Positions 1 to 64,000 of a stretch of DNA of 64,000 nucleotides are shown piece after piece. Made by a program: the position numbers and the translations under genes. Positions within the stretch are counted from its first letter, which is position 1. Each line of letters starts with the position of its first letter. The stretch lies in assembly GCF_003351025.1 (NCBI RefSeq), contig NZ_QPCG01000002.1:744001-808000 (forward strand). Direction: 5' to 3'. This stretch comes from Mucilaginibacter endophyticus. GTDB lineage: Bacteria > Bacteroidota > Bacteroidia > Sphingobacteriales > Sphingobacteriaceae. Under the pieces are notes generated by a model. The model did no database searches, was not told the origin of the DNA, and worked only from the letters and a program-made list of their open reading frames with translations.

Positions 1-174
1 TTCTAAAGATTTATTAAACAGATCGGCCTTTTTAAAGGTTGGGCTAAGAGCATAAACGTTATCAAAATACACTTTACCGCTACGCATTTGCAGCAAAATA
101 GGCGATGTATTCCCCTGTGCTATAGCCATGAGAGGCATAAGTAAAAGGCACAAGAACAATAGCTTTTTCATCAT
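1..174 (-). CDS. Partial exported protein of unknown function (N-terminal 58 residues)
   Basis: The reading frame opens at two consecutive ATG codons (172-174 and 169-171) and runs off the left edge without a stop. The first 20 residues form a clear Sec signal peptide (Lys-Lys, then a Leu-rich core, ending MAIAQ), so the product is exported. The visible mature part (SGKVYFDNVY, then DLFNKSLE) loosely recalls the start of DUF4468-type Bacteroidota proteins, but too little is present to assign it. It lies 30 nt after the second ThuA gene on the same strand and is probably the last visible member of the GH9 operon. Confidence 0.65.
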   Translation of the reverse strand, partial: MMKKLLFLCLLLMPLMAIAQGNTSPILLQMRSGKVYFDNVYALSPTFKKADLFNKSLE

Positions 175-204
175 GGTTGTGAATACAATTAGGTTTGTTG
201 AATA

Positions 205-963
205 TTATTTTTCAGCTGCCCAGAATATAGCATTGCTAAAAAGCGTGGTATAATCCTTACTCTCAAAAAGTATCGGCGAATGGCCCATAAAAATATAAAC
301 GTTGCGGGCTTTTTTTGCAGGGTTAGTCCATACAACCGGGTGATCGCCCATGGTAATGCCATCTTTAGGCTCATAAGTTGACTCATCGACAGAGGCCAGC
401 ACATGCACATTAGGTCGCGGATCTTTATCATAGGTATACCATTCTTCTTTTTGAACCAGGAATGACGATGATACTCCCTTCATTACGGAGTGTTTCTTAT
501 CCTCAATATTAACAGTGCCTTTGGCAAAGGTTGCTATGTAATTTTTAAAACGGATACCGCCCATAAAATTCCAGAACCAATTCCACATTGGGTAACCGTC
601 AAACTCGCCCAAAAGAGTTGCATGGTGAAAACCAATCCAGCCTCCCTTACCTTCATCTATATATTTTTCAAATGCTTTAACCGCTTTTTCTTTCCAGGCA
701 TAGGGCGGGTAGTCCAGCTGGATAAACAATTGGTAATTAGATAGAAATGCGCTATCAATTGTATCAGTAGTTTGAATATAATCGATAGAAAAATTATTAT
801 CGGCAGCCAGCTTGTCCAGCCATACTTTAGCTGCTTTTGAGTACTCAATATGGTGGCCGCCGTTTTCATAAAGGGCTATCACCTTAAAGCGTGGCACCTT
901 TTGAGCCCAGGCGCTTACAACGGTTAACAAGCAAAAACTTAATATCAGTACTATTTTTTTCAT
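205..963 (-). CDS. Secreted ThuA-domain protein (copy 1)
   Basis: The 252-residue product has a signal peptide (about residues 1-20, ending SAWAQ) followed by one ThuA domain, a class I glutamine amidotransferase-like fold found in sugar-utilisation loci. Visible family landmarks are GWIGFHHA near residue 110, EWYTYDKDPRPNV, MGDHPVVWTN and the terminal FMGHSPILF block. ThuA proteins are linked by genetics to trehalose and other disaccharide use, but their reaction is not settled, so no substrate is claimed. It follows copy 2 by 25 nt on the same strand and the two clearly align over their whole length, pointing to a tandem duplication inside the GH9 operon. A periplasmic location is expected. 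Confidence 0.85.
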   Translation of the reverse strand: MKKIVLILSFCLLTVVSAWAQKVPRFKVIALYENGGHHIEYSKAAKVWLDKLAADNNFSIDYIQTTDTIDSAFLSNYQLFIQLDYPPYAWKEKAVKAFEKYIDEGKGGWIGFHHATLLGEFDGYPMWNWFWNFMGGIRFKNYIATFAKGTVNIEDKKHSVMKGVSSSFLVQKEEWYTYDKDPRPNVHVLASVDESTYEPKDGITMGDHPVVWTNPAKKARNVYIFMGHSPILFESKDYTTLFSNAIFWAAEK

Positions 964-988
964 GATGATTGTTTACAGGTTGATGATT

Positions 989-1741
989 TTATTTCGATCC
1001 CGCCCAAAGGATAGCATCCCTGAGCAGTGCTATATAACTTTGATTGGCGAATACCGAAGGATCATGCCCGATGCCTATATAAATCATGCGCCGGTATTTT
1101 TCATTCGTCCAGATGATGGGATGATCGCCCATCGGTTTATTTTGCTTAAAGCTTAATTCGTCGGCGGTAGCCAGAACACGCACATTGGGCCGCGGGCTTT
1201 TATCAAACTCGTACCATTCGTCGGAAATCTCGAATTTAGCAGGCAAGTTTTTAGTGGCCGGATGCCGGTGGTCTTCTACAATAACAGTTCCTCTTTGATA
1301 GGCCGGATGCGGCGAATAGACCACGCCTCCCATGAAGTCCTCAAACCATTGCCAGTATTTGGTATTTTTTGCCAGAAACTCCGTTCCGGTTAAACCGGCG
1401 GCATGAATCCCTACCCAACCTTTCCCCTGCTCAACAAACTTTTGTAACGCGGCCTGCTGAGTATTCGAAATATCAAAAGGCGCCAGTTGCATCATCACAA
1501 ATACCTGGTAGTTCTTTAGATTCCCGTCGTTGATCTTGCTTGAATCGTCCGTGTAATCAACTTTAAACTGATTGTCCTTACCCAGTTTTTCGAAAAGCGG
1601 TTTGGCAGCAGTCATCATTTTAATGTGATCATCAGAACGGGAAATCACCACCAAAGCCTTGAATTTGTATGGCTGCGCAACAGCAATATTTACCAATAAC
1701 AGTGGGATTAATGCACTTACAATATATTTCAGCTTGCCCAT
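989..1741 (-). CDS. Secreted ThuA-domain protein (copy 2)
   Basis: This 250-residue ThuA-domain protein has a signal peptide (LKYIVSALIPLLLVNIAVAQ) and the landmarks GWVGIHAAG, EWYEFDKSPRPNVRVLA, MGDHPIIWTN and IGIGHDPSVF. The ATG at 1739-1741 is preferred because it directly precedes the Lys-containing start of the signal peptide. A TTG at 1748-1750, immediately after the upstream stop codon, would add three residues. The stop of the redoxin gene lies only 9 nt before this ATG, so translation is probably coupled. It is a diverged tandem paralogue of the gene at 205-963. The exact reaction of ThuA proteins is unknown; a role in handling sugars released by the neighbouring hydrolases is inferred from position only. 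Confidence 0.85.
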   Translation of the reverse strand: MGKLKYIVSALIPLLLVNIAVAQPYKFKALVVISRSDDHIKMMTAAKPLFEKLGKDNQFKVDYTDDSSKINDGNLKNYQVFVMMQLAPFDISNTQQAALQKFVEQGKGWVGIHAAGLTGTEFLAKNTKYWQWFEDFMGGVVYSPHPAYQRGTVIVEDHRHPATKNLPAKFEISDEWYEFDKSPRPNVRVLATADELSFKQNKPMGDHPIIWTNEKYRRMIYIGIGHDPSVFANQSYIALLRDAILWAGSK

Positions 1742-1750
1742 CGGTATCAA

Positions 1751-2884
1751 TTATTTGTAGATCCGGCCCATCATCGGGTTATTCCAGATCACTTTTTTAA
1801 GTTCTTCAATATCGATAGCCCCCTGGTGACTATATACTACTTTCCCATCCGGATCAATCAGCATGGTATAAGGCAAGGCACCATCCCATTTAGGATCTAC
1901 TGCCTCAATCATTTTGTATTTATCATCGCCGGTATAGATGTAATTAGTCCCTGACGATTGCTTACGTTGTAAGAATTTGAGGGCTTTATCCTTATTAGCG
2001 GGATCATCGGCACTGATACTTACAAACTCAAGCCCCCTGTCGCGGTATAGCCTGTTTAATGTAACCAGATCATCGAACTCGGCAACACAAGGGCCACACC
2101 AGGTTGCCCAAAGGTTGATCATCCTCAACCTGTCCGAATGATTTTTTACAACAGTTGCGATTCCGGCAGCGCTGATGGTATCAATCTTTACCGGTTCTTT
2201 TGCCCATTGAATTTGCGCCTTATCTATCCAATCCTTTTTCTCGGCCCATTTAACCGAGCAACCAAAAGTTTTGGTAACAGGCACGGCAATATCTTTACCC
2301 TCCAATACGGCGTCGATAGCATTACGTGCATCCTGCGATTTTGGGGTTTTGGCAGGATTTTCCATATCATCAATCCGGCCGTTGTACCTAAGCTTCCTGT
2401 CTTTATCAAACACAAAAATATGGGGAGTAGCAACGGGACCATATTTGTTGGAGGGCACTTCAGTTTCGCCATCGTACAAGTATGGGAAGTTAAAGCCTTT
2501 ATCTTTGGCACGTGTTTTCATTTCTTCAAATGAATCACCTAAATCACTGTATCCCAATTCATCATAACGCAATGAAGATGGATTATTGGGGTTGATAGCC
2601 ACAACACTAACACCCTTTGATGCATAATCGCTGGTCAGTTTGACCACTCTGTCTTCGTAAGCCTGCGATGTTGGGCAATGATTACACATAAAAACCACAA
2701 CCAACACTTTGGCATTTTTAAATGATTGCACGGTGTAAGTTTTACCATCAATGCCCGGCAAACTAAAATCAGGTGCCTGAGCGCCGATAGCCAGCGTTTT
2801 GTGCTCATCCGCCGCAAAGCAAAATATCGGGACGCATAGTAACAGCGCAAGGGCAAAACTTATGTGAAAGCTCCAGTTCTTCAT
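1751..2884 (-). CDS. Secreted double thioredoxin-fold (redoxin + TlpA-like) protein
   Basis: The 377-residue protein has a signal peptide (to about residue 24, ending FCFAA) and two thioredoxin folds. The N-terminal one (about 30-190) is AhpC/TSA-like (APDFSLPGIDGKTY) with a Cys pair in CNHCPT. The C-terminal one (about 240-370) is TlpA/ResA-like with the classical motif WATWCGPC and the cis-Pro region GALPYTMLIDPDGKVVY. Thiol-disulfide exchange in the periplasm is the family role. The gene sits 23 nt after the GH9 gene and just before two ThuA genes, so it appears to be an operon partner of extracytoplasmic sugar enzymes rather than of cytochrome maturation. Whether the N-terminal CxxC domain is a peroxidase or only a redox partner cannot be told from sequence. 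Confidence 0.88.
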   Translation of the reverse strand: MKNWSFHISFALALLLCVPIFCFAADEHKTLAIGAQAPDFSLPGIDGKTYTVQSFKNAKVLVVVFMCNHCPTSQAYEDRVVKLTSDYASKGVSVVAINPNNPSSLRYDELGYSDLGDSFEEMKTRAKDKGFNFPYLYDGETEVPSNKYGPVATPHIFVFDKDRKLRYNGRIDDMENPAKTPKSQDARNAIDAVLEGKDIAVPVTKTFGCSVKWAEKKDWIDKAQIQWAKEPVKIDTISAAGIATVVKNHSDRLRMINLWATWCGPCVAEFDDLVTLNRLYRDRGLEFVSISADDPANKDKALKFLQRKQSSGTNYIYTGDDKYKMIEAVDPKWDGALPYTMLIDPDGKVVYSHQGAIDIEELKKVIWNNPMMGRIYK

Positions 2885-2907
2885 AACTTAGGTATAATGG
2901 TTTATAA

Positions 2908-4761
2908 TTAATCGCTTGTTGAAACTGCCAGCAGGTACCAGGCCGTGTGCGGCAACCATTGCTCGGCCCAGCGCCAGTCCGAGTCTTTGCCCGACACAGC
3001 ATAGGGAATATTAAAGTCAATATCATCCTCATTATCAAAGCCCGAGGTAATGCCATTTACAATACCGCCCGGCGCGTTGGTATATTCAAACGTGCCAAAA
3101 AAGCCATACGCCGGATTGTTATGCCCTGTACCCTGCAGCATACTGGCATCAAATGGGTTCAATCCCAAAATCCAGTTAAGCTGGTCAATGGCAAAACCTG
3201 AAAGCTGGTCATGAAAAGCTTTATCATCTTTAAACAGGTTTGCAGCCATCCGCGCGGCAGTAGCCACCGAACCAAGCCTTGCATTTTCTCCCTGCCACCA
3301 GGGCGAAGCATCACTGCCATGTGGGAAAAAGAAAGCACTATGGCGGTTGCCCAAAGTATCCTGCACCAATTCGCGACTGTAACCAAAGGGATTATTTACC
3401 TCATGAGTGATAGCCAGCTCAAACTCCATTGATTTCCTTATGGCCGACTTGATCTTTGCCTGAAGATCTGCAGAAGCATAGGGGTAATAATACAACAGAC
3501 TAACAACCGGTAACCCGCCATCCGAAGGGTGAAAGAAAGGTCGGTCTTTATCATCGGCACGCCAAAAATTTTGATATTTATTCCATGAGGTTAGGCGATT
3601 GAGCAAATTATTTGCCCGTTTTTCGGCTGATGTTTTATATACCTCTTTGTGAGTTACCTTATAAAGCTCAGTCGCGGCGCTTAAAGCGCAATAATCGTCA
3701 AGGATATTTTCCTTTTTATCATAGTCCATTTGCGGGTTTTCCTTTTCCAAAAAGGCAAAGGCATTTTCAGCGGCCTTCAGGTAATCTGCATTGCTAAACT
3801 CACCCGATGTTTGGTAAGCTGATGCCATTGCCAACGCGGCGATAGAAATACCTGCCCCTGAACGGTAACTGGCCTGGTAACTGCGCCAGTTTTTACCGGT
3901 TGTAGTTTTGGTGAACGATTGATCTTTAGTTTGCTTGATCCGGTAACTACCTTCATCCGCCTGAATTACGCGGTCTTTAGGTAGCTTCCCCGGTCCGGGC
4001 GAAGAAACCGAGCGATAAAAAGAGCCGTTTTTCGCCTGCATCCTTACCAAATAATCAGCGCCATACATAGCCTCATCTAAAATCCGCCTGTTAAACTGCC
4101 TGAAATCAGTTCCGGGGCGCGCGCTTAACAACTCATAGGTTTTGAACAGACTAAAAGCCGTTAATGAGATTTGCTGCGGATTAAAATAATTAGAGAATGA
4201 CAGGTGCGAAAGATGTTTGCCATAATCGCCGGTGGCATCATACCAACCGCCGTGCGCGTCAACAGTGTCCGTTGTTCCTGATAATACCAAATGATGATCG
4301 GCTTTATCTAACAGGCCGGAGCTTCGCTGTCCCTTAAAGTAATATACTACGTCAGATATGGTTGCTTTTTCAAGCACGTTCTTGCCTATAATAAAAGGAT
4401 AAGACGAAATTATCCCCTTTGGCGAATTGAATTGTATTTTGTAAGTCCCCGGCTTTGTAAAACCGCTGAAATCAAGCGTCCAAAATTCAAAGTTCTTCCA
4501 ATGATTCACCGGGCCGCTGTAGTTGATTTGCCCGGTAAATACGGTATTTCCTTTATCAGCATCAATAAGTTTAAATGATGTAAAGGCAAGATGACTATCT
4601 GCAACTATAATGGCGCGTTTGGCCTTATTATCCTCGTAGCCTACATGATTGGTTACCACTTTAATACTTTGCGCCTGCGCAATAAATGGCAATCCTGCTA
4701 AAACAAGGCAGCACTTTTTGCATATAGCCGAAAGAAGATCGATACGCTTTTTTAGGTTCAT
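2908..4761 (-). CDS. Glycoside hydrolase family 9 enzyme with N-terminal Ig-like domain
   Basis: The 617-residue protein starts with a signal peptide (to about residue 31), then a CelD_N-type Ig-like domain (about 32-125) and a GH9 (alpha/alpha)6 catalytic domain. Catalytic features are the base loop GGWYDATGDYGKH with Asp175 and Asp179, the WILGLNPFDASMLQGTG block, and the general acid Glu600 in WRWAEQWLPH. The loop is DATGD, one residue longer than the DAGD of typical endoglucanases; a longer loop followed by a LSHLSFSNYFNPQQ-like stretch is, as I recall it, seen in GH9 exo-beta-D-glucosaminidases. That makes chitosan oligosaccharides a possible substrate, but cellulase activity is not excluded. 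It heads a minus-strand operon whose promoter carries the shared regulatory element. Confidence 0.88.
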   Translation of the reverse strand: MNLKKRIDLLSAICKKCCLVLAGLPFIAQAQSIKVVTNHVGYEDNKAKRAIIVADSHLAFTSFKLIDADKGNTVFTGQINYSGPVNHWKNFEFWTLDFSGFTKPGTYKIQFNSPKGIISSYPFIIGKNVLEKATISDVVYYFKGQRSSGLLDKADHHLVLSGTTDTVDAHGGWYDATGDYGKHLSHLSFSNYFNPQQISLTAFSLFKTYELLSARPGTDFRQFNRRILDEAMYGADYLVRMQAKNGSFYRSVSSPGPGKLPKDRVIQADEGSYRIKQTKDQSFTKTTTGKNWRSYQASYRSGAGISIAALAMASAYQTSGEFSNADYLKAAENAFAFLEKENPQMDYDKKENILDDYCALSAATELYKVTHKEVYKTSAEKRANNLLNRLTSWNKYQNFWRADDKDRPFFHPSDGGLPVVSLLYYYPYASADLQAKIKSAIRKSMEFELAITHEVNNPFGYSRELVQDTLGNRHSAFFFPHGSDASPWWQGENARLGSVATAARMAANLFKDDKAFHDQLSGFAIDQLNWILGLNPFDASMLQGTGHNNPAYGFFGTFEYTNAPGGIVNGITSGFDNEDDIDFNIPYAVSGKDSDWRWAEQWLPHTAWYLLAVSTSD

Positions 4762-4817
4762 ATATAAAGTTAAGGAATTATAAAATGGTTGACAGGAAAG
4801 CGTTTTGCATCCCGTTT

Positions 4818-4825
4818 CAAAGCTA
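4818..4825 (-). promoter_or_regulatory. -7 promoter box of the GH9 operon
   Basis: On the minus strand the sequence reads TAGCTTTG, a full match to the Bacteroidota -7 consensus TAnnTTTG. It predicts transcription starting about 50 nt before the GH9 ATG. It lies exactly 30 nt downstream of the shared element at 4856-4876. No convincing -33 TTTG is present, which would suit an activator-dependent promoter. Confidence 0.6.
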
Positions 4826-4855
4826 AAACATAAAGCCGCTGATGGATATTTTCAT

Positions 4856-4876
4856 GCCCCTACATTAACACTACTG
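4856..4876 (-). promoter_or_regulatory. Shared regulatory element, copy A (GH9 operon)
   Basis: The minus strand carries AGTAGTGTTAATGTAGGGGC preceded by C. It matches copy B (5001-5021) at 16 of 21 positions and copy C (16285-16305) at 15 of 21. The core is two GTAG half-sites 11 bp apart in direct orientation. It is the most diverged of the three copies but keeps the same 30-nt distance to the -7 box. Confidence 0.6.
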
Positions 4877-4880
4877 ATAA

Positions 4881-4939
4881 GTCATAAGTTCAAAGTCCGA
4901 AGTCAAAAGGCTTTTGACTTAAAACTTCGAACTTATGAC
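4881..4939. repeat. 59-bp near-perfect palindrome of AAGTC units
   Basis: Arms 4881-4909 and 4911-4939 pair at 25 of 29 positions around one central base. The arms are made of AAGTC/AAGTT units at about 7-nt period, and further partial copies (TCGAACTTC) follow to about 4970. A related hairpin lies at 29824-29896. It sits between the divergent GH9 and PTS promoters and looks like a dispersed intergenic repeat. Confidence 0.75.
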
Positions 4940-5000
4940 ATCGAACTTCCTTATATGCCTTCGAACTTCATCAATTGCGCGAAATCAGCACAATAAACTA

Positions 5001-5021
5001 CAGTAGTGGTGTTGTAGTGCC
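5001..5021 (+). promoter_or_regulatory. Shared regulatory element, copy B (PTS operon)
   Basis: The plus strand reads AGTAGTGGTGTTGTAGTGCC preceded by C. It contains two direct GTAGTG half-sites 11 bp apart, one helical turn. It matches copy C at 18 of 21 positions. A weak -7-like box GATAATTG (5052-5059) follows after 30 nt, the same distance as in the other two copies. The predicted leader to the EIIA ATG is about 70 nt. Confidence 0.65.
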
Positions 5022-5138
5022 TTCAAAATAGCAATTGAATAAAGTTTGACTGATAATTGCAAAAGATTAATTTTCATATATAAACCAATTATGAAAGCCC
5101 CGCGACCTTAAACGCGGATATAAAAACCTTAATTATTG

Positions 5139-5576
5139 ATGGAGAATACCGGAAGCACAAGAAAATTTCTGATAGCAACGCACGGCAAACTTGCAGGTGG
5201 CATAAAATCATCGCTTGATATTATTACTGGCACTGCGGATAGCATTTTTTTGATTGAAGCTTATGTCGATGAAAACCGCTCATTAGAAGATGATATTAAA
5301 ACGGTAGTTGATCAAATTGCAGACAATGATGAATTGATTGTTTTTTCTGACATCATGGGCGGCAGTGTTACCAACCAGATACTACAATATGCCCTGCAGC
5401 CTAACGTACATGTGGTTTCGGGCTTTAATCTTCCGCTGGTAATTGAAATTATATTGGCTGATGCGGACACTCCCGCAGAAGAAGTAATTGCCGAAGCTAT
5501 TGAAAACGCTAAGCAACAAATGGTATATGTAAATAAACTTTTAACCGCCCAAAACCAGGAGGAAGAAAATGATTAA
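5139..5576 (+). CDS. PTS mannose-family EIIA component
   Basis: The 145-residue protein is a stand-alone EIIA of the mannose/sorbose/N-acetylgalactosamine PTS family. The phosphorylated histidine is His15 in FLIATHGKLAGGIKSSLDIITG (shown to 20 residues as ATHGKLAGGIKSSLDIITG), and the FSDIMGGSVTNQ block near residue 75 is family-typical. It would take phosphate from HPr and pass it to EIIB in the cytoplasm. The ATG at 5139 is preferred over the TTG immediately before it. It is the first gene of a six-gene PTS operon, is preceded by the shared regulatory element, and overlaps EIIB by 8 nt. Confidence 0.93.
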   Translation: MENTGSTRKFLIATHGKLAGGIKSSLDIITGTADSIFLIEAYVDENRSLEDDIKTVVDQIADNDELIVFSDIMGGSVTNQILQYALQPNVHVVSGFNLPLVIEIILADADTPAEEVIAEAIENAKQQMVYVNKLLTAQNQEEEND

Positions 5577-6039
5577 GCTAACCCGTATTGACGACAGACT
5601 GGTTCATGGTCAGGTAGCTTTTACATGGACACCTGCGCTTGGTGCCGATTGCCTGCTGATTGCCAACGACAAAGTAGCCAAGGATGAGTTTATGAAGATG
5701 ACCCTTGGCCTTGCAAAACCGACAGGCACCAAACTACTGATCAAACCGGTAAAAGAGGCGGCCGCTTTTTTGAATGACGAAAAAAGCAAAAACGCAAAAG
5801 TTTTAATACTGATCAACAGCGTTAAGGATGCCGCGGCCCTCGCAGCCGAAGTACCTGAAATTACAACCATAAACTTCGGTGGACTTAGATCGAAAGATGG
5901 CTCAAAGCTGATATCAAAAGCGATAGCAGTTAATGATGATGATATAGCCATCATTCGCGAAATGCTGGCAAAAGGCCTTGAGCTGGAAGTACGGCAGGTA
6001 CCTACTGACAATAAACAGCTTGTAGCAAATCTGATTTAA
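5569..6039 (+). CDS. PTS mannose-family EIIB component
   Basis: The 156-residue protein matches the EIIB (PTSIIB_sorb) family from its first residues: IKLTRIDDRLVHGQV holds the active His13 that receives phosphate from EIIA and donates it to the incoming sugar. The start is firm: ATG at 5569 is preceded by AGGAGGAAGAAA, an unusually strong Shine-Dalgarno for Bacteroidota, although those bases also encode the acidic tail of EIIA. The gene overlaps EIIA by 8 nt. Family members act on mannose, sorbose, N-acetylgalactosamine, glucosamine and related sugars, and the sequence alone does not fix the substrate. Confidence 0.93.
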   Translation: MIKLTRIDDRLVHGQVAFTWTPALGADCLLIANDKVAKDEFMKMTLGLAKPTGTKLLIKPVKEAAAFLNDEKSKNAKVLILINSVKDAAALAAEVPEITTINFGGLRSKDGSKLISKAIAVNDDDIAIIREMLAKGLELEVRQVPTDNKQLVANLI

Positions 6040-6081
6040 ATAAACATATTTAACAAACTCACAAACAACAACTTAATCCTC

Positions 6082-7668
6082 TTGTCAGTATCATACTTAC
6101 TCATCGCGCTGATAGCGATGTTTGGACATTCGGAAGATTTTCTGGGCACTACCCAGCTTAGCCGCCCCCTGGTGCTTGGCCCGTTGGTTGGCCTGGTGCT
6201 TGGCGATGTAACCCAGGGCGTGATCATCGGCGCTACGCTTGAACTCATATTCATGGGTAATATCAAGGTTGGGGCCGCCATTCCGCCAGATGTAATTACC
6301 GGCGGCGTACTGGGTACGGCGTTTGCCATCATCTCGGGCAAAGGCCCCGCAATTGCGTTGGCCATAGCAGTACCTGTTTCCATACTGGCCGAAATGGTGA
6401 TCAGTGGTTTGTTTGTATTGCGGGCTATGCTTAATAAAAAGTTTAATCAATATGCCGAAGATGGTGATTTTAAAGGCATTCAACGCCTGCATATCATTTC
6501 AGGACTATTGCGGCCGTTACTCATGGGCATTATCGTTATGCTGGCACTGCAGTTGGGTGCCGGCGCTATGAAAACATTTCTGGAAATGATACCGGCGTGG
6601 GTGCAAACAGGCTTACAGGTTGCAGGCAATATGCTGCCCGCTTTAGGTTTTGCCCTGCTCATGAACCTGATGTTCAATAAAAACATGGCCCCCTATTTTT
6701 TCCTGGGCTTTATGCTGGCAGCCTATCTGAAATTACCGGTAATAGCGATTGGCGGCTTCGGAGTTATTATCGCCTTGTTGGTAACACAGGTTGCCCCTAA
6801 ACCGGCCGTCGATGACGACGATGATTTTGGAGCTGATGAGGAACCGGCAGAGCAAATAAAGCCGAACCCAAAGCTGAGCAAGCGTGATATCCGCATGCTC
6901 TTCTTCCGCTCGTTGGCGTTGGAAGCCAATTTCAATTTTGAAACATGGCAAAATACCGGCTTCGCATTTTCTATTATACCAGTCCTGAAAAGGCTTTACA
7001 ATACAAAAGAGGCTATGACGGCCGCTTTGAAAAGACATTTGCAGTTTTTTAATACCAGTCCATACGGTTCTACATTAATAATGGGCATCACAGCAGCTAT
7101 GGAAGAACAAAACAGCAATGACGGGGATTTCGACGAGGAATCCATCAATTCGGTAAAACTGGGCCTGATGGGGCCACTGGCTGGAGTATTCGACTCTTTG
7201 TTTTGGGGAACATTTAAAGTGATTGCTGCCGGAGTCGGAACATCGCTGGCCATTAAAGGCAATATCCTGGGACCATTGTTATTCCTGTTGATATTTAATG
7301 TACCGCATTTATTATTACGCTATAAACTAACCTTTGTGGGTTACGATGCGGGGACACGCTTTTTGCAAAACCTGGCCAAAAATAATGTGATGGACAGGCT
7401 CACTAAAAGCTCTTCTATTTTAGGATTGATGGTTGTTGGGGCTATGCCGGCAACGCTCATGAACATCACTACACCATTACATATCGGCACAGAAAAATCA
7501 GCGGTGGGCGTTCAAAGCATTTTAGACCAAGTAGTGCCTGCCATGATACCGTTGGGGCTTACTTTTTTAGTGTATTATTTTGTTAAAAAGAATATTAAAA
7601 CCACATACCTGTTATTAGGCCTGCTGTTGCTTGGTTTTGCAGGGAGTATTATCCACCTGTTTGCATAA
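6082..7668 (+). CDS. Fused PTS EIIC-EIID membrane permease
   Basis: The 528-residue protein joins two normally separate mannose-family subunits. Residues about 1-240 are EIIC (EII-Sor), a multi-helix permease (LSRPLVLGPLVGLVLGD, then GAAIPPDVITGG). An acidic, Pro-rich linker (about 238-265, with DDDDD) leads to EIID (about 266-528; LSKRDIRMLFFRSLALEANF, GPLAGVFDSLFWG, and C-terminal helices). Together they form the sugar channel. There is no in-frame ATG before the first helix; the frame runs back to the EIIB stop at 6037-6039, so TTG at 6082 is the likely start. ATG 6118 would remove half of the first helix. No Shine-Dalgarno is visible. Confidence 0.9.
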   Translation: MSVSYLLIALIAMFGHSEDFLGTTQLSRPLVLGPLVGLVLGDVTQGVIIGATLELIFMGNIKVGAAIPPDVITGGVLGTAFAIISGKGPAIALAIAVPVSILAEMVISGLFVLRAMLNKKFNQYAEDGDFKGIQRLHIISGLLRPLLMGIIVMLALQLGAGAMKTFLEMIPAWVQTGLQVAGNMLPALGFALLMNLMFNKNMAPYFFLGFMLAAYLKLPVIAIGGFGVIIALLVTQVAPKPAVDDDDDFGADEEPAEQIKPNPKLSKRDIRMLFFRSLALEANFNFETWQNTGFAFSIIPVLKRLYNTKEAMTAALKRHLQFFNTSPYGSTLIMGITAAMEEQNSNDGDFDEESINSVKLGLMGPLAGVFDSLFWGTFKVIAAGVGTSLAIKGNILGPLLFLLIFNVPHLLLRYKLTFVGYDAGTRFLQNLAKNNVMDRLTKSSSILGLMVVGAMPATLMNITTPLHIGTEKSAVGVQSILDQVVPAMIPLGLTFLVYYFVKKNIKTTYLLLGLLLLGFAGSIIHLFA

Positions 7669-7680
7669 AGAAAAACATAA

Positions 7681-9393
7681 ATGAAGGGAATTGGAGTTTC
7701 ACCAGGCATTGCTATAGGAAGGGCGTTTGTTATCAAAAAAAACGCTCCTGCTACCAACGGTATTATTTTAAAAAACCAGGTTGAGATAGTAGCGGAAATT
7801 GAACGTTTTGACATTTCAGTTGTCAATGCGCTTGCCGAGATAGATGCCATCAAAAACAGCTCACAACTGATGCTCAATGATGATGACATCGCTATACTGG
7901 AAACACAGGTGGAGTTGATCAATGATCCCCAGATCCGTGAAGATGTGGTAGCTAAGATTGAAGAAGAGAAAAAGACCGCCAATGATGCGATGATAGAAGT
8001 TACTGCTGGCATTGTCACCCTGTTTGAGAGTATGGACGATGAATATATGCGTGCCCGCTCAGCGGATTTTCAGGATATCGGCAACCGGATCCTCAAATAC
8101 ATCAACCGTACAGGCGATACCAATAACCGTTCGTTCGAACCGGATACCATTGTTATTGCAGACGACCTCACTCCTTCCGACACGATCACGTTAGACCTTA
8201 ACCTTGTCACCGGTTTTGCAACACAAGCGGGCAGCCGTACTTCGCACGCGGCTATTATAGCCAAATCAAAAGGGCTGCCTGCGGTTGTAGCCTGCGGCGA
8301 TGAGTTAATGACTATCAATCATAACGACTTTATCATTCTAGACGGCCTCAGTGGTTCGGTTTACGTCAATCCAGGCGAGGATATCATTAGCAGATACTCG
8401 GCTAAATCCGCCTCTTTTAGGCGACAGGCAGAGGTATTAAAAATGGTTAAAGACAAGCCTGCTATTACAGCCGATGGTAAACAGGTAACCTTGCTTGCCA
8501 ATATCTCGGATGCCGATGACCTGGCTATGGTTCATGACAACGGCGGTGAAGGTGTTGGCCTTTTCCGTACCGAAATGCTATTTATGGATCGCGATACCTT
8601 CCCCGATGAAGATGAACAATTTGAGTTTTATAAAAAAGCGGTTTTAAAGGCAAAAGGCAAACCCATAGTTATACGAACCATTGATATAGGTGGCGATAAA
8701 CACCTGTCATACTTTAACTTACCAACCGAACTTAATCCTTTTCTTGGCTACCGTGCTATCCGTATTTCGCTCGATCAGGAAGGCTTATTTATTGTGCAGC
8801 TTAAAGCCATTTTAAGGGCTTCCGCATTTGGATCGGTTAGTATTATGTTCCCGATGATCTCGAACGTAAAAGAGGTCCGCGACGCGAAATTCATCCTAAA
8901 TAAAGCAAAAAACGAGCTGCTTGAAGCAGGTATCGCATTCAGTAATGATGTGAAGGTTGGGATCATGGTCGAGATTCCGTCAGCTGCTGTTACAGCGGAT
9001 ATCCTTGCTAAAGAAGTGGATTTTTTCAGCATCGGCACTAATGACCTTTGCCAGTATACCCTGGCAGTGGACAGGATGAATGAAAAGATCACCCACCTGT
9101 ACGACCCGTTTAATCCAGGTGTGCTACGCCTCATTCTAAATGTAATTGAACAAGGCCGTGCGCATAACATCCACGTGGGCATGTGCGGCGAAATGGCTTC
9201 CGACCCGCTGGCAACCCTGTTATTATTAGGCATGGGGTTGGAAGAGTTTTCTATGAGTGCTGCCTCTATTCCTGCAATAAAAAACATTATCATTAATAAC
9301 AGCGAAGCAACAGCTAAGCAGGTATGCCAGCAAGTAATGGCTATGGACAGCTCAGAGAACGTTACTGCTTATTTAAAGGAGATAACCCAATGA
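7681..9393 (+). CDS. ptsI: PTS enzyme I (phosphoenolpyruvate-protein phosphotransferase)
   Basis: This 570-residue protein is a full-length enzyme I, which takes phosphate from phosphoenolpyruvate and gives it to HPr. The phosphorylated His is codon 189 (GSRTSHAAIIAKSKGLPAVV) and the catalytic Cys is codon 502 (GMCGEMASDP), the same numbers as in E. coli EI. The TIM-barrel domain shows GGDKHLSYF, NPFLGYRAIR and GTNDLCQYTLAVDRMNE. The N-terminal HPr-binding helical domain is complete. It follows EIIC-EIID by 12 nt and its TGA overlaps the HPr ATG. Its place inside a sugar-specific operon, rather than in a general pts locus, suggests this is the cell's dedicated phosphorelay for this sugar. Confidence 0.96.
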   Translation: MKGIGVSPGIAIGRAFVIKKNAPATNGIILKNQVEIVAEIERFDISVVNALAEIDAIKNSSQLMLNDDDIAILETQVELINDPQIREDVVAKIEEEKKTANDAMIEVTAGIVTLFESMDDEYMRARSADFQDIGNRILKYINRTGDTNNRSFEPDTIVIADDLTPSDTITLDLNLVTGFATQAGSRTSHAAIIAKSKGLPAVVACGDELMTINHNDFIILDGLSGSVYVNPGEDIISRYSAKSASFRRQAEVLKMVKDKPAITADGKQVTLLANISDADDLAMVHDNGGEGVGLFRTEMLFMDRDTFPDEDEQFEFYKKAVLKAKGKPIVIRTIDIGGDKHLSYFNLPTELNPFLGYRAIRISLDQEGLFIVQLKAILRASAFGSVSIMFPMISNVKEVRDAKFILNKAKNELLEAGIAFSNDVKVGIMVEIPSAAVTADILAKEVDFFSIGTNDLCQYTLAVDRMNEKITHLYDPFNPGVLRLILNVIEQGRAHNIHVGMCGEMASDPLATLLLLGMGLEEFSMSAASIPAIKNIIINNSEATAKQVCQQVMAMDSSENVTAYLKEITQ

Positions 9394-9656
9394 TAACCAA
9401 AGATTATATCATCACATCGGCGCAGGGAATGCATGCCCGCCCGGCAACACAGCTTGTTAAACTGGTAAAAGGCTTTAAATCGGCGACAAGTTTAAAAAAA
9501 GGCGACAAAATTGTTAAACTGAACAGCTTGCTTAATATCCTGTCGCTGAGCATTAAAGGCGGCGAAACCATTTCAGTAATTATGGATGGCGAAGATGAAG
9601 TGAGCGCAGCCATTGTTATTGATGATTTTTTCACCAAACAGCTTAAAGAACTATAA
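9390..9656 (+). CDS. ptsH: PTS phosphocarrier protein HPr
   Basis: The 88-residue protein has the HPr fold signature with the phospho-His at residue 15 (GMHARPATQ). Ser46 lies in VKLNSLLNILSLSIKGG, the position used by HPr kinase/phosphorylase in organisms that have that enzyme. The start ATG (9390) overlaps the EI stop codon as ATGA, so translation is coupled. HPr shuttles phosphate from EI to EIIA. No HPr kinase gene is present in this window, so regulation through Ser46 is only a possibility. Confidence 0.95.
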   Translation: MITKDYIITSAQGMHARPATQLVKLVKGFKSATSLKKGDKIVKLNSLLNILSLSIKGGETISVIMDGEDEVSAAIVIDDFFTKQLKEL

Positions 9657-9678
9657 AAAGCAAAAAAACTAATCTATT

Positions 9679-9807
9679 CATTGCTGTTGACTTTAGTCAA
9701 CGGTAAAGGCAACAGTAAGCGGGCTTTAGCCCAAATGCAAGGCGACAATTCGGCTGAAGCCATTAAATCATTTGTCATTATTCCGTTGACTAAAGTCAAC
9801 GGCAATG
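9679..9807. repeat. Composite palindromic intergenic repeat with 25-bp inverted ends
   Basis: The outer arms 9679-9703 and 9783-9807 are inverted copies with one mismatch in 25; each also folds alone as GTTGACT-2 nt-AGTCAAC. Between them are GGGCT-TT-AGCCC (9721-9732) and GGCT-GA-AGCC (9752-9761). So four short hairpins of one design (stem, 2-nt loop, stem) are framed by one large one. It splits HPr from the deaminase gene. The design resembles REP/BIME-type elements mobilised by RAYT transposases; no transposase gene is nearby. Confidence 0.8.
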
Positions 9808-9837
9808 ATTATTAAAGCAAAAACACAAACATCACGC

Positions 9838-10596
9838 ATGAAAGTAACTATAACCAAAAGCGAACAGGAATTTGATATCACCGCGGCATGGCGCATCATT
9901 GCGCAGATGCTTGAAAAACGAACGTCGGTAATTGGCCTCTCAACCGGGCAAACTACCATTGGTATGCACCGTATCGTTTCAGAAATCTACGCTAAATACC
10001 CGTTTGATGTGTCAAACATTACCCTGTTTAACGTGGATGAACTTACCAATCTGGAACGTGAATACGTGGGCAGTTGCTATACCATGATCCTGAACCAGAT
10101 TGCCGGCCCGCTGGGGATTCCTGAAGAAAACTTTATTATGCCGCCTACCCTTTCTGATGATTTTGTGGCGGAGAGCATCCTGTTTGAAAAACGCCTTGCC
10201 GAGCGGGGCGGAGCCGATCTGCAGATGCTGGGCATAGGCAGCAACGGGCATATCGGCATCAATCAGCCCGGAACGCCATTTGAAAGCGAAACCTGGGTAT
10301 CACCAATGGACCCGGACTTTGAAGCACGCGTACGCCGTGAAACCCAGGTACCACCAGAAACCGAACTTGGAGGGTTAACACGCGGGGTTAAAAACATTAT
10401 GCATACCCGCAAACTTATCCTGATAGCTAAAGGCAGCCACAAAGCCGAAATCATTAAACAAGCCATATTAGGGCCTGTAAGCACCGATATCCCGGCCTCG
10501 GTGGTGCAATTGCATCCTAAATGTGAGATCTTGTTAGATGCCGATGCAGGCGCTTTAATAGCTGATTACGCTAAGGAACGCGGCTATAATTGGTAA
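9838..10596 (+). CDS. Glucosamine-6-phosphate deaminase-like protein (NagB family) with altered active site
   Basis: The 252-residue protein belongs to the NagB/6-phosphogluconolactonase fold. It would convert an amino-sugar 6-phosphate, probably glucosamine-6-phosphate, to a ketose phosphate and ammonia, completing the PTS pathway. The active-site block GIGSNGHIGINQPG keeps His138 (E. coli NagB His143). Asn136 replaces Asp141, a change also seen in Gram-positive NagB, and Gln143 replaces the catalytic Glu148, which is unusual. The first-Asp region reads FNVDELTNLEREYVG. The ATG at 9838 is chosen because the earlier in-frame ATG (9805) lies inside the right arm of the repeat. No NagA deacetylase is present, which favours glucosamine over GlcNAc as the imported sugar. 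Confidence 0.8.
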   Translation: MKVTITKSEQEFDITAAWRIIAQMLEKRTSVIGLSTGQTTIGMHRIVSEIYAKYPFDVSNITLFNVDELTNLEREYVGSCYTMILNQIAGPLGIPEENFIMPPTLSDDFVAESILFEKRLAERGGADLQMLGIGSNGHIGINQPGTPFESETWVSPMDPDFEARVRRETQVPPETELGGLTRGVKNIMHTRKLILIAKGSHKAEIIKQAILGPVSTDIPASVVQLHPKCEILLDADAGALIADYAKERGYNW

Positions 10597-10624
10597 TTTA
10601 TTTATAATCCAACCTGAACTTTAT

Positions 10625-10663
10625 AAAGCAGGCCACAGGGTAATCCGGAGGCCTGCTTTTTTT
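10625..10663 (+). terminator. Intrinsic terminator of the PTS-deaminase operon
   Basis: AAAGCAGGCC (10625-10634) pairs with GGCCTGCTTT (10650-10659) around a 15-nt loop and continues into a run of T on the plus strand. It lies 29 nt after the deaminase stop and before the convergent chitinase gene. Confidence 0.85.
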
Positions 10664-10682
10664 GTGATATGTCGAGGGTACT

Positions 10683-11831
10683 TTAATTCAAGTGGCTATT
10701 AGCGGCGTCAAGCAAATATTCTTTCCTATCATCAACATATTCCCAGAACATTACCCCGGCCATGCCGTTCTTTTTCACGTACCGGCATTTCTTTCTAATC
10801 GACCATTCATCGTCAAATGATAAAAACTGGCGGGTTGTTGGGTTATATAAATACGGCGCCTTAGCACTTTTATCCCGATAGTATTTGAATGCTTTATTGG
10901 TGAGGAGGCTATCTTTTATGAAAGTATAGCCACCGCCCCGCATCCTTTCGAGATTGCGCGAACCCAGCCCGGTTTTGGTACTGTCAGACACTCTTGTGGA
11001 ACGACTGTAAAAAGCCATCCCTAAAACAAGCTTATTCCGCGGAACACCCGCTTCAATAAAAACCCGGGTACCATTATCCGAATTATTTTCTGTCTTAAGA
11101 TACTTTGAAGCATACAAGCCGGTATGATGTACCGCTACATCGGCACCGTAATCGTAAGTCATGAGGTTGATATAATCCAGGCAAGCGCCTACTTTATCCA
11201 TTTCTGTGTTCTGCACAAAATGCCTGAAGGCACCTACGGCTGCTGTAAGCAACAATTTTTTACCGGTTTCTTTTTCAAGCGCGTTCAACTGAGTCCTCAG
11301 TTCCAGGAATAAACTGGTATAGTTCTGTTTATCCTCCGGGCGATGGACGTTACCTGCGCCGGATTCATTGGGATACTCCCAGTCGATGTCAATACCATCC
11401 ATTTTAAACTTACGCACCAATTCAACGGCACTTGCAGCAAAAGCTTTACGCGAAGTGTCGGTGAGCGCCATATCCGAAAAGTTTTTGCTCCACAGCCACC
11501 CGCCTATCGAAATCAAAACTTTCAAATCGGTGTTCTTTTTCTTTAATCCAACCAAATACCTGAAGTTGATGGTATCCGTTCGGGGATGGGTAAGAAAAGC
11601 GCGGTTCCCGATCACATTTACAAACGCGTAATTAATATGTGTAAGCTTTGCCGGATGAACCATGTTAGTATCTATCAACCCGCGAAAGCCACTCACATAA
11701 CCGATTATAACATGCTTTTTAGCCCGGTTTTTCTGCGCATAAACCAGGTTTGCCGAAAGTATAAGGCATAGGAAAGCCATCAGCCGGTTTCTATATTGCC
11801 CCGGCCGCAATAATGATGCAAAGTTTGTCAT
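10683..11831 (-). CDS. Glycoside hydrolase family 18 chitinase
   Basis: The 382-residue protein has an N-terminal export signal (about residues 1-33, ending ANLVYAQ) and one GH18 TIM barrel. The catalytic motif DxxDxDxE is intact: Asp145, Asp148, Asp150 and Glu152 in MDGIDIDWEYPN. Other barrel landmarks are VLISIGGWLWS, INLMTYDYG and the final GVMFWEYVDD. GH18 enzymes cleave beta-1,4 links of N-acetylglucosamine polymers with retention. No carbohydrate-binding module is attached, so it may act on soluble oligosaccharides at the cell surface or periplasm. It is the last gene of the minus-strand operon with DUF5009 and the GH55-like protein (23-nt gap). Confidence 0.93.
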   Translation of the reverse strand: MTNFASLLRPGQYRNRLMAFLCLILSANLVYAQKNRAKKHVIIGYVSGFRGLIDTNMVHPAKLTHINYAFVNVIGNRAFLTHPRTDTINFRYLVGLKKKNTDLKVLISIGGWLWSKNFSDMALTDTSRKAFAASAVELVRKFKMDGIDIDWEYPNESGAGNVHRPEDKQNYTSLFLELRTQLNALEKETGKKLLLTAAVGAFRHFVQNTEMDKVGACLDYINLMTYDYGADVAVHHTGLYASKYLKTENNSDNGTRVFIEAGVPRNKLVLGMAFYSRSTRVSDSTKTGLGSRNLERMRGGGYTFIKDSLLTNKAFKYYRDKSAKAPYLYNPTTRQFLSFDDEWSIRKKCRYVKKNGMAGVMFWEYVDDRKEYLLDAANSHLN

Positions 11832-11854
11832 CAGAATTTAGGTATGTATAATAT

Positions 11855-13114
11855 TTAAATCTTCAGGCGTAATCTTTTCTTTTCAAGTAATCCGACAAAT
11901 AGAATAATAACCACGGCGGTCAGGAATGAACGCAGTAACCCCGGAAATCCATTATTAATAATACTCGGATAATTAATATGAAATAACTCCAGTATAAAAA
12001 CCTGAAAATACGGGATCAGGTAACAGGTGAGCGTACTGGTGCCGGCGGGTTTGATCCAGTTAAAGGCGCTTATTTTCCCTTTAACATCAACCACATATAT
12101 CAATATTAAAAACGCCAGCGTAGTAATGCCCGAGCAAATGAGCACCCATGCCGGTGTTGAACGAATTTTAGAAATCCCTTCGGTATAAGGTCGTAAGGCA
12201 AAACCGACAACCAGGAACAAAACGCCAATAATAGCCAGTGTAGCCCAAATCCGTTGTGTTTTACCCTGTTCAACCAGCCTGGCGTAGATGCCAGAGATAA
12301 CCACGCCGCCCATAGTTAAAGTCATGGTTGAGGCATCATGGATTATCCAGAGTGGTTTTAAAAAGATAATCGCGTTGCCAAGAAAGCTTCCGGTAAAGTT
12401 GTTACCGGCGATAGTGACCATTTCTTCATCATGCGTTACTTTTATCTTAAATACCGAGTGGGCAATGATATTAATGGCTATCAGTACTACCCATGCTACG
12501 ACAAGCCTGTTTAATTTTCCTTTAACCGCGACAAATATCAGCGCGCAAACCAGGTATGCCCAGCCTATTAAACCTAATATTCCCCACCAGGATGGTTCCA
12601 TCCACCTTACCTCACCATCTTCGCCACCTTTATAAATTACGGCCATGGCTATCAGCATAATAATCCCCAGCATTTGCAGCGAATATCTTTTGGCCTTTGC
12701 CATAGTTTCGGGGTAATCCAGCCAGATCAGGAAGAACGCTGTTGTAATAACCAGCGCCCATGCTGCTTTCGGAATTATAGCAGCCGATGAATTATAATCT
12801 TCAAGGTTTACATGGTAAAAACCCATAATGAGCAATGCAACACTCCTTATCAGTATGTAAAACAAAACCTGCCGGCCGCTATCACCTTTTTTGATCCTGT
12901 TATTGATGGCAAATGGTAACGACAAACCTACAATGAACAAAAACGCCGGAAAAATAGTATCGGCAAAACCCATTCTGTCTTCAAAGCCCTTAGCATGGTC
13001 TATCCACTCGGGAATATGCTTCACTCCGCTGGCATCGTTAACAAATATCATCAGCAGCATAGTGATAGCACGCAATACATCGATGGACAACAGGCGCTTT
13101 GGTAATTGTTGCAT
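11855..13114 (-). CDS. DUF5009 / heparan-alpha-glucosaminide N-acetyltransferase-like membrane protein
   Basis: The 419-residue integral membrane protein opens with RLLSIDVLRAITMLLMIFVN, the hallmark of the HGSNAT/NagX/DUF5009 group, and has about 10 hydrophobic helices ending in a Lys/Arg-rich tail. The family is thought to move an acetyl group across the membrane onto the free amino group of extracytoplasmic glucosamine residues. That chemistry fits its place between a chitinase and a GH55-like gene and beside an amino-sugar PTS, but the substrate is inferred. Gaps of 21-23 nt to both neighbours show it is co-transcribed. Confidence 0.82.
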   Translation of the reverse strand: MQQLPKRLLSIDVLRAITMLLMIFVNDASGVKHIPEWIDHAKGFEDRMGFADTIFPAFLFIVGLSLPFAINNRIKKGDSGRQVLFYILIRSVALLIMGFYHVNLEDYNSSAAIIPKAAWALVITTAFFLIWLDYPETMAKAKRYSLQMLGIIMLIAMAVIYKGGEDGEVRWMEPSWWGILGLIGWAYLVCALIFVAVKGKLNRLVVAWVVLIAINIIAHSVFKIKVTHDEEMVTIAGNNFTGSFLGNAIIFLKPLWIIHDASTMTLTMGGVVISGIYARLVEQGKTQRIWATLAIIGVLFLVVGFALRPYTEGISKIRSTPAWVLICSGITTLAFLILIYVVDVKGKISAFNWIKPAGTSTLTCYLIPYFQVFILELFHINYPSIINNGFPGLLRSFLTAVVIILFVGLLEKKRLRLKI

Positions 13115-13135
13115 ATGGCTTTATTTAGGGATGTT

Positions 13136-16132
13136 TTATTTAACTTTTACGGAAAACAATGAGTTATGGCTCGTAATATATAGAGTATTATTATCAGCAC
13201 TACCAAACGCTAACCCAGTTGGCCGCTCGGGTACTTTTATCACATTGATCTGTTTACCGGCGCTGTCGTATACATAAATCTGTCCGTCGGCTATATAAAC
13301 ATTTCCTTTATCGTCGGTTGCAGAGGCAAACTCTCCCCTTTCGGCAAAATATTTTAAATCAGAAAGATAACCATCCTTGCTTACAGTTGTGCTCACGGTA
13401 CGTTTGTCATACTCATCACTGCTGTATAATGGCTTTCCGGGATACGCGGCTGCCAATGCTGTTGATCTGGCCAAATCATACACTGCCGGGATAATGGTAA
13501 CCCCATCGAGCGCTACAAAGCACTCTGTTGGCTTATTTACTGTTACCGTATTAAAATCATGGTAATCGCGCCAGCGGTGTGCCGGGTACAGCGCTTTATA
13601 AACCGGATTTACCTGCCCCATAGGTATAGTTTTCAGTTTTTGAATGGATTCATCGGGACTGTTAGGGTCGATACTATAAGCCCAGCTTGCAAAACCCGAA
13701 TTACCCCACCCGCTAAAAGAGGTACCTCCGGCATCGGCAGGATTATCAAACTTTTCGGGCTTTCCATTTACAAGGTAGCCAGGCTTCGGCACATATTTAA
13801 AAACTACAAGCAGGTCATCATTTTTGTCGCAAGCTAAGGACAGCGGCTCCCACGGATAATCAGCCAGCAAACTGATCTGCCTGTCGTTAACCGACCATTT
13901 ATAGATCCGTTTCATGCGCTGCTCGCTGAAATAAATATTGCCTTTACTATCGGCACATACCGCCGATGCAAATTCAAAACCTGTTGCAAGCTTATTGATA
14001 GTGCCGCCTTGCTGTTCGGCCGTGTTAGCTTTATCATCAATATAAAGCCGTGCAAATTCCCATGGCCTTACTTCGGTAGCGGTATTGATGTCATATAGCG
14101 GCAAAGTAGTGGTATATTTTATCTGGCTGTAATTGTGCACATTCAGCAACTCAATGTTTTTACCTCCCCATTTCCTGATAGAATATGGCACGGGCTTGTT
14201 AACCCTGATCACCCTGAACATATACAGGTTGGCAAATACCATGTTACTTGAATTTTCCAATTCCATTGGCTGGCATTCGGTACTTTCCCGGCTTTCTTCT
14301 TCCAGTTGCATAGCGTAAACCTTCCAGTTGGCAACGTTGCTAAAACGTACTTCGTTGCGCACATGATGCTCTATCGACATGGCATAAATGCGACCCGGAG
14401 TTTGCGTATTGGAAATGTAAGTACCGGCTGTAGCATAAGTATTGGCGCTCCAGATATCTTTAAAAGTACCGCCGCCGCCGTCTGTAACCCAAAGGCTCCA
14501 GTATTGTGTATCCCACGATGGGTCAATACCATTTTGAGCCCGGTTATAGGCGCCACCGCCTGCAGTACTTTTTGGTGTACCAACGCGCTGCATACCGCCA
14601 TGACCGCCAACAAATTTCACATCGTTCATATATGAACCAGCACCTGCCATCCATTTGCAAGCTACAGCACGCGGGTTATCAGCATTAGTACAAAGACCGA
14701 TCCCACTTAATATATTGCTCCCTCCTTTTGATGATTCCAACAATGCCACCGGACCACCAAAGCCTCCGAAAGCAGGTGTATTATCAGTAATTAAAAACTG
14801 CGTGGCAATGGGATTCAAACCAATCAATTTAGTATTGGGCTTTAGTTTAATTGTTTGACTAACGCGATACCAGCCCTGCGGCACATATATGGTTTCGTAT
14901 TTGTCGATAGCTGCCTGTATAGCCTGCGTATCGTCACTAACACCATCACCTTTAGCGCCAAGTGCTTTCAGGTTTGCCCAGGTTTCAACCGCCGGAAAAT
15001 CGGGAATGTCCTTTTTGGCGGCCTCTGGCAATGCGGTCAAAGGTTCTTGTTCATTGGTGGTTTTATATTGCGGATCGGTATCAAGGCCATCCATCTGCAA
15101 ACCATAAGTAAAGTTTTTCACACCGTAGATATTCCCCGTTCCACGTGTTGTTTTGCCGCTACGACGATAGCTGGCCAATACGGGTACATTACGGCAAACT
15201 ACGTTACGCAGGTTAATCTGGTTAAAAGCATTGTCCTCATTACTGATGATGATCGCGGGGCCGCTTACTCCATCAAAACGGCAATCCTCCATAAATATTT
15301 TTTCATGGTAGTTTGGGTTTATGCTGATTACTGTTGGCACGTGCTTAACATTCATCCGCACAATGGTAAGCCCTGCCTCCTGGGTGCGAATGGCAGCCTC
15401 ACGCTGACCTTCAAAATAAGTATCCACCATCATAAACTGCCAGCCTGGTGATGGTTTGGTGGTATAGATACCATACTGGCCACCAAAAAAGCGAACATCC
15501 TCCATCTCATTGCCTACATCAAACATACCCGCCAGTCCTTTCCCAATATTTACATCAACATGGGCTATAAAACTATGTTGTGCAAAATGGGTGCGCATAG
15601 CAACCGCGTAAGGATTGCCCTCATCTATTTTAAGGTTGATGTTTGATATCGAGCTATAAAAAGTTGACGCGCCCGCATCATGTACCTCATCGCCGGGTTT
15701 GGATAGGTTACTCACAAACCAAAACATGTACTTGGCGTGGCCTTTATCACTTTCATCAGCAGTTTGAAAACTGGGCGAGTTTTTAGCCAGGATAATCTGC
15801 GGCCTGGTTTTGCCATAACCTATCAGCCTTACAGCAGTTGGTATAAATATGGTTTTGGAGATCAGGTATTTTCCTTCGGGGATAAAGAGCACGCCAAAGT
15901 TATGCTCAGTTTTCACTTTGGTAATGGCCGCCTGTAGTTCGTCTGAAACATCGGTTTTGCCATCGGCCTTGATTTTAAAATTGTCGGGGGTAAAATAAAC
16001 AGCGTCCGAATCCTGCAGACGGGTCTGGTATATAGACTTACCTCCATTATCGTTCTTTACAGAGATATTATTGCCGAAACAAAAAGTTTGAATAAAAATA
16101 AACGCGGTGACTAACAGGGTTCCCTTTTTCAC
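13136..16132 (-). CDS. Secreted GH55/pectate-lyase-like double beta-helix protein with C-terminal propeller
   Basis: From a GTG at 16132 the 998-residue product begins directly with a signal peptide (KKGTLLVTAFIFIQTFCFG). Two Pectate_lyase_3-type beta-helix domains follow. The first opens FKIKADGKTDVSDELQAAI and the second, about 370 residues later, LKALGAKGDGVSDDTQAIQA; this pairing is the GH55 exo-beta-1,3-glucanase plan. The last 280 or so residues (from GGTINKLATGFEFA) look like an NHL/SGL six-bladed propeller (CADSKGNIYFSE, ATDDKGNVYIADG). Another GTG at 16192 would add 20 residues. It is the first gene of a three-gene operon driven by the element at 16285. Family level is well supported; activity on beta-1,3-glucan is inferred. 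Confidence 0.8.
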   Translation of the reverse strand: MKKGTLLVTAFIFIQTFCFGNNISVKNDNGGKSIYQTRLQDSDAVYFTPDNFKIKADGKTDVSDELQAAITKVKTEHNFGVLFIPEGKYLISKTIFIPTAVRLIGYGKTRPQIILAKNSPSFQTADESDKGHAKYMFWFVSNLSKPGDEVHDAGASTFYSSISNINLKIDEGNPYAVAMRTHFAQHSFIAHVDVNIGKGLAGMFDVGNEMEDVRFFGGQYGIYTTKPSPGWQFMMVDTYFEGQREAAIRTQEAGLTIVRMNVKHVPTVISINPNYHEKIFMEDCRFDGVSGPAIIISNEDNAFNQINLRNVVCRNVPVLASYRRSGKTTRGTGNIYGVKNFTYGLQMDGLDTDPQYKTTNEQEPLTALPEAAKKDIPDFPAVETWANLKALGAKGDGVSDDTQAIQAAIDKYETIYVPQGWYRVSQTIKLKPNTKLIGLNPIATQFLITDNTPAFGGFGGPVALLESSKGGSNILSGIGLCTNADNPRAVACKWMAGAGSYMNDVKFVGGHGGMQRVGTPKSTAGGGAYNRAQNGIDPSWDTQYWSLWVTDGGGGTFKDIWSANTYATAGTYISNTQTPGRIYAMSIEHHVRNEVRFSNVANWKVYAMQLEEESRESTECQPMELENSSNMVFANLYMFRVIRVNKPVPYSIRKWGGKNIELLNVHNYSQIKYTTTLPLYDINTATEVRPWEFARLYIDDKANTAEQQGGTINKLATGFEFASAVCADSKGNIYFSEQRMKRIYKWSVNDRQISLLADYPWEPLSLACDKNDDLLVVFKYVPKPGYLVNGKPEKFDNPADAGGTSFSGWGNSGFASWAYSIDPNSPDESIQKLKTIPMGQVNPVYKALYPAHRWRDYHDFNTVTVNKPTECFVALDGVTIIPAVYDLARSTALAAAYPGKPLYSSDEYDKRTVSTTVSKDGYLSDLKYFAERGEFASATDDKGNVYIADGQIYVYDSAGKQINVIKVPERPTGLAFGSADNNTLYITSHNSLFSVKVK

Positions 16133-16246
16133 TTTTTTATAATATGGTTTATATGGTACCGGTATCCAATGTACACAATATATCAGCGGCACTTTTTAAC
16201 AGGTCGTGTAAAATTGCTGATAGGCGCATACTGGATTGTTGGTGCA

Positions 16247-16254
16247 CAAATCTA
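16247..16254 (-). promoter_or_regulatory. -7 promoter box of the GH55-DUF5009-GH18 operon
   Basis: The minus strand reads TAGATTTG, a full match to TAnnTTTG. It is exactly 30 nt from the shared element at 16285-16305 and predicts a transcript start near 16240. No clear -33 box is visible. Confidence 0.6.
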
Positions 16255-16284
16255 TCTGATAGTGCTGTTTGATGCTATTATTAC

Positions 16285-16305
16285 GGCACTACATCACCAC
16301 TACCA
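16285..16305 (-). promoter_or_regulatory. Shared regulatory element, copy C (GH55 operon)
   Basis: The minus strand reads GGTAGTGGTGATGTAGTGCC preceded by T, differing from copy B upstream of the PTS genes at only 3 of 21 positions. Direct GTAGTG half-sites are 11 bp apart. The position, about 40-60 bp before the predicted transcript start, is that of an activator site. Confidence 0.65.
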
Positions 16306-16428
16306 TAAGTAACATTAGCGCTAAACAAGAAAATTGGTAACAAAGGGAGGCGTTTTCGCGCCGGGAAGAGAAATAGAAAAAAGATTACTTAGTATTTGAA
16401 TTGGTTTTACAAATACCGTTAAAACGAA

Positions 16429-16453
16429 AATGGGCAACCAAAGGCCGCCCATT
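16429..16453 (-). terminator. Intrinsic terminator after the 26-codon gene
   Basis: AATGGGC (16429-16435) pairs with GCCCATT (16447-16453) around an 11-nt loop. On the minus strand the stem is followed by TTCGTTTT. It begins 24 nt after the stop of the small gene at 16477-16557 and so closes a very short transcript. Confidence 0.7.
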
Positions 16454-16476
16454 CATTAACTGGTTTTAATGTCCAA

Positions 16477-16557
16477 TTATTTTGCAGTTTTTCTTGCAGG
16501 AGTTAACGGAACAATAATAACAGCTAAGAAAAGGGCAACTTCTAATACGGTTAACAT
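16477..16557 (-). CDS. Putative 26-residue membrane microprotein
   Basis: An ATG at 16555-16557 opens 26 codons ending in TAA. Residues 1-18 (MLTVLEVALFLAVIIVPL) form one hydrophobic helix long enough to span or lie in a membrane, followed by a basic tail (TPARKTAK). The codons look like those of real genes, the region upstream is AT-rich as before other starts here, and a terminator follows after 24 nt. It therefore looks like an independent mini-transcript. No function is known to me. The gene is too short for usual annotation, and chance occurrence remains possible. Confidence 0.55.
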   Translation of the reverse strand: MLTVLEVALFLAVIIVPLTPARKTAK

Positions 16558-17198
16558 AACTTTAATTTTTTAAAATGTTTTAATTACTGAACTAACAATG
16601 TTTTAGGGGATTACAACCGTTCCTACAGGCATGCTGTTGCAGGGATGCAAGAACAATTGTATCATTCCCGGCAGGCATTCAGCTAATTATATGCCATTAA
16701 AAAATCGCCCCTAAAAATCAAGATGTTAGGCCAGAAACATCATTTTTTAAATTCAGCTTTTCTATAAAATCAATTTTAAAAACACAGATTTTTTGAATAT
16801 AAATCTGCTTTTCACGTTAAGTATCAAAAAAATAGGCCTAAACCGGGTTAGAAAAAATCATTAAGCCGTTTTTTGCCGAATTATTTTTACAAAAACCGTG
16901 AAACCGGCATTAATTTATTTTTAGCGAAATTTATTTCGCAACGTAATTTCACACATTGCTTTACAAGGTAAAAAATGCCCTATCAAACATTTTTTTGTAA
17001 AAAAACCTGCACCGTATTTTTAGATAACACCCGTCTTAGCAATTTGAAAAAAATTAAGCGACAATTTGTCACGAGCATGACAAATACCAATTTTGGCAGA
17101 AAATCGACTCCTTAAAAAACTGACACACAACTGCCAAAGCATGACACGGGCATTGGTTAAACCGATATTATCCTGTATTTATACCCTATGCCAAACTT
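16558..17198. other. AT-rich intergenic region without recognised genes
   Basis: This 640-bp stretch between the microprotein and the MocR gene is AT-rich. It holds a perfect hairpin GCGAAAT-TT-ATTTCGC (16924-16939), an inverted repeat TTTGTC-8 nt-GACAAA (17065-17084), and two direct copies of GCATGACA (about 17075 and 17138). The microprotein promoter must lie at its left end, but no exact TAnnTTTG box was found on the minus strand. No protein or known RNA family could be recognised. Confidence 0.5.
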
Positions 17199-18692
17199 TT
17201 AAGCTAAATGCAGACACTTCATGATAGCCTTTTTCCAGATACTTACCGCCTCCTGCATTTCTTTTTCGTTTAAGGAGGCAAAACCTATCCGCACAAAGCT
17301 ATGCTTAACAGACTTGTCATAATAATAATCGAGCCCTGCCCCTATGGATAAGCCCAATTCGTTAGCTTTTTTTGACACAACCGTTGTGTCCAGGTCATGA
17401 AGATACTTTACCCATATGGCAAAGCCGCCGCTTGGTATTTTGAATGAAATATATTCGCCCAATTGCTCCTGTAGGAGCCGACAAAGGATATCACGCCGTT
17501 CGTGATACAGCTTATTAGCTTTTTTAAGGTGCCTGCCGATATCGCCATTCTTTAACAGACTTGCCATAGCCTCTTCAAGTAGGTGCTCACCCTGCCGGTC
17601 AATCAGCCTGCGTAAGCGCGTAGCCTGAACCATGAAGTTTTGAGGCGCAATCATAAAACCAATACGGATTCCCGGAGCAATAGTTTTACAAAATGAACCA
17701 ACGTATATTACGTTGCCATAATAATCGGCACTGGCCAATGGCAATATCGGACCGCTGCTATAGTGAAAATCAAAGTCGTAATCATCTTCAATAATGGCAA
17801 ACTGGTATTTAGCGGCCAGCTCCAGCAAGTGCATCCGTCTTTCGGAGCTGAGTGTAACCGTAGTAGGCTGGTGGTGATGTGGCACAACATATAACATCCG
17901 CACTTTTTTTGTTTTGCAGATAGCCTCAACAGCATTAATATCTATGCCATGCTCATCTACCGGCACAAACGCCAGCTGAGCACCGGCCTGCTCAAACACT
18001 TCATTGGCACCACTGTATCCTGGGTCGCCAACAATTACGACATCGTTTTTATTGATCAGCACCTGGGCACACAGGTAAAGCGCCATTTGAACGCCCTTGG
18101 TTATTAAAATATCTCCGGGAGTTGCGTGCAGACCACGGGTTTCGCCTAAAAAGCGGGCCAACTCATTTCTTAAATTTTCCGAGCCCTGTTCCGGCCCGTA
18201 CATCAGATATTTATGGGTAAAATGATAGCCGGCCATTCGCCTGTACTCGCGTACCATTAAGTCAACAGGGGCAATACGGGTGTCGGGAAAGCCCTCGGTA
18301 AAGGTTAGGTTACCATCGGGGATACCCAAAAACATGCGTTGGGGGCCGATCCTGTTATCATCCACCTTGAATGATGTCTTATTGGCCAGGCTGTGCTTCA
18401 GCACTGCCTTTTCTATTGGCCTGGGCGCAACATCGGGCAGATTTTTAGCCACGTAGATCCCTTTGCGGGGTATCACATCTACCCAGCTTTGGGCATAAAG
18501 CTCGTCATAAGCGGCCACTACCGTTTTACGATGGACATTTAAAGATACCGACAAGGCCCGGCTGGCCGGAAGCGCGGAGCCTGGCTTCAAAGTCCCCTGC
18601 CTGATGTAACGGATAATACCATTACTAATTTGCAGGTAAACAGGCACCTGGCTGCTTTTATCCACGCTTAATAAACTTTCAACAAGCATCAT
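17199..18692 (-). CDS. MocR/PdxR-type regulator (GntR helix-turn-helix fused to aminotransferase)
   Basis: The 497-residue protein has a GntR-family winged helix at residues about 15-85 (PVYLQISNGIIRYIRQGTL, then ALPASRALSVSLNVHRKTVV) followed by a class I aminotransferase-like domain. The pyridoxal-phosphate lysine is in VGSFCKTIAPGIRIGFM. MocR proteins sense PLP or amino compounds through this domain and usually control the divergently transcribed gene. Here that is the DoxX gene starting at 18776, and the 83-bp gap holds three copies of a TGGACTA repeat. It starts at tandem ATG codons (18692, 18689). The effector is unknown, and no vitamin B6 gene is next to it. Confidence 0.92.
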   Translation of the reverse strand: MMLVESLLSVDKSSQVPVYLQISNGIIRYIRQGTLKPGSALPASRALSVSLNVHRKTVVAAYDELYAQSWVDVIPRKGIYVAKNLPDVAPRPIEKAVLKHSLANKTSFKVDDNRIGPQRMFLGIPDGNLTFTEGFPDTRIAPVDLMVREYRRMAGYHFTHKYLMYGPEQGSENLRNELARFLGETRGLHATPGDILITKGVQMALYLCAQVLINKNDVVIVGDPGYSGANEVFEQAGAQLAFVPVDEHGIDINAVEAICKTKKVRMLYVVPHHHQPTTVTLSSERRMHLLELAAKYQFAIIEDDYDFDFHYSSGPILPLASADYYGNVIYVGSFCKTIAPGIRIGFMIAPQNFMVQATRLRRLIDRQGEHLLEEAMASLLKNGDIGRHLKKANKLYHERRDILCRLLQEQLGEYISFKIPSGGFAIWVKYLHDLDTTVVSKKANELGLSIGAGLDYYYDKSVKHSFVRIGFASLNEKEMQEAVSIWKKAIMKCLHLA

Positions 18693-18693
18693 A

Positions 18694-18737
18694 TTGGACT
18701 ATCTTTAATCTACATTCTGGACTACAAGTATAGTCCA
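18694..18737. promoter_or_regulatory. MocR operator: direct and inverted TGGACTA repeats
   Basis: The divergent promoter region contains TTGGACTAT (18694-18702) and TGGACTAC (18718-18725) in the same direction 23 bp apart, then TAGTCCA (18731-18737) inverted. The last two form GGACTA-6 nt-TAGTCC. Mixed direct and inverted sites are typical for MocR regulators. The first copy abuts the regulator's own start codon, which suggests autorepression. Confidence 0.7.
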
Positions 18738-18775
18738 AAAGCATGGTAATTTTGATCATCAAAAAAATAAAATCC

Positions 18776-19345
18776 ATGCATATCAATCAAAAACTTTCAT
18801 CCATATACCTCAGGGTAGCTATAGGCATAAGCTACCTGTGGGAAGTAGCCGACAGGTTTGGTTTATTCGGCCCCAATGGGCATCCTCACGTTGGCTGGGG
18901 CGACTGGAAACATTTTATAGCTTATGCCAAACAAGTAATGAGTTTCCTGCCCGAAGGGGTTGTAAACCCGCTGGCAACTATCGCCACTATCGGCGAGGGC
19001 GGATTTGGACTATTGCTGATACTTGGCCTGTTTACCCGCATGGCAGCTATTGGCAGCGGTATACTGAGTTTATGTTTTGCTGTCGCGATGGCAATCTCCT
19101 TCGGTATCGACTCGCCTTTGGGCTATTCGGTTTTTACACTGAGCGCAGCAAGTTTTCTGTTGGCATCGTTAACCCAATATTCGTGGACTTTGGATAAATG
19201 GTTAGCCACACGGCTCGTTAATAAGAAGTTATCAGCCTACCAATCCCAGCAAAATGGATTGAAAGCTGATGATCAGTCCCTTCACCACACTGTCATCGAT
19301 TTAAAACAGATCAGGGCTTTAGCTCAGATAGATTATCGCATATAA
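18776..19345 (+). CDS. DoxX-family membrane protein
   Basis: The 189-residue protein has four predicted membrane helices (starting IYLRVAIGISYLWEVADRF, then IATIGEGGFGLLLILGLFTR, GIGLSLCFAVAMAISFG-like and SVFTLSAASFLLASL segments) and matches the DoxX family, whose members associate with oxidoreductases at the membrane but have varied roles. The ATG at 18776 begins directly at the first helix; an ATG at 18743 would add 11 basic residues and overlap the operator side. It is divergent from the MocR gene and probably its regulatory target, and lies 31 nt before the MBL-like gene. Confidence 0.8.
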   Translation: MHINQKLSSIYLRVAIGISYLWEVADRFGLFGPNGHPHVGWGDWKHFIAYAKQVMSFLPEGVVNPLATIATIGEGGFGLLLILGLFTRMAAIGSGILSLCFAVAMAISFGIDSPLGYSVFTLSAASFLLASLTQYSWTLDKWLATRLVNKKLSAYQSQQNGLKADDQSLHHTVIDLKQIRALAQIDYRI

Positions 19346-19376
19346 AACACTTCTTAATATAAAGCTTTATATAATC

Positions 19377-20180
19377 ATGAACAAAACCATCATCTGCAGC
19401 ACTTGTGGTACGCAATTTTTGGCCGAACCAACGACGCCCTCAATTTGCCCGATCTGTACCGATGACCGTCAGTATGTTCCGGAAAGCGGTCAGCGATGGA
19501 CACTTTCTGCTGAATTAGAACATCGTACAATTAAAATCACACAGCTAAATGAGCACCTGTACGCACTCAAAATACAACCAGATTTTGCCATAGCTCAAAG
19601 GGCATTACTATTGATCTCGCCCGGAGGTAATATTTTATGGGACTGCATTCCGTATCTGGATAAAGCTACGATAGATTTTATCCGGGCTAAAGGTGGGTTA
19701 AAAGCCATTGCGTTTTCGCACCCGCATTATTATAGTAATATGAATGATTGGGCTGCCGAATTTGAATGTCCAATCTATATCCACCAAAACGATGCCGAAT
19801 GGGTACCTTTTGATAGTCCATACATCTACTTATGGAATGGTAATACTACCCAACTTTGGGACGGCATAAGTATAATTCACATCGGCGGACATTTTGCAGG
19901 TAGTTGCGTGTTACATATAAAAGGATTAACACCTCAAGGTATGATACTTTGCGGCGATACCTTTAATATAGCCCGCAGCAAGCGGCACATGGCCATCATG
20001 TACAGCTATCCTAACATTATACTGCTCTCCAAAACAGAATTTGCCAAAGCATATGAAAAAGCATCTCAAATTAATTTTGATACGGTTTACGGCGCATTCG
20101 AAAACCAGGATATTGAGGGTAACGCGATGGAAATATTTGAGGCTTCGATGCTGCGGTATAAAGATAGTTACGGCTTATAA
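19377..20180 (+). CDS. MBL-fold-like protein with N-terminal zinc ribbon and degenerate metal site
   Basis: The 267-residue protein starts with a zinc-ribbon pattern (CSTCG near residue 7 and CPIC near residue 24). A metallo-beta-lactamase-type fold follows: LLLISPGGNILWDC, then the region of the HxHxDH motif, here SHPHYYSNMNDW, then GGHFAGS and CGDTF. The first two His are kept, but the Asp-His pair is replaced by Tyr-Ser, so one of the two metal sites is probably lost. Hydrolase activity is therefore uncertain. It is 31 nt after DoxX on the same strand and likely shares MocR control. Confidence 0.72.
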   Translation: MNKTIICSTCGTQFLAEPTTPSICPICTDDRQYVPESGQRWTLSAELEHRTIKITQLNEHLYALKIQPDFAIAQRALLLISPGGNILWDCIPYLDKATIDFIRAKGGLKAIAFSHPHYYSNMNDWAAEFECPIYIHQNDAEWVPFDSPYIYLWNGNTTQLWDGISIIHIGGHFAGSCVLHIKGLTPQGMILCGDTFNIARSKRHMAIMYSYPNIILLSKTEFAKAYEKASQINFDTVYGAFENQDIEGNAMEIFEASMLRYKDSYGL

Positions 20181-20374
20181 AAACCCAGAAACACAATATT
20201 TAAACAGAAATTTCCGAAAGTAAAAAGTATGATATAAATTGTATTTGGCAAAACCATTGTGTTATATTTACACAATAACATCAGAATTAATTGCTGATTG
20301 TTATATTTCTTCTTTCAGGATCCCTCGAGCGTGCAGGGACCTATTGCTTTAAACCAATTTAACCAAATACAATT
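20181..20374 (+). promoter_or_regulatory. Promoter and leader region of the esterase pair
   Basis: A -7-like TATATTTA (20263-20270) lies within TTGTGT-7 nt-ACACAA, an inverted repeat that could be an operator. Farther down, AGGATCCCT and AGGGACCT can pair around a 9-nt loop (about 20319-20343), giving a leader hairpin 30-50 nt before the ATG. These are visible structures with no known family match. Confidence 0.4.
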
Positions 20375-21991
20375 ATGAAAAAAAACAGTACCCTCATGCT
20401 GCTTTTATTTATTTGCTTTTTACCCGTAATGGTATTTTGCCAAAACAGCAATGAACCCGTTGTTGCAGGTAATGATGTGGCTGTAACATCAACCGAAAGC
20501 GGTAAGGTAAAAGGCTACATTCACAATGGCATTTATACCTTTAAAGGTATCCCCTACGCCAAAGCCGACCGTTTTATGGCTCCCGAAAAACCTACACCCT
20601 GGACAGATGTACGCAGTTCAAAAACTTACGGCCCGGTTTGCCCTACTGATCCTACAACAACCGTTAATGATGAATTTGAATTTGCTTTTCAGCATGATCT
20701 GGGTTACTCAAACGAGCATTGCCAGTCGCTAAATGTATGGACACAGAAATTAAACGACGGCAAAAAACGCCCGGTAATGGTTTGGCTGCACGGCGGTGGT
20801 TTTACCGCAGGCTCATCAATCGAGCTTCCGTCATACGATGGTGAAAACCTTGCCAAAACGGGGGATGTGGTATTGGTATCTGTAAATCACCGTTTAAATA
20901 TCCTGGGTTTTCTTGACCTATCTGCCTATGGCGATAAATATAAAGGTTCATCAAATGTTGGCCTGCTTGATCTGAAAATGGCTTTGGAATGGGTTAAACA
21001 AAACATAGCCCAGTTTGGCGGCGATCCGGATAACGTCACCATCTTTGGTCAATCAGGTGGTGGCGGTAAGGTTACTTCCCTGATGAATGCTCCATCTGCA
21101 AAGGGTTTGTTTAAAAATGCCATTGTTGAAAGCGGTAGCTACATCACCAACTTCAATGAAAAGCAGGTTACACAAAAAGTTGCCGCGGCTTTACTGGAAG
21201 AACTTCATCTGCAACCATCACAAGTTGATTCACTTCAGAAATTACCATATGATATATTAAACGAAGCCGGTAAAAAAGCTATGCGCAAGGTATCTGTCGA
21301 TTTAAGAAAAGAAGGCAAGAACATGAATGGCTGGGGCCCGGCTTTAGATGGCGATTTCCTGCCTTATCAACCATCTGACCAGGCGGCTAAAGATCTTTCG
21401 AAGAATGTCCCGCTATTGGTAGGCACCACCAAAAACGAATTCGCGCCATTTGTACCCGGCCCCAAAAGCCAAACAATGGATGAATTAAAGGCCAGTCTGC
21501 AAAAAAAATATGGCGATAAAACAGATGCTTTCATGGCTGCCGCACAAAAGGCCTATCCTACCATTTCAAAACCGTCAGAATACACCGATATTGAATTTAA
21601 CTTCCGCTCCTTAGCTATCAAACAAGCCAATGAAAAGGCCGTAAGCGGTGCCGCGCCGGTTTATATGTACCTGTTTACCTGGCAGTCACCTGTAAACGGC
21701 GGCATGTACAAGGCTATGCACTGTATGGACATCGCTTTCCAGTTTAATAACATAGCACGTTGCCAGGAAATGACAGGCGGCGGTAAAGAAGCCTATGCCC
21801 TTGCCGATAAAATAAGCAGCGCCTGGATAAACTTTGCTAAAACCGGCAACCCCAACACATCATCATTACCTAAATGGCCTGCTTATACAGCCGATAATGG
21901 CGCAACCATGATACTGGATAACCAATGCGTTGTTAAAAACCATCCCGATGATGAGTTATTGCAAATTGTAGCGGCCGCACCTAAACCATAA
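20375..21991 (+). CDS. Secreted type B carboxylesterase (CE10/para-nitrobenzyl esterase family)
   Basis: The 538-residue protein has a signal peptide (to about residue 23, ending MVFCQ) and one alpha/beta-hydrolase domain of the COesterase family. The oxyanion-hole motif is WLHGGGFTAGSS. The nucleophile Ser is in FGQSGGGGKV, and the catalytic His in AMHCMDIAFQF. SEDCL-like NEHCQSLNVWT lies upstream as in the family. It hydrolyses ester bonds of small or polysaccharide-linked substrates in the periplasm or outside the cell; the substrate is not deducible. It is followed after 4 nt by a second esterase, so the two are co-translated. Confidence 0.9.
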   Translation: MKKNSTLMLLLFICFLPVMVFCQNSNEPVVAGNDVAVTSTESGKVKGYIHNGIYTFKGIPYAKADRFMAPEKPTPWTDVRSSKTYGPVCPTDPTTTVNDEFEFAFQHDLGYSNEHCQSLNVWTQKLNDGKKRPVMVWLHGGGFTAGSSIELPSYDGENLAKTGDVVLVSVNHRLNILGFLDLSAYGDKYKGSSNVGLLDLKMALEWVKQNIAQFGGDPDNVTIFGQSGGGGKVTSLMNAPSAKGLFKNAIVESGSYITNFNEKQVTQKVAAALLEELHLQPSQVDSLQKLPYDILNEAGKKAMRKVSVDLRKEGKNMNGWGPALDGDFLPYQPSDQAAKDLSKNVPLLVGTTKNEFAPFVPGPKSQTMDELKASLQKKYGDKTDAFMAAAQKAYPTISKPSEYTDIEFNFRSLAIKQANEKAVSGAAPVYMYLFTWQSPVNGGMYKAMHCMDIAFQFNNIARCQEMTGGGKEAYALADKISSAWINFAKTGNPNTSSLPKWPAYTADNGATMILDNQCVVKNHPDDELLQIVAAAPKP

Positions 21992-21995
21992 GCAC

Positions 21996-22859
21996 ATGAA
22001 AAGGCTAACTTTAATTATAACCCTGTTACTTTACAGTATATGGGCTTTTGCTGCAAAAGTTGATACAGTGCAAATTCCCAGCGCTGCTATGAACAAAACT
22101 TATAAGGCGGCTATTGCTTTTCCAAAGGCTTATGCAAAAAACAAAGTCAATTTCCCGGTGCTGTACCTGCTGCACGGCGGATATGGGCACTTTGATGATT
22201 GGCTGCTTAAAACACCTGATAAATCGCTTGTAAAAGACCTCGCCGATGAATACAATATCATTATTGTAATGCCGGAAGGTGAAACCTTTAGTTATTATGT
22301 TGACAGCCCGGTTGATCCTAACAGCAAGTTTGAAACCTATATTATAAGCGAAGTAATTCCATTTATAGATAGTAAGTACCGTACCATTGCCGATAAAAAG
22401 GGTAGATTGATCACCGGTTTATCTATGGGTGGTTTTGGCTCTCTTTATCTCTCAACAAGGCACCCAGAACTGTTTGCCGCAGCCGGAAGTATGAGCGGAG
22501 CCCTGGACCCAAACATGACCACCTGGAAATTACCCCCCGACAGGTTTGAGATGCTTACTAAAATGCTTGATAAGATCTGGGGGCCAATGACACCGGACTC
22601 TTACCTGCCCTATTCGGTAGTGAATATGGCCGATCAAATGAGACGAAACGGATTACCGCTGGTTATTAATATTGGAGTTGATGACTTTTTGATTGAACCT
22701 AACCGGGAATTACATAGGAGATTAGTTTATAATAATACCCCTCATGATTATTCAGAACAACCGGGAGGCCATACCTGGGAGTTTTGGCAAAACGCGCTGC
22801 CTGCTCATCTGCTATTTTTCAGCAAGGTTTTAAAAGCAAACGGCACTTACATTTTATAA
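21996..22859 (+). CDS. Secreted esterase of the esterase D / CE1-like family
   Basis: The 287-residue protein has a signal peptide (to about residue 19, IWAFA) and an alpha/beta-hydrolase fold of the esterase D type. It has VLYLLHGGYGHFDDW at the oxyanion hole, the nucleophile Ser in ITGLSMGGFGSLYL, and the catalytic His in PGGHTWEFW. Secreted Bacteroidota members include feruloyl and acetyl esterases that remove side groups from plant polysaccharides, but this one cannot be assigned a substrate. It starts 4 nt after the carboxylesterase stop and ends before a strong terminator. Confidence 0.88.
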   Translation: MKRLTLIITLLLYSIWAFAAKVDTVQIPSAAMNKTYKAAIAFPKAYAKNKVNFPVLYLLHGGYGHFDDWLLKTPDKSLVKDLADEYNIIIVMPEGETFSYYVDSPVDPNSKFETYIISEVIPFIDSKYRTIADKKGRLITGLSMGGFGSLYLSTRHPELFAAAGSMSGALDPNMTTWKLPPDRFEMLTKMLDKIWGPMTPDSYLPYSVVNMADQMRRNGLPLVINIGVDDFLIEPNRELHRRLVYNNTPHDYSEQPGGHTWEFWQNALPAHLLFFSKVLKANGTYIL

Positions 22860-22872
22860 GGACTAAAAGTAT

Positions 22873-22903
22873 AAAGGGAAGGTATTGTTAGTCTTCCCTT
22901 TTT
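22873..22903. terminator. Bidirectional intrinsic terminator
   Basis: AAAGGGAAG (22873-22881) pairs perfectly with CTTCCCTTT (22893-22901) around an 11-nt loop, with T runs on both strands. It serves the esterase operon on the plus strand and the converging universal-stress gene on the minus strand. Confidence 0.88.
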
Positions 22904-22919
22904 ACTTTTTCACGAGACA

Positions 22920-23687
22920 TTAACAAGGAAAGATCAATGCCGGAAGATGGGCGTGTGCTTCGTTTTCCATATTTTCCCAATCCCAGAGGCCGTTTAGCTG
23001 CGAGCTACGGTTACTCAAAACAAAAAAGTCTACCTGCATTACGTTGGCCAAAACGTCAACGGTCTTGATGATGTCCCGCTCTTTAATATTTACGAGGTTA
23101 AGTCCCGAATTACAAAACAATTGCCTGAACACAGTCTCGGCATAACTATCGTTCATGTGCGGCAACCCCGATTCGGTAATATTAAAAAGCGAAGCCTTTA
23201 CATCCAAAGCCTCGCTCATTTTACTTAAAAAACTTACAATATCTTTTTTAGCGTAACGCAAATCGGCGAGGTACCCTATATTGGTGATATTAAAAGAGGC
23301 ATCTTCTGGAACAGCCAGCAGCGGGCAGCAAGCGTGATTTAAAATAGGCAGAACCTGGTCATTGATCTCTTTAGTAGTTCCACAAACACCTTTAATGATT
23401 AAACCGATATCATATTTAGTTGTAATAGCATGGAGCGACATTCCTAAAGTATCCAGATAGCTAAGGAAAACCATATTCTCGGCGTTTTTATTTTGGTCTT
23501 TAAAGCCAAAGTCTTCGTTATCAAACATGTCCTGAACTGAGATATCCGATAACTGAACGCTCAACGGCTCGGGTACCGTGTTCATGACAATTACTTTAGT
23601 TTTTAGTTTTGCGCCTAAGTTACCGGCGTAGGTGAGCGCGTAATTACTTTCCTTTTTAAGATTGTGAATCACTAAGATTGCTTTCAT
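22920..23687 (-). CDS. UspA-family universal stress protein (double domain)
   Basis: The 255-residue protein begins KAILVIHNLKKESNYALTYA, the first beta strand and helix of a Usp domain, and is long enough for two Usp folds, as is usual in Bacteroidota. The second half (FNITNIGYLADLRYAKKDI) starts a second repeat. The nucleotide-binding GxxG-S loop is weak, so it may be a non-ATP-binding type. Usp proteins act in the cytoplasm during stress or growth arrest. It is a single-gene unit converging on the esterase operon. Confidence 0.78.
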   Translation of the reverse strand: MKAILVIHNLKKESNYALTYAGNLGAKLKTKVIVMNTVPEPLSVQLSDISVQDMFDNEDFGFKDQNKNAENMVFLSYLDTLGMSLHAITTKYDIGLIIKGVCGTTKEINDQVLPILNHACCPLLAVPEDASFNITNIGYLADLRYAKKDIVSFLSKMSEALDVKASLFNITESGLPHMNDSYAETVFRQLFCNSGLNLVNIKERDIIKTVDVLANVMQVDFFVLSNRSSQLNGLWDWENMENEAHAHLPALIFPC

Positions 23688-24020
23688 AGCTAAATAGATA
23701 TATGAGATGTATAACAGTGAACAAGCGATAAAAGAAGCTGTTTCTTAATTTGTAATTAAAAAAGTCATAAAAAAGTCAGTTTAATATTGACATTAATTAC
23801 CGGCAGGCTATAAACCTTAACCTTTAACTAAAAGGCCCACATTCTTTACCACTTGTTGCAATAAACGCGCATATTGATCATTCTTTTAAATAACTTATTT
23901 TAAATTACACTGATATTAAATAAGGGCACGGTACGATGTCGCAGGTAGATAAAAACAAGTAGGATTACGTGTTTATTATACTTAAAAGCTAACGACTGAT
24001 TCGGGTCAGTCTATACATAA
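23688..24020. other. Intergenic region upstream of the UspA gene
   Basis: About 330 bp of AT-rich sequence between the UspA start and the OmpA terminator. It should contain the UspA promoter. A small inverted repeat ACTGA-6 nt-TCAGT lies near 23995-24010 and TTAATT-TGT-AATTAA near 23746. No open frame longer than about 12 codons with gene-like features, and no known RNA, was recognised. Confidence 0.5.
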
Positions 24021-24046
24021 AAAGGCCGCTCATATGAGCGGCCTTT
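24021..24046 (-). terminator. Intrinsic terminator of the OmpA-family gene
   Basis: The sequence is a perfect 26-bp palindrome, AAAGGCCGCTCAT followed by its complement. On the minus strand it continues into TTTTTAT. It lies 27 nt after the OmpA-family stop codon. Confidence 0.88.
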
Positions 24047-24073
24047 GTTTTTAAGGTATATTAACAATATCTA

Positions 24074-25450
24074 TTAATATAAGGTAAATTCAACCCTGCG
24101 GTTAGCCTGACGACCGGCAGCGGTTTTGTTTGTAGCAATTGGCTGGGTTTGTCCGTAACCGGTTGCTTCGATACGTGATGGATTTGCACCTTTGCTTGCG
24201 AGGTATGATTTAACAGACTCGGCGCGGTCTTTTGATAAACGCATGTTTAAATCTGCAGAACCTGTGTTATCGGTATGACCGGCAAGTTTCAGGCTGAAGT
24301 TTTTATCAACCAGTAACTGCGCTACCCTGTCCAAACTTGGGTATGAATGTGCACGTATAGTTGCTTTACCCAAATCAAACTCAAGGTTTTTGATAGCGTC
24401 TTTAACTACTTTCTTATCTTCTTCGGTTACATAAACTACCGGTTTAGCTAAAGGACAACCAGAACCATCAACTTTTTGACCTGCTGGTGTGTTAGGGCAT
24501 TTATCGTTAACATCCACAACACCATCACCGTCGCTATCTGTAGTTAACTTAGCTAAGTTAGCGTTGGTTGTAGCAAGGTCGCTTGCAAGCTGAGCATTTT
24601 TAGCTTTCTCGGCATCAATTTGCTGTTGCAGTTCCGCACGGGTGCGTTGATTTTCCCATTGATACTCGGTCCGCATAGATGATACCGGGTTATGAACGGC
24701 CATTTGCGGCTTTTTCTTGCTACCCAATGCAAACTCTAAACCAACGTGAGCGTATGAAAACCTGTCATCGCCGCCGCCAAAGTTATAGCCGTCAAAGTTG
24801 TCTGACTGTACAAAGTTAACCTGGTAACCTAAGTCGAGATTGATACCAGGAGCAAGATTGAATTTCAAGCCCGCGCCAATTGGAATGAATACTTCGTTAA
24901 TGTGACCGTTGTCGGTTTTCTTGAAGTTTTCCTGCTGACCACCGGCCGGTGTTATCCTCGGCGTGTAGTTCATATACCCAGCACCAGCAGTTAAGTAGGG
25001 CTGAATGAACGGCCGGTCATGGCGCCAGTTGATGTTTGCCAATGTGAAGTTAGCGCTCAATGCTGCCGACCAATTTAGTTTTGTAGAGTACGAATCATAA
25101 GCAGAAGTACCGGCTGTGGTTACGTGGCTGTTTGATGATGACACCTGGCCACGAAGGAAATCGGCTTGTAAGCCAAATGATGGTAAAATTTGTTTCTTAA
25201 TGTAAGCACCGTATCCAAACTGTTCGCTTGGATTGGTAAAATCCTGTCGGTTATTACGGCCAAATATGGTGTAAGGAGTTAACAGTCCTCCATGTACACC
25301 AATTGACCAGGTGCGTAATTGATCACCGCCTGAAAACGGTTTCACATAATCTCTTGCGGCTGCTGAAGTATCTGGTGATTGAGCGAATAATTTACTGCCA
25401 ACCATTATCCCGGTAAGGAGCAGTGAGGCTTTTTTTAAATTTGTTTTCAT
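24074..25450 (-). CDS. OmpA-family outer-membrane protein with beta-barrel, type 3 repeat and peptidoglycan-binding domain
   Basis: The 458-residue protein has a signal peptide (to about residue 23, SKLFAQ), an 8-strand-type outer-membrane barrel (about 45-240) and a short coiled linker (RTRAELQQQIDAEKAKNAQL). A calcium-binding thrombospondin type 3 repeat follows (DSDGDGVVDVNDKCPNTPAG), then a C-terminal OmpA domain (about 345-458) with the peptidoglycan-binding block LAGHTDNTGSADLNMRLSKD and final RRVEFTLY. It anchors the outer membrane to the cell wall. It is transcribed alone, with its own terminator and a 300-bp upstream region. Confidence 0.93.
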   Translation of the reverse strand: MKTNLKKASLLLTGIMVGSKLFAQSPDTSAAARDYVKPFSGGDQLRTWSIGVHGGLLTPYTIFGRNNRQDFTNPSEQFGYGAYIKKQILPSFGLQADFLRGQVSSSNSHVTTAGTSAYDSYSTKLNWSAALSANFTLANINWRHDRPFIQPYLTAGAGYMNYTPRITPAGGQQENFKKTDNGHINEVFIPIGAGLKFNLAPGINLDLGYQVNFVQSDNFDGYNFGGGDDRFSYAHVGLEFALGSKKKPQMAVHNPVSSMRTEYQWENQRTRAELQQQIDAEKAKNAQLASDLATTNANLAKLTTDSDGDGVVDVNDKCPNTPAGQKVDGSGCPLAKPVVYVTEEDKKVVKDAIKNLEFDLGKATIRAHSYPSLDRVAQLLVDKNFSLKLAGHTDNTGSADLNMRLSKDRAESVKSYLASKGANPSRIEATGYGQTQPIATNKTAAGRQANRRVEFTLY

Positions 25451-25760
25451 ATTTCTAATTTTAATTCTCCGTTTAACATTTAAGAAAAACGTACATTGGA
25501 TAATCCAACATTGATGCCATCAGCATTTGGCAACCGGAAAACCAGGCCTTAAATCAGTCTAAAACAAATCGAAAAAATAAAGTAAAAATTTAATATAAAC
25601 CGTTGATTAACTAAGCGAAACAACGATACTTTTATGATACAATTCAGATTAGTTGAAACACGTAATTTGTATCAATTATTTAACTTTTTGTACCAAATGG
25701 TTAATGAGTTAAAAACAATACAGTTTTGTACAGATAAGGAGTAAATAAACAAAATAGTTG
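25451..25760. other. Intergenic region upstream of the OmpA-family gene
   Basis: This 310-bp AT-rich stretch separates the OmpA-family start from the end of the next minus-strand gene. TTGGAT-A-ATCCAA (25496-25508) is a short perfect inverted repeat about 50 nt before the OmpA start and could be a leader hairpin or operator. No TAnnTTTG box in the right place and no small gene were recognised. Confidence 0.45.
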
Positions 25761-26600
25761 TTAAGCCATTACGGCAACCATATTGAACAGATTTTCGCCC
25801 AGGTTAATATTTCCGCTGACATGGGATGCATCAAACGCGGTCTGTGGATCGATACCTTTGGTAAATACTTTCCAGGCAATATCGGGCGACAGTGTAATCT
25901 TAGTATCCGGCGCAGAACCGGTGTTTTGGGTAAGCATCCAGCCATCGGCAGTTTTGAGCAGAAACCAATTACCTCCGGCTTCACCACTTATGATAATTTG
26001 GATTACCGCACCGGCATTGGCAATAACAGTACGATAAGCATGCGGAAGCCCGCGCATAAATGTATCAATACAGGGGTAGAATAATTCGGCTGTAATAATA
26101 CCCTGCTTACCAACAGCTTCGCGAATTTGTTGCTGATGATGAAACTTTTCGGTGTATTCGCGGGCAATGTGAAACCAATTAACGGACTCCTCCTCTCCCG
26201 CCCAGGCTACCGAAAATGGCGCAGGTGCAAACAGATCAGCTTTTGACATTATTCCGCTGTATTGCTTACCTGTTGTTTCCAAAAGCTCAATAAGCAAAGT
26301 CGGACTCATACGCCTCATGGCTTTCACCCAAGTGGCATTTAATCCATTCAAAAAATCAACTAAATCGTTGTAATTATTGATGGGGACAGAAGGGGGATCG
26401 CCCGCAAATTGTTGGACCATGGAAATAAGGCGCACATTGCCATCAAGCAAATGGGCGGCAATATCCTTCACCGTCCAAAGCTTTGCCAATGTTGGCTTAT
26501 TCCACTCTTCGGCCGATAGGGACTTGAGTAACTCTATCAGCTTTTGATCCAAAAGGGGGAACAGGTGCACTGTTTTAATAGGGACTTCCTGTTCCGCCAT
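25761..26600 (-). CDS. DinB-superfamily protein (MDMPI-N domain with SCP2-like C-terminus)
   Basis: The 279-residue protein has a four-helix DinB/maleylpyruvate-isomerase N-terminal domain (about 10-170). Possible metal ligands are His in WTVKDIAAHLLDG and the His pair in REYTEKFHHQQQI, which match the usual three-His metal site. The C-terminal 100 residues (from IIISGEAGGNWFL) resemble an SCP2-like lipid-binding fold. Actinobacterial relatives use mycothiol, but Bacteroidota do not make it, so the thiol partner, perhaps bacillithiol, is open. It lies 27 nt after an OsmC gene and is probably co-transcribed with it. Confidence 0.75.
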   Translation of the reverse strand: MAEQEVPIKTVHLFPLLDQKLIELLKSLSAEEWNKPTLAKLWTVKDIAAHLLDGNVRLISMVQQFAGDPPSVPINNYNDLVDFLNGLNATWVKAMRRMSPTLLIELLETTGKQYSGIMSKADLFAPAPFSVAWAGEEESVNWFHIAREYTEKFHHQQQIREAVGKQGIITAELFYPCIDTFMRGLPHAYRTVIANAGAVIQIIISGEAGGNWFLLKTADGWMLTQNTGSAPDTKITLSPDIAWKVFTKGIDPQTAFDASHVSGNINLGENLFNMVAVMA

Positions 26601-26627
26601 CTGGTATTTTATTTGTAATAAACTTTA

Positions 26628-27056
26628 TTATTGGGCAGGGTGAACAATCACCTTCCATTTAATTGCGGCGCCTGCTTTTGAGAGCGTTGCTGCAACAGAG
26701 CAATATTTGTTGATAGAGAGTTCGGCAGCGCGTACGGCTTTATCTTCATCAACATCACCATAGATATGAAATTCAATATCCACATCTTCCCATAGTGAAG
26801 GCTCTTTACCGGCCTCACGCTCGCCATTAACCACCATTTTATAGTCGGTTATTTCCTGGCGTTGTTTTTTCAGGATACTGATCACGTCAATTGCCGAACA
26901 GCCGGCAAGACCCATTAAAAGCATCTGCATTGGGCGGATACCAAAATCCTGACCGCCACTTTCCGGACTGCTGTCCATTTTTACGGTGTGTCCATTGGCG
27001 TCAACAGCTTCGAAGCCAAAATCGCCATGTACACGTTTTAATTCAATCTGAGCCAT
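26628..27056 (-). CDS. OsmC-family protein (copy 1)
   Basis: The 142-residue protein is a complete OsmC/Ohr-family member, with GIRPMQMLLMGLAGCSAIDV holding the first redox Cys and INKYCSVAATLSKAG the second. The family reduces organic hydroperoxides in the cytoplasm using the Cys pair. This copy belongs to the YhfA-like branch by its C-terminal pattern. It precedes the DinB-superfamily gene. A second, more distant OsmC gene lies at 29937. Confidence 0.88.
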   Translation of the reverse strand: MAQIELKRVHGDFGFEAVDANGHTVKMDSSPESGGQDFGIRPMQMLLMGLAGCSAIDVISILKKQRQEITDYKMVVNGEREAGKEPSLWEDVDIEFHIYGDVDEDKAVRAAELSINKYCSVAATLSKAGAAIKWKVIVHPAQ

Positions 27057-27146
27057 ATTATCTGGTATTATTGCGCTAAGTTATATAATTAAGTGCTTAT
27101 GCTAAAACACACTACTGTTGTTTAATCGGTTTTGGTAAAAAATGAC

Positions 27147-27563
27147 CTATGTTATAGGTTTTCTGCTTTTAACAGGTATAACCAGCTTTAAACCTGACCA
27201 AACATCGTCAACCGCGCAAACCTTAATATCAACCAGGCCAATTTGCAGGGCAAAGTTCCTGATCAGATCTTCAGTAATATCCGTAACTACTTTTGACGCT
27301 TTTTTGGGCCAGGAAATCCAGATCATGCCATCCTGCTTTATTTGTTTCATGAATTCCGGGAGTTTAGCTTGATATTCATCAGCGTTTTTACTAAAGAAAT
27401 GGATCACATCATTTTCAAGCGAAACATCGGCAGTAAAATAAACACCAGGAGGCATATCGGTAAACAAATCAATGTAATGCTCAGGCGCGTTGACCAGCAA
27501 CAACCTTGCTCCTGATTTTATGCCAAGTTTTTTCGCCAAAGGTGTACCTGAATAGCCAGCCAT
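27147..27563 (-). CDS. DUF3052-family protein
   Basis: The 138-residue protein begins AGYSGTPLAKKLGIKSGARL, the conserved opening of DUF3052. It continues with NAPEHYIDLF, a central DVIHFF strand and GMIWISWPKKASKV, which resembles the end of a Rossmann-like fold. The family has no established function. Its ATG overlaps the TAA of the DinB-like gene upstream by one base (TAATG), so the two are translationally coupled. Confidence 0.82.
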   Translation of the reverse strand: MAGYSGTPLAKKLGIKSGARLLLVNAPEHYIDLFTDMPPGVYFTADVSLENDVIHFFSKNADEYQAKLPEFMKQIKQDGMIWISWPKKASKVVTDITEDLIRNFALQIGLVDIKVCAVDDVWSGLKLVIPVKSRKPIT

Positions 27564-27997
27564 TACAATATATCTTTCAGGTGATGTAACATATGGTCAA
27601 CATAATCGGCGGCAAGCCATTCAACCGTTTGCAGATTTGGCTCCTGTTTGCTGTTATCACAACGGGCGTTTAACCTGCCGGGAGGGTAATTATTCAAAAC
27701 CCGTATAATTTGCAAGTTTAACAATGCCCAAAGTTCAATCAGTTCGTTGATATCAGCGTCCTGGTAATGAGCAGCCGCAACCCACTCCACCTGCTCATAG
27801 GTGAGCCTGAAGTTCTCTTCATAAGAGCAGCGAACAAAACGTTGCAGGTTGATCTGGGCGCTGTCAATCAAATGACCTATCACTTCTTTTTTTGACCATT
27901 TGGTAGGCAATGCTTTACAAGTCCAATCGATATCCTGTCCCTTTAACAATCGTACATCGTCAATAATTTGGCTGAGTTTATTAATCGCCTGGTTCAT
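27563..27997 (-). CDS. Short DinB-family protein
   Basis: The 144-residue protein is a single DinB four-helix bundle: WSKKEVIGHLIDSAQINLQRF gives the first His and DYVDHMLHHLKDIL the C-terminal His pair. DinB proteins are cytoplasmic metal-binding proteins, some acting as thiol-dependent transferases. It is the first gene of a two-gene unit with DUF3052 and is the second DinB-superfamily gene within 3 kb. Confidence 0.82.
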   Translation of the reverse strand: MNQAINKLSQIIDDVRLLKGQDIDWTCKALPTKWSKKEVIGHLIDSAQINLQRFVRCSYEENFRLTYEQVEWVAAAHYQDADINELIELWALLNLQIIRVLNNYPPGRLNARCDNSKQEPNLQTVEWLAADYVDHMLHHLKDIL

Positions 27998-28081
27998 TTA
28001 TCGGTTTTATGAGTAGTATAAAAGTATGAGCATTTCATATTAAACAGCAAAAGCACTAACTTCAGAGCCTTAAACATTACT

Positions 28082-29329
28082 ATGGCGCTTAACTATATCT
28101 GGATAGCTTTTTTTGTAATTGCATTTGTAGTTTCACTCATAAAATTAGTTTTTTTTGGCGATACAGAGGCTTTCAAATTATTGGTTGAAGGATTGTTCAA
28201 TTCATCTAAGTCGTCGGTAATGGATATCGCCTTGCCATTAATCGGTTCTATGGCGTTCTGGCTCGGTATTCTCAATATTGGCGAAAAAGCCGGGGCCATC
28301 AATTTTTTATCGCGAATAGTAAGGCCATTTTTCAGTCGTTTGTTTCCGGATGTGCCTAAAGATCACCCTGCCACCGGTCAGATGATGATGAACTTTTCGG
28401 CCAATTTAATGGGGTTGGATAACGCGGCCACCCCACTTGGCTTAAAAGCTATGGGCAGCCTGCAGGAACTAAATCCCGATAAGGAAACCGCGTCAAATGC
28501 CCAGATCATGTTCCTGGTGCTGCATACTTCCGGCTTACAATTATTACCGGTCACGATCATCGCGCAAAGGGCTATCTTAAACTCTAAAGATCCTGCCGAG
28601 GTGTTTTTACCTTGTATTATTGCTACTTATGTGGCTACCGTTATGGGCCTGATAGCAGTAGCCATTAAACAAAAAATCAATCTTTTTGACAGGGTAATTA
28701 TTGGCTGGCTTGGCGGCGTTACAGCTTTTATCACACTGGTTGTATGGTACTTTACTACTCAGCTAACTAAAGAACAAATCAGTACGGTATCGTCCGTTAT
28801 CAGCAATGTGATGCTGTTTACCATACCCGTGATATTCATTGTTGGCGGACTTATAAAAAAGGTAAATGTATTTGAAGTGTTTGTTGAGGGCGCTAAAGGC
28901 GGCTTTGAAACATCGGTAAAGATAATCCCCTACCTGGTAGCCATGCTGGTTGGCATCAGTGTGTTCAGAAGTTGCGGCGCTTTGGATTACATGAATGAAG
29001 GATTACGTTGGGTTTGCGTTCAATTTAATTTAGATACCCGTTTTGTTGACGCTATGCCGGTTGCTTATTTGAAGCCGCTCAGTGGGTCAGGTTCAAAAGG
29101 CATGATGATAACGGTAATGCAAAACTTCGGCGTCGATAAATTTGCCGGGCGACTGGCAGGGATCTTCAACGGCTCGGCGGATACCACCTTTTATATTGTG
29201 GCGCTATACTTTGGTTCGGTAGGCATTAAAAAATCACGCTACGCTATTCCGGCGGGGCTTATTGCCGATCTGGCCGGGGTTATCGCGGCTATCTTTATCG
29301 CTTACTTATTCTTTGGCCATCAGCCATAA
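28082..29329 (+). CDS. Fused SpmA-SpmB nucleoside-recognition (Gate) membrane protein
   Basis: The 415-residue protein contains two nucleoside-recognition (Gate) domains that are separate proteins, SpmA and SpmB, in Bacillus. The SpmA part (about 1-205) has MNFSANLMGLDNAATPLGLKA (SANLMGLDNAATPLGLKAMG as the core). The SpmB part (about 230-415) has PYLVAMLVGISVFRSCGALD, LKPLSGSGSKGMM and GSADTTFYIVALYFGSVG. About ten membrane helices are predicted. In spore formers these proteins take part in spore core dehydration. Here there is no sporulation, so a general transport or gating role is likely but unknown. Another small membrane protein follows at 29402. Confidence 0.9.
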   Translation: MALNYIWIAFFVIAFVVSLIKLVFFGDTEAFKLLVEGLFNSSKSSVMDIALPLIGSMAFWLGILNIGEKAGAINFLSRIVRPFFSRLFPDVPKDHPATGQMMMNFSANLMGLDNAATPLGLKAMGSLQELNPDKETASNAQIMFLVLHTSGLQLLPVTIIAQRAILNSKDPAEVFLPCIIATYVATVMGLIAVAIKQKINLFDRVIIGWLGGVTAFITLVVWYFTTQLTKEQISTVSSVISNVMLFTIPVIFIVGGLIKKVNVFEVFVEGAKGGFETSVKIIPYLVAMLVGISVFRSCGALDYMNEGLRWVCVQFNLDTRFVDAMPVAYLKPLSGSGSKGMMITVMQNFGVDKFAGRLAGIFNGSADTTFYIVALYFGSVGIKKSRYAIPAGLIADLAGVIAAIFIAYLFFGHQP

Positions 29330-29401
29330 GGGCTGTTTAACAAAGGGTTGCTTTTATTCATCAATTAAATTACTACTTTTATCGCACCCTTTTTTAAACT
29401 A

Positions 29402-29821
29402 ATGACTCAAACTTACCTTAAGGAAAAGCACCTTAAAAAGAAGCGTGCTATGAAAGGCGTATACGCCATTGTGATTGCCGGCGTGATATTTATATTTATT
29501 ATGGCCAAATTTGCCACATCGGGTGGCATTTCAGAAGTGCTTTCGTTCAGTAAAGCCCCCACTGCCGAAGACGCTTATAAGATTGCGACAGAATTTGTTA
29601 CGCCAACCATACGTACCGGAAACATTTCGTTCCCCGATAATAAATACCAGTTTGGTAAAAAGGCCGATTCTATTTTTATTATTAAATCGTACGTACTTTC
29701 GAAAGGCAGCAAAGGCGAAATGAACCGGACTAATTTTGAGGTATTACTGAAATATAATGGTGGCCCTAAATACCTTAAAAAAAGTTGGGCGCTGGTTGAT
29801 ATTAACGAAAGTTCTGAATAA
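29402..29821 (+). CDS. Single-pass membrane protein of unknown function
   Basis: The 139-residue protein has a Lys-rich N-terminus (KEKHLKKKRAMKG), one membrane helix (about 19-36, VYAIVIAGVIFIFIMAKFA) and a soluble C-terminal part with a KAPTAEDAYKIATEFV helix and beta strands. The soluble part would face the periplasm by the positive-inside rule. I do not recognise the family. It lies 72 nt after the SpmAB gene and may depend on the same transcript. Confidence 0.65.
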   Translation: MTQTYLKEKHLKKKRAMKGVYAIVIAGVIFIFIMAKFATSGGISEVLSFSKAPTAEDAYKIATEFVTPTIRTGNISFPDNKYQFGKKADSIFIIKSYVLSKGSKGEMNRTNFEVLLKYNGGPKYLKKSWALVDINESSE

Positions 29822-29823
29822 AT

Positions 29824-29896
29824 AAAGTCAGAAGCATGAAGTCGAAAGTCAAACGTTAGACTCCTTGCCTTCTTTAAACTTGGCACTTATGACTTT
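29824..29896. repeat. Second AAGTC-unit hairpin repeat
   Basis: Arms 29824-29848 and 29872-29896 pair at 18 of 25 positions. Like the element at 4881-4939 they consist of AAGTC/AAAGTC units about 7 nt apart, and the right arm contains CTTATGACTTT, also seen there as CTTATGAC. More unit copies follow to about 29912. It starts right after the stop codon of the preceding gene. Confidence 0.65.
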
Positions 29897-29936
29897 AGAC
29901 TAAAGACTAATCGTAACTTACTATAACAATAGCCTT

Positions 29937-30350
29937 ATGGAAGAAACCGGAATTGAGTTGATAGAAAGCGCCACCGCATTTATAGGGCATACCCAGTATC
30001 AAACAATAGTTAATAGTGGCGGGCACGGTCTCATAACCGACGAACCATTGAAAGCCAATGGCAGCAACACCGGCATGAACCCCTTTAGTTTATTGCTGGC
30101 CAGCCTTGCAAGCTGCACGGTTATTACCCTGCGCATGTATATCGACCGCAAAATGTGGCCTATAGAAGAAATCAAAGCCGATATTGAGATGTATAAAACT
30201 TTAAGCGGCACACGTATTGAAACCAAGCTAAGTTTTAAAGGCGAAGTTAACGACGAGCAGCGGGACAGGCTACTTAAAATAGCAAACGCTTGTCCGGTTC
30301 ATAAAATACTGATTGGCAATATTGACATTAACACAAATATCAGCGCATAA
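29937..30350 (+). CDS. OsmC-family protein (copy 2)
   Basis: The 137-residue protein has the OsmC layout, with PFSLLLASLASCTVITLRMY containing the first Cys and KIANACPVHKILIGNI the second. The CPVHK ending marks the branch often found fused or next to alpha/beta-hydrolases and in thiol-peroxidase-type OsmC proteins. It would act on organic peroxides in the cytoplasm. It is monocistronic, with the repeat before it and a terminator directly after it. Confidence 0.87.
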   Translation: MEETGIELIESATAFIGHTQYQTIVNSGGHGLITDEPLKANGSNTGMNPFSLLLASLASCTVITLRMYIDRKMWPIEEIKADIEMYKTLSGTRIETKLSFKGEVNDEQRDRLLKIANACPVHKILIGNIDINTNISA

Positions 30351-30353
30351 AAA

Positions 30354-30382
30354 AGTCCGCGCGGCAAAAAGCTACGCGGACT
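30354..30382 (+). terminator. Intrinsic terminator of the OsmC gene
   Basis: AGTCCGCG (30354-30361) pairs with CGCGGACT (30375-30382), four bases after the stop codon. The T run after the stem is poor, so efficiency is uncertain. Confidence 0.65.
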
Positions 30383-30453
30383 AAATCACTCTAAAACAAT
30401 CACCTCTTAAAAAAGAAGTATTTGTAAATAATTAAACAAAAAGGTAATTACCA

Positions 30454-30500
30454 GCCTGTTAAATTACTTGCAAGTACAAATGTACCCATAAATAACAGGC
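30454..30500. other. Nested inverted-repeat structure between convergent genes
   Basis: GCCTGTTA (30454-30461) and TAACAGGC (30493-30500) form an outer stem. Inside it are CTTGCAAG (30468-30475) and GTACA-AA-TGTAC (30474-30485). It lies in the 190-bp gap between the convergent OsmC and TetR genes. It may be a 3' end structure or a small RNA; no family was recognised. Confidence 0.4.
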
Positions 30501-30569
30501 CCGGCATTAAACAGGCAATTCATTTGACGGCTAACTGACAGTACAGGCTTTTTATACCTTCGGATGACT

Positions 30570-31187
30570 TTAAGCCATTAGTCCCTTGATAAAAATATCA
30601 AGCAAAAGCAGTTTTTTGGTGTGGATTTCTTCGAGATGTTCCTTACGCGGGAAGTTGGTTTTCTTTTGAGATATGGCCCCAACCCTGATACCATGTAGAG
30701 CATCCATCAATACGTCAACAATCTCTTCAGGGTTGTTTACCGGCTTTATCGCACCTTTATCAACCTCGATTTTAATGGCATTACTTAACAGGTTCAATTC
30801 CGCGCTATGCACTTCACCAACTATTTGCCAGATGGTTTCGGGGAGGTTTTGCTCATTAAGCCTGAAAAAATCAAAAAAGTTGTAATTATTAACAATAAAC
30901 TCGTGATGGGTATTTACCTGGAATGTGAATGCCTCTTTTAAGTTAGTGAAGCTATCTAACCTGCTCTCAAGCGTTTTTAAATAGTCGGCAGCAAGCTTGC
31001 GCATTACGGCTATGTAAAGCTGGCTTTTATCCGGAAAATAATAATAAAGCAAAGCTTTTGACATGGATAAGTCACCGGCTATTTCGTTCATGGTTGTTTT
31101 TGAATAACCATAATGTAAAAAACGCTGGTGCGAGGCCTCTAAAATTTTCTCCCTTTTAATATCCTGCTGGTCATTAGCTGCTGCCAT
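30570..31187 (-). CDS. TetR-family transcriptional regulator
   Basis: The 205-residue protein has a TetR-type helix-turn-helix at about residues 12-58 (ILEASHQRFLHYGYSKTTMN, then LSMSKALLYYYFPDKSQLY) and a helical ligand-binding domain. It is divergent from the MscS-type channel gene; the gap carries AAGTCA-15 nt-TGACTT (31222-31248), a possible operator. The ligand and target are unknown, with the channel gene as the closest candidate. Confidence 0.88.
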   Translation of the reverse strand: MAAANDQQDIKREKILEASHQRFLHYGYSKTTMNEIAGDLSMSKALLYYYFPDKSQLYIAVMRKLAADYLKTLESRLDSFTNLKEAFTFQVNTHHEFIVNNYNFFDFFRLNEQNLPETIWQIVGEVHSAELNLLSNAIKIEVDKGAIKPVNNPEEIVDVLMDALHGIRVGAISQKKTNFPRKEHLEEIHTKKLLLLDIFIKGLMA

Positions 31188-31364
31188 GTGAAAAATTTTG
31201 CTTAAAAACAGGTAAACAAATAAGTCAATACAATCGATTTCCTGACTTTTTTAACAAAACTATCAAAAATTCATCAAATAAGTGTGGCAACCCCCTTCTG
31301 CAGGGCATTTGCTAAAACAATTTTACATTCCAACTATTTTATAGGGGACACCAATTTTTTGATT

Positions 31365-32492
31365 ATGGATATTGGAAACAGATTACCACCCGATTTGCTT
31401 GAATTTTCGCAACGGATCCCTGCCTTTGCCTGGAACCTGATCATCATCGCTTCGGCAATACTTATTGGCCTTGTCACTAAATTTATCATTACAAAATTAT
31501 TCAGGATCTATGCTCAGCGCAAAGACACTGATTATTCCATACTACGATCAATAATTGTAAACCTTGGCCCGGCGGTTGCTTACTTCATACCATTGTTCCT
31601 TTTCAACCTCCTATCACCACTAATGCGGATGAACAAGCTCTATTATCAACCGCTTGATAAAACCATAGAGATCTTGCTTACTATATCGTTCGCTGGCATT
31701 ATTGTACGCTCGGTGCGCATTCTGGAGGATTATATTTATCACACTTACGACCTTAATAAGGTTGATAACCTGAAAGAGCGTAAGGTGCGAACGCAAATTC
31801 AGTTCATCCGCAAGATCATCGTGGTAACCATCATCTTTTTAACTATCGCTATTATCCTGCTTAGCTTTGAAAGTATGCGAAAGATAGGCACAGGCTTACT
31901 CACCGGTGTTGGTATAGGCGGTATTATTGTAGGCTTCGCGGCGCAAAGTTCATTGGGTAACCTATTGGCGGGTTTTCAGATTGCATTTACGCAACCTATC
32001 CGCATCGATGATGTTTTGGTTGTTGAAGGCGAGTGGGGCCGTGTAGAAGAGATCACCCTCACTTATGTAGTGCTAAAAATCTGGGACGAACGGCGCCTGA
32101 TACTGCCCATCAATTATTTTATCCAAAAGCCTTTTCAAAACTGGACACGCACTTCGGCGGATATATTGGGTACTGTTTTTTTATATATGGACCACACAGT
32201 TCCGGTTGATGCCATCCGTGAGGAATTTGAACGTCTGATTGTAAAATCAACCCTTTGGGATAAACGGGTTAAAGTAGTACAGGTAACCGACGTGCGGGAG
32301 CATACCATCGAAATCAGGGTACTAATGAGTGCAAGCACCTCTTCAAACGCTTTTGACCTGCGTTGCTATATCCGCGAAAACCTGATCACCTTTATCCAAA
32401 AGAATTTCCCGGGCAGCTTGCCGCGTTCACGTAATGAGCTCAGCAATTTGGGCGAGCTTGAAAAATATATTCAGCCTGTAGCGGGAGCTTAA
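31365..32492 (+). CDS. MscS-family mechanosensitive ion channel
   Basis: The 375-residue protein has four N-terminal membrane helices and the MscS pore-lining helix TGVGIGGIIVGFAAQSSLGN, followed by the beta domain (IDDVLVVEGEWGRVEEITLT, ILPINYFIQKPFQNW) and a cytoplasmic C-terminal domain. It would release solutes during osmotic downshock. The ATG at 31365 is preferred because it begins just before the first helix; the open frame extends to a GTG at 31284 through sequence that looks non-coding. Its stop overlaps the stop of the convergent DUF4126 gene by 4 bp. Confidence 0.9.
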   Translation: MDIGNRLPPDLLEFSQRIPAFAWNLIIIASAILIGLVTKFIITKLFRIYAQRKDTDYSILRSIIVNLGPAVAYFIPLFLFNLLSPLMRMNKLYYQPLDKTIEILLTISFAGIIVRSVRILEDYIYHTYDLNKVDNLKERKVRTQIQFIRKIIVVTIIFLTIAIILLSFESMRKIGTGLLTGVGIGGIIVGFAAQSSLGNLLAGFQIAFTQPIRIDDVLVVEGEWGRVEEITLTYVVLKIWDERRLILPINYFIQKPFQNWTRTSADILGTVFLYMDHTVPVDAIREEFERLIVKSTLWDKRVKVVQVTDVREHTIEIRVLMSASTSSNAFDLRCYIRENLITFIQKNFPGSLPRSRNELSNLGELEKYIQPVAGA

Positions 32493-32974
32493 ACCAACTT
32501 ACTTAAGCTGATCCCTGCCCCAATTACCAAAGCGTCTTCGGCAGCACCTATCAACGGATCGGCGATATGATTGGCCTTGACTATGTTTTTGCGTAAATAA
32601 TAGCTGGCATAAGATGCTGCTATTGCCGCTGCCCCTCCTATCAATGCCCCGGTTAACGTTTTGCCACCAACCGCTTTATATATACTTGCACCGGCTAAAG
32701 CACCTGACAAGCCTCTGCCGGCTACGCCTGCCGGCTCTATTCGGTTTGGCGTTGATGGTAATTTATCGGCGATAAGCTCAGTGACAGATAATACCTTCAA
32801 AACTGCGGCAACCGTTGTTGATTGCATGAACCTTAACGATGATTTCTCCAGCCTTTTTGATGGATGATTACTAAGTATATGCGTGGTTATAACCGGGGCC
32901 GATAAGGTACGCATGCCGGCTAATGTACCGATGCCAATCACCGGCCAAATTGGGTTTGATACTTTAAGTTTCAT
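32489..32974 (-). CDS. DUF4126-family membrane protein
   Basis: The 161-residue protein matches DUF4126: an N-terminal GIGTLAGMRTLSAPVI block, TELIADKLPSTPNRIEPAGV in the centre, then a Gly/Ala-rich segment (LTGALIGGAAAIAASYASYY) and a C-terminal DPLIGAAEDALVIGAG motif. Four hydrophobic segments are present. Function is unknown. It is a single gene converging on MscS. Confidence 0.85.
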   Translation of the reverse strand: MKLKVSNPIWPVIGIGTLAGMRTLSAPVITTHILSNHPSKRLEKSSLRFMQSTTVAAVLKVLSVTELIADKLPSTPNRIEPAGVAGRGLSGALAGASIYKAVGGKTLTGALIGGAAAIAASYASYYLRKNIVKANHIADPLIGAAEDALVIGAGISLSKLV

Positions 32975-33040
32975 TTCGCTTCAAATACTTGATTTAAGAA
33001 CCCAAAACGTCGTATTATGTTCTGTTTCATAGATACAAAA

Positions 33041-33071
33041 AAACGGCCATGCTAACTTAGCATGACCGTTT
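33041..33071 (-). terminator. Intrinsic terminator of the RND efflux operon
   Basis: AAACGG-n-CATGCTAA and TTAGCATG-n-CCGTTT form a long stem with one internal mismatch and a 1-2 nt loop. On the minus strand a run of T follows directly. It lies 21 nt after the RND transporter stop. Confidence 0.88.
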
Positions 33072-33091
33072 CTATATTTATTAGCTTTATT

Positions 33092-36000
33092 TTAAACTGC
33101 TTCTGGTTCTAACACCGCTGCGTGTTTAGGTTCAACTGATTTTTTGCCGAACAACCTTGCTTTAAGATTATAGCGGATCAGGTATAAACAAGGTACAAGT
33201 ATCAGTGTAATAACCGTAGCAAACCCTAAACCAAAAATCATTGTCCATGCTAACGGGCCCCAGAAAGCAACGTTATCGCCACCAAAGTGGATGTGCGGTT
33301 CAAAATGGGTAAACAAGCCAACAAAGTCGATATTGAAACCAACAGCCAGCGGTATCAAACCTAAAATGGCGGCAGTGGCGGTAAGTAATACCGGTGTCAT
33401 ACGTGTATGACCGGCTTCAACTACTGCATCATGGATACTCACGCCCTGCTCAAGCAGCATATCGGTAAATTCAACCAATAAGATACCATTACGAACAACC
33501 ACACCCGCTAAAGCGATGATACCAACACCGGTCATTACGATAGACATAGTCATGCCGAATACACTAACACCCAGCAATACACCTATGATACTAAAGAAGA
33601 TCTCACTAATGATGATAAGCGTTTTACCGATTGAGTTGAACTGGATCATCAAAATAACCAGGATCAATCCGAATGATACAGCAAGTGCCGATAGCAGGAA
33701 GGTCATGGCCTCCATCTGGTCTTCCTGTCCACCGCCCTGACGAATAGTCACATTATCCGGCCTCTTAAAGTTATTTATCGCTTTAAGGATATTGGCATTA
33801 ACCTCGTTAGGATTATTTGGCTTAATTACATTTGAGCCAAGCGTTAACACCCTACGCTGTTGTTTACGTTTAATATTACTGTAAGTGGTGGTATAGCGCA
33901 CATCAGTGAAAGCCGATATTGGCACCTGGCGTATCGCGCCACTCATGGCCATATCACGGTATGTAATTTTCAGGTTTTTGATCTCATCAATATTACTACG
34001 CTGACTTGGCAATGTTCTTACCATGATTTTATAGTCGTCCTCGCGGGTATTGCGGAAATCGGCTGCCTTCCAACCATAAATTGCGGTAAACAGGTTTTGA
34101 TTGATTTGCTGAGAAGATACTCCCTCACGGTTAGCACGCTCACGATCTATATCAAACACAATTTCTGGCTTATCACTTTGCACGTCGGCAATCAGGTTTT
34201 CGATACCGGCAATATTTTGCTTAGCCAAATAACTTTTAAGCCTGTTACCGGTAGCAACCAGCGTATCCAGGTTATCACCCACTATCTCAATACTGATATC
34301 TTTTTGTACCGGAGGACCGCTGCTCTCCTGTGCAACAGCTATTTTTGCACCGGGAATCCCTTGTACAGCCGCACGGATGTTGGCTAATACCTTTTTAGTA
34401 TCCTTACCATTACGCTTACCAAATTCAACAAACGCTACGGTAACCTTACCTTTATTTTCATAATCGCCCTGATCTTCATCAGTAGGATCGGTAACCCCTT
34501 TAGTTACGTTTGAAATAACTGACGACACGATATCCTTATCAGGCTCAACTACTTGTGCAACGCGCTTTTCAATCTGTTTGGTTACTTCATTGGTGTAAGC
34601 CTGATCGGTACCGATAGGTAAAGTAATGTACACATAAGCAAAGTTAGGGTCGCCCGATGGAAAAAACTCGGGCGTTTTACCCCGTACGGCCATCAGGAAA
34701 ATCGCAAAAATAAATAAGCCGATAGTTCCGACCAGAACGGTTACCGGCCTGCGTACAGCACGTTCAAGCCATTTCGCATACCAGTTTTGAAATTTAGGCC
34801 AGGCATTTTTCTGGAACCTATCAATAACACGCAGCAGGAAGAAATGGTTAATCAGGTATAATACCATGATCAGCACCATCAGGTTTCCAATACCAACGTT
34901 CATCAGATAGCCAATAACTGCTGCAATTGCCAAAAATATCATGGCCCTTTTTGTAGGCCTGTCAAACTTGGGATGATCATGCTCTCCATCATGATGTGGC
35001 CTCATAAAATCAACCGCGAATACCGGGTTAATGATATAAGCAACCACCAACGATGCCAGCAAAGTGATGATCAACGTAATTGGCAGGAAGAACATGAAAT
35101 GTCCGATCAAACTGTTCCAGAAAGCCAGAGGTACAAACGGAGCCAAAGTAGTCATGGTACCTGAAAATACAGGAAGGAACACCTCACCTGCGGCCATTTT
35201 AGCCGCCTCTTTAATTGGCACCTTACCATTGGCAAAAATACGGTGTGTATTCTCAATCACCACAATGGCGTCGTCCACCACAATACCCAGCGCCAGCAAG
35301 AACGAGAATAGCACGATCATGTTGAGCGTAAATCCAATTGCAGGCATTACCAGGAAGGCAATAAAACATGACAACGGTACAGATAATGCCACGAAAATGG
35401 CATTGGTTGTGCCCATAAAAAACATCAGGATAACGGTAACCAAAAGGAAACCGATAACGATGGTGTTAATTAAGTCGTTAAGCGTTGTACGTGTTTTATC
35501 TGATTGATCGCCGGTAACAACAATATCGAGGCCTTTAGGGAAAACTGTTTTCTGCTTTAGCTTGATCAACTCGTTGATCTTATCAGAAGCTTCAATCAGG
35601 TTTTCTCCGGCCCTTTTACTCACGTTAAGGGTAATTACATTTTTGAAGTTAGGATTATCATTGCTTTTTAACCTTGCATAACTTTCCTGTTCTAAAAATG
35701 AATCTTTAACCTCGGCAATATCCCGCAAATAAACAGCCTGCCCTTTAGGGTTACGGATCACCATGGCAGCCACTTCATCGGCATTTTTAAAATCCTGCTT
35801 AATATCAATGGTTCTGCGAACGCCGTCGGTTTTAGCAGTACCTGTTGATGACAATATATTTTCGTAACCAATGGCTGTACTAATGTCCGGCAGGCTTAGT
35901 TGCGCGGCAGCCATCTTGTTCATATCAACATTAACCTGTATTTCAGGAGTTAAAGCACCTACCTCATCAACTTTTGAAATCTCCTTATAGCTTTCAATTT

Positions 36001-36514
36001 CATCTTTTAATATATCGGCATACTCTTTCAATTTTTTCAGATCATAATTACCTGAAATGTTGATATATAAAATAGGCAGATCGGCAACGTTAATATCCGA
36101 AACAACAGGATCGGTATAATTATTATCATTTTGCGGGAGATCCTTCTTGGCTTGGTCAATCTTATCCTTTACGTCTATTTTTGCATCCTTGATATCAATA
36201 TTAGCCTGAAATTCGGCTGTAATAATAGAAACGTTTTGAACCGAGTTTGAGGTTACTTTCTTTAATCCCTTTAAGGATTTCAGCTGCTTTTCTATCTGGC
36301 GTGTTACCAGGTTCTCAATATTTTGCGGAGACTGACCGGCAAAGGTTGTTGTAATAAATACTTTCGATTGCGCTATATCCGGAAAGTTTTCCTTAGGCAA
36401 GCGGTTATAACTTACAAGGCCAAGCACCGTGATCAGGAACATGAGCACATAAATGGCCGTTTTGTTATCAATGGCCCAACTTGATGGGCCGAATTCTTTC
36501 TTTACATCTTTCAT
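33092..36514 (-). CDS. RND-family efflux transporter (AcrB/HAE1-like inner-membrane pump)
   Basis: The 1140-residue protein has the RND plan of 12 membrane helices and two large periplasmic loops. It opens with SSWAIDNKTAIYVLMFLITV and shows ENFPDIAQSKVFITTTFAGQ (porter domain) and the proton-relay helix LGIVVDDAIVVIENTHRIFA with its paired Asp. VGIIALAGVVVRNGILLVEF is the matching helix of the second half. A His/Asp-rich cytoplasmic insert (HHDGEHDHPKFDRP) lies between the halves. It pumps drugs or other hydrophobic compounds out with the adaptor and TolC genes upstream; the absence of heavy-metal motifs argues against CzcA. It is the last gene of the tetR-tolC-acrA-acrB order. Confidence 0.93.
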   Translation of the reverse strand: MKDVKKEFGPSSWAIDNKTAIYVLMFLITVLGLVSYNRLPKENFPDIAQSKVFITTTFAGQSPQNIENLVTRQIEKQLKSLKGLKKVTSNSVQNVSIITAEFQANIDIKDAKIDVKDKIDQAKKDLPQNDNNYTDPVVSDINVADLPILYINISGNYDLKKLKEYADILKDEIESYKEISKVDEVGALTPEIQVNVDMNKMAAAQLSLPDISTAIGYENILSSTGTAKTDGVRRTIDIKQDFKNADEVAAMVIRNPKGQAVYLRDIAEVKDSFLEQESYARLKSNDNPNFKNVITLNVSKRAGENLIEASDKINELIKLKQKTVFPKGLDIVVTGDQSDKTRTTLNDLINTIVIGFLLVTVILMFFMGTTNAIFVALSVPLSCFIAFLVMPAIGFTLNMIVLFSFLLALGIVVDDAIVVIENTHRIFANGKVPIKEAAKMAAGEVFLPVFSGTMTTLAPFVPLAFWNSLIGHFMFFLPITLIITLLASLVVAYIINPVFAVDFMRPHHDGEHDHPKFDRPTKRAMIFLAIAAVIGYLMNVGIGNLMVLIMVLYLINHFFLLRVIDRFQKNAWPKFQNWYAKWLERAVRRPVTVLVGTIGLFIFAIFLMAVRGKTPEFFPSGDPNFAYVYITLPIGTDQAYTNEVTKQIEKRVAQVVEPDKDIVSSVISNVTKGVTDPTDEDQGDYENKGKVTVAFVEFGKRNGKDTKKVLANIRAAVQGIPGAKIAVAQESSGPPVQKDISIEIVGDNLDTLVATGNRLKSYLAKQNIAGIENLIADVQSDKPEIVFDIDRERANREGVSSQQINQNLFTAIYGWKAADFRNTREDDYKIMVRTLPSQRSNIDEIKNLKITYRDMAMSGAIRQVPISAFTDVRYTTTYSNIKRKQQRRVLTLGSNVIKPNNPNEVNANILKAINNFKRPDNVTIRQGGGQEDQMEAMTFLLSALAVSFGLILVILMIQFNSIGKTLIIISEIFFSIIGVLLGVSVFGMTMSIVMTGVGIIALAGVVVRNGILLVEFTDMLLEQGVSIHDAVVEAGHTRMTPVLLTATAAILGLIPLAVGFNIDFVGLFTHFEPHIHFGGDNVAFWGPLAWTMIFGLGFATVITLILVPCLYLIRYNLKARLFGKKSVEPKHAAVLEPEAV

Positions 36515-36539
36515 AATGAACAGATCAATTGGTTAATAA

Positions 36540-37649
36540 CTAATTGGCCGATTGAACAACTTTGACTTTATCGCCGTCTTCAACCTCTGTTGCGCCTTCA
36601 ACTATCAATTGGTCGCCGGCTTTCAAACCTGATAATATCTCGGTTTGGCCGCCATAAGTAATACCCGATTTTACATTTACCTGTTTTGCAATACCGTTCT
36701 GATTTACAAACACATGGTCGCCGGTTTCTGATTTCTGTACCGCTTTTACAGGTACAGAGATGGTGTTATTTTTTGAATAGTCGGCGATTTTTAAAATGGC
36801 GGTCATGTTAGGGCGCAGTGTGCTGCGTACCGGCAGTTTAATCTCAACACCAAAACTACGTGATGTAGCATCAATAGCTTTAGCGGCAAAAGTTACTTTA
36901 GTAACCAATGAATCGTTAGCATCCGGAATTAAGATCTTAACATCGTTACCGGTGTTTACGCTGCTCGCATATGATTCGGGAACATCAGCCTTTACTTTTA
37001 AAACATCAGCATTAACAATACGGATACCGGTTTGCCCCGGTGTCGCACTCTGCCCGAGTTTCAGGTCCATTTGATCTACAGTACCGTTTATAGGTGATAT
37101 GATACGATACAGGGCAGATTGCTTTTTTAATGAGGCCAAAGCTTTTTGGCTGCTTTGTAATGTAGTTTGAGCCTGAAGATATTGCACTTCGGTGCCTATT
37201 TTTTGATCCCACAGGTTTTTCTGACGATCAAATAATTGCTGGTTTAAACTCACCTGGGCTTCGCTTTGAGCGATGTTTTGCTGCATAACGCTATTATCAA
37301 GCTGTGCAAGGATCTGACCCTTGCTTACATGTTGGCCTGGTTTTACATAAAGCGCGGTAATGGCAGCCTGCATTTGCGGATAGGCAGTAACGTTATCCTG
37401 CGCATCTATTTTACCCTGTATTTGAACGTAGTTGGTAAAATTGCCCATTTTCACTTCAGCAACACTTACGTCGGTGCTCTTGGCCGAATCGGTAGTGCCC
37501 ATTTCAGACTGCAGCTTCTCAATTTTTGAATTGATATCTGATTGCTGCTTTTTAAGATCGGCCAGCTCGGCCTTTTTATCTTTAGGCTTACTTGAGCAGG
37601 CCGCAAGTAAAACCAGGAATGGTATGTATATAAATTTTTTCATTTTCAT
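36540..37649 (-). CDS. RND periplasmic adaptor lipoprotein (HlyD/AcrA family)
   Basis: The 369-residue protein has a lipoprotein signal (FLVLLAACSSK, lipidated Cys19) and a coiled-coil stretch right after it (LADLKKQQSDINSKIEKLQS). The usual adaptor domains follow: lipoyl-like (ALYVKPGQHVSKGQILAQLD), alpha-hairpin (about 125-165) and beta barrel (LGQSATPGQTGIRIVNADVL). It links the inner-membrane pump to the outer-membrane channel. The additional N-terminal coiled coil is common in Bacteroidota adaptors. Gaps of 25-27 nt on both sides show an operon. Confidence 0.92.
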   Translation of the reverse strand: MKMKKFIYIPFLVLLAACSSKPKDKKAELADLKKQQSDINSKIEKLQSEMGTTDSAKSTDVSVAEVKMGNFTNYVQIQGKIDAQDNVTAYPQMQAAITALYVKPGQHVSKGQILAQLDNSVMQQNIAQSEAQVSLNQQLFDRQKNLWDQKIGTEVQYLQAQTTLQSSQKALASLKKQSALYRIISPINGTVDQMDLKLGQSATPGQTGIRIVNADVLKVKADVPESYASSVNTGNDVKILIPDANDSLVTKVTFAAKAIDATSRSFGVEIKLPVRSTLRPNMTAILKIADYSKNNTISVPVKAVQKSETGDHVFVNQNGIAKQVNVKSGITYGGQTEILSGLKAGDQLIVEGATEVEDGDKVKVVQSAN

Positions 37650-37676
37650 TGTTATATAGTGAGTTTAGTGTTGTTA

Positions 37677-39029
37677 TTATTTAATTCGTCCGTAAGCTTT
37701 GTCAAGGTCAACTTTACTAACCAGGGCATCATAAAGGCCTTGTATGTATTTATTATCGGCATCTTCAAGCCCTGTTTGCGCTTGCGTAACCTCAATACTT
37801 GAACCTACACCCTGCTGATATTTTATTTTTGAAACACGCAATACTTCCTGCGCAAGGGTTTGATTACGTTTTTGGTTATTAAGCGACTGCAAACCATTTA
37901 CATAAGTAACATGCGCCTGGTTAGCCTGTAGCTTTAAGCCGTTTTTAGCATTCTCCAAATCATTTTGTGATTTAAGTACGGCTATTTTTGATTGCCTGAT
38001 CTGGTTAACACGCTGAAGACCACTAAATATGGGTACGTTTAAAGTTAAACCAACGTAACTCGACGGAAAGCTCATTTTATACAAGTTACTAAAATTATTG
38101 TCCTGATATGATGAGGTATAAGCCGCGTTAGCTTTAAGCGACGGCAGAGAAAGCGATTTTTGACGTTTCAGGTCCAGTTGCTTAAGGTCGACATTAGTCT
38201 CGGCTAAATTGTACTCGATGCGGTTGTGGTAAAACGCGGTATCGGCAGCAAGATCGGCTGTATTGTCTTCAAGTTTGATATCTTCAAGTTTATCCTTCAA
38301 ACTAAGCGCATATTCAATGGGCATACCCATCTGAAATTTAAGTACCTGGTAATTTAAAGCCAGTAAACGAATGGTGTTTTCGCGGCTCGTAACTAAGTTA
38401 TTGTACTGAACAACAATACGGTCAACATCAATTTTTTCAACAAAACCCTGCTTGTTTTGCTGCGTGGTTTCATCCATTTGCTGCTTTAGCTGAGCAATAT
38501 TGGCATTCAATAATCTCAACTGCTCATTGCTAACCAAAACTTGGTAATAAGCTTTGGTAACATTAACGTTAGCCTCAATTCTTGAACGGATATGACTACG
38601 GATAGAAAGTTCCTTATATGTTTTAGACGCCTTTAAACCAACAAGATAGCTACCATCAAATAAAATCTGGTTAGCATTTACCCCAAAGCTCGACTGGTAT
38701 TTAACACCGAACTGAATAGGAACAAAAGTACCGGCCGGCTGTCCAAAAAACTCACCGGGCAATAACGTGGTCGGGATTTTCAAGTAATCCTGAAAGGATG
38801 CTGTACCGGTTACCTGGGGCAAGCCAATACCAGTGGTTTCCTTAACTTTATACTCGGCGCTTTTGATATCAAGTTTGGCATTAACTACCGAATCCTGATG
38901 CTCATAGGCATAGTTAACACAATCCTCAACAGTAAAGTTAAAGGTTTGTACATTGGGCGCAGCCTCCTGCCCAAAGCTTTTAAAAGCTATGGCACAAATT
39001 GCAGCTGCCGTGAAGAATAGATATTTCAT
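37677..39029 (-). CDS. TolC-family outer-membrane efflux protein
   Basis: The 450-residue protein has a signal peptide (KYLFFTAAAICAIAFKSFGQ) and two OEP repeats with long helices (LKQQMDETTQQNKQGFVEKI; NDLENAKNGLKLQANQAHV) as in TolC trimers. The ATG at 39029 directly starts the signal peptide, so it is preferred over an upstream in-frame codon at 39077. It forms the exit duct of the tripartite pump. It lies 77 nt after the TetR gene. Confidence 0.92.
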   Translation of the reverse strand: MKYLFFTAAAICAIAFKSFGQEAAPNVQTFNFTVEDCVNYAYEHQDSVVNAKLDIKSAEYKVKETTGIGLPQVTGTASFQDYLKIPTTLLPGEFFGQPAGTFVPIQFGVKYQSSFGVNANQILFDGSYLVGLKASKTYKELSIRSHIRSRIEANVNVTKAYYQVLVSNEQLRLLNANIAQLKQQMDETTQQNKQGFVEKIDVDRIVVQYNNLVTSRENTIRLLALNYQVLKFQMGMPIEYALSLKDKLEDIKLEDNTADLAADTAFYHNRIEYNLAETNVDLKQLDLKRQKSLSLPSLKANAAYTSSYQDNNFSNLYKMSFPSSYVGLTLNVPIFSGLQRVNQIRQSKIAVLKSQNDLENAKNGLKLQANQAHVTYVNGLQSLNNQKRNQTLAQEVLRVSKIKYQQGVGSSIEVTQAQTGLEDADNKYIQGLYDALVSKVDLDKAYGRIK

Positions 39030-39106
39030 TATATATGTTGTGATTGAGTGATTTAATTTAACTGGTACAAATTTCATGCAGTTAGTGACAACCTTATGTC
39101 AGCATG

Positions 39107-39718
39107 TTATTCATTATCAATATTCTTATACTCGTTAAGCAGTTTGTACCCTTCAATGGTACAAATGCCATAATTAAAGTGATCTAAAAACTGAACCTGC
39201 ACTTTCCAGGGACTAAAATCCCTTACCGGAAAAATGGATGTATTAAAGCCCAGTTCTACCTGGTTAACCCGCATCCGTGCTATAATGCGTACGTCAATGT
39301 CTTTACGGATATACCCCTGTCCCATTCCCTTGATCAGCAGCTCTTCCATTTTCTGGATCAATATTTCGGATTTGAATTTTTGAAAATCGTTCCAGGCTTC
39401 GGGATGATACTTTTGCAAATCGTGGATAACTATCGGGTTGATCCTTGAAAAGATCTCTTCCGAGCATTTGGTCATATTGATCATCTCCTCAATCACATTA
39501 GCTGACTTGCTGATGATATCATTCATTTGATCCTCATCTTCCTTCAGCTTCTGTTTAGTGAGCGCTACTACCAGTTCATTTTTATCCTTAAAAAACTGGT
39601 AAATGGTTTTTTTTGACATACCCAGATGCCTGGCAATATCATCCATGGTGATACTTTTGATACCTGCGGTTAAAAACAGGTCCTCGGCGCCTTTTATAAT
39701 TCTTTCGGTTTGACTCAT
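39107..39718 (-). CDS. TetR-family regulator of the RND operon
   Basis: The 203-residue protein has a TetR helix-turn-helix at residues about 5-50 (AGIKSITMDDIARHLGMSKK, TIYQFFKDKNELV) and a helical C-terminal domain. It is the first gene of the efflux operon, so it probably represses its own transcript and that of the pump until a ligand binds. A 28-bp inverted repeat just upstream (39741-39768) is the likely operator. Confidence 0.9.
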   Translation of the reverse strand: MSQTERIIKGAEDLFLTAGIKSITMDDIARHLGMSKKTIYQFFKDKNELVVALTKQKLKEDEDQMNDIISKSANVIEEMINMTKCSEEIFSRINPIVIHDLQKYHPEAWNDFQKFKSEILIQKMEELLIKGMGQGYIRKDIDVRIIARMRVNQVELGFNTSIFPVRDFSPWKVQVQFLDHFNYGICTIEGYKLLNEYKNIDNE

Positions 39719-39740
39719 TGACTTTCCGGGTCAAAACTAA

Positions 39741-39768
39741 GGAAACATTTTTTGAATAAAAAGTTTCC
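39741..39768. promoter_or_regulatory. Probable TetR operator of the efflux operon
   Basis: GGAAAC (39741-39746) and GTTTCC (39763-39768) form the ends of a repeat whose inner part is T-rich on one side and A-rich on the other, extending the symmetry. It lies 23 bp before the TetR start codon, placing it over the expected promoter. Confidence 0.65.
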
Positions 39769-39888
39769 ATTCATTTTTACTTTTTCATTACAAATATTTG
39801 TTCGTTTTTAAAATTCATTTAATTATTGCTTGTTATACAGCGGTTTATTTGCGAAGCTTTTAATCTGCCTTAGGCCATCAAAAATGAT

Positions 39889-39896
39889 TACCTTTG
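39889..39896 (+). promoter_or_regulatory. -7 promoter box of purB
   Basis: TACCTTTG matches TAnnTTTG completely and lies 31 nt before the purB ATG. No clear TTTG is present at the -33 position. Confidence 0.6.
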
Positions 39897-39927
39897 CAAA
39901 AATTTTCATCCACTCTCTTTTTAATAT

Positions 39928-41271
39928 ATGACGCTTACTTCACTTTCAGCGATCTCGCCTATTGATGGCCGTTATAGAAACACCACTGCCGAACTTGCCG
40001 CATACTTTTCAGAATATGCCCTTATCAAGTACCGTGTATTTGTTGAGATAGAGTATTTTATAGCACTTGCCGAATACCCACTACCTCAGTTACAAGCATT
40101 TGATAAAAATCTATCAGAAAAGTTACGCGACATTTACAGAAATTTTTCGGAAGATGACGCTGAAAGTATCAAAGTGATTGAAAAAACGACAAATCACGAT
40201 GTTAAAGCCGTTGAGTATTTCATTAAAAAGGAGTTTGATAAATTAGGCCTGGAGCCGTTCAAAGAGTTTATTCACTTTGGCCTTACCTCGCAGGATATTA
40301 ATAATACTGCCATCCCATACACATTTAAACTGGCTTTAAATAACAGCTATTACCCTGCTATTACTGACCTGGTTAGCATCCTGAAAGCATTTGCTGCCGA
40401 TTGGGAAAATGTTCCTTTGCTGGCGCATACCCACGGTCAGCCGGCTTCACCAACCCGCCTGGGTAAGGAAATCCTGGTTTTTGTTGAGCGCCTTGAAGCC
40501 CAGCTTGAATTGCTGAAACCTATCCCAAATTCGGCTAAGTTTGGCGGCGCTACCGGTAATTTCAACGCGCATAACATCGCTTATCCTGCCATCGACTGGA
40601 AAGCGTTCGGCAATAATTTCGTTAACAACATTTTAGGGTTGAAGCGTTCTCAGTTTACTACCCAAATTGAGCACTATGATAATTTTGCCGCGCAATGCGA
40701 TGCCCTAAAACGCATTAACAATATCCTGATTGATCTTGACCGTGATATGTGGACTTATATCTCCATGAATTACTTTAAACAAAAGATCAAAGCCGGCGAA
40801 GTTGGTTCATCGGCCATGCCACATAAGGTTAATCCTATCGATTTTGAAAACTCTGAAGGTAACCTGGGTATCGCCAATGCTTTATTTGAGCACCTTGCAG
40901 CTAAACTACCTATTTCAAGGCTACAGCGCGACCTTACCGACTCTACCGTATTAAGGAACATCGGCGTACCTTTTGCACATACATTGATCGCCATCAAATC
41001 AACCGTAAGGGGATTAAACAAACTGTTACTAAACACGGACGCAATCAATGCCGACCTTGAGGCTAACTGGCCGGTTGTCGCAGAAGCTATCCAAACCATA
41101 TTAAGGCGCGAAGCTTATCCTAACCCTTACGAAGCCCTGAAAGACCTTACCCGCACCAATCAACAAATCAACGCCACCACAATAGCGGAGTTTGTTGATA
41201 CGTTAAATGTAAGCGACGCCATTAAAGAGGAGATTAAAAAGATTACGCCTTTAAATTATACAGGCATTTAG
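39928..41271 (+). CDS. purB: Adenylosuccinate lyase
   Basis: The 447-residue protein belongs to the fumarase/aspartase superfamily, with the signature GSSAMPHKVNPIDFENSEGN carrying the flexible catalytic-Ser loop. Other marks are TSQDINNTAIPY, the His in LLAHTHGQPASPTRLGKE and LTDSTVLRNIGVPFAH. It releases fumarate from adenylosuccinate and from SAICAR in purine synthesis. The length and opening (LTSLSAISPIDGRYRNTT) fit the long PurB type of E. coli. It is monocistronic with its own promoter box and a hairpin at its end. Confidence 0.97.
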   Translation: MTLTSLSAISPIDGRYRNTTAELAAYFSEYALIKYRVFVEIEYFIALAEYPLPQLQAFDKNLSEKLRDIYRNFSEDDAESIKVIEKTTNHDVKAVEYFIKKEFDKLGLEPFKEFIHFGLTSQDINNTAIPYTFKLALNNSYYPAITDLVSILKAFAADWENVPLLAHTHGQPASPTRLGKEILVFVERLEAQLELLKPIPNSAKFGGATGNFNAHNIAYPAIDWKAFGNNFVNNILGLKRSQFTTQIEHYDNFAAQCDALKRINNILIDLDRDMWTYISMNYFKQKIKAGEVGSSAMPHKVNPIDFENSEGNLGIANALFEHLAAKLPISRLQRDLTDSTVLRNIGVPFAHTLIAIKSTVRGLNKLLLNTDAINADLEANWPVVAEAIQTILRREAYPNPYEALKDLTRTNQQINATTIAEFVDTLNVSDAIKEEIKKITPLNYTGI

Positions 41272-41307
41272 ATGCGCAGATGATATAATGTGCAAAACCT
41301 GCGCATC
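41271..41307 (+). terminator. Hairpin at the end of purB
   Basis: GATGCGCAG (41271-41279) and CTGCGCATC (41299-41307) pair perfectly and begin at the purB stop codon. The T run expected after an intrinsic terminator is missing. A second hairpin, AGCTTTT-5 nt-AAAAGCT (41336-41354), follows, so termination may be spread over both or the structures may protect the 3' end. Confidence 0.55.
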
Positions 41308-41394
41308 AAAGAAATGTCATAACAAAGTTTGAGGTAGCTTTTAATAAAAAAGCTCATTAAATTTGTTAATTAGATTGAATAAAAACACGAAACG

Positions 41395-41946
41395 ATGAAC
41401 ATCAACGTATATACCGAATTAACGCCTAACCCGGCAACTATGAAATTCATAGTTAACAAACTGCTTATTAATGGCAGCGTTGACTTCGCTACTAAGGAAA
41501 GTGCCGAAAAATCACCTTTTGCAAAAGAACTGTACAAGTTCTCGTTTGTAAACGGTGTTTTCTTTGCCAGCAATTTTGTAACCATTACCAAAACTGAAGG
41601 TAGTGACTGGGCAGATGTTGAGCCTATCATGAAAGAGTTTGTTAAAGGCGCTATCGAGTCTGAATTGAAGATCCAGTTAGAGGAAGAAGCCGAAGCAGGA
41701 AACTTTGAAGGCACCGAAACTGAAGTTAAAATTCAGCAGATCCTGCATGATTACGTTCGCCCGGCTGTTGAGCAAGATGGCGGCGCTATCACTTACCGCT
41801 CATTTAATGAAGGTATAGTAACCGTTGAACTTCGCGGTTCATGCAGCGGTTGCCCATCATCAACCGTAACCCTTAAAGCCGGCATCGAAAACCTGCTTAA
41901 ACGCATGGTACCTGAAGTTACCGAAGTGGTTTCTGAAGCATTATGA
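41395..41946 (+). CDS. Nfu/NifU-type iron-sulfur cluster carrier
   Basis: The 183-residue protein has an Nfu N-terminal domain (about 1-85; YTELTPNPATMKFIVNKLL, FVNGVFFASNFVTITK) and a NifU C-terminal domain (about 105-180). The CxxC cluster ligands lie in LRGSCSGCPSSTVTLKAGIE. It receives Fe-S clusters and delivers them to apo-enzymes in the cytoplasm. The linker is acidic (QLEEEAEAGNFEGTETEV). It is a single gene with a strong terminator. Confidence 0.93.
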   Translation: MNINVYTELTPNPATMKFIVNKLLINGSVDFATKESAEKSPFAKELYKFSFVNGVFFASNFVTITKTEGSDWADVEPIMKEFVKGAIESELKIQLEEEAEAGNFEGTETEVKIQQILHDYVRPAVEQDGGAITYRSFNEGIVTVELRGSCSGCPSSTVTLKAGIENLLKRMVPEVTEVVSEAL

Positions 41947-41982
41947 TATTGAAGATTGGGGTTTGAGCCCCTTTGCTTATCC

Positions 41983-42012
41983 AAAAGCCTTTCATGAAAA
42001 TGAGAGGCTTTT
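41983..42012 (+). terminator. Intrinsic terminator of the Nfu gene
   Basis: AAAAGCCT-n-TCAT and ATGA-n-AGGCTTTT pair with a 4-nt loop and one internal mismatch, followed by a T run. It lies 37 nt after the Nfu stop. Confidence 0.85.
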
Positions 42013-42029
42013 TTTATTAACTTTAATCA

Positions 42030-42632
42030 ATGTCATCAATCACACCAGTCCAATATTGCTTTCCATACTTTTTTGATGAATATGATTTCAGAAGCCTCAT
42101 TGAACAAATGGGTCTGCAATATAAGTTGAGCTTTGATACGAAAACAAGATTATTTAACTCGTTATCTATATTTAACCACCACAATTTCAACTTTTTCATT
42201 AATTGCTTTACGAATTTGATGTTTGATCAAAATGGCGATCTTATAATTTGGAAAACAGAAGAAGACGTGATTAATATTTCAAAAATAAAAACCAACTACG
42301 GGCTTATAAATAAAATTGATTTCACAATCGAATTAAAGGGGCTCCATGCGGGAAAAAATGAACTGGGCAACAATTATGGTCTATCAAATTTTGTAACTTA
42401 TGTTAGAAAAAGCAGTATTAATTATGATTTTGACTATGCTGAAAATTTCGCTATAGTAATTATCAATAATTCATCTATTGATATCATTCCATTTGATTGG
42501 TTCAATAAGAAGGGCGGCGATTACGGTTACGTTTGGCCAGCTACAGCTCAACTCAATTTAGGAACTTTTGAGTTAACCGGGAAAGGAATGCGAATGGAGA
42601 ACTTTTCAATTCAGCTGCATAATCAGATTTGA
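42030..42632 (+). CDS. Hypothetical AT-rich protein
   Basis: The 200-residue protein has no signal peptide or membrane helix and is rich in Phe, Asn and Ile (FNHHNFNFFINCFTNLMFD). The coding sequence is clearly more AT-rich than purB or Nfu beside it, which suggests recent arrival. It starts 18 nt after a terminator and ends before a convergent gene, so it is alone. I do not recognise the family. The compact size and composition resemble orphan immunity-type proteins, but this is only an impression. Confidence 0.6.
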   Translation: MSSITPVQYCFPYFFDEYDFRSLIEQMGLQYKLSFDTKTRLFNSLSIFNHHNFNFFINCFTNLMFDQNGDLIIWKTEEDVINISKIKTNYGLINKIDFTIELKGLHAGKNELGNNYGLSNFVTYVRKSSINYDFDYAENFAIVIINNSSIDIIPFDWFNKKGGDYGYVWPATAQLNLGTFELTGKGMRMENFSIQLHNQI

Positions 42633-42668
42633 AAACAAATTAGACAAACAAATGATTAAATATTTCCC

Positions 42669-43460
42669 TTACTTAAAATACTTCTGCACCACCTGCAGCA
42701 TCTCCCCAGTTATCCTCCCATTAGTAGCTAACAACTCACGGGTATCCAATACTTCCGAGCCGCCTTTAAAATTTACAACTTCACCTCCGGCTTGTTTTAC
42801 AATCACAATACCCGCAGCAACATCCCAAGCGTTGAGGTTATACTCGTAAAAAGCATCAAAACGACCACAAGCTGTATAAGCCAGGTCGACAGCGGCCGAG
42901 CCTAAACGACGCAAGCCATGGCTGGTACGCATCAGCTCAGTAAATAATTCGATGTAGGCTGCTTGCTTAGTAAAGTCGTAGTATGGAAAACCGGTTGCAA
43001 GTAAGCTGGTGCCTACCGTGTTGTTTTTGCTTACGCTGATCTCCTTGCCGTTCAGGTATGCGGGTGCATCCTTCCAGGCGTAAAAACATTCATCAAGATT
43101 TATTTCGTAAACGACGCCCGCAATCAGCTCGTCATATTCTTTTAAAGCTATACTTACAGAAAAAGCAGGTACACCGTGGATGAAATTGGTAGTGCCATCA
43201 AGCGGGTCTATGATCCAGTTATAGCGCTCGCCTATTTTAGTGGTTGTTTTTTCTTCGGTAATGAAACCGGCTTCAGGTAAAATTTTGCTCAGGCCTTTTA
43301 CAATGGTTTCTTCGGCGGTTTTATCAACGTATGATACCATATCGTTGAGCCCTTTATACTCTATCCTATCAGGATCAAAGGCTTTACGCTCCTGCCTGAT
43401 AAAATCACCTGCTTGTTTTGAAACTTCAATTACCTGGTTTAGGATGTTCGCTATTTGCAT
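42669..43460 (-). CDS. Inositol-monophosphatase-family phosphatase
   Basis: The 263-residue protein shows both metal-binding signatures of the family: WIIDPLDGTTNFIHGVPAFS near residue 85 and NAWDVAAGIVIVKQAGGEVV near residue 215, plus the early Glu-Glu in FITEEKTTTK. It is of the SuhB type and would remove phosphate from inositol-1-phosphate or a related sugar phosphate using Mg2+. Its ATG lies inside the end of the GtrA gene, giving a 35-nt overlap in a different frame. No alternative Met follows early enough to avoid this. Confidence 0.92.
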   Translation of the reverse strand: MQIANILNQVIEVSKQAGDFIRQERKAFDPDRIEYKGLNDMVSYVDKTAEETIVKGLSKILPEAGFITEEKTTTKIGERYNWIIDPLDGTTNFIHGVPAFSVSIALKEYDELIAGVVYEINLDECFYAWKDAPAYLNGKEISVSKNNTVGTSLLATGFPYYDFTKQAAYIELFTELMRTSHGLRRLGSAAVDLAYTACGRFDAFYEYNLNAWDVAAGIVIVKQAGGEVVNFKGGSEVLDTRELLATNGRITGEMLQVVQKYFK

Positions 43461-43914
43461 GGTTACGTTTTAATGATAGGCTGAATGAAAAAACTTTATG
43501 GATAAAAAAGCTTGCGAAGAAAAGACTCAATGCCGCCGAGATCCTTGCTACCGTTGGATTAAAACTACAAGCCTGGATCAATATTTTCACAACGGATAAA
43601 TTGGCGAAGAAGCCAATAAAGGCTACCATGACAAAACGAAAAAATTGCTTGCGTGGTGCCGACTTCGACTCGTTAAATACCATATATCGGGTGATTAAAA
43701 AATTAACCACAACGCCCATAAAAAACGATAATGCCAGCGAAACAGTATAGTTACGAACAGTAAGCCCAAAAATGTGGTAAGTATGCTGTGTAAGCAGATT
43801 ATGGTAAAAAAGGTAAAATGCACAAACATCTACCAAAAAACCGGCCCCGGCCGAAAGCACAAATCTGAATACCTGGTTATTAATTAATTTGCCTTTTGAT
43901 TTATTATCAGCCAT
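43426..43914 (-). CDS. GtrA-family membrane protein
   Basis: The 162-residue protein has four membrane helices ([20 protein letters not shown] opening, then a [17 protein letters not shown] pair and a basic C-terminus) and matches GtrA/DPMS2-like proteins, which help flip lipid-linked sugars. It overlaps lgt by 8 nt upstream and the inositol-phosphatase gene by 35 nt downstream. This tight packing suggests coupled translation of three membrane- or lipid-related genes. Confidence 0.85.
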
Positions 43915-45076
43915 TTGTAGTACCCAGTGCTTTCTTTTCTTTGTTTAGTCCGGTAATGATCAACGCTGTGCCGCCCAAAACCATGATCACCGAGATCATT
44001 TCGGCCTGGGTAAATGAAACACCGGCAACAACATATTTAGTATTGACCCTAATGAGTTCGATAACGAAACGCTCAATGCCAGCCAATATCATGTATACAC
44101 CAAACAAAACGCCCGGAGCTTTAAAATTGTGCCTTATTTTCCATAATACAAAGAACAGTAATAAACAAATTACAGATTCGTAAAATGAGGTTGGATAAAC
44201 CGGGTATTGCAGCTCGTGACAAAACTTACCCATACAGTTCACCATCTGCACACCTTCGTCGTTCACGTTATGCGGAAATTTAAAGCTCCACATCCAATTG
44301 GGAGCCCAGCTTAACCATTGCGGCTTGGCTGCAAGGTTAACAATACCCCAGTCGCCATCGCCACTCATCTGGCAGCCTATACGACCTAAAGCGTAAGCCA
44401 GCATCATACCCGGACCGCCAATATCAAGCATATCTAATGGTTTAATGCCGTGTTTGTTAGCAATATAAAGCACGGCCGCTCCACCGCATATCAGGCCACC
44501 ATAAAAGGTTAAACCACTAAAACCGACCAGCATACCAACCGGGTCTTTCATAAAATCGCCCCAGTTTTCCAATGCATTAAACAACTTGGCGCCGGCAAAG
44601 CCAAACACCGCAGCCCAAAGCAATATACTGCCTAATAATTCATGGGGGTGTACGTCAATATCTTTGGTTACCGGTTTGTCAAGCTTTTGCTTGTTAGCTT
44701 CGTGCCATGCCCAATAAGCAAAAGCTGCGGCTCCGAGTATGCCACCAATCCAGTTACCTCTTAAGGATAGTAAAAATTCTTGCGGCGTATCCAACAGCAT
44801 TTGGTAGTTGAGCGCGCAATCAACAATTTTATAACCCAATAAAAAGCCAAAAATACCATTGCTTATTAATTCGGTACTTGACGCCTGTAAACCTATAGTA
44901 ACCCGCTTTTTAAAAGTATGGATAACGCCTAATGCTTCTTTCCGTTTAAACTCCTGGCCAAAAGCCCAGTAACCGCCAACAAAAGCTATCGCTACAAAAA
45001 AGCCAAAAGTTTGTATGGGCAAAGGAAGATTAAAGCCAAAAAGATATTTTAGTAACGATGTAAGCGTAGGAAACAT
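43907..45076 (-). CDS. lgt: Prolipoprotein diacylglyceryl transferase
   Basis: The 389-residue integral membrane protein has the Lgt signature [16 protein letters not shown] and further family blocks [18 protein letters not shown] and [19 protein letters not shown]. It moves a diacylglyceryl group from phosphatidylglycerol to the lipobox Cys of lipoproteins, the first step of lipoprotein maturation. It is longer than the E. coli enzyme (about 290 residues), as is common in Bacteroidota, with an enlarged region between helices. It starts 28 nt after MtaB on the same strand. Confidence 0.93.
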
Positions 45077-45104
45077 AGGTTATATTTTAAGGCGAATATA
45101 GAAT

Positions 45105-46424
45105 TTAATGCACTAATATTTCTTCGCCCTCTGTTATTTCAACATCACCATCAGGTGAAATATTTGTTAGATGTACTGTCTTCAATTCATTAACCAGCAC
45201 AGGATCATACTTGGTACGCACCTTTACATAATTGCGGGTGAAGCCGTGCATAAAGCCATCTTTAATATCGCCCTCAAATAAAACTTCCTGGTTTTTATCC
45301 AATTGACTTTCATAAAAAGCGCGGCGTTTTTTATCAGACAGGATGTGCAGCATTTTGCTCCGCTCCCCGCGTGCCGAGCCAGGAACAGCACCCGTCATCT
45401 GGGCAGCTAAAGTATTTTCCCTTTCCGAATACGTGAATACGTGCAGGTATGATATATTAAGTTCGTTCAGGAAATTATAGGTATCAATAAAGTCTTCCCT
45501 TGTTTCGCCGGGGAAGCCAACTATAACGTCAACACCAATGCAGCAATCGGGCATTAGTTCTTTTATTTTCGCAACACGGTTAACATAAAGGTCGCGTTTA
45601 TAGCGGCGGCGCATCAGTCCCAATATCTTATCCGAACCAGATTGCAGCGGAATATGAAAATGCGGAACAAAGCGTTTTGAGGTGGCAACAAAAGCGATGA
45701 TCTCGTCGGTAAGCAGGTTAGGCTCAATAGATGAGATCCTGAAACGGTCGATACCTTGTACCTCATCAAGCGCCTTCACAAGGTCAAAAAATTTATCCTC
45801 GCGCTGTCCGTTTCGGATCCCGAAATCGCCCAGATTGACACCGGTAAGTACAATTTCTTTTACGCCAGATTCGGCAATTTGCCTGGCCTGCGCAACAACG
45901 TTTTCGATGGTATCGCTCCTGCTCGCGCCACGTGCCAGCGGAATGGTACAAAAGGTACAAGAGTAATCACAACCATCCTGCACTTTCAGGAAAGTACGGG
46001 TACGGTCGCCAAAAGAATATGCCGGTACAAACTCGTTAGCTTCAGACACGGGCTGGTTAAGCACCAATGCTTTTGGCCTTTTAGTTAGATCGGTAATATG
46101 ATCAACTATCTGAAATTTTTCGGCAGCGCCAAGCACCATGTCAACACCCGGAATTTCGGCTATTTCCTGTGGTTTTAGCTGCGCGTAGCAACCTACAATT
46201 GTTACGTAAGCGTTAGGTGAAATTTTTAGCGCTTCCTTAACTATCTTCTTACACTTTTTATCGGCATTATCGGTTACCGAGCAGGTATTGATTACAAAAA
46301 CATCCGGTGTTTCGGTAAAATTTACCGTATCATAACCGGCCTGGTTAAACAGCCGACCAATAGATGAGGTCTCTGAATAATTCAGCTTGCAGCCTAAGGT
46401 GTAAAAAGCGACTTTCTTGTTCAT
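45105..46424 (-). CDS. mtaB: tRNA t6A37 methylthiotransferase MtaB
   Basis: The 439-residue protein has an N-terminal methylthiotransferase domain with its Fe-S Cys in FYTLGCKLNYSET, NTCSVTDNADKKC and VGCYAQL. A radical-SAM domain follows with CDYSCTFCTIPLARG, and a C-terminal TRAM-like segment. It adds a methylthio group to t6A at position 37 of tRNAs reading ANN codons. The ATG at 46424 is preferred over a TTG at 46436. It is upstream of lgt by 28 nt. Confidence 0.93.
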   Translation of the reverse strand: MNKKVAFYTLGCKLNYSETSSIGRLFNQAGYDTVNFTETPDVFVINTCSVTDNADKKCKKIVKEALKISPNAYVTIVGCYAQLKPQEIAEIPGVDMVLGAAEKFQIVDHITDLTKRPKALVLNQPVSEANEFVPAYSFGDRTRTFLKVQDGCDYSCTFCTIPLARGASRSDTIENVVAQARQIAESGVKEIVLTGVNLGDFGIRNGQREDKFFDLVKALDEVQGIDRFRISSIEPNLLTDEIIAFVATSKRFVPHFHIPLQSGSDKILGLMRRRYKRDLYVNRVAKIKELMPDCCIGVDVIVGFPGETREDFIDTYNFLNELNISYLHVFTYSERENTLAAQMTGAVPGSARGERSKMLHILSDKKRRAFYESQLDKNQEVLFEGDIKDGFMHGFTRNYVKVRTKYDPVLVNELKTVHLTNISPDGDVEITEGEEILVH

Positions 46425-46433
46425 TTCAAACGG

Positions 46434-46441
46434 CAAAGATA
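46434..46441 (-). promoter_or_regulatory. -7 promoter box of mtaB
   Basis: The minus strand reads TATCTTTG, a full TAnnTTTG match, ending 9 nt before the mtaB ATG. If used, the transcript would begin almost at the start codon, making the message leaderless or nearly so. Confidence 0.45.
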
Positions 46442-46600
46442 CAGTTTTTTATAAAATGTTGTTTCGGAGCATTTTTCATATCAGCGTAAATAATAAACGT
46501 TAAAACCAGCAGAGGGTTACTATAACAATTGATAATTTTATTTATCAGTATCATTTCTGTATTTTCAAACCGATTTAACATCTTCTAAACCTTATCAATC

Positions 46601-47209
46601 ATGATCATATACGGTATCAAAGCCAAACTCTTAAAATCCGAAATAGCAGGCGACACCTGCCCAAATTGCAATACGGCTAACAGCATCCAGATGAATGTAT
46701 TTCAGCGTTGGGCGCATATTTTCTGGATTCCGTTTTTCCCGATAGGTAAAACAGGTGTTTCGCAATGCCTTAATTGCAAACAGGTTTTGAAATTTAAGGA
46801 GATGCCGGCCTCGCTCAAATTAAGTTATGACAACTTGAAAGTACAGACCAAAATACCGGTATGGACATTTGCCGGGTGCTTTTTGATAGTTATTGGTTCG
46901 ATCTTTTTTTATATAAGCGAAAAGCAGAAAGCTAAAAAAGTAAACCAATGGGTTTTATCACCGCAGAAGAACGATGTTTTTCATATCAAACTCAAAAACG
47001 ATCACTATACCCTATACAGAGTAAATAAGGTTTCCGGCGATTCGGTTTACCTGGCCCTGAATAAATACGAGGTTGACCGCGAAGACGGGCTTGATGATAT
47101 TGCCGCCAAAGGCGACACTGCTTATGACAATGCACAGGAAGGCGTTGCGAAACCTTTTCTTGTAGAAATGGCAAAAGAAGGAACCATTCTGGATATTGAA
47201 CGCAAATAA
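46601..47209 (+). CDS. Zinc-ribbon membrane protein of unknown function
   Basis: The 202-residue protein has a zinc ribbon (CPNC near residue 20, CLNC near residue 57) with IPFFPIGKTG between them, then one membrane helix (about 86-106, PVWTFAGCFLIVIGSIFFYI). A C-terminal soluble domain with basic and beta-rich character follows. The N-terminal part resembles zinc-ribbon_15-type proteins. The role is unknown. It lies 4 nt before the DoxX-like gene, so the two form an operon. Confidence 0.72.
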   Translation: MIIYGIKAKLLKSEIAGDTCPNCNTANSIQMNVFQRWAHIFWIPFFPIGKTGVSQCLNCKQVLKFKEMPASLKLSYDNLKVQTKIPVWTFAGCFLIVIGSIFFYISEKQKAKKVNQWVLSPQKNDVFHIKLKNDHYTLYRVNKVSGDSVYLALNKYEVDREDGLDDIAAKGDTAYDNAQEGVAKPFLVEMAKEGTILDIERK

Positions 47210-47213
47210 GCTT

Positions 47214-48320
47214 ATGACTGCCGCACCCCGCTCTTATTGGTTTGCTAAGTTCCTTGAATGCATGTATCTGCTTGTAGCAATTTATGATTGCTTAATGACG
47301 ATGTGGGGTCCTTTACTTTACAAGCTGTTTAATTCTTTTGGTGACCTCTCCTTCGCAAGGCTCTTAACATGGGGTAGTATTGTGATGTTCATCTTTTCAG
47401 TGGCCTATTCTATCTATTGGCATCAAAAAAGTAAAAAGGAAGAATTTAATTCAGGAATAAGGCACGCGTTTTTGCGCGGCGTTATGAGATACTTCCTTGC
47501 CTATCAAGTGTCGGCTTATGGTTTTGCCAAAATCTTAAAAACACAGTTCGGGCATGTTTACATGAGGGATAATACCACTGTAGGTCAGCTAAGCGGCTTC
47601 GATCTCACCTGGAATTATTTTGGCCACTCCTACACTTTCGCGGTTATACTGGGCTTGCTTCAGATTGGAGGCGGCGTTATGCTTTTATTCAGGCGTACTA
47701 CCTTATTAGGCACCTGTATATTATTACCGGTAATGTTAAACATTGTATTGATCAATGTATTTTATGATATAGCCACAGGGGCATTCATAAACTCAATCAT
47801 TATAACTACCGGCCTGTTATACCTTTTACTACTACGATGGCCGGATATTAAACCTGTTTTATTTAAAGAAGTGGTAATACCGCCTTTAAGGCTAAGTTTT
47901 GCAAAACCAGTTTTAAAACTTTTAGTAATCGGCCTTGCTTTTTATAGCATTTACCGCTATGTAGCGGCTGTACCATCATCGACCTTTACGGGTAAATGGA
48001 AAGTCAAGGAATTTAAACGAAATGGCAAAACTGTCGGTGAAAACGATTGGATGAATGGTGCGCAAAACTGGTGCTATATATACATTGAAGATGATGGCAG
48101 AATATCATTTTGTGCAAATCCTTACGTGTTTGAGGCTAACCGGGCATGGTTTGGCCGATATAATTACAATGCTAACCAAAAAACATTCAATGTACATTTC
48201 GACGGCGGCACAAACAATGATACCACGAAGGTAAAGATCAGCAACTACAACGGAAAGCAAATGCAATGGGATACCAAAGTGTATGATGATACCCTAAAGT
48301 TGAAACTGGTTAAAGAATAG
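47214..48320 (+). CDS. Multi-pass DoxX-like membrane protein with C-terminal lipocalin-like domain
   Basis: The 368-residue protein has seven or eight hydrophobic helices (about 1-260), including FLAYQVSAYGFAKILKTQFG and LGLLQIGGGVMLLFRRTTLL, which recall DoxX-like quinone-associated proteins. A C-terminal soluble domain (about 265-368) starts TFTGKWKVKEFKRNGKTV and looks like a small beta barrel of the lipocalin-like type. The ATG at 47214 follows the stop of the previous gene by 4 nt; an upstream TTG at 47196 would overlap it. Function is unknown. Confidence 0.68.
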   Translation: MTAAPRSYWFAKFLECMYLLVAIYDCLMTMWGPLLYKLFNSFGDLSFARLLTWGSIVMFIFSVAYSIYWHQKSKKEEFNSGIRHAFLRGVMRYFLAYQVSAYGFAKILKTQFGHVYMRDNTTVGQLSGFDLTWNYFGHSYTFAVILGLLQIGGGVMLLFRRTTLLGTCILLPVMLNIVLINVFYDIATGAFINSIIITTGLLYLLLLRWPDIKPVLFKEVVIPPLRLSFAKPVLKLLVIGLAFYSIYRYVAAVPSSTFTGKWKVKEFKRNGKTVGENDWMNGAQNWCYIYIEDDGRISFCANPYVFEANRAWFGRYNYNANQKTFNVHFDGGTNNDTTKVKISNYNGKQMQWDTKVYDDTLKLKLVKE

Positions 48321-48325
48321 CAGGA

Positions 48326-49054
48326 TTACACATTCCCCCAGCCCAGGGCCAAGACATCGGCAATGTGCATGGTTTGAATAGGGAGATTATTTTTATCGAT
48401 ATATCCCTGCATATGCATCAGGCATGATGTATCTGTCGAAATGATATACTCCGCGCCGGCATCAAGCGCGTTATTTACCTTTTGCTGCGCCATGGCTGTT
48501 GAAATACCATCAAACTTAACTGCAAAAGTGCCGCCAAAGCCACAGCAGGTTTCACCATCTTTTAGGTCGAGTAACTCAAGACCAAGCACTTTGGACAGCA
48601 ACTGACGTGGCTCATCTTTGATCTTGCATTCGCGCAGACCGGCACAGCTATCATGATAAACAGCCTTGCCGTCAAGCTCGGCGCCGAAATAATCATACTC
48701 CAGGATATTTACCAAAAAATCAGATAGCTCGTAGATATTCCCCTGTATAGCCCGGCATTTGTTATGTACGGCGGTATTGGTAAACAGATCGTTATAATAG
48801 TTTTTCACCATGCCGGTACAAGATGCCGAAGGTGATACGATAACGCTATCTTCCGAAAAATCACTCAAAAATTTGCTACCAACCTCTTTGGCATCATCCC
48901 AAAAGCCCGCATTAAAAGCCGGCTGACCGCAGCAGGTTTGCGCCGGATTATAACTAACCTTGCAACCTGCTTTCTCCAGCAGTTTTACAGTATTAAAAGC
49001 TGTTTCGGGAAACAACTGATCTATAAAACACGGTATGAACAACTCAACCTTCAT
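48326..49054 (-). CDS. LutA/YkgE-type Fe-S protein (CCG domains)
   Basis: The 242-residue protein has two cysteine-rich CCG domains: PAQTCCGQPAFNAG and GETCCGFGGTFAVKF, each preceded by spaced Cys (FIPCFIDQLFP; HDSCAGLREC). This is the layout of LutA, one of three subunits of the lactate-oxidising LutABC system. No LutB or LutC gene is next to it, so it may work with partners elsewhere. The ATG at 49054 is preferred over a GTG two codons earlier. It lies 13 nt after a UMF1 transporter gene. Confidence 0.88.
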   Translation of the reverse strand: MKVELFIPCFIDQLFPETAFNTVKLLEKAGCKVSYNPAQTCCGQPAFNAGFWDDAKEVGSKFLSDFSEDSVIVSPSASCTGMVKNYYNDLFTNTAVHNKCRAIQGNIYELSDFLVNILEYDYFGAELDGKAVYHDSCAGLRECKIKDEPRQLLSKVLGLELLDLKDGETCCGFGGTFAVKFDGISTAMAQQKVNNALDAGAEYIISTDTSCLMHMQGYIDKNNLPIQTMHIADVLALGWGNV

Positions 49055-49067
49055 CTGCACAAATTAG

Positions 49068-50390
49068 TTAACGGGCGCTAAAATCCAAATTTTTATTGAC
49101 GTTTCGTTCCGCCTTCAGCAAAGAAAACAATAAAATTAAGCCGACAATGAAAAATACGCCCAATACCAGGACTGAATTTCGCGGACTTCCGGTTATTTCT
49201 TCAAAAAAACCAAAGCTAAATACCCCGCCTACTATAGCCAGCTTTTCGGTAACATCATAAAAGCTGAAGAAAGATGCCGTATCCGGAATATTTTCGGGCA
49301 GATACTTTGAATACGTTGAGCGCGACATAGACTGGATACCTCCCATCACTAAACCTACCACAACAGCGATAATGTAGAACTGTGTTTGCGTATATGTAAA
49401 GTAAGCCGCTATACAAACCCCAATCCATAGGATCACCACGCCTATTAATACCTTTACGTTGCCATATTTACCCGACAAGCGCGACATCAGCGTTGCTCCG
49501 AAAATAGCAACCAATTGAATAATCAAAATTATAGTGATCAACTGCGGGGTTTCCATTTTCAATTCCTTGGCAGCAAAACCTGTAGCTACCAGCATAATGG
49601 TTTGTACTCCCATCGAATAGAAAAAGAACGACGGTAAAAACCTTTTTAACAAAGGCATTTCCTTAACCTTTTTCCAAACATGCCCTAATTCAATAAAGCC
49701 CCCTTTTATAATGTTATGGCTATGGCTTACCGCGTTGGGGCTGCCCTTAGGCAATACGCTGAACGGGATCATGGCAAAACCTATCCACCATAAGCCCACC
49801 AGCAAAAACGACAGGCGCGGCGCAAAGGTTTTATCAACAATGCCAAACCACTCGCCTTTGAGCACAAACAAAAAGCAGATGAGCTGCAACAATACACTGC
49901 CTATATAACCGTAAGTAAAACCTTTGGCACTTACGTTATCCTGCATATCAACTGTAGCAATTTCGGGCAGGTATGAATTGTAAAACACAAAACCACCACT
50001 ATAACCGATAGCCGCCAGCGCAAAACAGATGATCCCCATCTCCAGGTGATCCTTATCAAAATTGAACAACGCGCAGCATGCCGCCGAACCAAGCAGCGTA
50101 AAAAACAGCATGAAGATTTTTTTATTGCCTTTATAATCGGCTATAGATGATAGTATGGGCAGCAGCAATACCATCACCAGGTAAGCAGCCGATAAGGCAT
50201 AATCTGAAAGCGCGGTGTTTACAAAGCTTTTCCCGAAAAAGTTAACTCTATCGCCATTGGCATGATTAGTTGTTATAGCAACATAGTAGGCCGGAAAAAT
50301 GGTTGATGTGATAACAAGGTTATAGGCAGAGTTGGCCCAATCAAAGAAAGCCCAGGCCCTGATGGTTTTTTTGTTGTTTTTGTTTTCCAT
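49068..50390 (-). CDS. UMF1-family MFS transporter (copy 1)
   Basis: The 440-residue protein has 12 membrane helices and the UMF1 (Atg22-like) pattern IRAWAFFDWANSAYNLVITS near the N-terminus and GGIQSMSRSTYSKYLPENIP in the second half. Substrates of bacterial UMF1 proteins are not established. The ATG at 50390 is preferred to an upstream in-frame codon at 50411 because it aligns with the paralogue's start. It is a close paralogue of the gene at 51896-53224 and is followed by the LutA-like gene. Confidence 0.9.
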   Translation of the reverse strand: MENKNNKKTIRAWAFFDWANSAYNLVITSTIFPAYYVAITTNHANGDRVNFFGKSFVNTALSDYALSAAYLVMVLLLPILSSIADYKGNKKIFMLFFTLLGSAACCALFNFDKDHLEMGIICFALAAIGYSGGFVFYNSYLPEIATVDMQDNVSAKGFTYGYIGSVLLQLICFLFVLKGEWFGIVDKTFAPRLSFLLVGLWWIGFAMIPFSVLPKGSPNAVSHSHNIIKGGFIELGHVWKKVKEMPLLKRFLPSFFFYSMGVQTIMLVATGFAAKELKMETPQLITIILIIQLVAIFGATLMSRLSGKYGNVKVLIGVVILWIGVCIAAYFTYTQTQFYIIAVVVGLVMGGIQSMSRSTYSKYLPENIPDTASFFSFYDVTEKLAIVGGVFSFGFFEEITGSPRNSVLVLGVFFIVGLILLFSLLKAERNVNKNLDFSAR

Positions 50391-50447
50391 TTGCTCACTA
50401 AATGTATGCAAATTTTACAAACTGCAAAAAATTGACTGTGGTCTCAA

Positions 50448-50780
50448 TCAATGTCCGCGCGGCGCATAAACAATGATACAAGCACCGATCAAGGCAACCA
50501 AAGCTCCTATAATATCATACCTGTCTGGCTTAAAACCGTCAACCTTCCAGGCCCAGATTAACGCCATCACAATAAAAATGCCGCCGTAAGCCGCATACAC
50601 TCGCCCGAAATTTGCGGTTTGCCAGGTGGCAACAATTCCATAAAGCGCCAGGATAACACCACCCAATATTCCGAACCAAAGCGGCTTACCTTCTTTGAGC
50701 CAAAGCCAAACCAGGTAGCCTCCGCCTATTTCAAATAAACCGGCCAATAAAAACAAAGCAAAAGAGCGAAGGATTGCCAT
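50448..50780 (-). CDS. YnfA/UPF0060-family membrane protein
   Basis: The 110-residue protein has four helices and the family signature GLFEIGGGYLVWLWLKEGKP with GIVATWQTANFGRVYAAYGG. YnfA proteins resemble small multidrug-resistance pumps; an efflux role is likely but little proven. It is a single gene between the two transporter paralogues. Confidence 0.9.
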   Translation of the reverse strand: MAILRSFALFLLAGLFEIGGGYLVWLWLKEGKPLWFGILGGVILALYGIVATWQTANFGRVYAAYGGIFIVMALIWAWKVDGFKPDRYDIIGALVALIGACIIVYAPRGH

Positions 50781-50851
50781 AATTAAAATTTAGAAGCAAT
50801 AGTGCTGCTAAAGATAAATAAACAGCGGCATTAGCTTGTAGCTATGATAAA

Positions 50852-50877
50852 AAAGGCCTCCTGTGCGGGAGGCCTCT
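50852..50877 (-). terminator. Intrinsic terminator of the DinB gene
   Basis: AGGCCTCC (50854-50861) and GGAGGCCT (50868-50875) pair around a 6-nt loop, and on the minus strand a TTTTTT run follows. It is 22 nt after the DinB stop. Confidence 0.87.
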
Positions 50878-50898
50878 AATCATTCTTGTAAATCAAGC

Positions 50899-51423
50899 TT
50901 AGCTTCTGTCATAAAACGCTGGCGGCTCAATTCCTAAGGAACGCAGATAAACATAAGCCTGGCCGCGGTGGTGTATTTCATTATCGATGATGTATTGAAT
51001 AATGCTGTTTGCTACCCCTTCGTACTGACCAAAAGCCAATACTGTTTCCTGAAAGCGTTCGGCAGGGATTTGCGCCCAGTAGTTTGTTATATCTTCAGTC
51101 GCGTTGTCCCACAACTTTAAAAGATCATTTTTTGAGTGGGCTTCAACTTTCCCGGTATGATGATCGAGGCCTGCTATTGGTGTCCAGTCGTTGGTTACCA
51201 ATCCTTTTACACCCGGGCTGCTCATGCTGATAATCTCCTTCACCATTTCTGAAAAGGGGCGCATCCCTCCTATCGAATAATTAAAAAGTGCTTCCTGCGG
51301 AAAAGCTTCAATCAGGCGACGGGTAACACGGCGCTGGCCAAGCCAGCTTTGTAAAAATTGATCGGGTGTATAAACAGATGCTACTGCAGTTTCTGTTGGC
51401 TGTTGAATTGCGTTGGTTTCCAT
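50899..51423 (-). CDS. DinB-family metal-binding protein
   Basis: The 174-residue protein is a DinB four-helix bundle with the C-terminal metal motif IIDNEIHHRGQAYVYLRSLG and an upstream His in AGLDHHTGKVEAH. The ATG at 51423 is preferred; an in-frame start at 51465 would add 14 residues without structure. It is the third DinB-superfamily gene of the window. It stands alone, with a clear terminator. Confidence 0.85.
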   Translation of the reverse strand: METNAIQQPTETAVASVYTPDQFLQSWLGQRRVTRRLIEAFPQEALFNYSIGGMRPFSEMVKEIISMSSPGVKGLVTNDWTPIAGLDHHTGKVEAHSKNDLLKLWDNATEDITNYWAQIPAERFQETVLAFGQYEGVANSIIQYIIDNEIHHRGQAYVYLRSLGIEPPAFYDRS

Positions 51424-51506
51424 TGTATTGTGGTTTTGTTTTTGATTACAATACAAAGTAACCACAGGCCGGTGACAACCCTATGTCAGCAGGAAAAAAA
51501 GAAAAA

Positions 51507-51854
51507 TTAACTATTTGTATTTTGGATAAATTCAACCACCTGCTGCTGTTCATAGTGCGAAAGCGAACCTTCCGAATAATGCCATTTAGCGGTAGCATCG
51601 CCATCAAACATAATCTGCCCTAAATAATCCGGATTCTTTTTATCGTCAAGCAACGGCTTGCTTTCACCAATCTCGGGAGCTATCTCCTGGATCTCAAAAA
51701 GGATTGCTTCGCCATCGTTACCGCCCTTGTAAAGTTTGTACAAGCCAGTTGCGTTTAACTCATGACTTGTTGATTGATGAAGCACCGGCTCGATGATAAT
51801 ATTTCTTTGTGTGCCGTTATCGCCGGTTACATTGTGATTAACTGTATGGATCAT
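51507..51854 (-). CDS. Hypothetical small acidic protein
   Basis: The 115-residue protein has no signal peptide or membrane helix. It has beta-rich stretches (NIIIEPVLHQSTSHELNATG, YLGQIMFDGDATAKWHYSEG) and a C-terminal helix with QQQ. I do not recognise a family. It lies 41 nt downstream of the second UMF1 transporter on the same strand and may share its transcript. Confidence 0.6.
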   Translation of the reverse strand: MIHTVNHNVTGDNGTQRNIIIEPVLHQSTSHELNATGLYKLYKGGNDGEAILFEIQEIAPEIGESKPLLDDKKNPDYLGQIMFDGDATAKWHYSEGSLSHYEQQQVVEFIQNTNS

Positions 51855-51895
51855 GGCTTACGTTTTTATATAGTACAAGCCTGCCGCCAAATTGT

Positions 51896-53224
51896 TTAAA
51901 CACTTGCTTTAACGCTTTGTCTGCGGATCTTACTTTCGGTAAACATTAACACAATAAGCATAATTAATCCCAACACAAAAAAGCCGTCAAGAGCAAGCGT
52001 GGAGTCGCGCATTTCGTTAGTTACGGCTTCCACAAAGCCAAAGCAAAACAGGCCAACTACTATCGAAAGCTTTTCGGTAACATCATAAAAGCTGAAATAC
52101 GAAGCCGTATCAGGAATATTCTCGGGCAAATATTTGGAGTAGGTTGAGCGCGATAAGGATTGTACCCCTCCCATCACTATGCCAATGACCACTGCCGCCG
52201 CATAAAACTGGATAGAGCTGGTGATAAAGTAAGCATACAGGCAAATAGCCGACCATACCGCCACTAAGCCAACCAACGTACGCACATTTCCAAACTTCTC
52301 AGATGATTTGGATGCGATCAATGCACCTGGCACCGCTACAACCTGGATGATAAGTACAATAGAGATTAGCGCGGCATCGGGCATATGTAGTTCTTTAGCA
52401 GCAAAATTGGCTGCGACAAGCATGATTGTTTGTACGCCAACCGAGTAAAGGAAAAATGAAGCCAGGAAGCGTTTTAACAAAGGCATGTTGCGCACTTTGC
52501 CAAAAACCTTTGCCAGTTCTTTAAAACCACCTGTAAGTACATTGTAGCTATGTTTACCCGCGTTAGGTTGTCCTTTTGGAAGTAACCGGAAAGGGATAAC
52601 AGAGAAACCAATCCACCAAACAAAAACCATCAGGAATGAGATGCGGGCAGGCAGCCAATCATCAGTAATGCCGAACCAACTTGGCTGAAGCACTACAATG
52701 AAGCACAATACCTGTACCACAATGCTGCCTACGTAGCCATAAATAAATCCTTTGGCACTTACAGCGTCCTGTTTATCGGGTGTGGCAATTTGTGGCAGAT
52801 ACGAATTATAAAACACAAAGCCACCGCAATAACCTATCGAGGCGAGCCCAAAACACAGCATCGGGATTTCCAGCCCCGTGCCCGGCTTAAAGAAAAACAA
52901 GCCCGCACAGGCTAAGCTACCCAGCCAGGTAAACAATTGCAGGTATGATTTTTTATTACCCCGGTAATCGGCTATGGAAGTGAGGATGGGCAATATAGCC
53001 GCCACGATTAGATACGATAAGCCCAATATATAGTTTGATAAAACTGTGTTCACATATTTATGCCCAAAGAAAGTAACCATTTGGGTGTTTTTTGAATTGA
53101 ACTTGGTTACCTCCACAAAGTATGCAGGGAAAATAGTAGAGGTAATAACGATATTATATGACTGATTGGCCCAATCAAACATACACCAGGCCCAGATGGT
53201 TTTCTTGTTATTTTTTGCTTCCAT
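51896..53224 (-). CDS. UMF1-family MFS transporter (copy 2)
   Basis: The 442-residue, 12-helix protein aligns over its full length with copy 1. It shares IWAWCMFDWANQSYNIVITS, GFVFYNSYLPQIATPDKQDA and GGVQSLSRSTYSKYLPENIP. The two genes are in the same direction 1.5 kb apart with YnfA, DinB and a small gene between them, so they arose by an old tandem duplication followed by insertion. The transported compound is unknown. Confidence 0.9.
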   Translation of the reverse strand: MEAKNNKKTIWAWCMFDWANQSYNIVITSTIFPAYFVEVTKFNSKNTQMVTFFGHKYVNTVLSNYILGLSYLIVAAILPILTSIADYRGNKKSYLQLFTWLGSLACAGLFFFKPGTGLEIPMLCFGLASIGYCGGFVFYNSYLPQIATPDKQDAVSAKGFIYGYVGSIVVQVLCFIVVLQPSWFGITDDWLPARISFLMVFVWWIGFSVIPFRLLPKGQPNAGKHSYNVLTGGFKELAKVFGKVRNMPLLKRFLASFFLYSVGVQTIMLVAANFAAKELHMPDAALISIVLIIQVVAVPGALIASKSSEKFGNVRTLVGLVAVWSAICLYAYFITSSIQFYAAAVVIGIVMGGVQSLSRSTYSKYLPENIPDTASYFSFYDVTEKLSIVVGLFCFGFVEAVTNEMRDSTLALDGFFVLGLIMLIVLMFTESKIRRQSVKASV

Positions 53225-53294
53225 TGCGGCCTTAAAAGTATGGAAATTTAGAGGAAGCCCAATTTACAGAGGAAAAATAAATTGCTTTATATCA

Positions 53295-53882
53295 TCAATG
53301 GCCGTAATTTATTTTAGGATGATCGATATCATACTTTAACCTGTAGTAAATTAAAATAAAGGTCACTATCAGCGTTAGGATTACGATGAAAACATTCTTA
53401 TTAAATTCTTTTTCTTTTTCCGGTGTGTCTACAGAAATTTTGTATTCCCATTCAATCCCATATTTAACCTTCATCCTATTTGCAATATATTCTGCAAGCT
53501 TATAACATTCTGTTTTACGAAGGTCATTTACTTCTTCGTTCGTGCAGAAATTGCATAACAACAGAATTTCTTCTCCATTTTTAATATAAATTTCAGCGCT
53601 GGTATTCATCCCTCGTCCGGCCCCATTTTGGTCTGTCGTGATCAATATCCTACTATTTTTATCAATGGCGACCGTCTTTGAAGTTTTATAATCGGTAGAA
53701 ATCACATCGAATGAATTCAATTGCAGTTTCTTTTCAAAATCATGTCTTGAGACGTAAGAAGTAATATAAATAGTGTCCGGGTCTTCCTCTCTTAAATACA
53801 AGCCTGCAAACCGAGTAATCATACAGCTAATGTAAAAACATAGTTTAGCTTTATTTTGATTTGTTGTAGTTTTATCAGACAA
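53295..53882 (-). CDS. Hypothetical protein with C-terminal membrane anchor
   Basis: The 195-residue protein has an N-terminal soluble domain with possible metal-binding Cys (LLLCNFCTNEEVND) and a single membrane helix near the C-terminus (about 164-182, VFIVILTLIVTFILIYY). No signal peptide is seen; a tail-anchored, cytoplasm-facing topology is likely. The gene is AT-rich. It is divergent from the gene at 53898 with only 15 bp between starts, so the promoters overlap the coding ends. The family is not recognised. Confidence 0.58.
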   Translation of the reverse strand: MSDKTTTNQNKAKLCFYISCMITRFAGLYLREEDPDTIYITSYVSRHDFEKKLQLNSFDVISTDYKTSKTVAIDKNSRILITTDQNGAGRGMNTSAEIYIKNGEEILLLCNFCTNEEVNDLRKTECYKLAEYIANRMKVKYGIEWEYKISVDTPEKEKEFNKNVFIVILTLIVTFILIYYRLKYDIDHPKINYGH

Positions 53883-53897
53883 TCAAAAACAGTAAAT

Positions 53898-54392
53898 ATG
53901 TTCAATTATCTTCATTTTACAGATCAGTTCGGCTCTTATCTTTACAACGATGATTTTCAAGAATTTACGACTAAAACGTTCACCGATCTGAGTAGATACA
54001 ATGTTTTGGAAAGCGACTATATGCGGTCTGAAACCATGCATATTGATTTAGGCTTCACCAACGATGATGCTGTTATTGATGAAGATGAACTGATTGTTTT
54101 AGAGCCAGGGCAACCGATATTTTCACATCTGAATATTTACCCGAAACAAGATATTCAATATTTGCTGCCTTTTGAAATTTCGTTTACCGACACCCGTAAT
54201 GATGTCTTACAAAAAGCAGGCAACCCAACACAAACCAATCACGAAGTTTCACCTATATTGGATAAACATTTTCTGATAGACCACTATAAAATAGGCAATC
54301 TGGTATTAAGTATAGATTACGATCCGCATGATGAGTATATCAATTTCATCCAGATCAGGGACAATAATATTGTAGCGTATTTGAAATTATAA
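53898..54392 (+). CDS. Hypothetical AT-rich protein
   Basis: The 164-residue acidic, soluble protein has the start FNYLHFTDQFGSYLYNDDF and mixed alpha/beta character (LEPGQPIFSHLNIYPKQDI; IDYDPHDEYINFIQIRDN). The ATG at 53898 is preferred because upstream in-frame sequence overlaps the divergent neighbour. There is no recognised domain. Together with the divergent gene at 53295 and the gene at 42030 it belongs to a set of AT-rich orphans in a housekeeping region. Confidence 0.55.
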   Translation: MFNYLHFTDQFGSYLYNDDFQEFTTKTFTDLSRYNVLESDYMRSETMHIDLGFTNDDAVIDEDELIVLEPGQPIFSHLNIYPKQDIQYLLPFEISFTDTRNDVLQKAGNPTQTNHEVSPILDKHFLIDHYKIGNLVLSIDYDPHDEYINFIQIRDNNIVAYLKL

Positions 54393-54419
54393 AAACGCAA
54401 GGCCGTTAACCAAGTTTTT

Positions 54420-54941
54420 TCATATATCTTTAAGAATCGCATATAAATGCTCATCCATAATTTCACCATTCTTTGTGATAGCATCTCTCATGATACCCTC
54501 TTTTGTAAAACCCGCTTTTTCAAGTACCCGCATTGATGCCAGGTTGTTACCATTTACAGTAGCCTGGATCCGGATGATATCAAAGTTGTAAAACACATGC
54601 GGAACAATGAGCTGGACGGATTCGGTAACTACACCCTTGCCCCAATACTGCTCTCCCAACCAATACCCCACCGAGGCACTTTTGCGATAAACATCATCAC
54701 CTTGCTTAAAATCAATTGCGCCAACCGCGTTATCGCCTATTACGATAGCTAAATTTGTCATAACGGCCTTACTTTGATGAGCTAATACCCATCTTTCAGC
54801 ATCAGCCTTGGTATAGGGGTGCGGAAAGCGATCAAACAGGAAACGGGCAACATTGATATTATTGGCATGACGTTGTAACGATGCAGCGTCGGTTAACCGC
54901 CATGGTCTTAAAATAAATTTGCTGCCCTTGATTGTTGCCAT
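54420..54941 (-). CDS. GNAT-family acetyltransferase (RimJ/RimL type)
   Basis: The 173-residue protein has the RimJ/RimL-like GNAT layout: LRPWRLTDAASLQRHANNIN at the start, GYWLGEQYWGKGVVTESVQL containing the acetyl-CoA loop, and NLASMRVLEKAGFTKEGIMR near the end. It acetylates an amino group of a protein or small molecule; the target is unknown. It is a single gene that converges on the hypothetical gene at 53898. Confidence 0.9.
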   Translation of the reverse strand: MATIKGSKFILRPWRLTDAASLQRHANNINVARFLFDRFPHPYTKADAERWVLAHQSKAVMTNLAIVIGDNAVGAIDFKQGDDVYRKSASVGYWLGEQYWGKGVVTESVQLIVPHVFYNFDIIRIQATVNGNNLASMRVLEKAGFTKEGIMRDAITKNGEIMDEHLYAILKDI

Positions 54942-55028
54942 CGTTATTGCTTAATCAGCATAAAAATAAGCTTTGATTAACAACCCTGTGTTAACTTCAA
55001 AGCCAATTTGCAATCGATGTAAAAAAAG

Positions 55029-55060
55029 CAGGTGGCGAAAATTCAATCTTCCGCCACCTG
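55029..55060 (-). terminator. Intrinsic terminator of the PoxB-like gene
   Basis: CAGGTGGCG (55029-55037) and CGCCACCTG (55052-55060) pair perfectly around a 14-nt loop. On the minus strand CTTTTTTT follows. It lies 21 nt after the PoxB-like stop codon. Confidence 0.88.
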
Positions 55061-55080
55061 TAATTTATTGTATTTACGCG

Positions 55081-56820
55081 TTAATCAAATATCTCGGGCA
55101 AATGCTTATAGTTGCCTTTTACAGTTGCTAAAACCTCATCAAATTTACCACCAAGCATCATTTTGGTCATAGAAACAGCCATACCCGCAACCATTTTAAG
55201 TTCGATATGCGGAGGGAGGGCGAGAGCTGTTCCGTCGGTATAAACATTCACCAACACAGGGCCAGTATAAGCGAAAGCTTCGGCTATGCCCTGTTCAAGA
55301 TCCTGCGGATCATTTATTGTGATCCCTTTTATACCCATTGATTCGGCCACGAGCGTAAAATCAGGGTTGTGCATGTCCACTTCAAAATCAGGCAAACCCA
55401 TTACCTCCATCTCAAGTTTCACCATACCCAACGCGCGGTTATTAAACACAATAATTTTTATGGGCAGATTATATTGTTTGATAGTCGCCAAATCGCCCAA
55501 CAACATAGAGATGCCTCCATCGCCACACATAGCCACTACCTGCCTGTCGGGGCAAGCCAACGAGGCCCCTATGGCATGCGGCATAGCATTGGCCATAGAG
55601 CCATGAACAAACGAGCCGATCATAGAGCGACGACCGTTTGCGCTGATATGCCGGGCACTCCAAACGTTACACATACCAGTGTCACAGGTAAAAATAGCAT
55701 CGTCAGAAGCATATTCGTCCACCAAAGCCGCCAGAGCTTCCGGGTGGATAGCGTCATGTTTGCCATAGTCTTTAATATAAGCTTGCTGCTGTTCTTTCAC
55801 TTTTGCATGTACGTGCAGCTGAGCGTCTAAAAAGCTTCTGTCGGTTTTTTCTTTAAGTAAGGGGATTAAAGCTTTTAAAGTAGATTTAATATCGCCATAA
55901 AGGCCCATATGCAATTTGGCCCGCCGACCAAGGTTTTCGGGTTTGATATCAATCTGCACTATCTTTTTATCCTGCGGATAGAAAGGTGTGTAAGGAAAAT
56001 CGGTACCCAAAAGGATGACCAAATCGCTCTCATGCATACTATGATAAGCGGCTGGCAAGCCAAGCAAACCAGTCATACCAACCTCGTAAGGATTATCGTG
56101 CTCCAAAAACATTTTCCCACGGAAGGAATAACCAACCGGGGCTTTTATTAACGCGGCAAGCTCTACAACTTCATCGTGTGCATCGGCACAACCAATACCA
56201 CCAAAAATGCAAACCTTATTGTGACGATTGATCAGATCAGATAGTTGTACCAGCTCTTCCCACACCGGCGTAATATTAGCCTTGCAAAAAAAGTTGTTTA
56301 CAGATGAGTCAATTTCTATAGCATCTTCCCCGGCCACATCGCCCGGAAAGCCCAATACGCCAACACCCTTACGTTGAATAGCCGTTTGAATAGCGGCCTG
56401 TGCCATACGCGGCACCTGCTTATTATTGGCGGCTACCTGGTTGTAGTAGCTGCAATCATCAAAAAGCTTAATAACATTGGTCTCCTGGAAATAATTACTG
56501 CCAAACTCCTTGGTGGCACAGGTTGACGCAATAGCCAGAACAGGGGCTCCTGAACGGTGGGCATCATAAAGTCCGTTTACCAAATGCACATGCCCCGGAC
56601 CACTACTGCCTGCACAGCAGGCAAGGCCACTTAATTGCGCATCTGCCGAGGCTGCGAAAGCACCGGCTTCTTCATTACGTACGTGGATCCATTTTAATTC
56701 GGGCGTTCTGCGGACGGCATCGTTAAGTTCGTTCAAACTATCGCCCGTAATGGCGTAAATGCGCTTTATGCCCGCTTGTATCAGCATATCTACAAGCTGT
56801 TCAGCTACTTTTTTTGACAT
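55081..56820 (-). CDS. poxB: Pyruvate dehydrogenase (quinone)/PoxB-like ThDP enzyme
   Basis: The 579-residue protein has the three domains of thiamine-diphosphate oxidases. The N-terminal domain carries the catalytic Glu in WIHVRNEEAGAFAASADAQL and SSGPGHVHLVNGLYDAHRSG. A central FAD/nucleotide-type domain follows, then a C-terminal domain with the ThDP motif CGDGGISMLLGDLATIKQYN and FNNRALGMVK. It oxidises pyruvate to acetate with electrons passed to quinone or oxygen. The ATG at 56820 begins SKKVAEQLVDML. Other members of the family (acetolactate synthase) lack the C-terminal tail pattern seen here. An inverted repeat at 56940 may control it. Confidence 0.88.
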   Translation of the reverse strand: MSKKVAEQLVDMLIQAGIKRIYAITGDSLNELNDAVRRTPELKWIHVRNEEAGAFAASADAQLSGLACCAGSSGPGHVHLVNGLYDAHRSGAPVLAIASTCATKEFGSNYFQETNVIKLFDDCSYYNQVAANNKQVPRMAQAAIQTAIQRKGVGVLGFPGDVAGEDAIEIDSSVNNFFCKANITPVWEELVQLSDLINRHNKVCIFGGIGCADAHDEVVELAALIKAPVGYSFRGKMFLEHDNPYEVGMTGLLGLPAAYHSMHESDLVILLGTDFPYTPFYPQDKKIVQIDIKPENLGRRAKLHMGLYGDIKSTLKALIPLLKEKTDRSFLDAQLHVHAKVKEQQQAYIKDYGKHDAIHPEALAALVDEYASDDAIFTCDTGMCNVWSARHISANGRRSMIGSFVHGSMANAMPHAIGASLACPDRQVVAMCGDGGISMLLGDLATIKQYNLPIKIIVFNNRALGMVKLEMEVMGLPDFEVDMHNPDFTLVAESMGIKGITINDPQDLEQGIAEAFAYTGPVLVNVYTDGTALALPPHIELKMVAGMAVSMTKMMLGGKFDEVLATVKGNYKHLPEIFD

Positions 56821-56939
56821 GTTTTTTTGTTTAACGTTAGTGATGTAGTGATTTCTAAAGATAACACCAAACACATGCCATTGTTAAAACATTAAAAGTC
56901 AAATATTTGTAATAAGAAGCCTTCTTGATATATCGTGAT

Positions 56940-56968
56940 TTTGCGATAACAGTCTGAAATATCGCAAA
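56940..56968. promoter_or_regulatory. Inverted repeat upstream of the PoxB-like gene
   Basis: TTTGCGATA (56940-56948) and TATCGCAAA (56960-56968) are perfect 9-bp arms 11 bp apart. Centre spacing is about two helical turns, as for a dimeric repressor or activator. On the minus strand no T run follows, so it is unlikely to be the terminator of the XdhC gene. A related TGAATATCGC lies before the molybdenum-hydroxylase operon at 61440. Confidence 0.55.
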
Positions 56969-57002
56969 TACCTGATCGGGATCTCTTTATATGTTCCGCC
57001 TT

Positions 57003-58112
57003 TTAAGCGCTGTGGATCAGACTTGTTTTATATTTCAACGAGTTTCCGTTTCGTGCTGCAAACACCGCTTTTATTTCCGCTACAATTGATAATGCGATCT
57101 CTTCTGATGTTTCCGAGCCGATATCCAGACCAACCGGCCCGTAAATGGCTTCCAGATTTGCTGGGCTAACGAATGTCCCCCCTGTCTCCAATTCATCCAG
57201 CATGCGCTCCAGTTTTTTCCGGGGACCTAAAATTCCGATATAAGAAGTTTGTAAGGGTAAAATGGATTTCAGAAAAGCAATCTCGTAATTATAATTATGC
57301 GTCATCAACACAAAGGCTGTCCATTCGTTTATTTCAAGGTTATGCAGAACCTGATCGGGTTTTGCAATTACTATTTTATTTACTGATGGGAAGCGTTCTG
57401 CTGTAGCATAACTGGGCCTGCCGTCAACCAAAGTAATATTCCAGCCTAATACCGAAGCTATTTTTGTTAAGGGCATAGCATCATTTCCCGCGCCGATAAT
57501 GACCAAAGAGATTAAAGGCTTAACGCATTCAATAAATGCGGTATAGTCATTATAGGCAGTAACGGACGAACGCTGATTATCCAGTGCATTTCTGGCATCC
57601 TCCAGCAACTCATTCTGATATGGCAATGTTTCTAATCCGTTCAACAAAGTTTCATGTCCAGTCAGGCATAAACACGATCCCGGTTGCGGAGCCTTACGGT
57701 CGGTCATAGAGAATACCGTAACTAAAACTGTGTATCCGCGTGAGGCTATTACTGCTTTCAGCAGAGTTATCGGGTTAGGTTGCCTGTCATTAATAGGTTC
57801 TATGAGGATATGTATGATACCATTGCAACCGAGGCCCACGCCAAGTTTGGCATCGTCGTCATCCATCGTATCATAGGTAACCAGAAGCGCCTCCTGCTGT
57901 AAAATAACCATGCGGGCTTTGCGCAAGGCGTCCCCTTCCAGACAGCCACCACTTATGGCACCTGTTAGCTGACCATCTTCGGTGATCAGCATCCGCGCCC
58001 CCGCCCTACGATAAGCCGAACCTTCAACAAGCACCACCGTAGCCAGAGCCGTCCTTTTGCCCGATTTTACCGCTTGCTCAAAAGCCGCTACGATGTCAAT
58101 GATTTCTTTCAT
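57003..58112 (-). CDS. XdhC/CoxI-family molybdenum-cofactor maturation protein
   Basis: The 369-residue protein has an N-terminal XdhC/CoxI domain with ATVVLVEGSAYRRAGARMLI and GAISGGCLEGDALRKARMVI, and a C-terminal NAD-like Rossmann domain (LVIIGAGNDAMPLTKIASVL) that ends in YIGILGPRKKLERML. XdhC proteins bind molybdenum cofactor, add the sulfido ligand with a cysteine desulfurase and hand it to xanthine-dehydrogenase-family enzymes. It directly follows the molybdenum-subunit gene (21-nt gap) whose product it should mature. The ATG at 58112 is preferred over a TTG two codons earlier. Confidence 0.92.
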   Translation of the reverse strand: MKEIIDIVAAFEQAVKSGKRTALATVVLVEGSAYRRAGARMLITEDGQLTGAISGGCLEGDALRKARMVILQQEALLVTYDTMDDDDAKLGVGLGCNGIIHILIEPINDRQPNPITLLKAVIASRGYTVLVTVFSMTDRKAPQPGSCLCLTGHETLLNGLETLPYQNELLEDARNALDNQRSSVTAYNDYTAFIECVKPLISLVIIGAGNDAMPLTKIASVLGWNITLVDGRPSYATAERFPSVNKIVIAKPDQVLHNLEINEWTAFVLMTHNYNYEIAFLKSILPLQTSYIGILGPRKKLERMLDELETGGTFVSPANLEAIYGPVGLDIGSETSEEIALSIVAEIKAVFAARNGNSLKYKTSLIHSA

Positions 58113-58133
58113 GTACAAATCCCTGATACTTTA

Positions 58134-60290
58134 TTAAACAGCATTCATATTAAATGGCAGCTTCCTGATACGGTTACCGGTAAGGTCATAAATAGCATCG
58201 GTAAGTGCGGGGGCAAATGGTGGTAAGCCAGGCTCACCTACACCACCGGCATCCGCCGTATTTTCCATAATATGTACTTCCACCGGCGGTGCATCACTCA
58301 TTCGCGGCATCAGGTAATCGTAAAAGTTATTTTGTTCAACCAAGCCATTTTTAAAGGTGATCTCGTGTATAGTAGCTGCACCCAGGGCCATCACAACCGA
58401 ACCTTCTACCTGTGCCCTGATGATATCTGGGTTAACGTACCATCCGCAATCCATTACAGCCCAAACTTTATCTATCTTCACTTTGCCTTCGGCATTCCTG
58501 GAAACTTTTACTATCTGCCCTACGGTAGTTTCAAAGCATTCCGTAATTGCTACGCCGTAGCCCTGATTTTTTTGCCTTGATTTCCATCCCGAAACCTCTT
58601 CCATCTTGTCAATCAATCGCTGGCAACGCTCGTCTTTCAGGTATTTCCTCCTGAAATCCAACTGATCCTGCCCGGCTAAAACGGCCATCTCATTCATGAA
58701 ACTTTCGTAAGCAAAACCATTGGTTGAGGCATAAACAGAACGCCACCACATATTGGGCAACGGCATTTCATAAGGCACATCAGCAAAACTGATATTTTTT
58801 ATGCTATCGTAGTAAGGCTTTAAAAAACCTTCGGATGTGCTCCCGTTTGCTTTGCCACGTGCAGGACCGTTCCAATGATCAATATTTTGACCGGCCATTT
58901 TGAATTTCAGTGTGCTTATCTCCCCGTTTTCAATTGCCCCCTGGCCGCGGTAGGAAATACCGGCACGATATGGCCCTTGTTTTATATCATCTTCTCGCGA
59001 CCATACTACCTGAACCGGTGCGCCAATCTCTTTCGAGATTGCTACAACCTCATGGGTATAATCCAAAAAGGCTTTTCGACCGAAACCGCCGCCTAAAAAA
59101 GTCATATTAACTACTACCTTATCTTTCGGCATTTTGAATTTAGTACTGATATCGTTCAACACCCAATCCGGCGCCTGTATCGGCCCCCAGATCTCAATTT
59201 TGTCCGGCTGATAATATGCCGCGCAATTTAAAGGCTCCATAGCAGCATGCGACTGATATGGCGTTTGATAGATCACGTCGATCTGCCGCGTCGCCTTAGC
59301 TAATGCGCCATCAGGATCTCCTTGTTTTTTGTGCGATATCCCTTCTTCCTTTTTGAGCAACTCTTCATGGGCGTTGTAGATATCAGCGGTATTTACGTGC
59401 TCAAAACCGCTATCATCCCATTCAACCCGCAATGCTTTCCTGCCTTGCATGGCAGCCCACGTCGAATTGGCAATAACCACCACACCATCACGCGTGGTAT
59501 TAAAAACCATCATTTGTATTTTAAATACCTTCTTGACACCCGGAACTTTAAGGGCTGCTGAATCATCAAAGCTCTTTACCTTTCCTCGCAACCTCGGGCT
59601 TCGTTCAACAGCCGCGTGCAACATACCTGGCAGTTTTTTATCCAGGCCAAAAATAGCTTCGCCATTGGTTTTCATTGGCGTATCAAGCCGGTTGAGTGGC
59701 TTCCGGATCAATTTATATTCCGAAATATTTTTAAGTTTTACATCTTTCGGCGGTGAAAGCTTCGAGGCGTCCGTTACCAGTTCACCGTAATTGAACTTTT
59801 TACCGGAAGGCTTATGGATCACATGGCCTGATTGCGCATAACACTCACTTGCAGGAACACCCCACTTGTTGGCTGCCGCGCTAATAAGCATTTCACGAGC
59901 AGTAGCGCTCAAATTAAGCAATTTTTTATACGATCCCCTAATGGTAGAGCTACCACCGGTAATCTGACTACCATATTTATCAGGATCGCCTATGGCGAAT
60001 ATGACATTAATATCCTTCAGATCTACCTCCAGTTCTTCGGCAATAATCTGAGGTACCGACTGGTAAGATCCCTGCCCCATTTCGGCACGGTGATCAGTCA
60101 GCGTAACCTTGCCATCTGTATCTATCCGCATCCAGGCGTTAAATTCAAAACCCGACTGACCTTCGGCCGAGGCGGCGATCAGTTCTTCATTTTTTGCATT
60201 GGCCGGAAAATAAAAGCCTAAGCACAGCGCTGTTCCTGCCAGGCCAGACACCCGCAGAAAATTCCTTCTTGATATTGAGTTGGTTTCCAT
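58134..60290 (-). CDS. Tat-exported molybdenum-hydroxylase large subunit (IorB-like)
   Basis: The 718-residue protein belongs to the aldehyde oxidase/xanthine dehydrogenase large-subunit family, IorB (isoquinoline 1-oxidoreductase beta) branch. A twin-arginine signal (SISRRNFLRVSGLAGTALCL) shows export of the folded, cofactor-loaded enzyme. Molybdopterin contacts include FLGGGFGRKAF and the catalytic-Glu region GVGEPGLPPFAPALTDAIYD near the C-terminus. It would hydroxylate an aldehyde or N-heterocycle in the periplasm and pass electrons to the 2Fe-2S subunit and the cytochrome. The substrate is not predictable. Confidence 0.92.
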   Translation of the reverse strand: METNSISRRNFLRVSGLAGTALCLGFYFPANAKNEELIAASAEGQSGFEFNAWMRIDTDGKVTLTDHRAEMGQGSYQSVPQIIAEELEVDLKDINVIFAIGDPDKYGSQITGGSSTIRGSYKKLLNLSATAREMLISAAANKWGVPASECYAQSGHVIHKPSGKKFNYGELVTDASKLSPPKDVKLKNISEYKLIRKPLNRLDTPMKTNGEAIFGLDKKLPGMLHAAVERSPRLRGKVKSFDDSAALKVPGVKKVFKIQMMVFNTTRDGVVVIANSTWAAMQGRKALRVEWDDSGFEHVNTADIYNAHEELLKKEEGISHKKQGDPDGALAKATRQIDVIYQTPYQSHAAMEPLNCAAYYQPDKIEIWGPIQAPDWVLNDISTKFKMPKDKVVVNMTFLGGGFGRKAFLDYTHEVVAISKEIGAPVQVVWSREDDIKQGPYRAGISYRGQGAIENGEISTLKFKMAGQNIDHWNGPARGKANGSTSEGFLKPYYDSIKNISFADVPYEMPLPNMWWRSVYASTNGFAYESFMNEMAVLAGQDQLDFRRKYLKDERCQRLIDKMEEVSGWKSRQKNQGYGVAITECFETTVGQIVKVSRNAEGKVKIDKVWAVMDCGWYVNPDIIRAQVEGSVVMALGAATIHEITFKNGLVEQNNFYDYLMPRMSDAPPVEVHIMENTADAGGVGEPGLPPFAPALTDAIYDLTGNRIRKLPFNMNAV

Positions 60291-60319
60291 AATGGCTACT
60301 CTAATTCGTTCAAACCTTT

Positions 60320-60928
60320 TTATTTTGCTTTAGCCGAAGGGGCATACGCGCCTTTTGCTATCCATAAACGCACCTGGGCGGCAAAAGCCGGTCTGCTCAT
60401 TGGCGGCAAGGTACGGCCATCTCCGGGATGCCAGGCCCAGCCAACCAGGTCATCATGAGCCATATGTTCAATCAGTTGTGCTTTTGTGCGTCCACCGTTT
60501 TGTTTTGGATCCAACAGTTGCAGGGCCAATTGACGTGGGGTACGCCCCTGGAATACCATACGCATATTAGCCGGTGGCAATCCCCATTTTGGATTCCCGG
60601 GAGGCATGTGTAAACCCGCAGTGTTCTCGGCTTGGTGACAATTACTGCAGCGCACCGAATAAAGACCCTTTCCATCTGCTCCGCGTTTTACATTCATGGT
60701 ATGGATATGGCTATCATCACCCTGTAATGGTGAATCGCCTGCGGGATGGCAATTCATACAGCGAGCACTTTTTAATACGGTATAAACAGACATAAAGGCC
60801 TTTACTGAGCCAACACTGTCTTTTGGTAAAACCAGATATTTATCAGTTTTTACAGTTTCGGGCCGGAATGATAGTGTGACTAAACCGGTGATTGATGCAA
60901 TCAGAATAATGACGATCAGTTTTTTCAT
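60320..60928 (-). CDS. Exported dihaem c-type cytochrome of the molybdenum-hydroxylase operon
   Basis: The 202-residue protein has an N-terminal membrane/signal segment and two haem c motifs: CMNCHP near residue 57 and CSNCHQ near residue 94. It carries the Trp/Pro-rich pattern [20 protein letters not shown] seen in cytochromes linked to IorAB-type enzymes. Haem attachment happens in the periplasm, where it can take electrons from the 2Fe-2S subunit. Its gene overlaps the 2Fe-2S gene by 4 nt (ATGA) and precedes the molybdenum subunit by 29 nt. A third CxxCH is not seen. Confidence 0.88.
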
Positions 60929-61395
60929 AGCTTGGCTCCTTCCGTCTGCATTGCGGCAGCCTTATGGATCGCAGCTCTGATACGTTGGTATGTACCACAA
61001 CGACAGATATTACCAGACATAGCATCATCGATATCCTGATCGGATGGGTTTGAGTTTTCACGCAACAATATCGCACCAGACATGATCTGTCCAGACTGGC
61101 AGTAACCACACTGCGGAACATTCATTTCATTCCAGGCCAATTGCAACGGATGATCATTGTTTGCCGAAAGTCCTTCGATTGTTACAATACGCTGGCCGGC
61201 GGCGCGGTTTAACTTGGTTACGCATGACCTTACCGCTTCACCATTAAGGTGAATTGTGCAAGCACCGCATTGAGCGGCTCCGCACCCGTACTTGGTGCCT
61301 GTTAAACCAAGAATATCCCTAATAACCCACAGCAGCGGCATATTGGGGTCAGCATCTACCTCGTGGTGTTGCCCGTTTACAGTAATATTGATCAT
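60925..61395 (-). CDS. 2Fe-2S subunit of the molybdenum hydroxylase (IorA-like)
   Basis: The 156-residue protein has both clusters of the family: plant-ferredoxin type ([19 protein letters not shown], with a fourth Cys in VRSCVTK) and the helical second cluster ([14 protein letters not shown] and [15 protein letters not shown]). It lacks its own signal peptide and is probably exported as a complex with the Tat-tagged large subunit. It carries electrons from molybdenum to the cytochrome. It is the first gene of the iorA-cytochrome-iorB-xdhC operon. Confidence 0.93.
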
Positions 61396-61439
61396 GATAC
61401 AATAATTGGTACAGTAAATTTAGCTTAAAAAATCCAATA

Positions 61440-61480
61440 TGAATATCGCGCATCTGATACTTTTTCAATTACGATATTCA
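61440..61480. promoter_or_regulatory. Inverted repeat upstream of the molybdenum-hydroxylase operon
   Basis: TGAATATCG (61440-61448) and CGATATTCA (61472-61480) are perfect 9-bp arms 23 bp apart, 45 bp before the 2Fe-2S gene start. The left arm shares TGAA(A)TATCGC with the repeat before the PoxB-like gene. It lies in a 288-bp divergent gap that must hold promoters for both the operon and the secreted beta-helix gene. Confidence 0.5.
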
Positions 61481-61683
61481 AACCAAAACTTACGTTTTTC
61501 AAACAGGTGAGTGTTTTGAGTAGCATTCAACCACTTCAATAGCAACATATCAGTATTATAATATTACTTTAACATTAACTTGGTGTTGGCGGATTTAATT
61601 TGAAAAACATTAAACCTTCATCTTATGATAACACCTACAAATCAACCAACCTGTCATGAGCGCTTCAGCTTATTTATTTGCCA

Positions 61684-64000
61684 ATGAAAGCGAAGCCTTT
61701 TGTAAATATTATAACAGGGGCTTTATTTTGTCTTAGTTTTATGGTTTCCGGGATATCGAATGTAAACGCAGAAACATTTGTTGTAACCAACCGAAGCGAC
61801 TCCGGCCCCGGTTCATTAAGGGAAGCGTTAAGCTTAGCGAACACTAACGGCGAAACTGAAACAGATTATATAATTTTTAAGCTACCCGGTAATACCGTCG
61901 CAGATAAGACAATAACAATCCTATCAGCGTTACCTCAGGTTAACACCCCTGTAATCATCGATGCATCTACACAACCCGGCGACTTGCTTTCGGCAAATGG
62001 GGCCAAAGTAATTATAGAAGCTTCGGGGCCTTTTTTTGATACCGGCGGTACCCTGGCCAACCGAAGCGATTGTTTTTTTGTAAGCGATGGAGCCTCTGTT
62101 TTTGAGTTATATGGTGTAATTATCAGGAACTTTAAATCGCGGGAGACATTTAATAAATTATCTTCCGGAGATGCTGTATTTGCTGATGACGCGGCTATCC
62201 GGATGATTATAGGCGCACCCGGAAAAGGGAATGTATTTTATAATAACGGTGGGGCCATAGAGGCTCAGGGCATCACAAACTATATTATCCAGTCAAACTT
62301 TATCGGTCTGCTGGAAGACGGTATTCATTTTGGAGATAAGGTTCAGATAGGCATAGCCTTGGCGCCTGAAAAAAATTGCCTTATTGGTGGAGATAACGCT
62401 GATGAAGGGAATATAGGTTTCGGTGATTTTGACTTCGGAAATATTTATGCCGGTATCAACCTGGTTATCAAAAACAATATCTTCAATGCAAACCAAAAGT
62501 TTCAGAGAAGCGGCCCGGCGGAAGCCTTGATCAAAGATCAGCATTTCCAGGTGTATATATTTGCAAACCTACCAACTAACCCTCCCAACTCTTCGGCAAT
62601 TGAAGTTTCCGGCAACACATTCGGCTGCGGCCTCCAGATTTCAAAATGCACGGGTATTAAGATGTCAATCTCGAGGAACTATTTTGGCGCCTCTGCCGGT
62701 CAAACCTCAAAATTACCGGTATATACTGCTTCGATAAATATCAATCAAACCACGGGAACCATACTTGTAGGCGGAACGGATATCCAGCACGGCAATACAT
62801 TCACCGGCGGGGTCGCTGATCCGGGCATTAAAGCCACTATACAGGCAACAACCAGCGACAAAATTGAATTATCGCATAACAGTTTCTTTTGTAATGAAAA
62901 ACCCGCATTTTCATATACGGATAAAGGCCCCGGCCAAAAACCTCTTGAAGCACAGATTGCTTCAGTAACCGCAAATTTAGTAAACGGACAAACAAAACCC
63001 GGCGCAAGGGTTGAGCTGTTTTATACGGATGTTGATTGTACCGGCTGCGAACCCAAGGCTTTTTTGGCTACTGTAATGGCCGATAACTCGGGCGCATGGC
63101 AATACACCGGCAATATAAAACCCGGCTATGGAATTCTTGCCGGCGCTACGCTCAATCAGGTCAGTTCAGAGTTTACCAACATTGTGATATACACAAATCA
63201 GGTTTCGATAAAAAATGCAGGCTGTGCTACCGGCGGTTCAATATCAGGCGTAACAATAGTAAACGCTGATAATTTTGAATGGGTAAATGAGGCTGGTGTA
63301 GTAGTTGGCAATCATGCTGATTTAAACAATGTTCCAGCCGGACGATATAGATTATTGGCAAGGCAGACGTTTTGTACAACTTACAGCCCTTATTTTGAAA
63401 TTGAGAACATTCCTCCCCTTACTGTAGTCAATGGCTCCGGAACAGTCTTTAATGAGCAATGCGGCGAAAAAAATGGACACATAGAAGGCATCAAAGTTGC
63501 AGACGGAACCGAACCTTACACTTATACATGGTCTGCTAACGCTAACCAAATACCCGGCTCATCTCCCTACTTAAACAATATTAGCGCCGGCACATACCAA
63601 CTTATAGTTTCTGACGCAGGAGGATGCTCACTAAGCCCATTAACATACACAGTACAAAACGAAACCACGAATATCTCTCCGCCTGTAACCAAAGAGCTTG
63701 TGAATTGCAATGGGACAGTAACTATTGAAGTACAGCATCCTGTTCCCGGCTACTTGTATCGTCTTTATGATTCCCCGATGGGCGAATTCCCATTACAACA
63801 GAATGCCGATGGCAGGTTTGCATTACCCGCAGGAAGTAATGGCACCTATTATGTTGTTCAGGCTATAGGAACATGCGAAAGCCTGAGATCGGCAGGTGTT
63901 GTTAGCGGCATAACGGCGCAAAAATTAACCATACCTAACACAATAACACCCAACGGAGACGGGATAAATGACACCTGGACCATCAACGGACTTGTAAACT
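61684..64000 (+). CDS. Large secreted beta-helix protein with CHU_C (type IX) sorting domain, 3' end missing
   Basis: An ATG at 61684 opens a frame without stop to the window edge (772 codons), so the gene is only partly visible. The N-terminal signal peptide ends near residue 34 (SGISNVNA). A parallel beta-helix adhesin- or inverse-autotransporter-like region starts NRSDSGPGSLREALSLANTN and runs for about 400 residues. Ig-like and SprB-like repeats follow (VADGTEPYTYTWSANANQIP, AGTYQLIVSDAGGCSLSP). At about residue 746 the CHU_C sorting domain starts (IPNTITPNGDGINDTWTING), typical of proteins exported by the type IX system and placed on the surface (type B sorting). A surface adhesin or polysaccharide-interacting role is inferred. 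It is divergent from the molybdenum-hydroxylase operon. Confidence 0.88.
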   Translation, partial: MKAKPFVNIITGALFCLSFMVSGISNVNAETFVVTNRSDSGPGSLREALSLANTNGETETDYIIFKLPGNTVADKTITILSALPQVNTPVIIDASTQPGDLLSANGAKVIIEASGPFFDTGGTLANRSDCFFVSDGASVFELYGVIIRNFKSRETFNKLSSGDAVFADDAAIRMIIGAPGKGNVFYNNGGAIEAQGITNYIIQSNFIGLLEDGIHFGDKVQIGIALAPEKNCLIGGDNADEGNIGFGDFDFGNIYAGINLVIKNNIFNANQKFQRSGPAEALIKDQHFQVYIFANLPTNPPNSSAIEVSGNTFGCGLQISKCTGIKMSISRNYFGASAGQTSKLPVYTASININQTTGTILVGGTDIQHGNTFTGGVADPGIKATIQATTSDKIELSHNSFFCNEKPAFSYTDKGPGQKPLEAQIASVTANLVNGQTKPGARVELFYTDVDCTGCEPKAFLATVMADNSGAWQYTGNIKPGYGILAGATLNQVSSEFTNIVIYTNQVSIKNAGCATGGSISGVTIVNADNFEWVNEAGVVVGNHADLNNVPAGRYRLLARQTFCTTYSPYFEIENIPPLTVVNGSGTVFNEQCGEKNGHIEGIKVADGTEPYTYTWSANANQIPGSSPYLNNISAGTYQLIVSDAGGCSLSPLTYTVQNETTNISPPVTKELVNCNGTVTIEVQHPVPGYLYRLYDSPMGEFPLQQNADGRFALPAGSNGTYYVVQAIGTCESLRSAGVVSGITAQKLTIPNTITPNGDGINDTWTINGLVN

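Follow-up and report, generated by a model that had tools for sequence, protein, structure and literature searches.

A six-gene operon at positions 5139-10596 of the window, the 64,000-nucleotide stretch of Mucilaginibacter endophyticus DNA analysed here, encodes EIIA, EIIB, a fused EIIC-EIID carrier, Enzyme I (EI), HPr and a NagB-like protein, in that order and with all of the relay residues intact (Table 1). The reading preferred here, to which we assign a probability of roughly 0.6 from the sequence, is that this mannose-family PTS imports and PEP-phosphorylates a hexosamine, most likely glucosamine, which would then be deaminated, and that a GH9 glycosidase would supply the sugar. To our knowledge, Bacteroidia generally import sugars without a PTS. 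Tannerella forsythia imports sugars without one, according to one account (PMC5790795).

Table 1. Features of the PTS operon and its flanks, with positions in the window.
Feature	Position	Strand	Remarks
ThuA-domain proteins (two)	205-963, 989-1750 (span 205..1750)	-	
Thioredoxin/AhpC-TSA-like protein	1751..2884	-	downstream of GH9
GH9 exo-glycosidase	2908..4761	-	divergent from PTS operon; signal-like N-terminus
EIIA, mannose family PF03610	5139..5576	+	ATG start 5139; phospho-His15
EIIB, sorbose/mannose family PF03830	5569..6039	+	phospho-His13
EIIC-EIID fusion, 528 aa	6082..7668	+	PF03609 + PF03613
Enzyme I	7681..9393	+	TIGR01417; His189, Cys502
HPr	9391..9656	+	His15
REP-like palindromic element	9675..9811	.	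between HPr and NagB; 29-nt arms
NagB-like protein, 252 aa	9838..10596	+	Asp67, His138 kept; Gln143
GH18 chitinase-like protein	10683..11831	-	
DUF5009 membrane protein	11855..13114	-	HGSNAT_cat match below cut-off

A preliminary description of this DNA had proposed a complete, self-contained mannose-family PTS with its own EI and HPr, and this was borne out: all six products exceed the Pfam gathering scores (EIIA-man, 61 bits; PTSIIB_sorb, 158; EII-Sor, 252, and EIID-AGA, 325, within one 528-residue protein; PEP-utilizers_C in EI, 395; HPr, 75; Glucosamine_iso, PF01182, on the NagB-like protein, 53.1 against a gathering score of 27). By Pfam and NCBIfam the mannose-family domain set is complete, comprising EIIA-man, EIIB-sorb, EIIC-sorb and the family-specific EIID. 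NCBIfam cut-offs were passed by EI (TIGR01417, 653) and HPr (TIGR01003, 72), and none was reached by EIIA, EIIB, EIIC-EIID or the NagB-like protein. The phospho-transfer residues that had been listed are all present and are invariant in the aligned rows, EI His189 and Cys502 in 62 of 62, HPr His15 in 47 of 47, EIIA His15 in 55 of 55 (three from outgroups) and EIIB His13 in 51 of 51 (five from outgroups); these alignments contain only ORFs found by a simple picker and exclude L010-L015, which come from the flank of the window itself or duplicate other named loci. HPr also has a serine that we take to be the regulatory site. Phosphate would be expected to pass from PEP to EI His189, HPr His15, EIIA His15, EIIB His13 and finally to a sugar bound in the fused carrier; with glucosamine, this would yield glucosamine-6-phosphate (GlcN-6-P) in the cytoplasm, which the NagB-like enzyme would convert to fructose-6-phosphate and ammonia.

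The genes were also found to be co-directional and closely packed up to HPr, as had been described, with overlaps of 8 nt between EIIA and EIIB and of 4 nt between the EI stop and the HPr start at 9391. The one irregular feature is a 181-nt gap before the NagB-like gene, and a palindromic element of REP-like type occupies this gap. The 29-nt arms of the element are 93% complementary, and its 18-base core has 20 exact copies in the genome, against none for the reversed control. The element is missing from the HPr-NagB gap of L017 and L018. The possibility that the NagB gene is separate from the operon and unrelated to it was considered and rejected, as an inserted palindrome lies in the gap and 43 of 46 loci have a gap of -1 to 74 nt. 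The gene most likely starts at the ATG at 9838, and not at 9805 as in the ORF list, because the median length of its homologues is 252 aa.

Besides the window, 66 loci from about 63 genomes carry the operon, complete or truncated (three MAGs contribute two contigs each by their record names: L020/L085, L070/L078 and L076/L080), and these span at least three orders. The six-gene order is present in 58 of 71 loci; the remaining 13 comprise eight that are cut by contig ends, four outgroups and one, in the MAG L068, that has no relay genes. Cultured hosts belong to Mucilaginibacter, Dyadobacter and Chryseolinea, and the window host is a soil bacterium. A full PTS had been described as rare in the phylum, a claim that holds for the Bacteroidia, as the check for wide occurrence found EI in 1 of 247 genomes of the class, EIID in 6 of 201 genomes of the family and a PF02378 EIIC in 1 of 198 genomes of the phylum. 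It does not hold for EI alone, which 278 of the 395 genomes sampled across the phylum possess and which is frequent in its other classes; the eight EI loci inspected from those classes have no EIIs like those of the window beside EI. No description of the operon or of the EIIC-EIID fusion was found among the titles and abstract starts listed by searches of openly licensed literature.

The L068 locus contains GH9, EIIC-EIID and the NagB-like gene and lacks EIIA, EIIB, EI and HPr, and no match to EI was found across the 4.8 Mb of this MAG. The relay may therefore be lost, which would suit a relay that is vestigial or serves signalling and transports nothing; together with a contaminating fragment, this explanation is considered highly improbable, given that the operon is retained by relatives in at least three orders, with all six genes together in 58 loci and phospho-residues invariant in the aligned rows. 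Contamination or misassembly was rejected on the basis of the 1.41 Mb contig that contains the operon and its recurrence in the 66 further loci.

Separate EIIC and EIID subunits are the usual mannose-family arrangement. The window carrier departs from it: PF03609 (residues 4-232) is joined through an acidic linker to PF03613 (residues 264-527), whereas the solved complexes have separate chains. EIIC and EIID form a single ORF of 481-551 aa in all 62 copies uncut by a contig end (window included), and are separate in the four outgroups. The 481-aa copy, in the MAG L046, is probably frameshifted near its start; its coding length over the whole match is not a multiple of three. The fusion alters how the subunits are arranged and leaves their fold as it is. 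In an AlphaFold model (mean pLDDT 67, pTM 0.62, low confidence at residues 184-260), which serves for fold assignment only, the two halves separately match solved ManY-type and ManZ-type chains. The EIID domain scores 218 bits against 6k1h chain Z, and the EIIC domain up to 119 bits. In an EIIC-EIID tree built by a quick method, Chryseolinea serpens pairs with a Ferruginibacter MAG (support 99), which suggests, and does not prove, transfer between orders.

The sixth product had been called a NagB-like deaminase. The family assignment stands, with Asp67 and His138, the active-site Asp and His, invariant in the alignment and the phosphate-site motif STGxTT present; the conserved active-site Glu is absent. 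We take Asp72 to be the active-site Asp of E. coli NagB. His143 is the active-site His of that enzyme and is contacted by Glu148, according to PMC4008608. In all 59 NagB-like copies Gln143 replaces this Glu, and GlcN-6-P deaminase activity is therefore not assured; the score against the NCBIfam nagB equivalog (TIGR00502) is 132, below the cut-off of 236.9. The protein is the most conserved component of the operon: its median identity to the window copy is 86%, compared with 80% for EIIC-EIID and 60-70% for the remaining four products, and in 56 of 57 loci it has the highest identity of all six. Among the 201 family genomes it occurs, at 83-100% identity, in all six that are EIID-positive, and outside these only as a 69-residue fragment at a contig edge in G469; the match that follows in E-value order has 33% identity (Fisher p 8e-11 in this family sample, with the fragment counted against the association).

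The substitution is invariant, yet of the five further NagB homologues in this genome the three with a readable motif keep Glu. This would be consistent with a working PTS for another substrate, a possible but clearly weaker explanation in which the Gln variant would have some other amino- or keto-hexose phosphate as its substrate (such as a galactosamine-, mannosamine- or oxidised-sugar phosphate), or the carrier would mainly take up glucose or mannose released by a GH9 acting as a beta-glucosidase. For EIIA and EIIC the best-scoring models are the galactosamine-type AgaF and AgaW, for EIID they are general mannose-type ones, and every score lies under its cut-off. However, no galactosamine-breakdown gene is named among the annotated neighbour clusters (those common to four or more loci; three representatives have no Pfam match), and glucose uptake through the PTS would need no strictly accompanying NagB. 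The substrate is most likely an amino sugar.

The neighbouring genes were examined in the 49 of 67 loci that extend 7 kb to either side of EIIC-EIID, the window being excluded. A GH9 closest to the Vibrionaceae exo-glucosaminidases is present in 38 of these loci, with none nearby in 11. Among family genomes, an exo-type GH9 was found in 6 of 6 that are EIID-positive and in 14 of 195 that are EIID-negative (Fisher p 5e-7, uncorrected for kinship); one of these 14 matches is partial and contains a stop, and two of the 14 genomes have the close window type. ThuA-domain proteins (28 of 49) and thioredoxin/AhpC-TSA-like proteins (24 of 49) are frequent neighbours and are in places fused to GH9, ThuA in L051 and L062 and the thioredoxin-like protein in L071. 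GH18 (9 of 49) and DUF5009 proteins (7 of 49), the latter NagX-like, recur in other genera in different arrangements. To the preliminary description it can be added that EIIC-EIID is one fused protein throughout this family and that the flanking GH9, which had been left out of the system, appears to belong to it.

The best PDB matches of the window GH9 are 3h7l, 5dgq and 6gdt (437-460 bits), the next match having 41 bits. The catalytic residues Asp140, Asp144 and Glu546 are kept in it and in one Dyadobacter GH9 (numbering as in PMC6096475). In the same paper, the V. cholerae GH9 hydrolyses (GlcN)2 at a far higher rate than cellobiose and does not cleave (GlcNAc)2. The exo-GH9 group also cleaves beta-glucosides. 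An attempt to derive specificity from the residues beside the sugar C2 failed: of Tyr148, Trp220 and Tyr/Phe232 only one is kept in the window GH9 (relative to VC0615, Tyr148 is His and Trp220, in a gapped stretch, is Leu), the Dyadobacter GH9 differs at Trp220 and Tyr232, and PMC6096475 sees no link between these residues and specificity. The altered C2 pocket and the ThuA-domain proteins that recur beside GH9 would also suit another substrate, against which stands the preference of the closest characterised GH9 enzymes for glucosamine oligomers (PMC6096475).

A GH18 chitinase-like gene adjoins the operon in the window. It could point to N-acetylglucosamine (GlcNAc) entering through the PTS and being deacetylated by a NagA encoded elsewhere, and E. 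coli ManYZ accepts GlcNAc. Such a system is nonetheless unlikely: the annotated neighbour clusters, to which the check was confined, contain no NagA-like gene, and (GlcNAc)2 is left uncleaved by the characterised GH9 relatives (PMC6096475).

In the glucosamine reading, the GH9, which is probably periplasmic and has a signal-like N-terminal sequence recognised by eye, would release monosaccharide from beta-1,4-glucosaminyl (chitosan-type) oligosaccharides. How these cross the outer membrane had been left open, and relatives of the window strain offer a partial answer. As had been stated, there is no SusC/SusD pair here: tblastn (E 1e-3) with 12 SusC/SusD proteins of relatives gave no match in the window and 20 kb upstream, and the best match of the relatives' SusD in the genome itself, where an orthologue was sought, has 37% identity. 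An adjoining pair, the hallmark of a polysaccharide utilisation locus, is present in six relatives. Entry could thus be through SusC/SusD in some relatives, and through some porin or a distant SusCD in the window strain. The best overall reading would be a PTS grafted onto the Bacteroidota glycan-utilisation scheme, probably serving growth on glucosamine derived from chitosan-like material.

A more far-reaching and only tentative proposal is that of a distinct Bacteroidia PTS class, with a fused carrier, a private EI-HPr pair, SusC/SusD and a periplasmic exo-GH9 in some species, where polysaccharide utilisation would thus end in a PTS, and a Gln-variant deaminase; as Gln replaces the His-contacting Glu, either its chemistry or its hexosamine substrate would be new. 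The six-gene operon brings its own EI and HPr, which suggests that bacteria without the general proteins can gain a PTS as one closed unit, and the cultured carriers make the operon testable. For structural work, the fused carrier would provide EIIC and EIID at a fixed 1:1 ratio, and the invariant Gln is a natural experiment on the GlcN-6-P deaminase catalytic triad.

The system shares the EIIA, EIIB, EIIC and EIID domains and the conserved phospho-His residues with E. coli ManXYZ, ManYZ (6k1h/7dyr) and the Listeria man-PTS (7vlx). It differs from these in having EIIC and EIID in one polypeptide and in including EI and HPr in the operon, in a class with EI in 1 of 247 genomes. The E. coli Aga PTS (galactosamine/N-acetylgalactosamine) is similar in that EIIA and EIIC score best with AgaF and AgaW, but the scores are far under the cut-offs of these models and no Aga catabolic genes are among the annotated neighbours. 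The nearest non-fused relatives found, at 41-45% identity, are L081, L082 and L084 (Clostridia/Erysipelotrichaceae records) and the MAG L083. Unlike the window, these have separate EIIC and EIID and a neighbouring SIS-domain protein (from one of four cluster members scanned) instead of NagB, and no match to EI or HPr was found at their loci. With the NagB structures 2bkv, 1cd5 and 1ne7, which we take to be the B. subtilis-type, E. coli and human enzymes, the NagB-like protein shares the sequence family, Asp67, His138 and the STGxTT motif, and its family differs in the invariant Gln143 at the position of Glu148 (E. coli numbering). The window GH9 resembles VC0615 (V. cholerae, 6gdt), PBPRA0520 (P. 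profundum, 5dgq/5dgr) and 3h7l (V. parahaemolyticus) over its full length and keeps the catalytic residues; it differs from this Vibrionaceae group in its signal-like N-terminus and C2-side residues, and some operon-linked GH9 proteins carry a fused ThuA or thioredoxin-like domain. In PMC6096475, the V. cholerae GH9 is proposed to act on a phosphorylated disaccharide imported by a PTS, whereas the window GH9 probably acts before import.

The six-gene PTS operon is real, intact and rare. Every phospho-relay residue named in the preliminary description was found in the window proteins and was unchanged among the aligned homologues, scored as ORFs found by a simple picker, without duplicates: the histidine of EIIA in 55/55 rows (three of them outgroup), that of EIIB in 51/51 (five outgroup), His189 and Cys502 of EI in 62/62, and His15 of HPr in 47/47. 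There is an 8-nt overlap between the EIIA and EIIB genes, and one of 4 nt between those of EI and HPr. The window is a piece of a 1.41 Mb contig in a 7.5 Mb genome. Mucilaginibacter kameinonensis has an EIIC-EIID that shares 98% identity with the window protein.

The rarity of the system was examined in genome samples at three taxonomic levels. EIID (PF03613) exceeded the cut-off in one of 395 Bacteroidota genomes, that of the window itself; a second match was a sub-threshold, 77-position fragment with two stops. It was present in 6/201 Sphingobacteriaceae genomes, the window's own included. EI (PF05524) is common in the phylum sample (278/395), and it was found in only one of 247 Bacteroidia genomes, again the window's own; the other EI-positive phylum genomes, among the matches listed, were marked as same phylum and not same class. 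At eight EI loci from other classes, HPr adjoined EI in seven, and no match to the window EIIA, EIIB or EIIC-EIID was found at any of the eight. The other large EIIC family (PF02378) occurred in 1/198 phylum genomes. Because these counts for EI, EIID and PF02378 are so low, the general lack of PTS in Bacteroidia that had been proposed holds in these samples.

Exact short peptides were used to scan 84,980 species genomes, and the 70 loci found are therefore a lower bound. In four of these, at 41-45% identity, EIIC and EIID are encoded by two separate genes with a SIS-domain neighbour; these four served as outgroups. The remaining 66 belong to Mucilaginibacter, Pedobacter, Hufsiella, Daejeonella, Dyadobacter, Chryseolinea, Chitinophaga, Puia, Ferruginibacter, unnamed MAGs and one Beijerinckiaceae-labelled contig (L071), which carries a Bacteroidota-type operon with a SusC/SusD pair and may be misbinned. 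With the window counted, all six genes are present in 58/71 loci, in constant order, and EIIC-EIID is a single ORF of 481-551 aa in 62/62 uncut copies. The 13 loci without the full set comprise eight cut by contig ends, the four outgroups and L068, a locus without EIIA, EIIB, EI or HPr in a 4.8 Mb MAG in which EI was not found anywhere; the bin may be incomplete, or the carrier may operate without the relay. In a tree built by a quick method Dyadobacter formed one clade, and Chryseolinea serpens paired with a Ferruginibacter MAG (support 99), which is compatible with transfer between orders.

Features of the window and of comparison loci
Feature	Locus	Coordinates	Remarks
GH9	window	2908-4761	divergent from PTS operon; N-terminal signal-like sequence, judged by eye
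PTS operon (EIIA, EIIB, fused EIIC-EIID, EI, HPr, NagB-like)	window	5139-10596	six genes, one direction
REP-like palindromic element	window	9675-9811	between HPr and NagB; arms 29 nt, 93% complementary, 79 nt apart
GH9, thioredoxin-like, EIIC-EIID, NagB in a row	L068	7041-12327	
ThuA-GH9 fusion	L051	15328-17922	
ThuA-GH9 fusion	L062	8675-11902	
GH9-thioredoxin-like fusion	L071	1002-4010	

The NagB-like gene is counted as an operon member because the 181 nt between HPr and its likely start (ATG 9838) are occupied by the REP-like element, and because the same gap measures -1 to 74 nt in 43 of the 46 loci with both ORFs found. The only long gaps were those of the window, M. kameinonensis (179 nt) and M. 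oryzae (191 nt). Exact matches to the element's 18-base core number 20 across the genome, against none for a reversed control, and 16 of them form eight inverted pairs spaced 96-106 nt apart. The M. oryzae gap differs in sequence from that of the window, and it too holds a palindrome at the same operon position.

The NagB-like protein is also the most conserved component, with a median identity to the window of 86% (EIIC-EIID, 80%; EIIB, 70%; EIIA, EI and HPr, 60-61%) and the highest identity of the six in 56/57 loci. Within the family sample, all six EIID-positive genomes encode it, at 83-100% identity, and outside them it was seen only as a 69-residue piece at the edge of a contig in one further genome (p 8e-11); among the matches listed, the others with an E of 1e-30 or better did not exceed 35% identity. 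The active-site Asp and His are kept. Gln occupies the position of E. coli Glu148, which according to the available text of PMC4008608 touches the catalytic His143 in the R structure. Judged from the alignments, this Gln is a signature of a PTS-linked NagB-like subfamily, since it is found in 59/59 copies and Glu is kept in all three homologues with a readable motif among the genome's five other Glucosamine_iso proteins. The window system is a mannose-family PTS with an EIIC-EIID fusion and a private EI-HPr pair, bound to a Gln-variant NagB relative.

The statement that no SusC/SusD pair is present was borne out: relatives' SusC/SusD gave no match in the window or 20 kb upstream, and the best match of one relative's SusD in the whole genome was 37%. 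Such a pair adjoins the operon in six relatives and, in two loci (L064 and L071), is grouped with GH9, divergent from the PTS. These arrangements in relatives suggest a combined route in which SusCD would feed a periplasmic GH9 and this in turn the PTS.

Neighbours were counted in the 49 of 67 loci, the window not among them, that had at least 7 kb on each side of EIIC-EIID. In 38 of them a GH9 gene lies close to the operon, on one strand or the other, and these loci span eight named genera or groups; ThuA (28), thioredoxin-like (24), GH18 (9) and DUF5009 (7) genes also recur. The gene fusions suggest that GH9, ThuA and thioredoxin-like proteins act together. A copper amine oxidase gene was seen near the operon in 7/49 loci from three genera. 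In the family sample, exo-type GH9 occurred in 6/6 EIID-positive and 14/195 EIID-negative genomes (p 5e-7, kinship ignored); one of the 14 matches is partial and holds a stop. Two EIID-negative genomes, too, have the close window-type GH9, which is therefore not exclusive to EIID carriers.

The full-length matches of the window GH9 are 3h7l, 5dgq and 6gdt; the following PDB match scored 41 bits. In the available text of PMC6096475 these three form a Vibrionaceae exo-acting glucosidase/glucosaminidase group, of which the V. cholerae enzyme VC0615 (6gdt) cleaves cellobiose far more slowly than (GlcN)2 and does not cleave (GlcNAc)2. The annotated neighbour clusters contained no NagA and no galactosamine-pathway gene. 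We infer transport, substrate and enzyme reaction alike, and the most likely substrate of the PTS is glucosamine, at a probability of roughly 60%. Compared with the Vibrionaceae group, the window and Dyadobacter GH9 proteins keep the catalytic residues Asp140, Asp144 and Glu546, whereas their C2-side residues are unlike.
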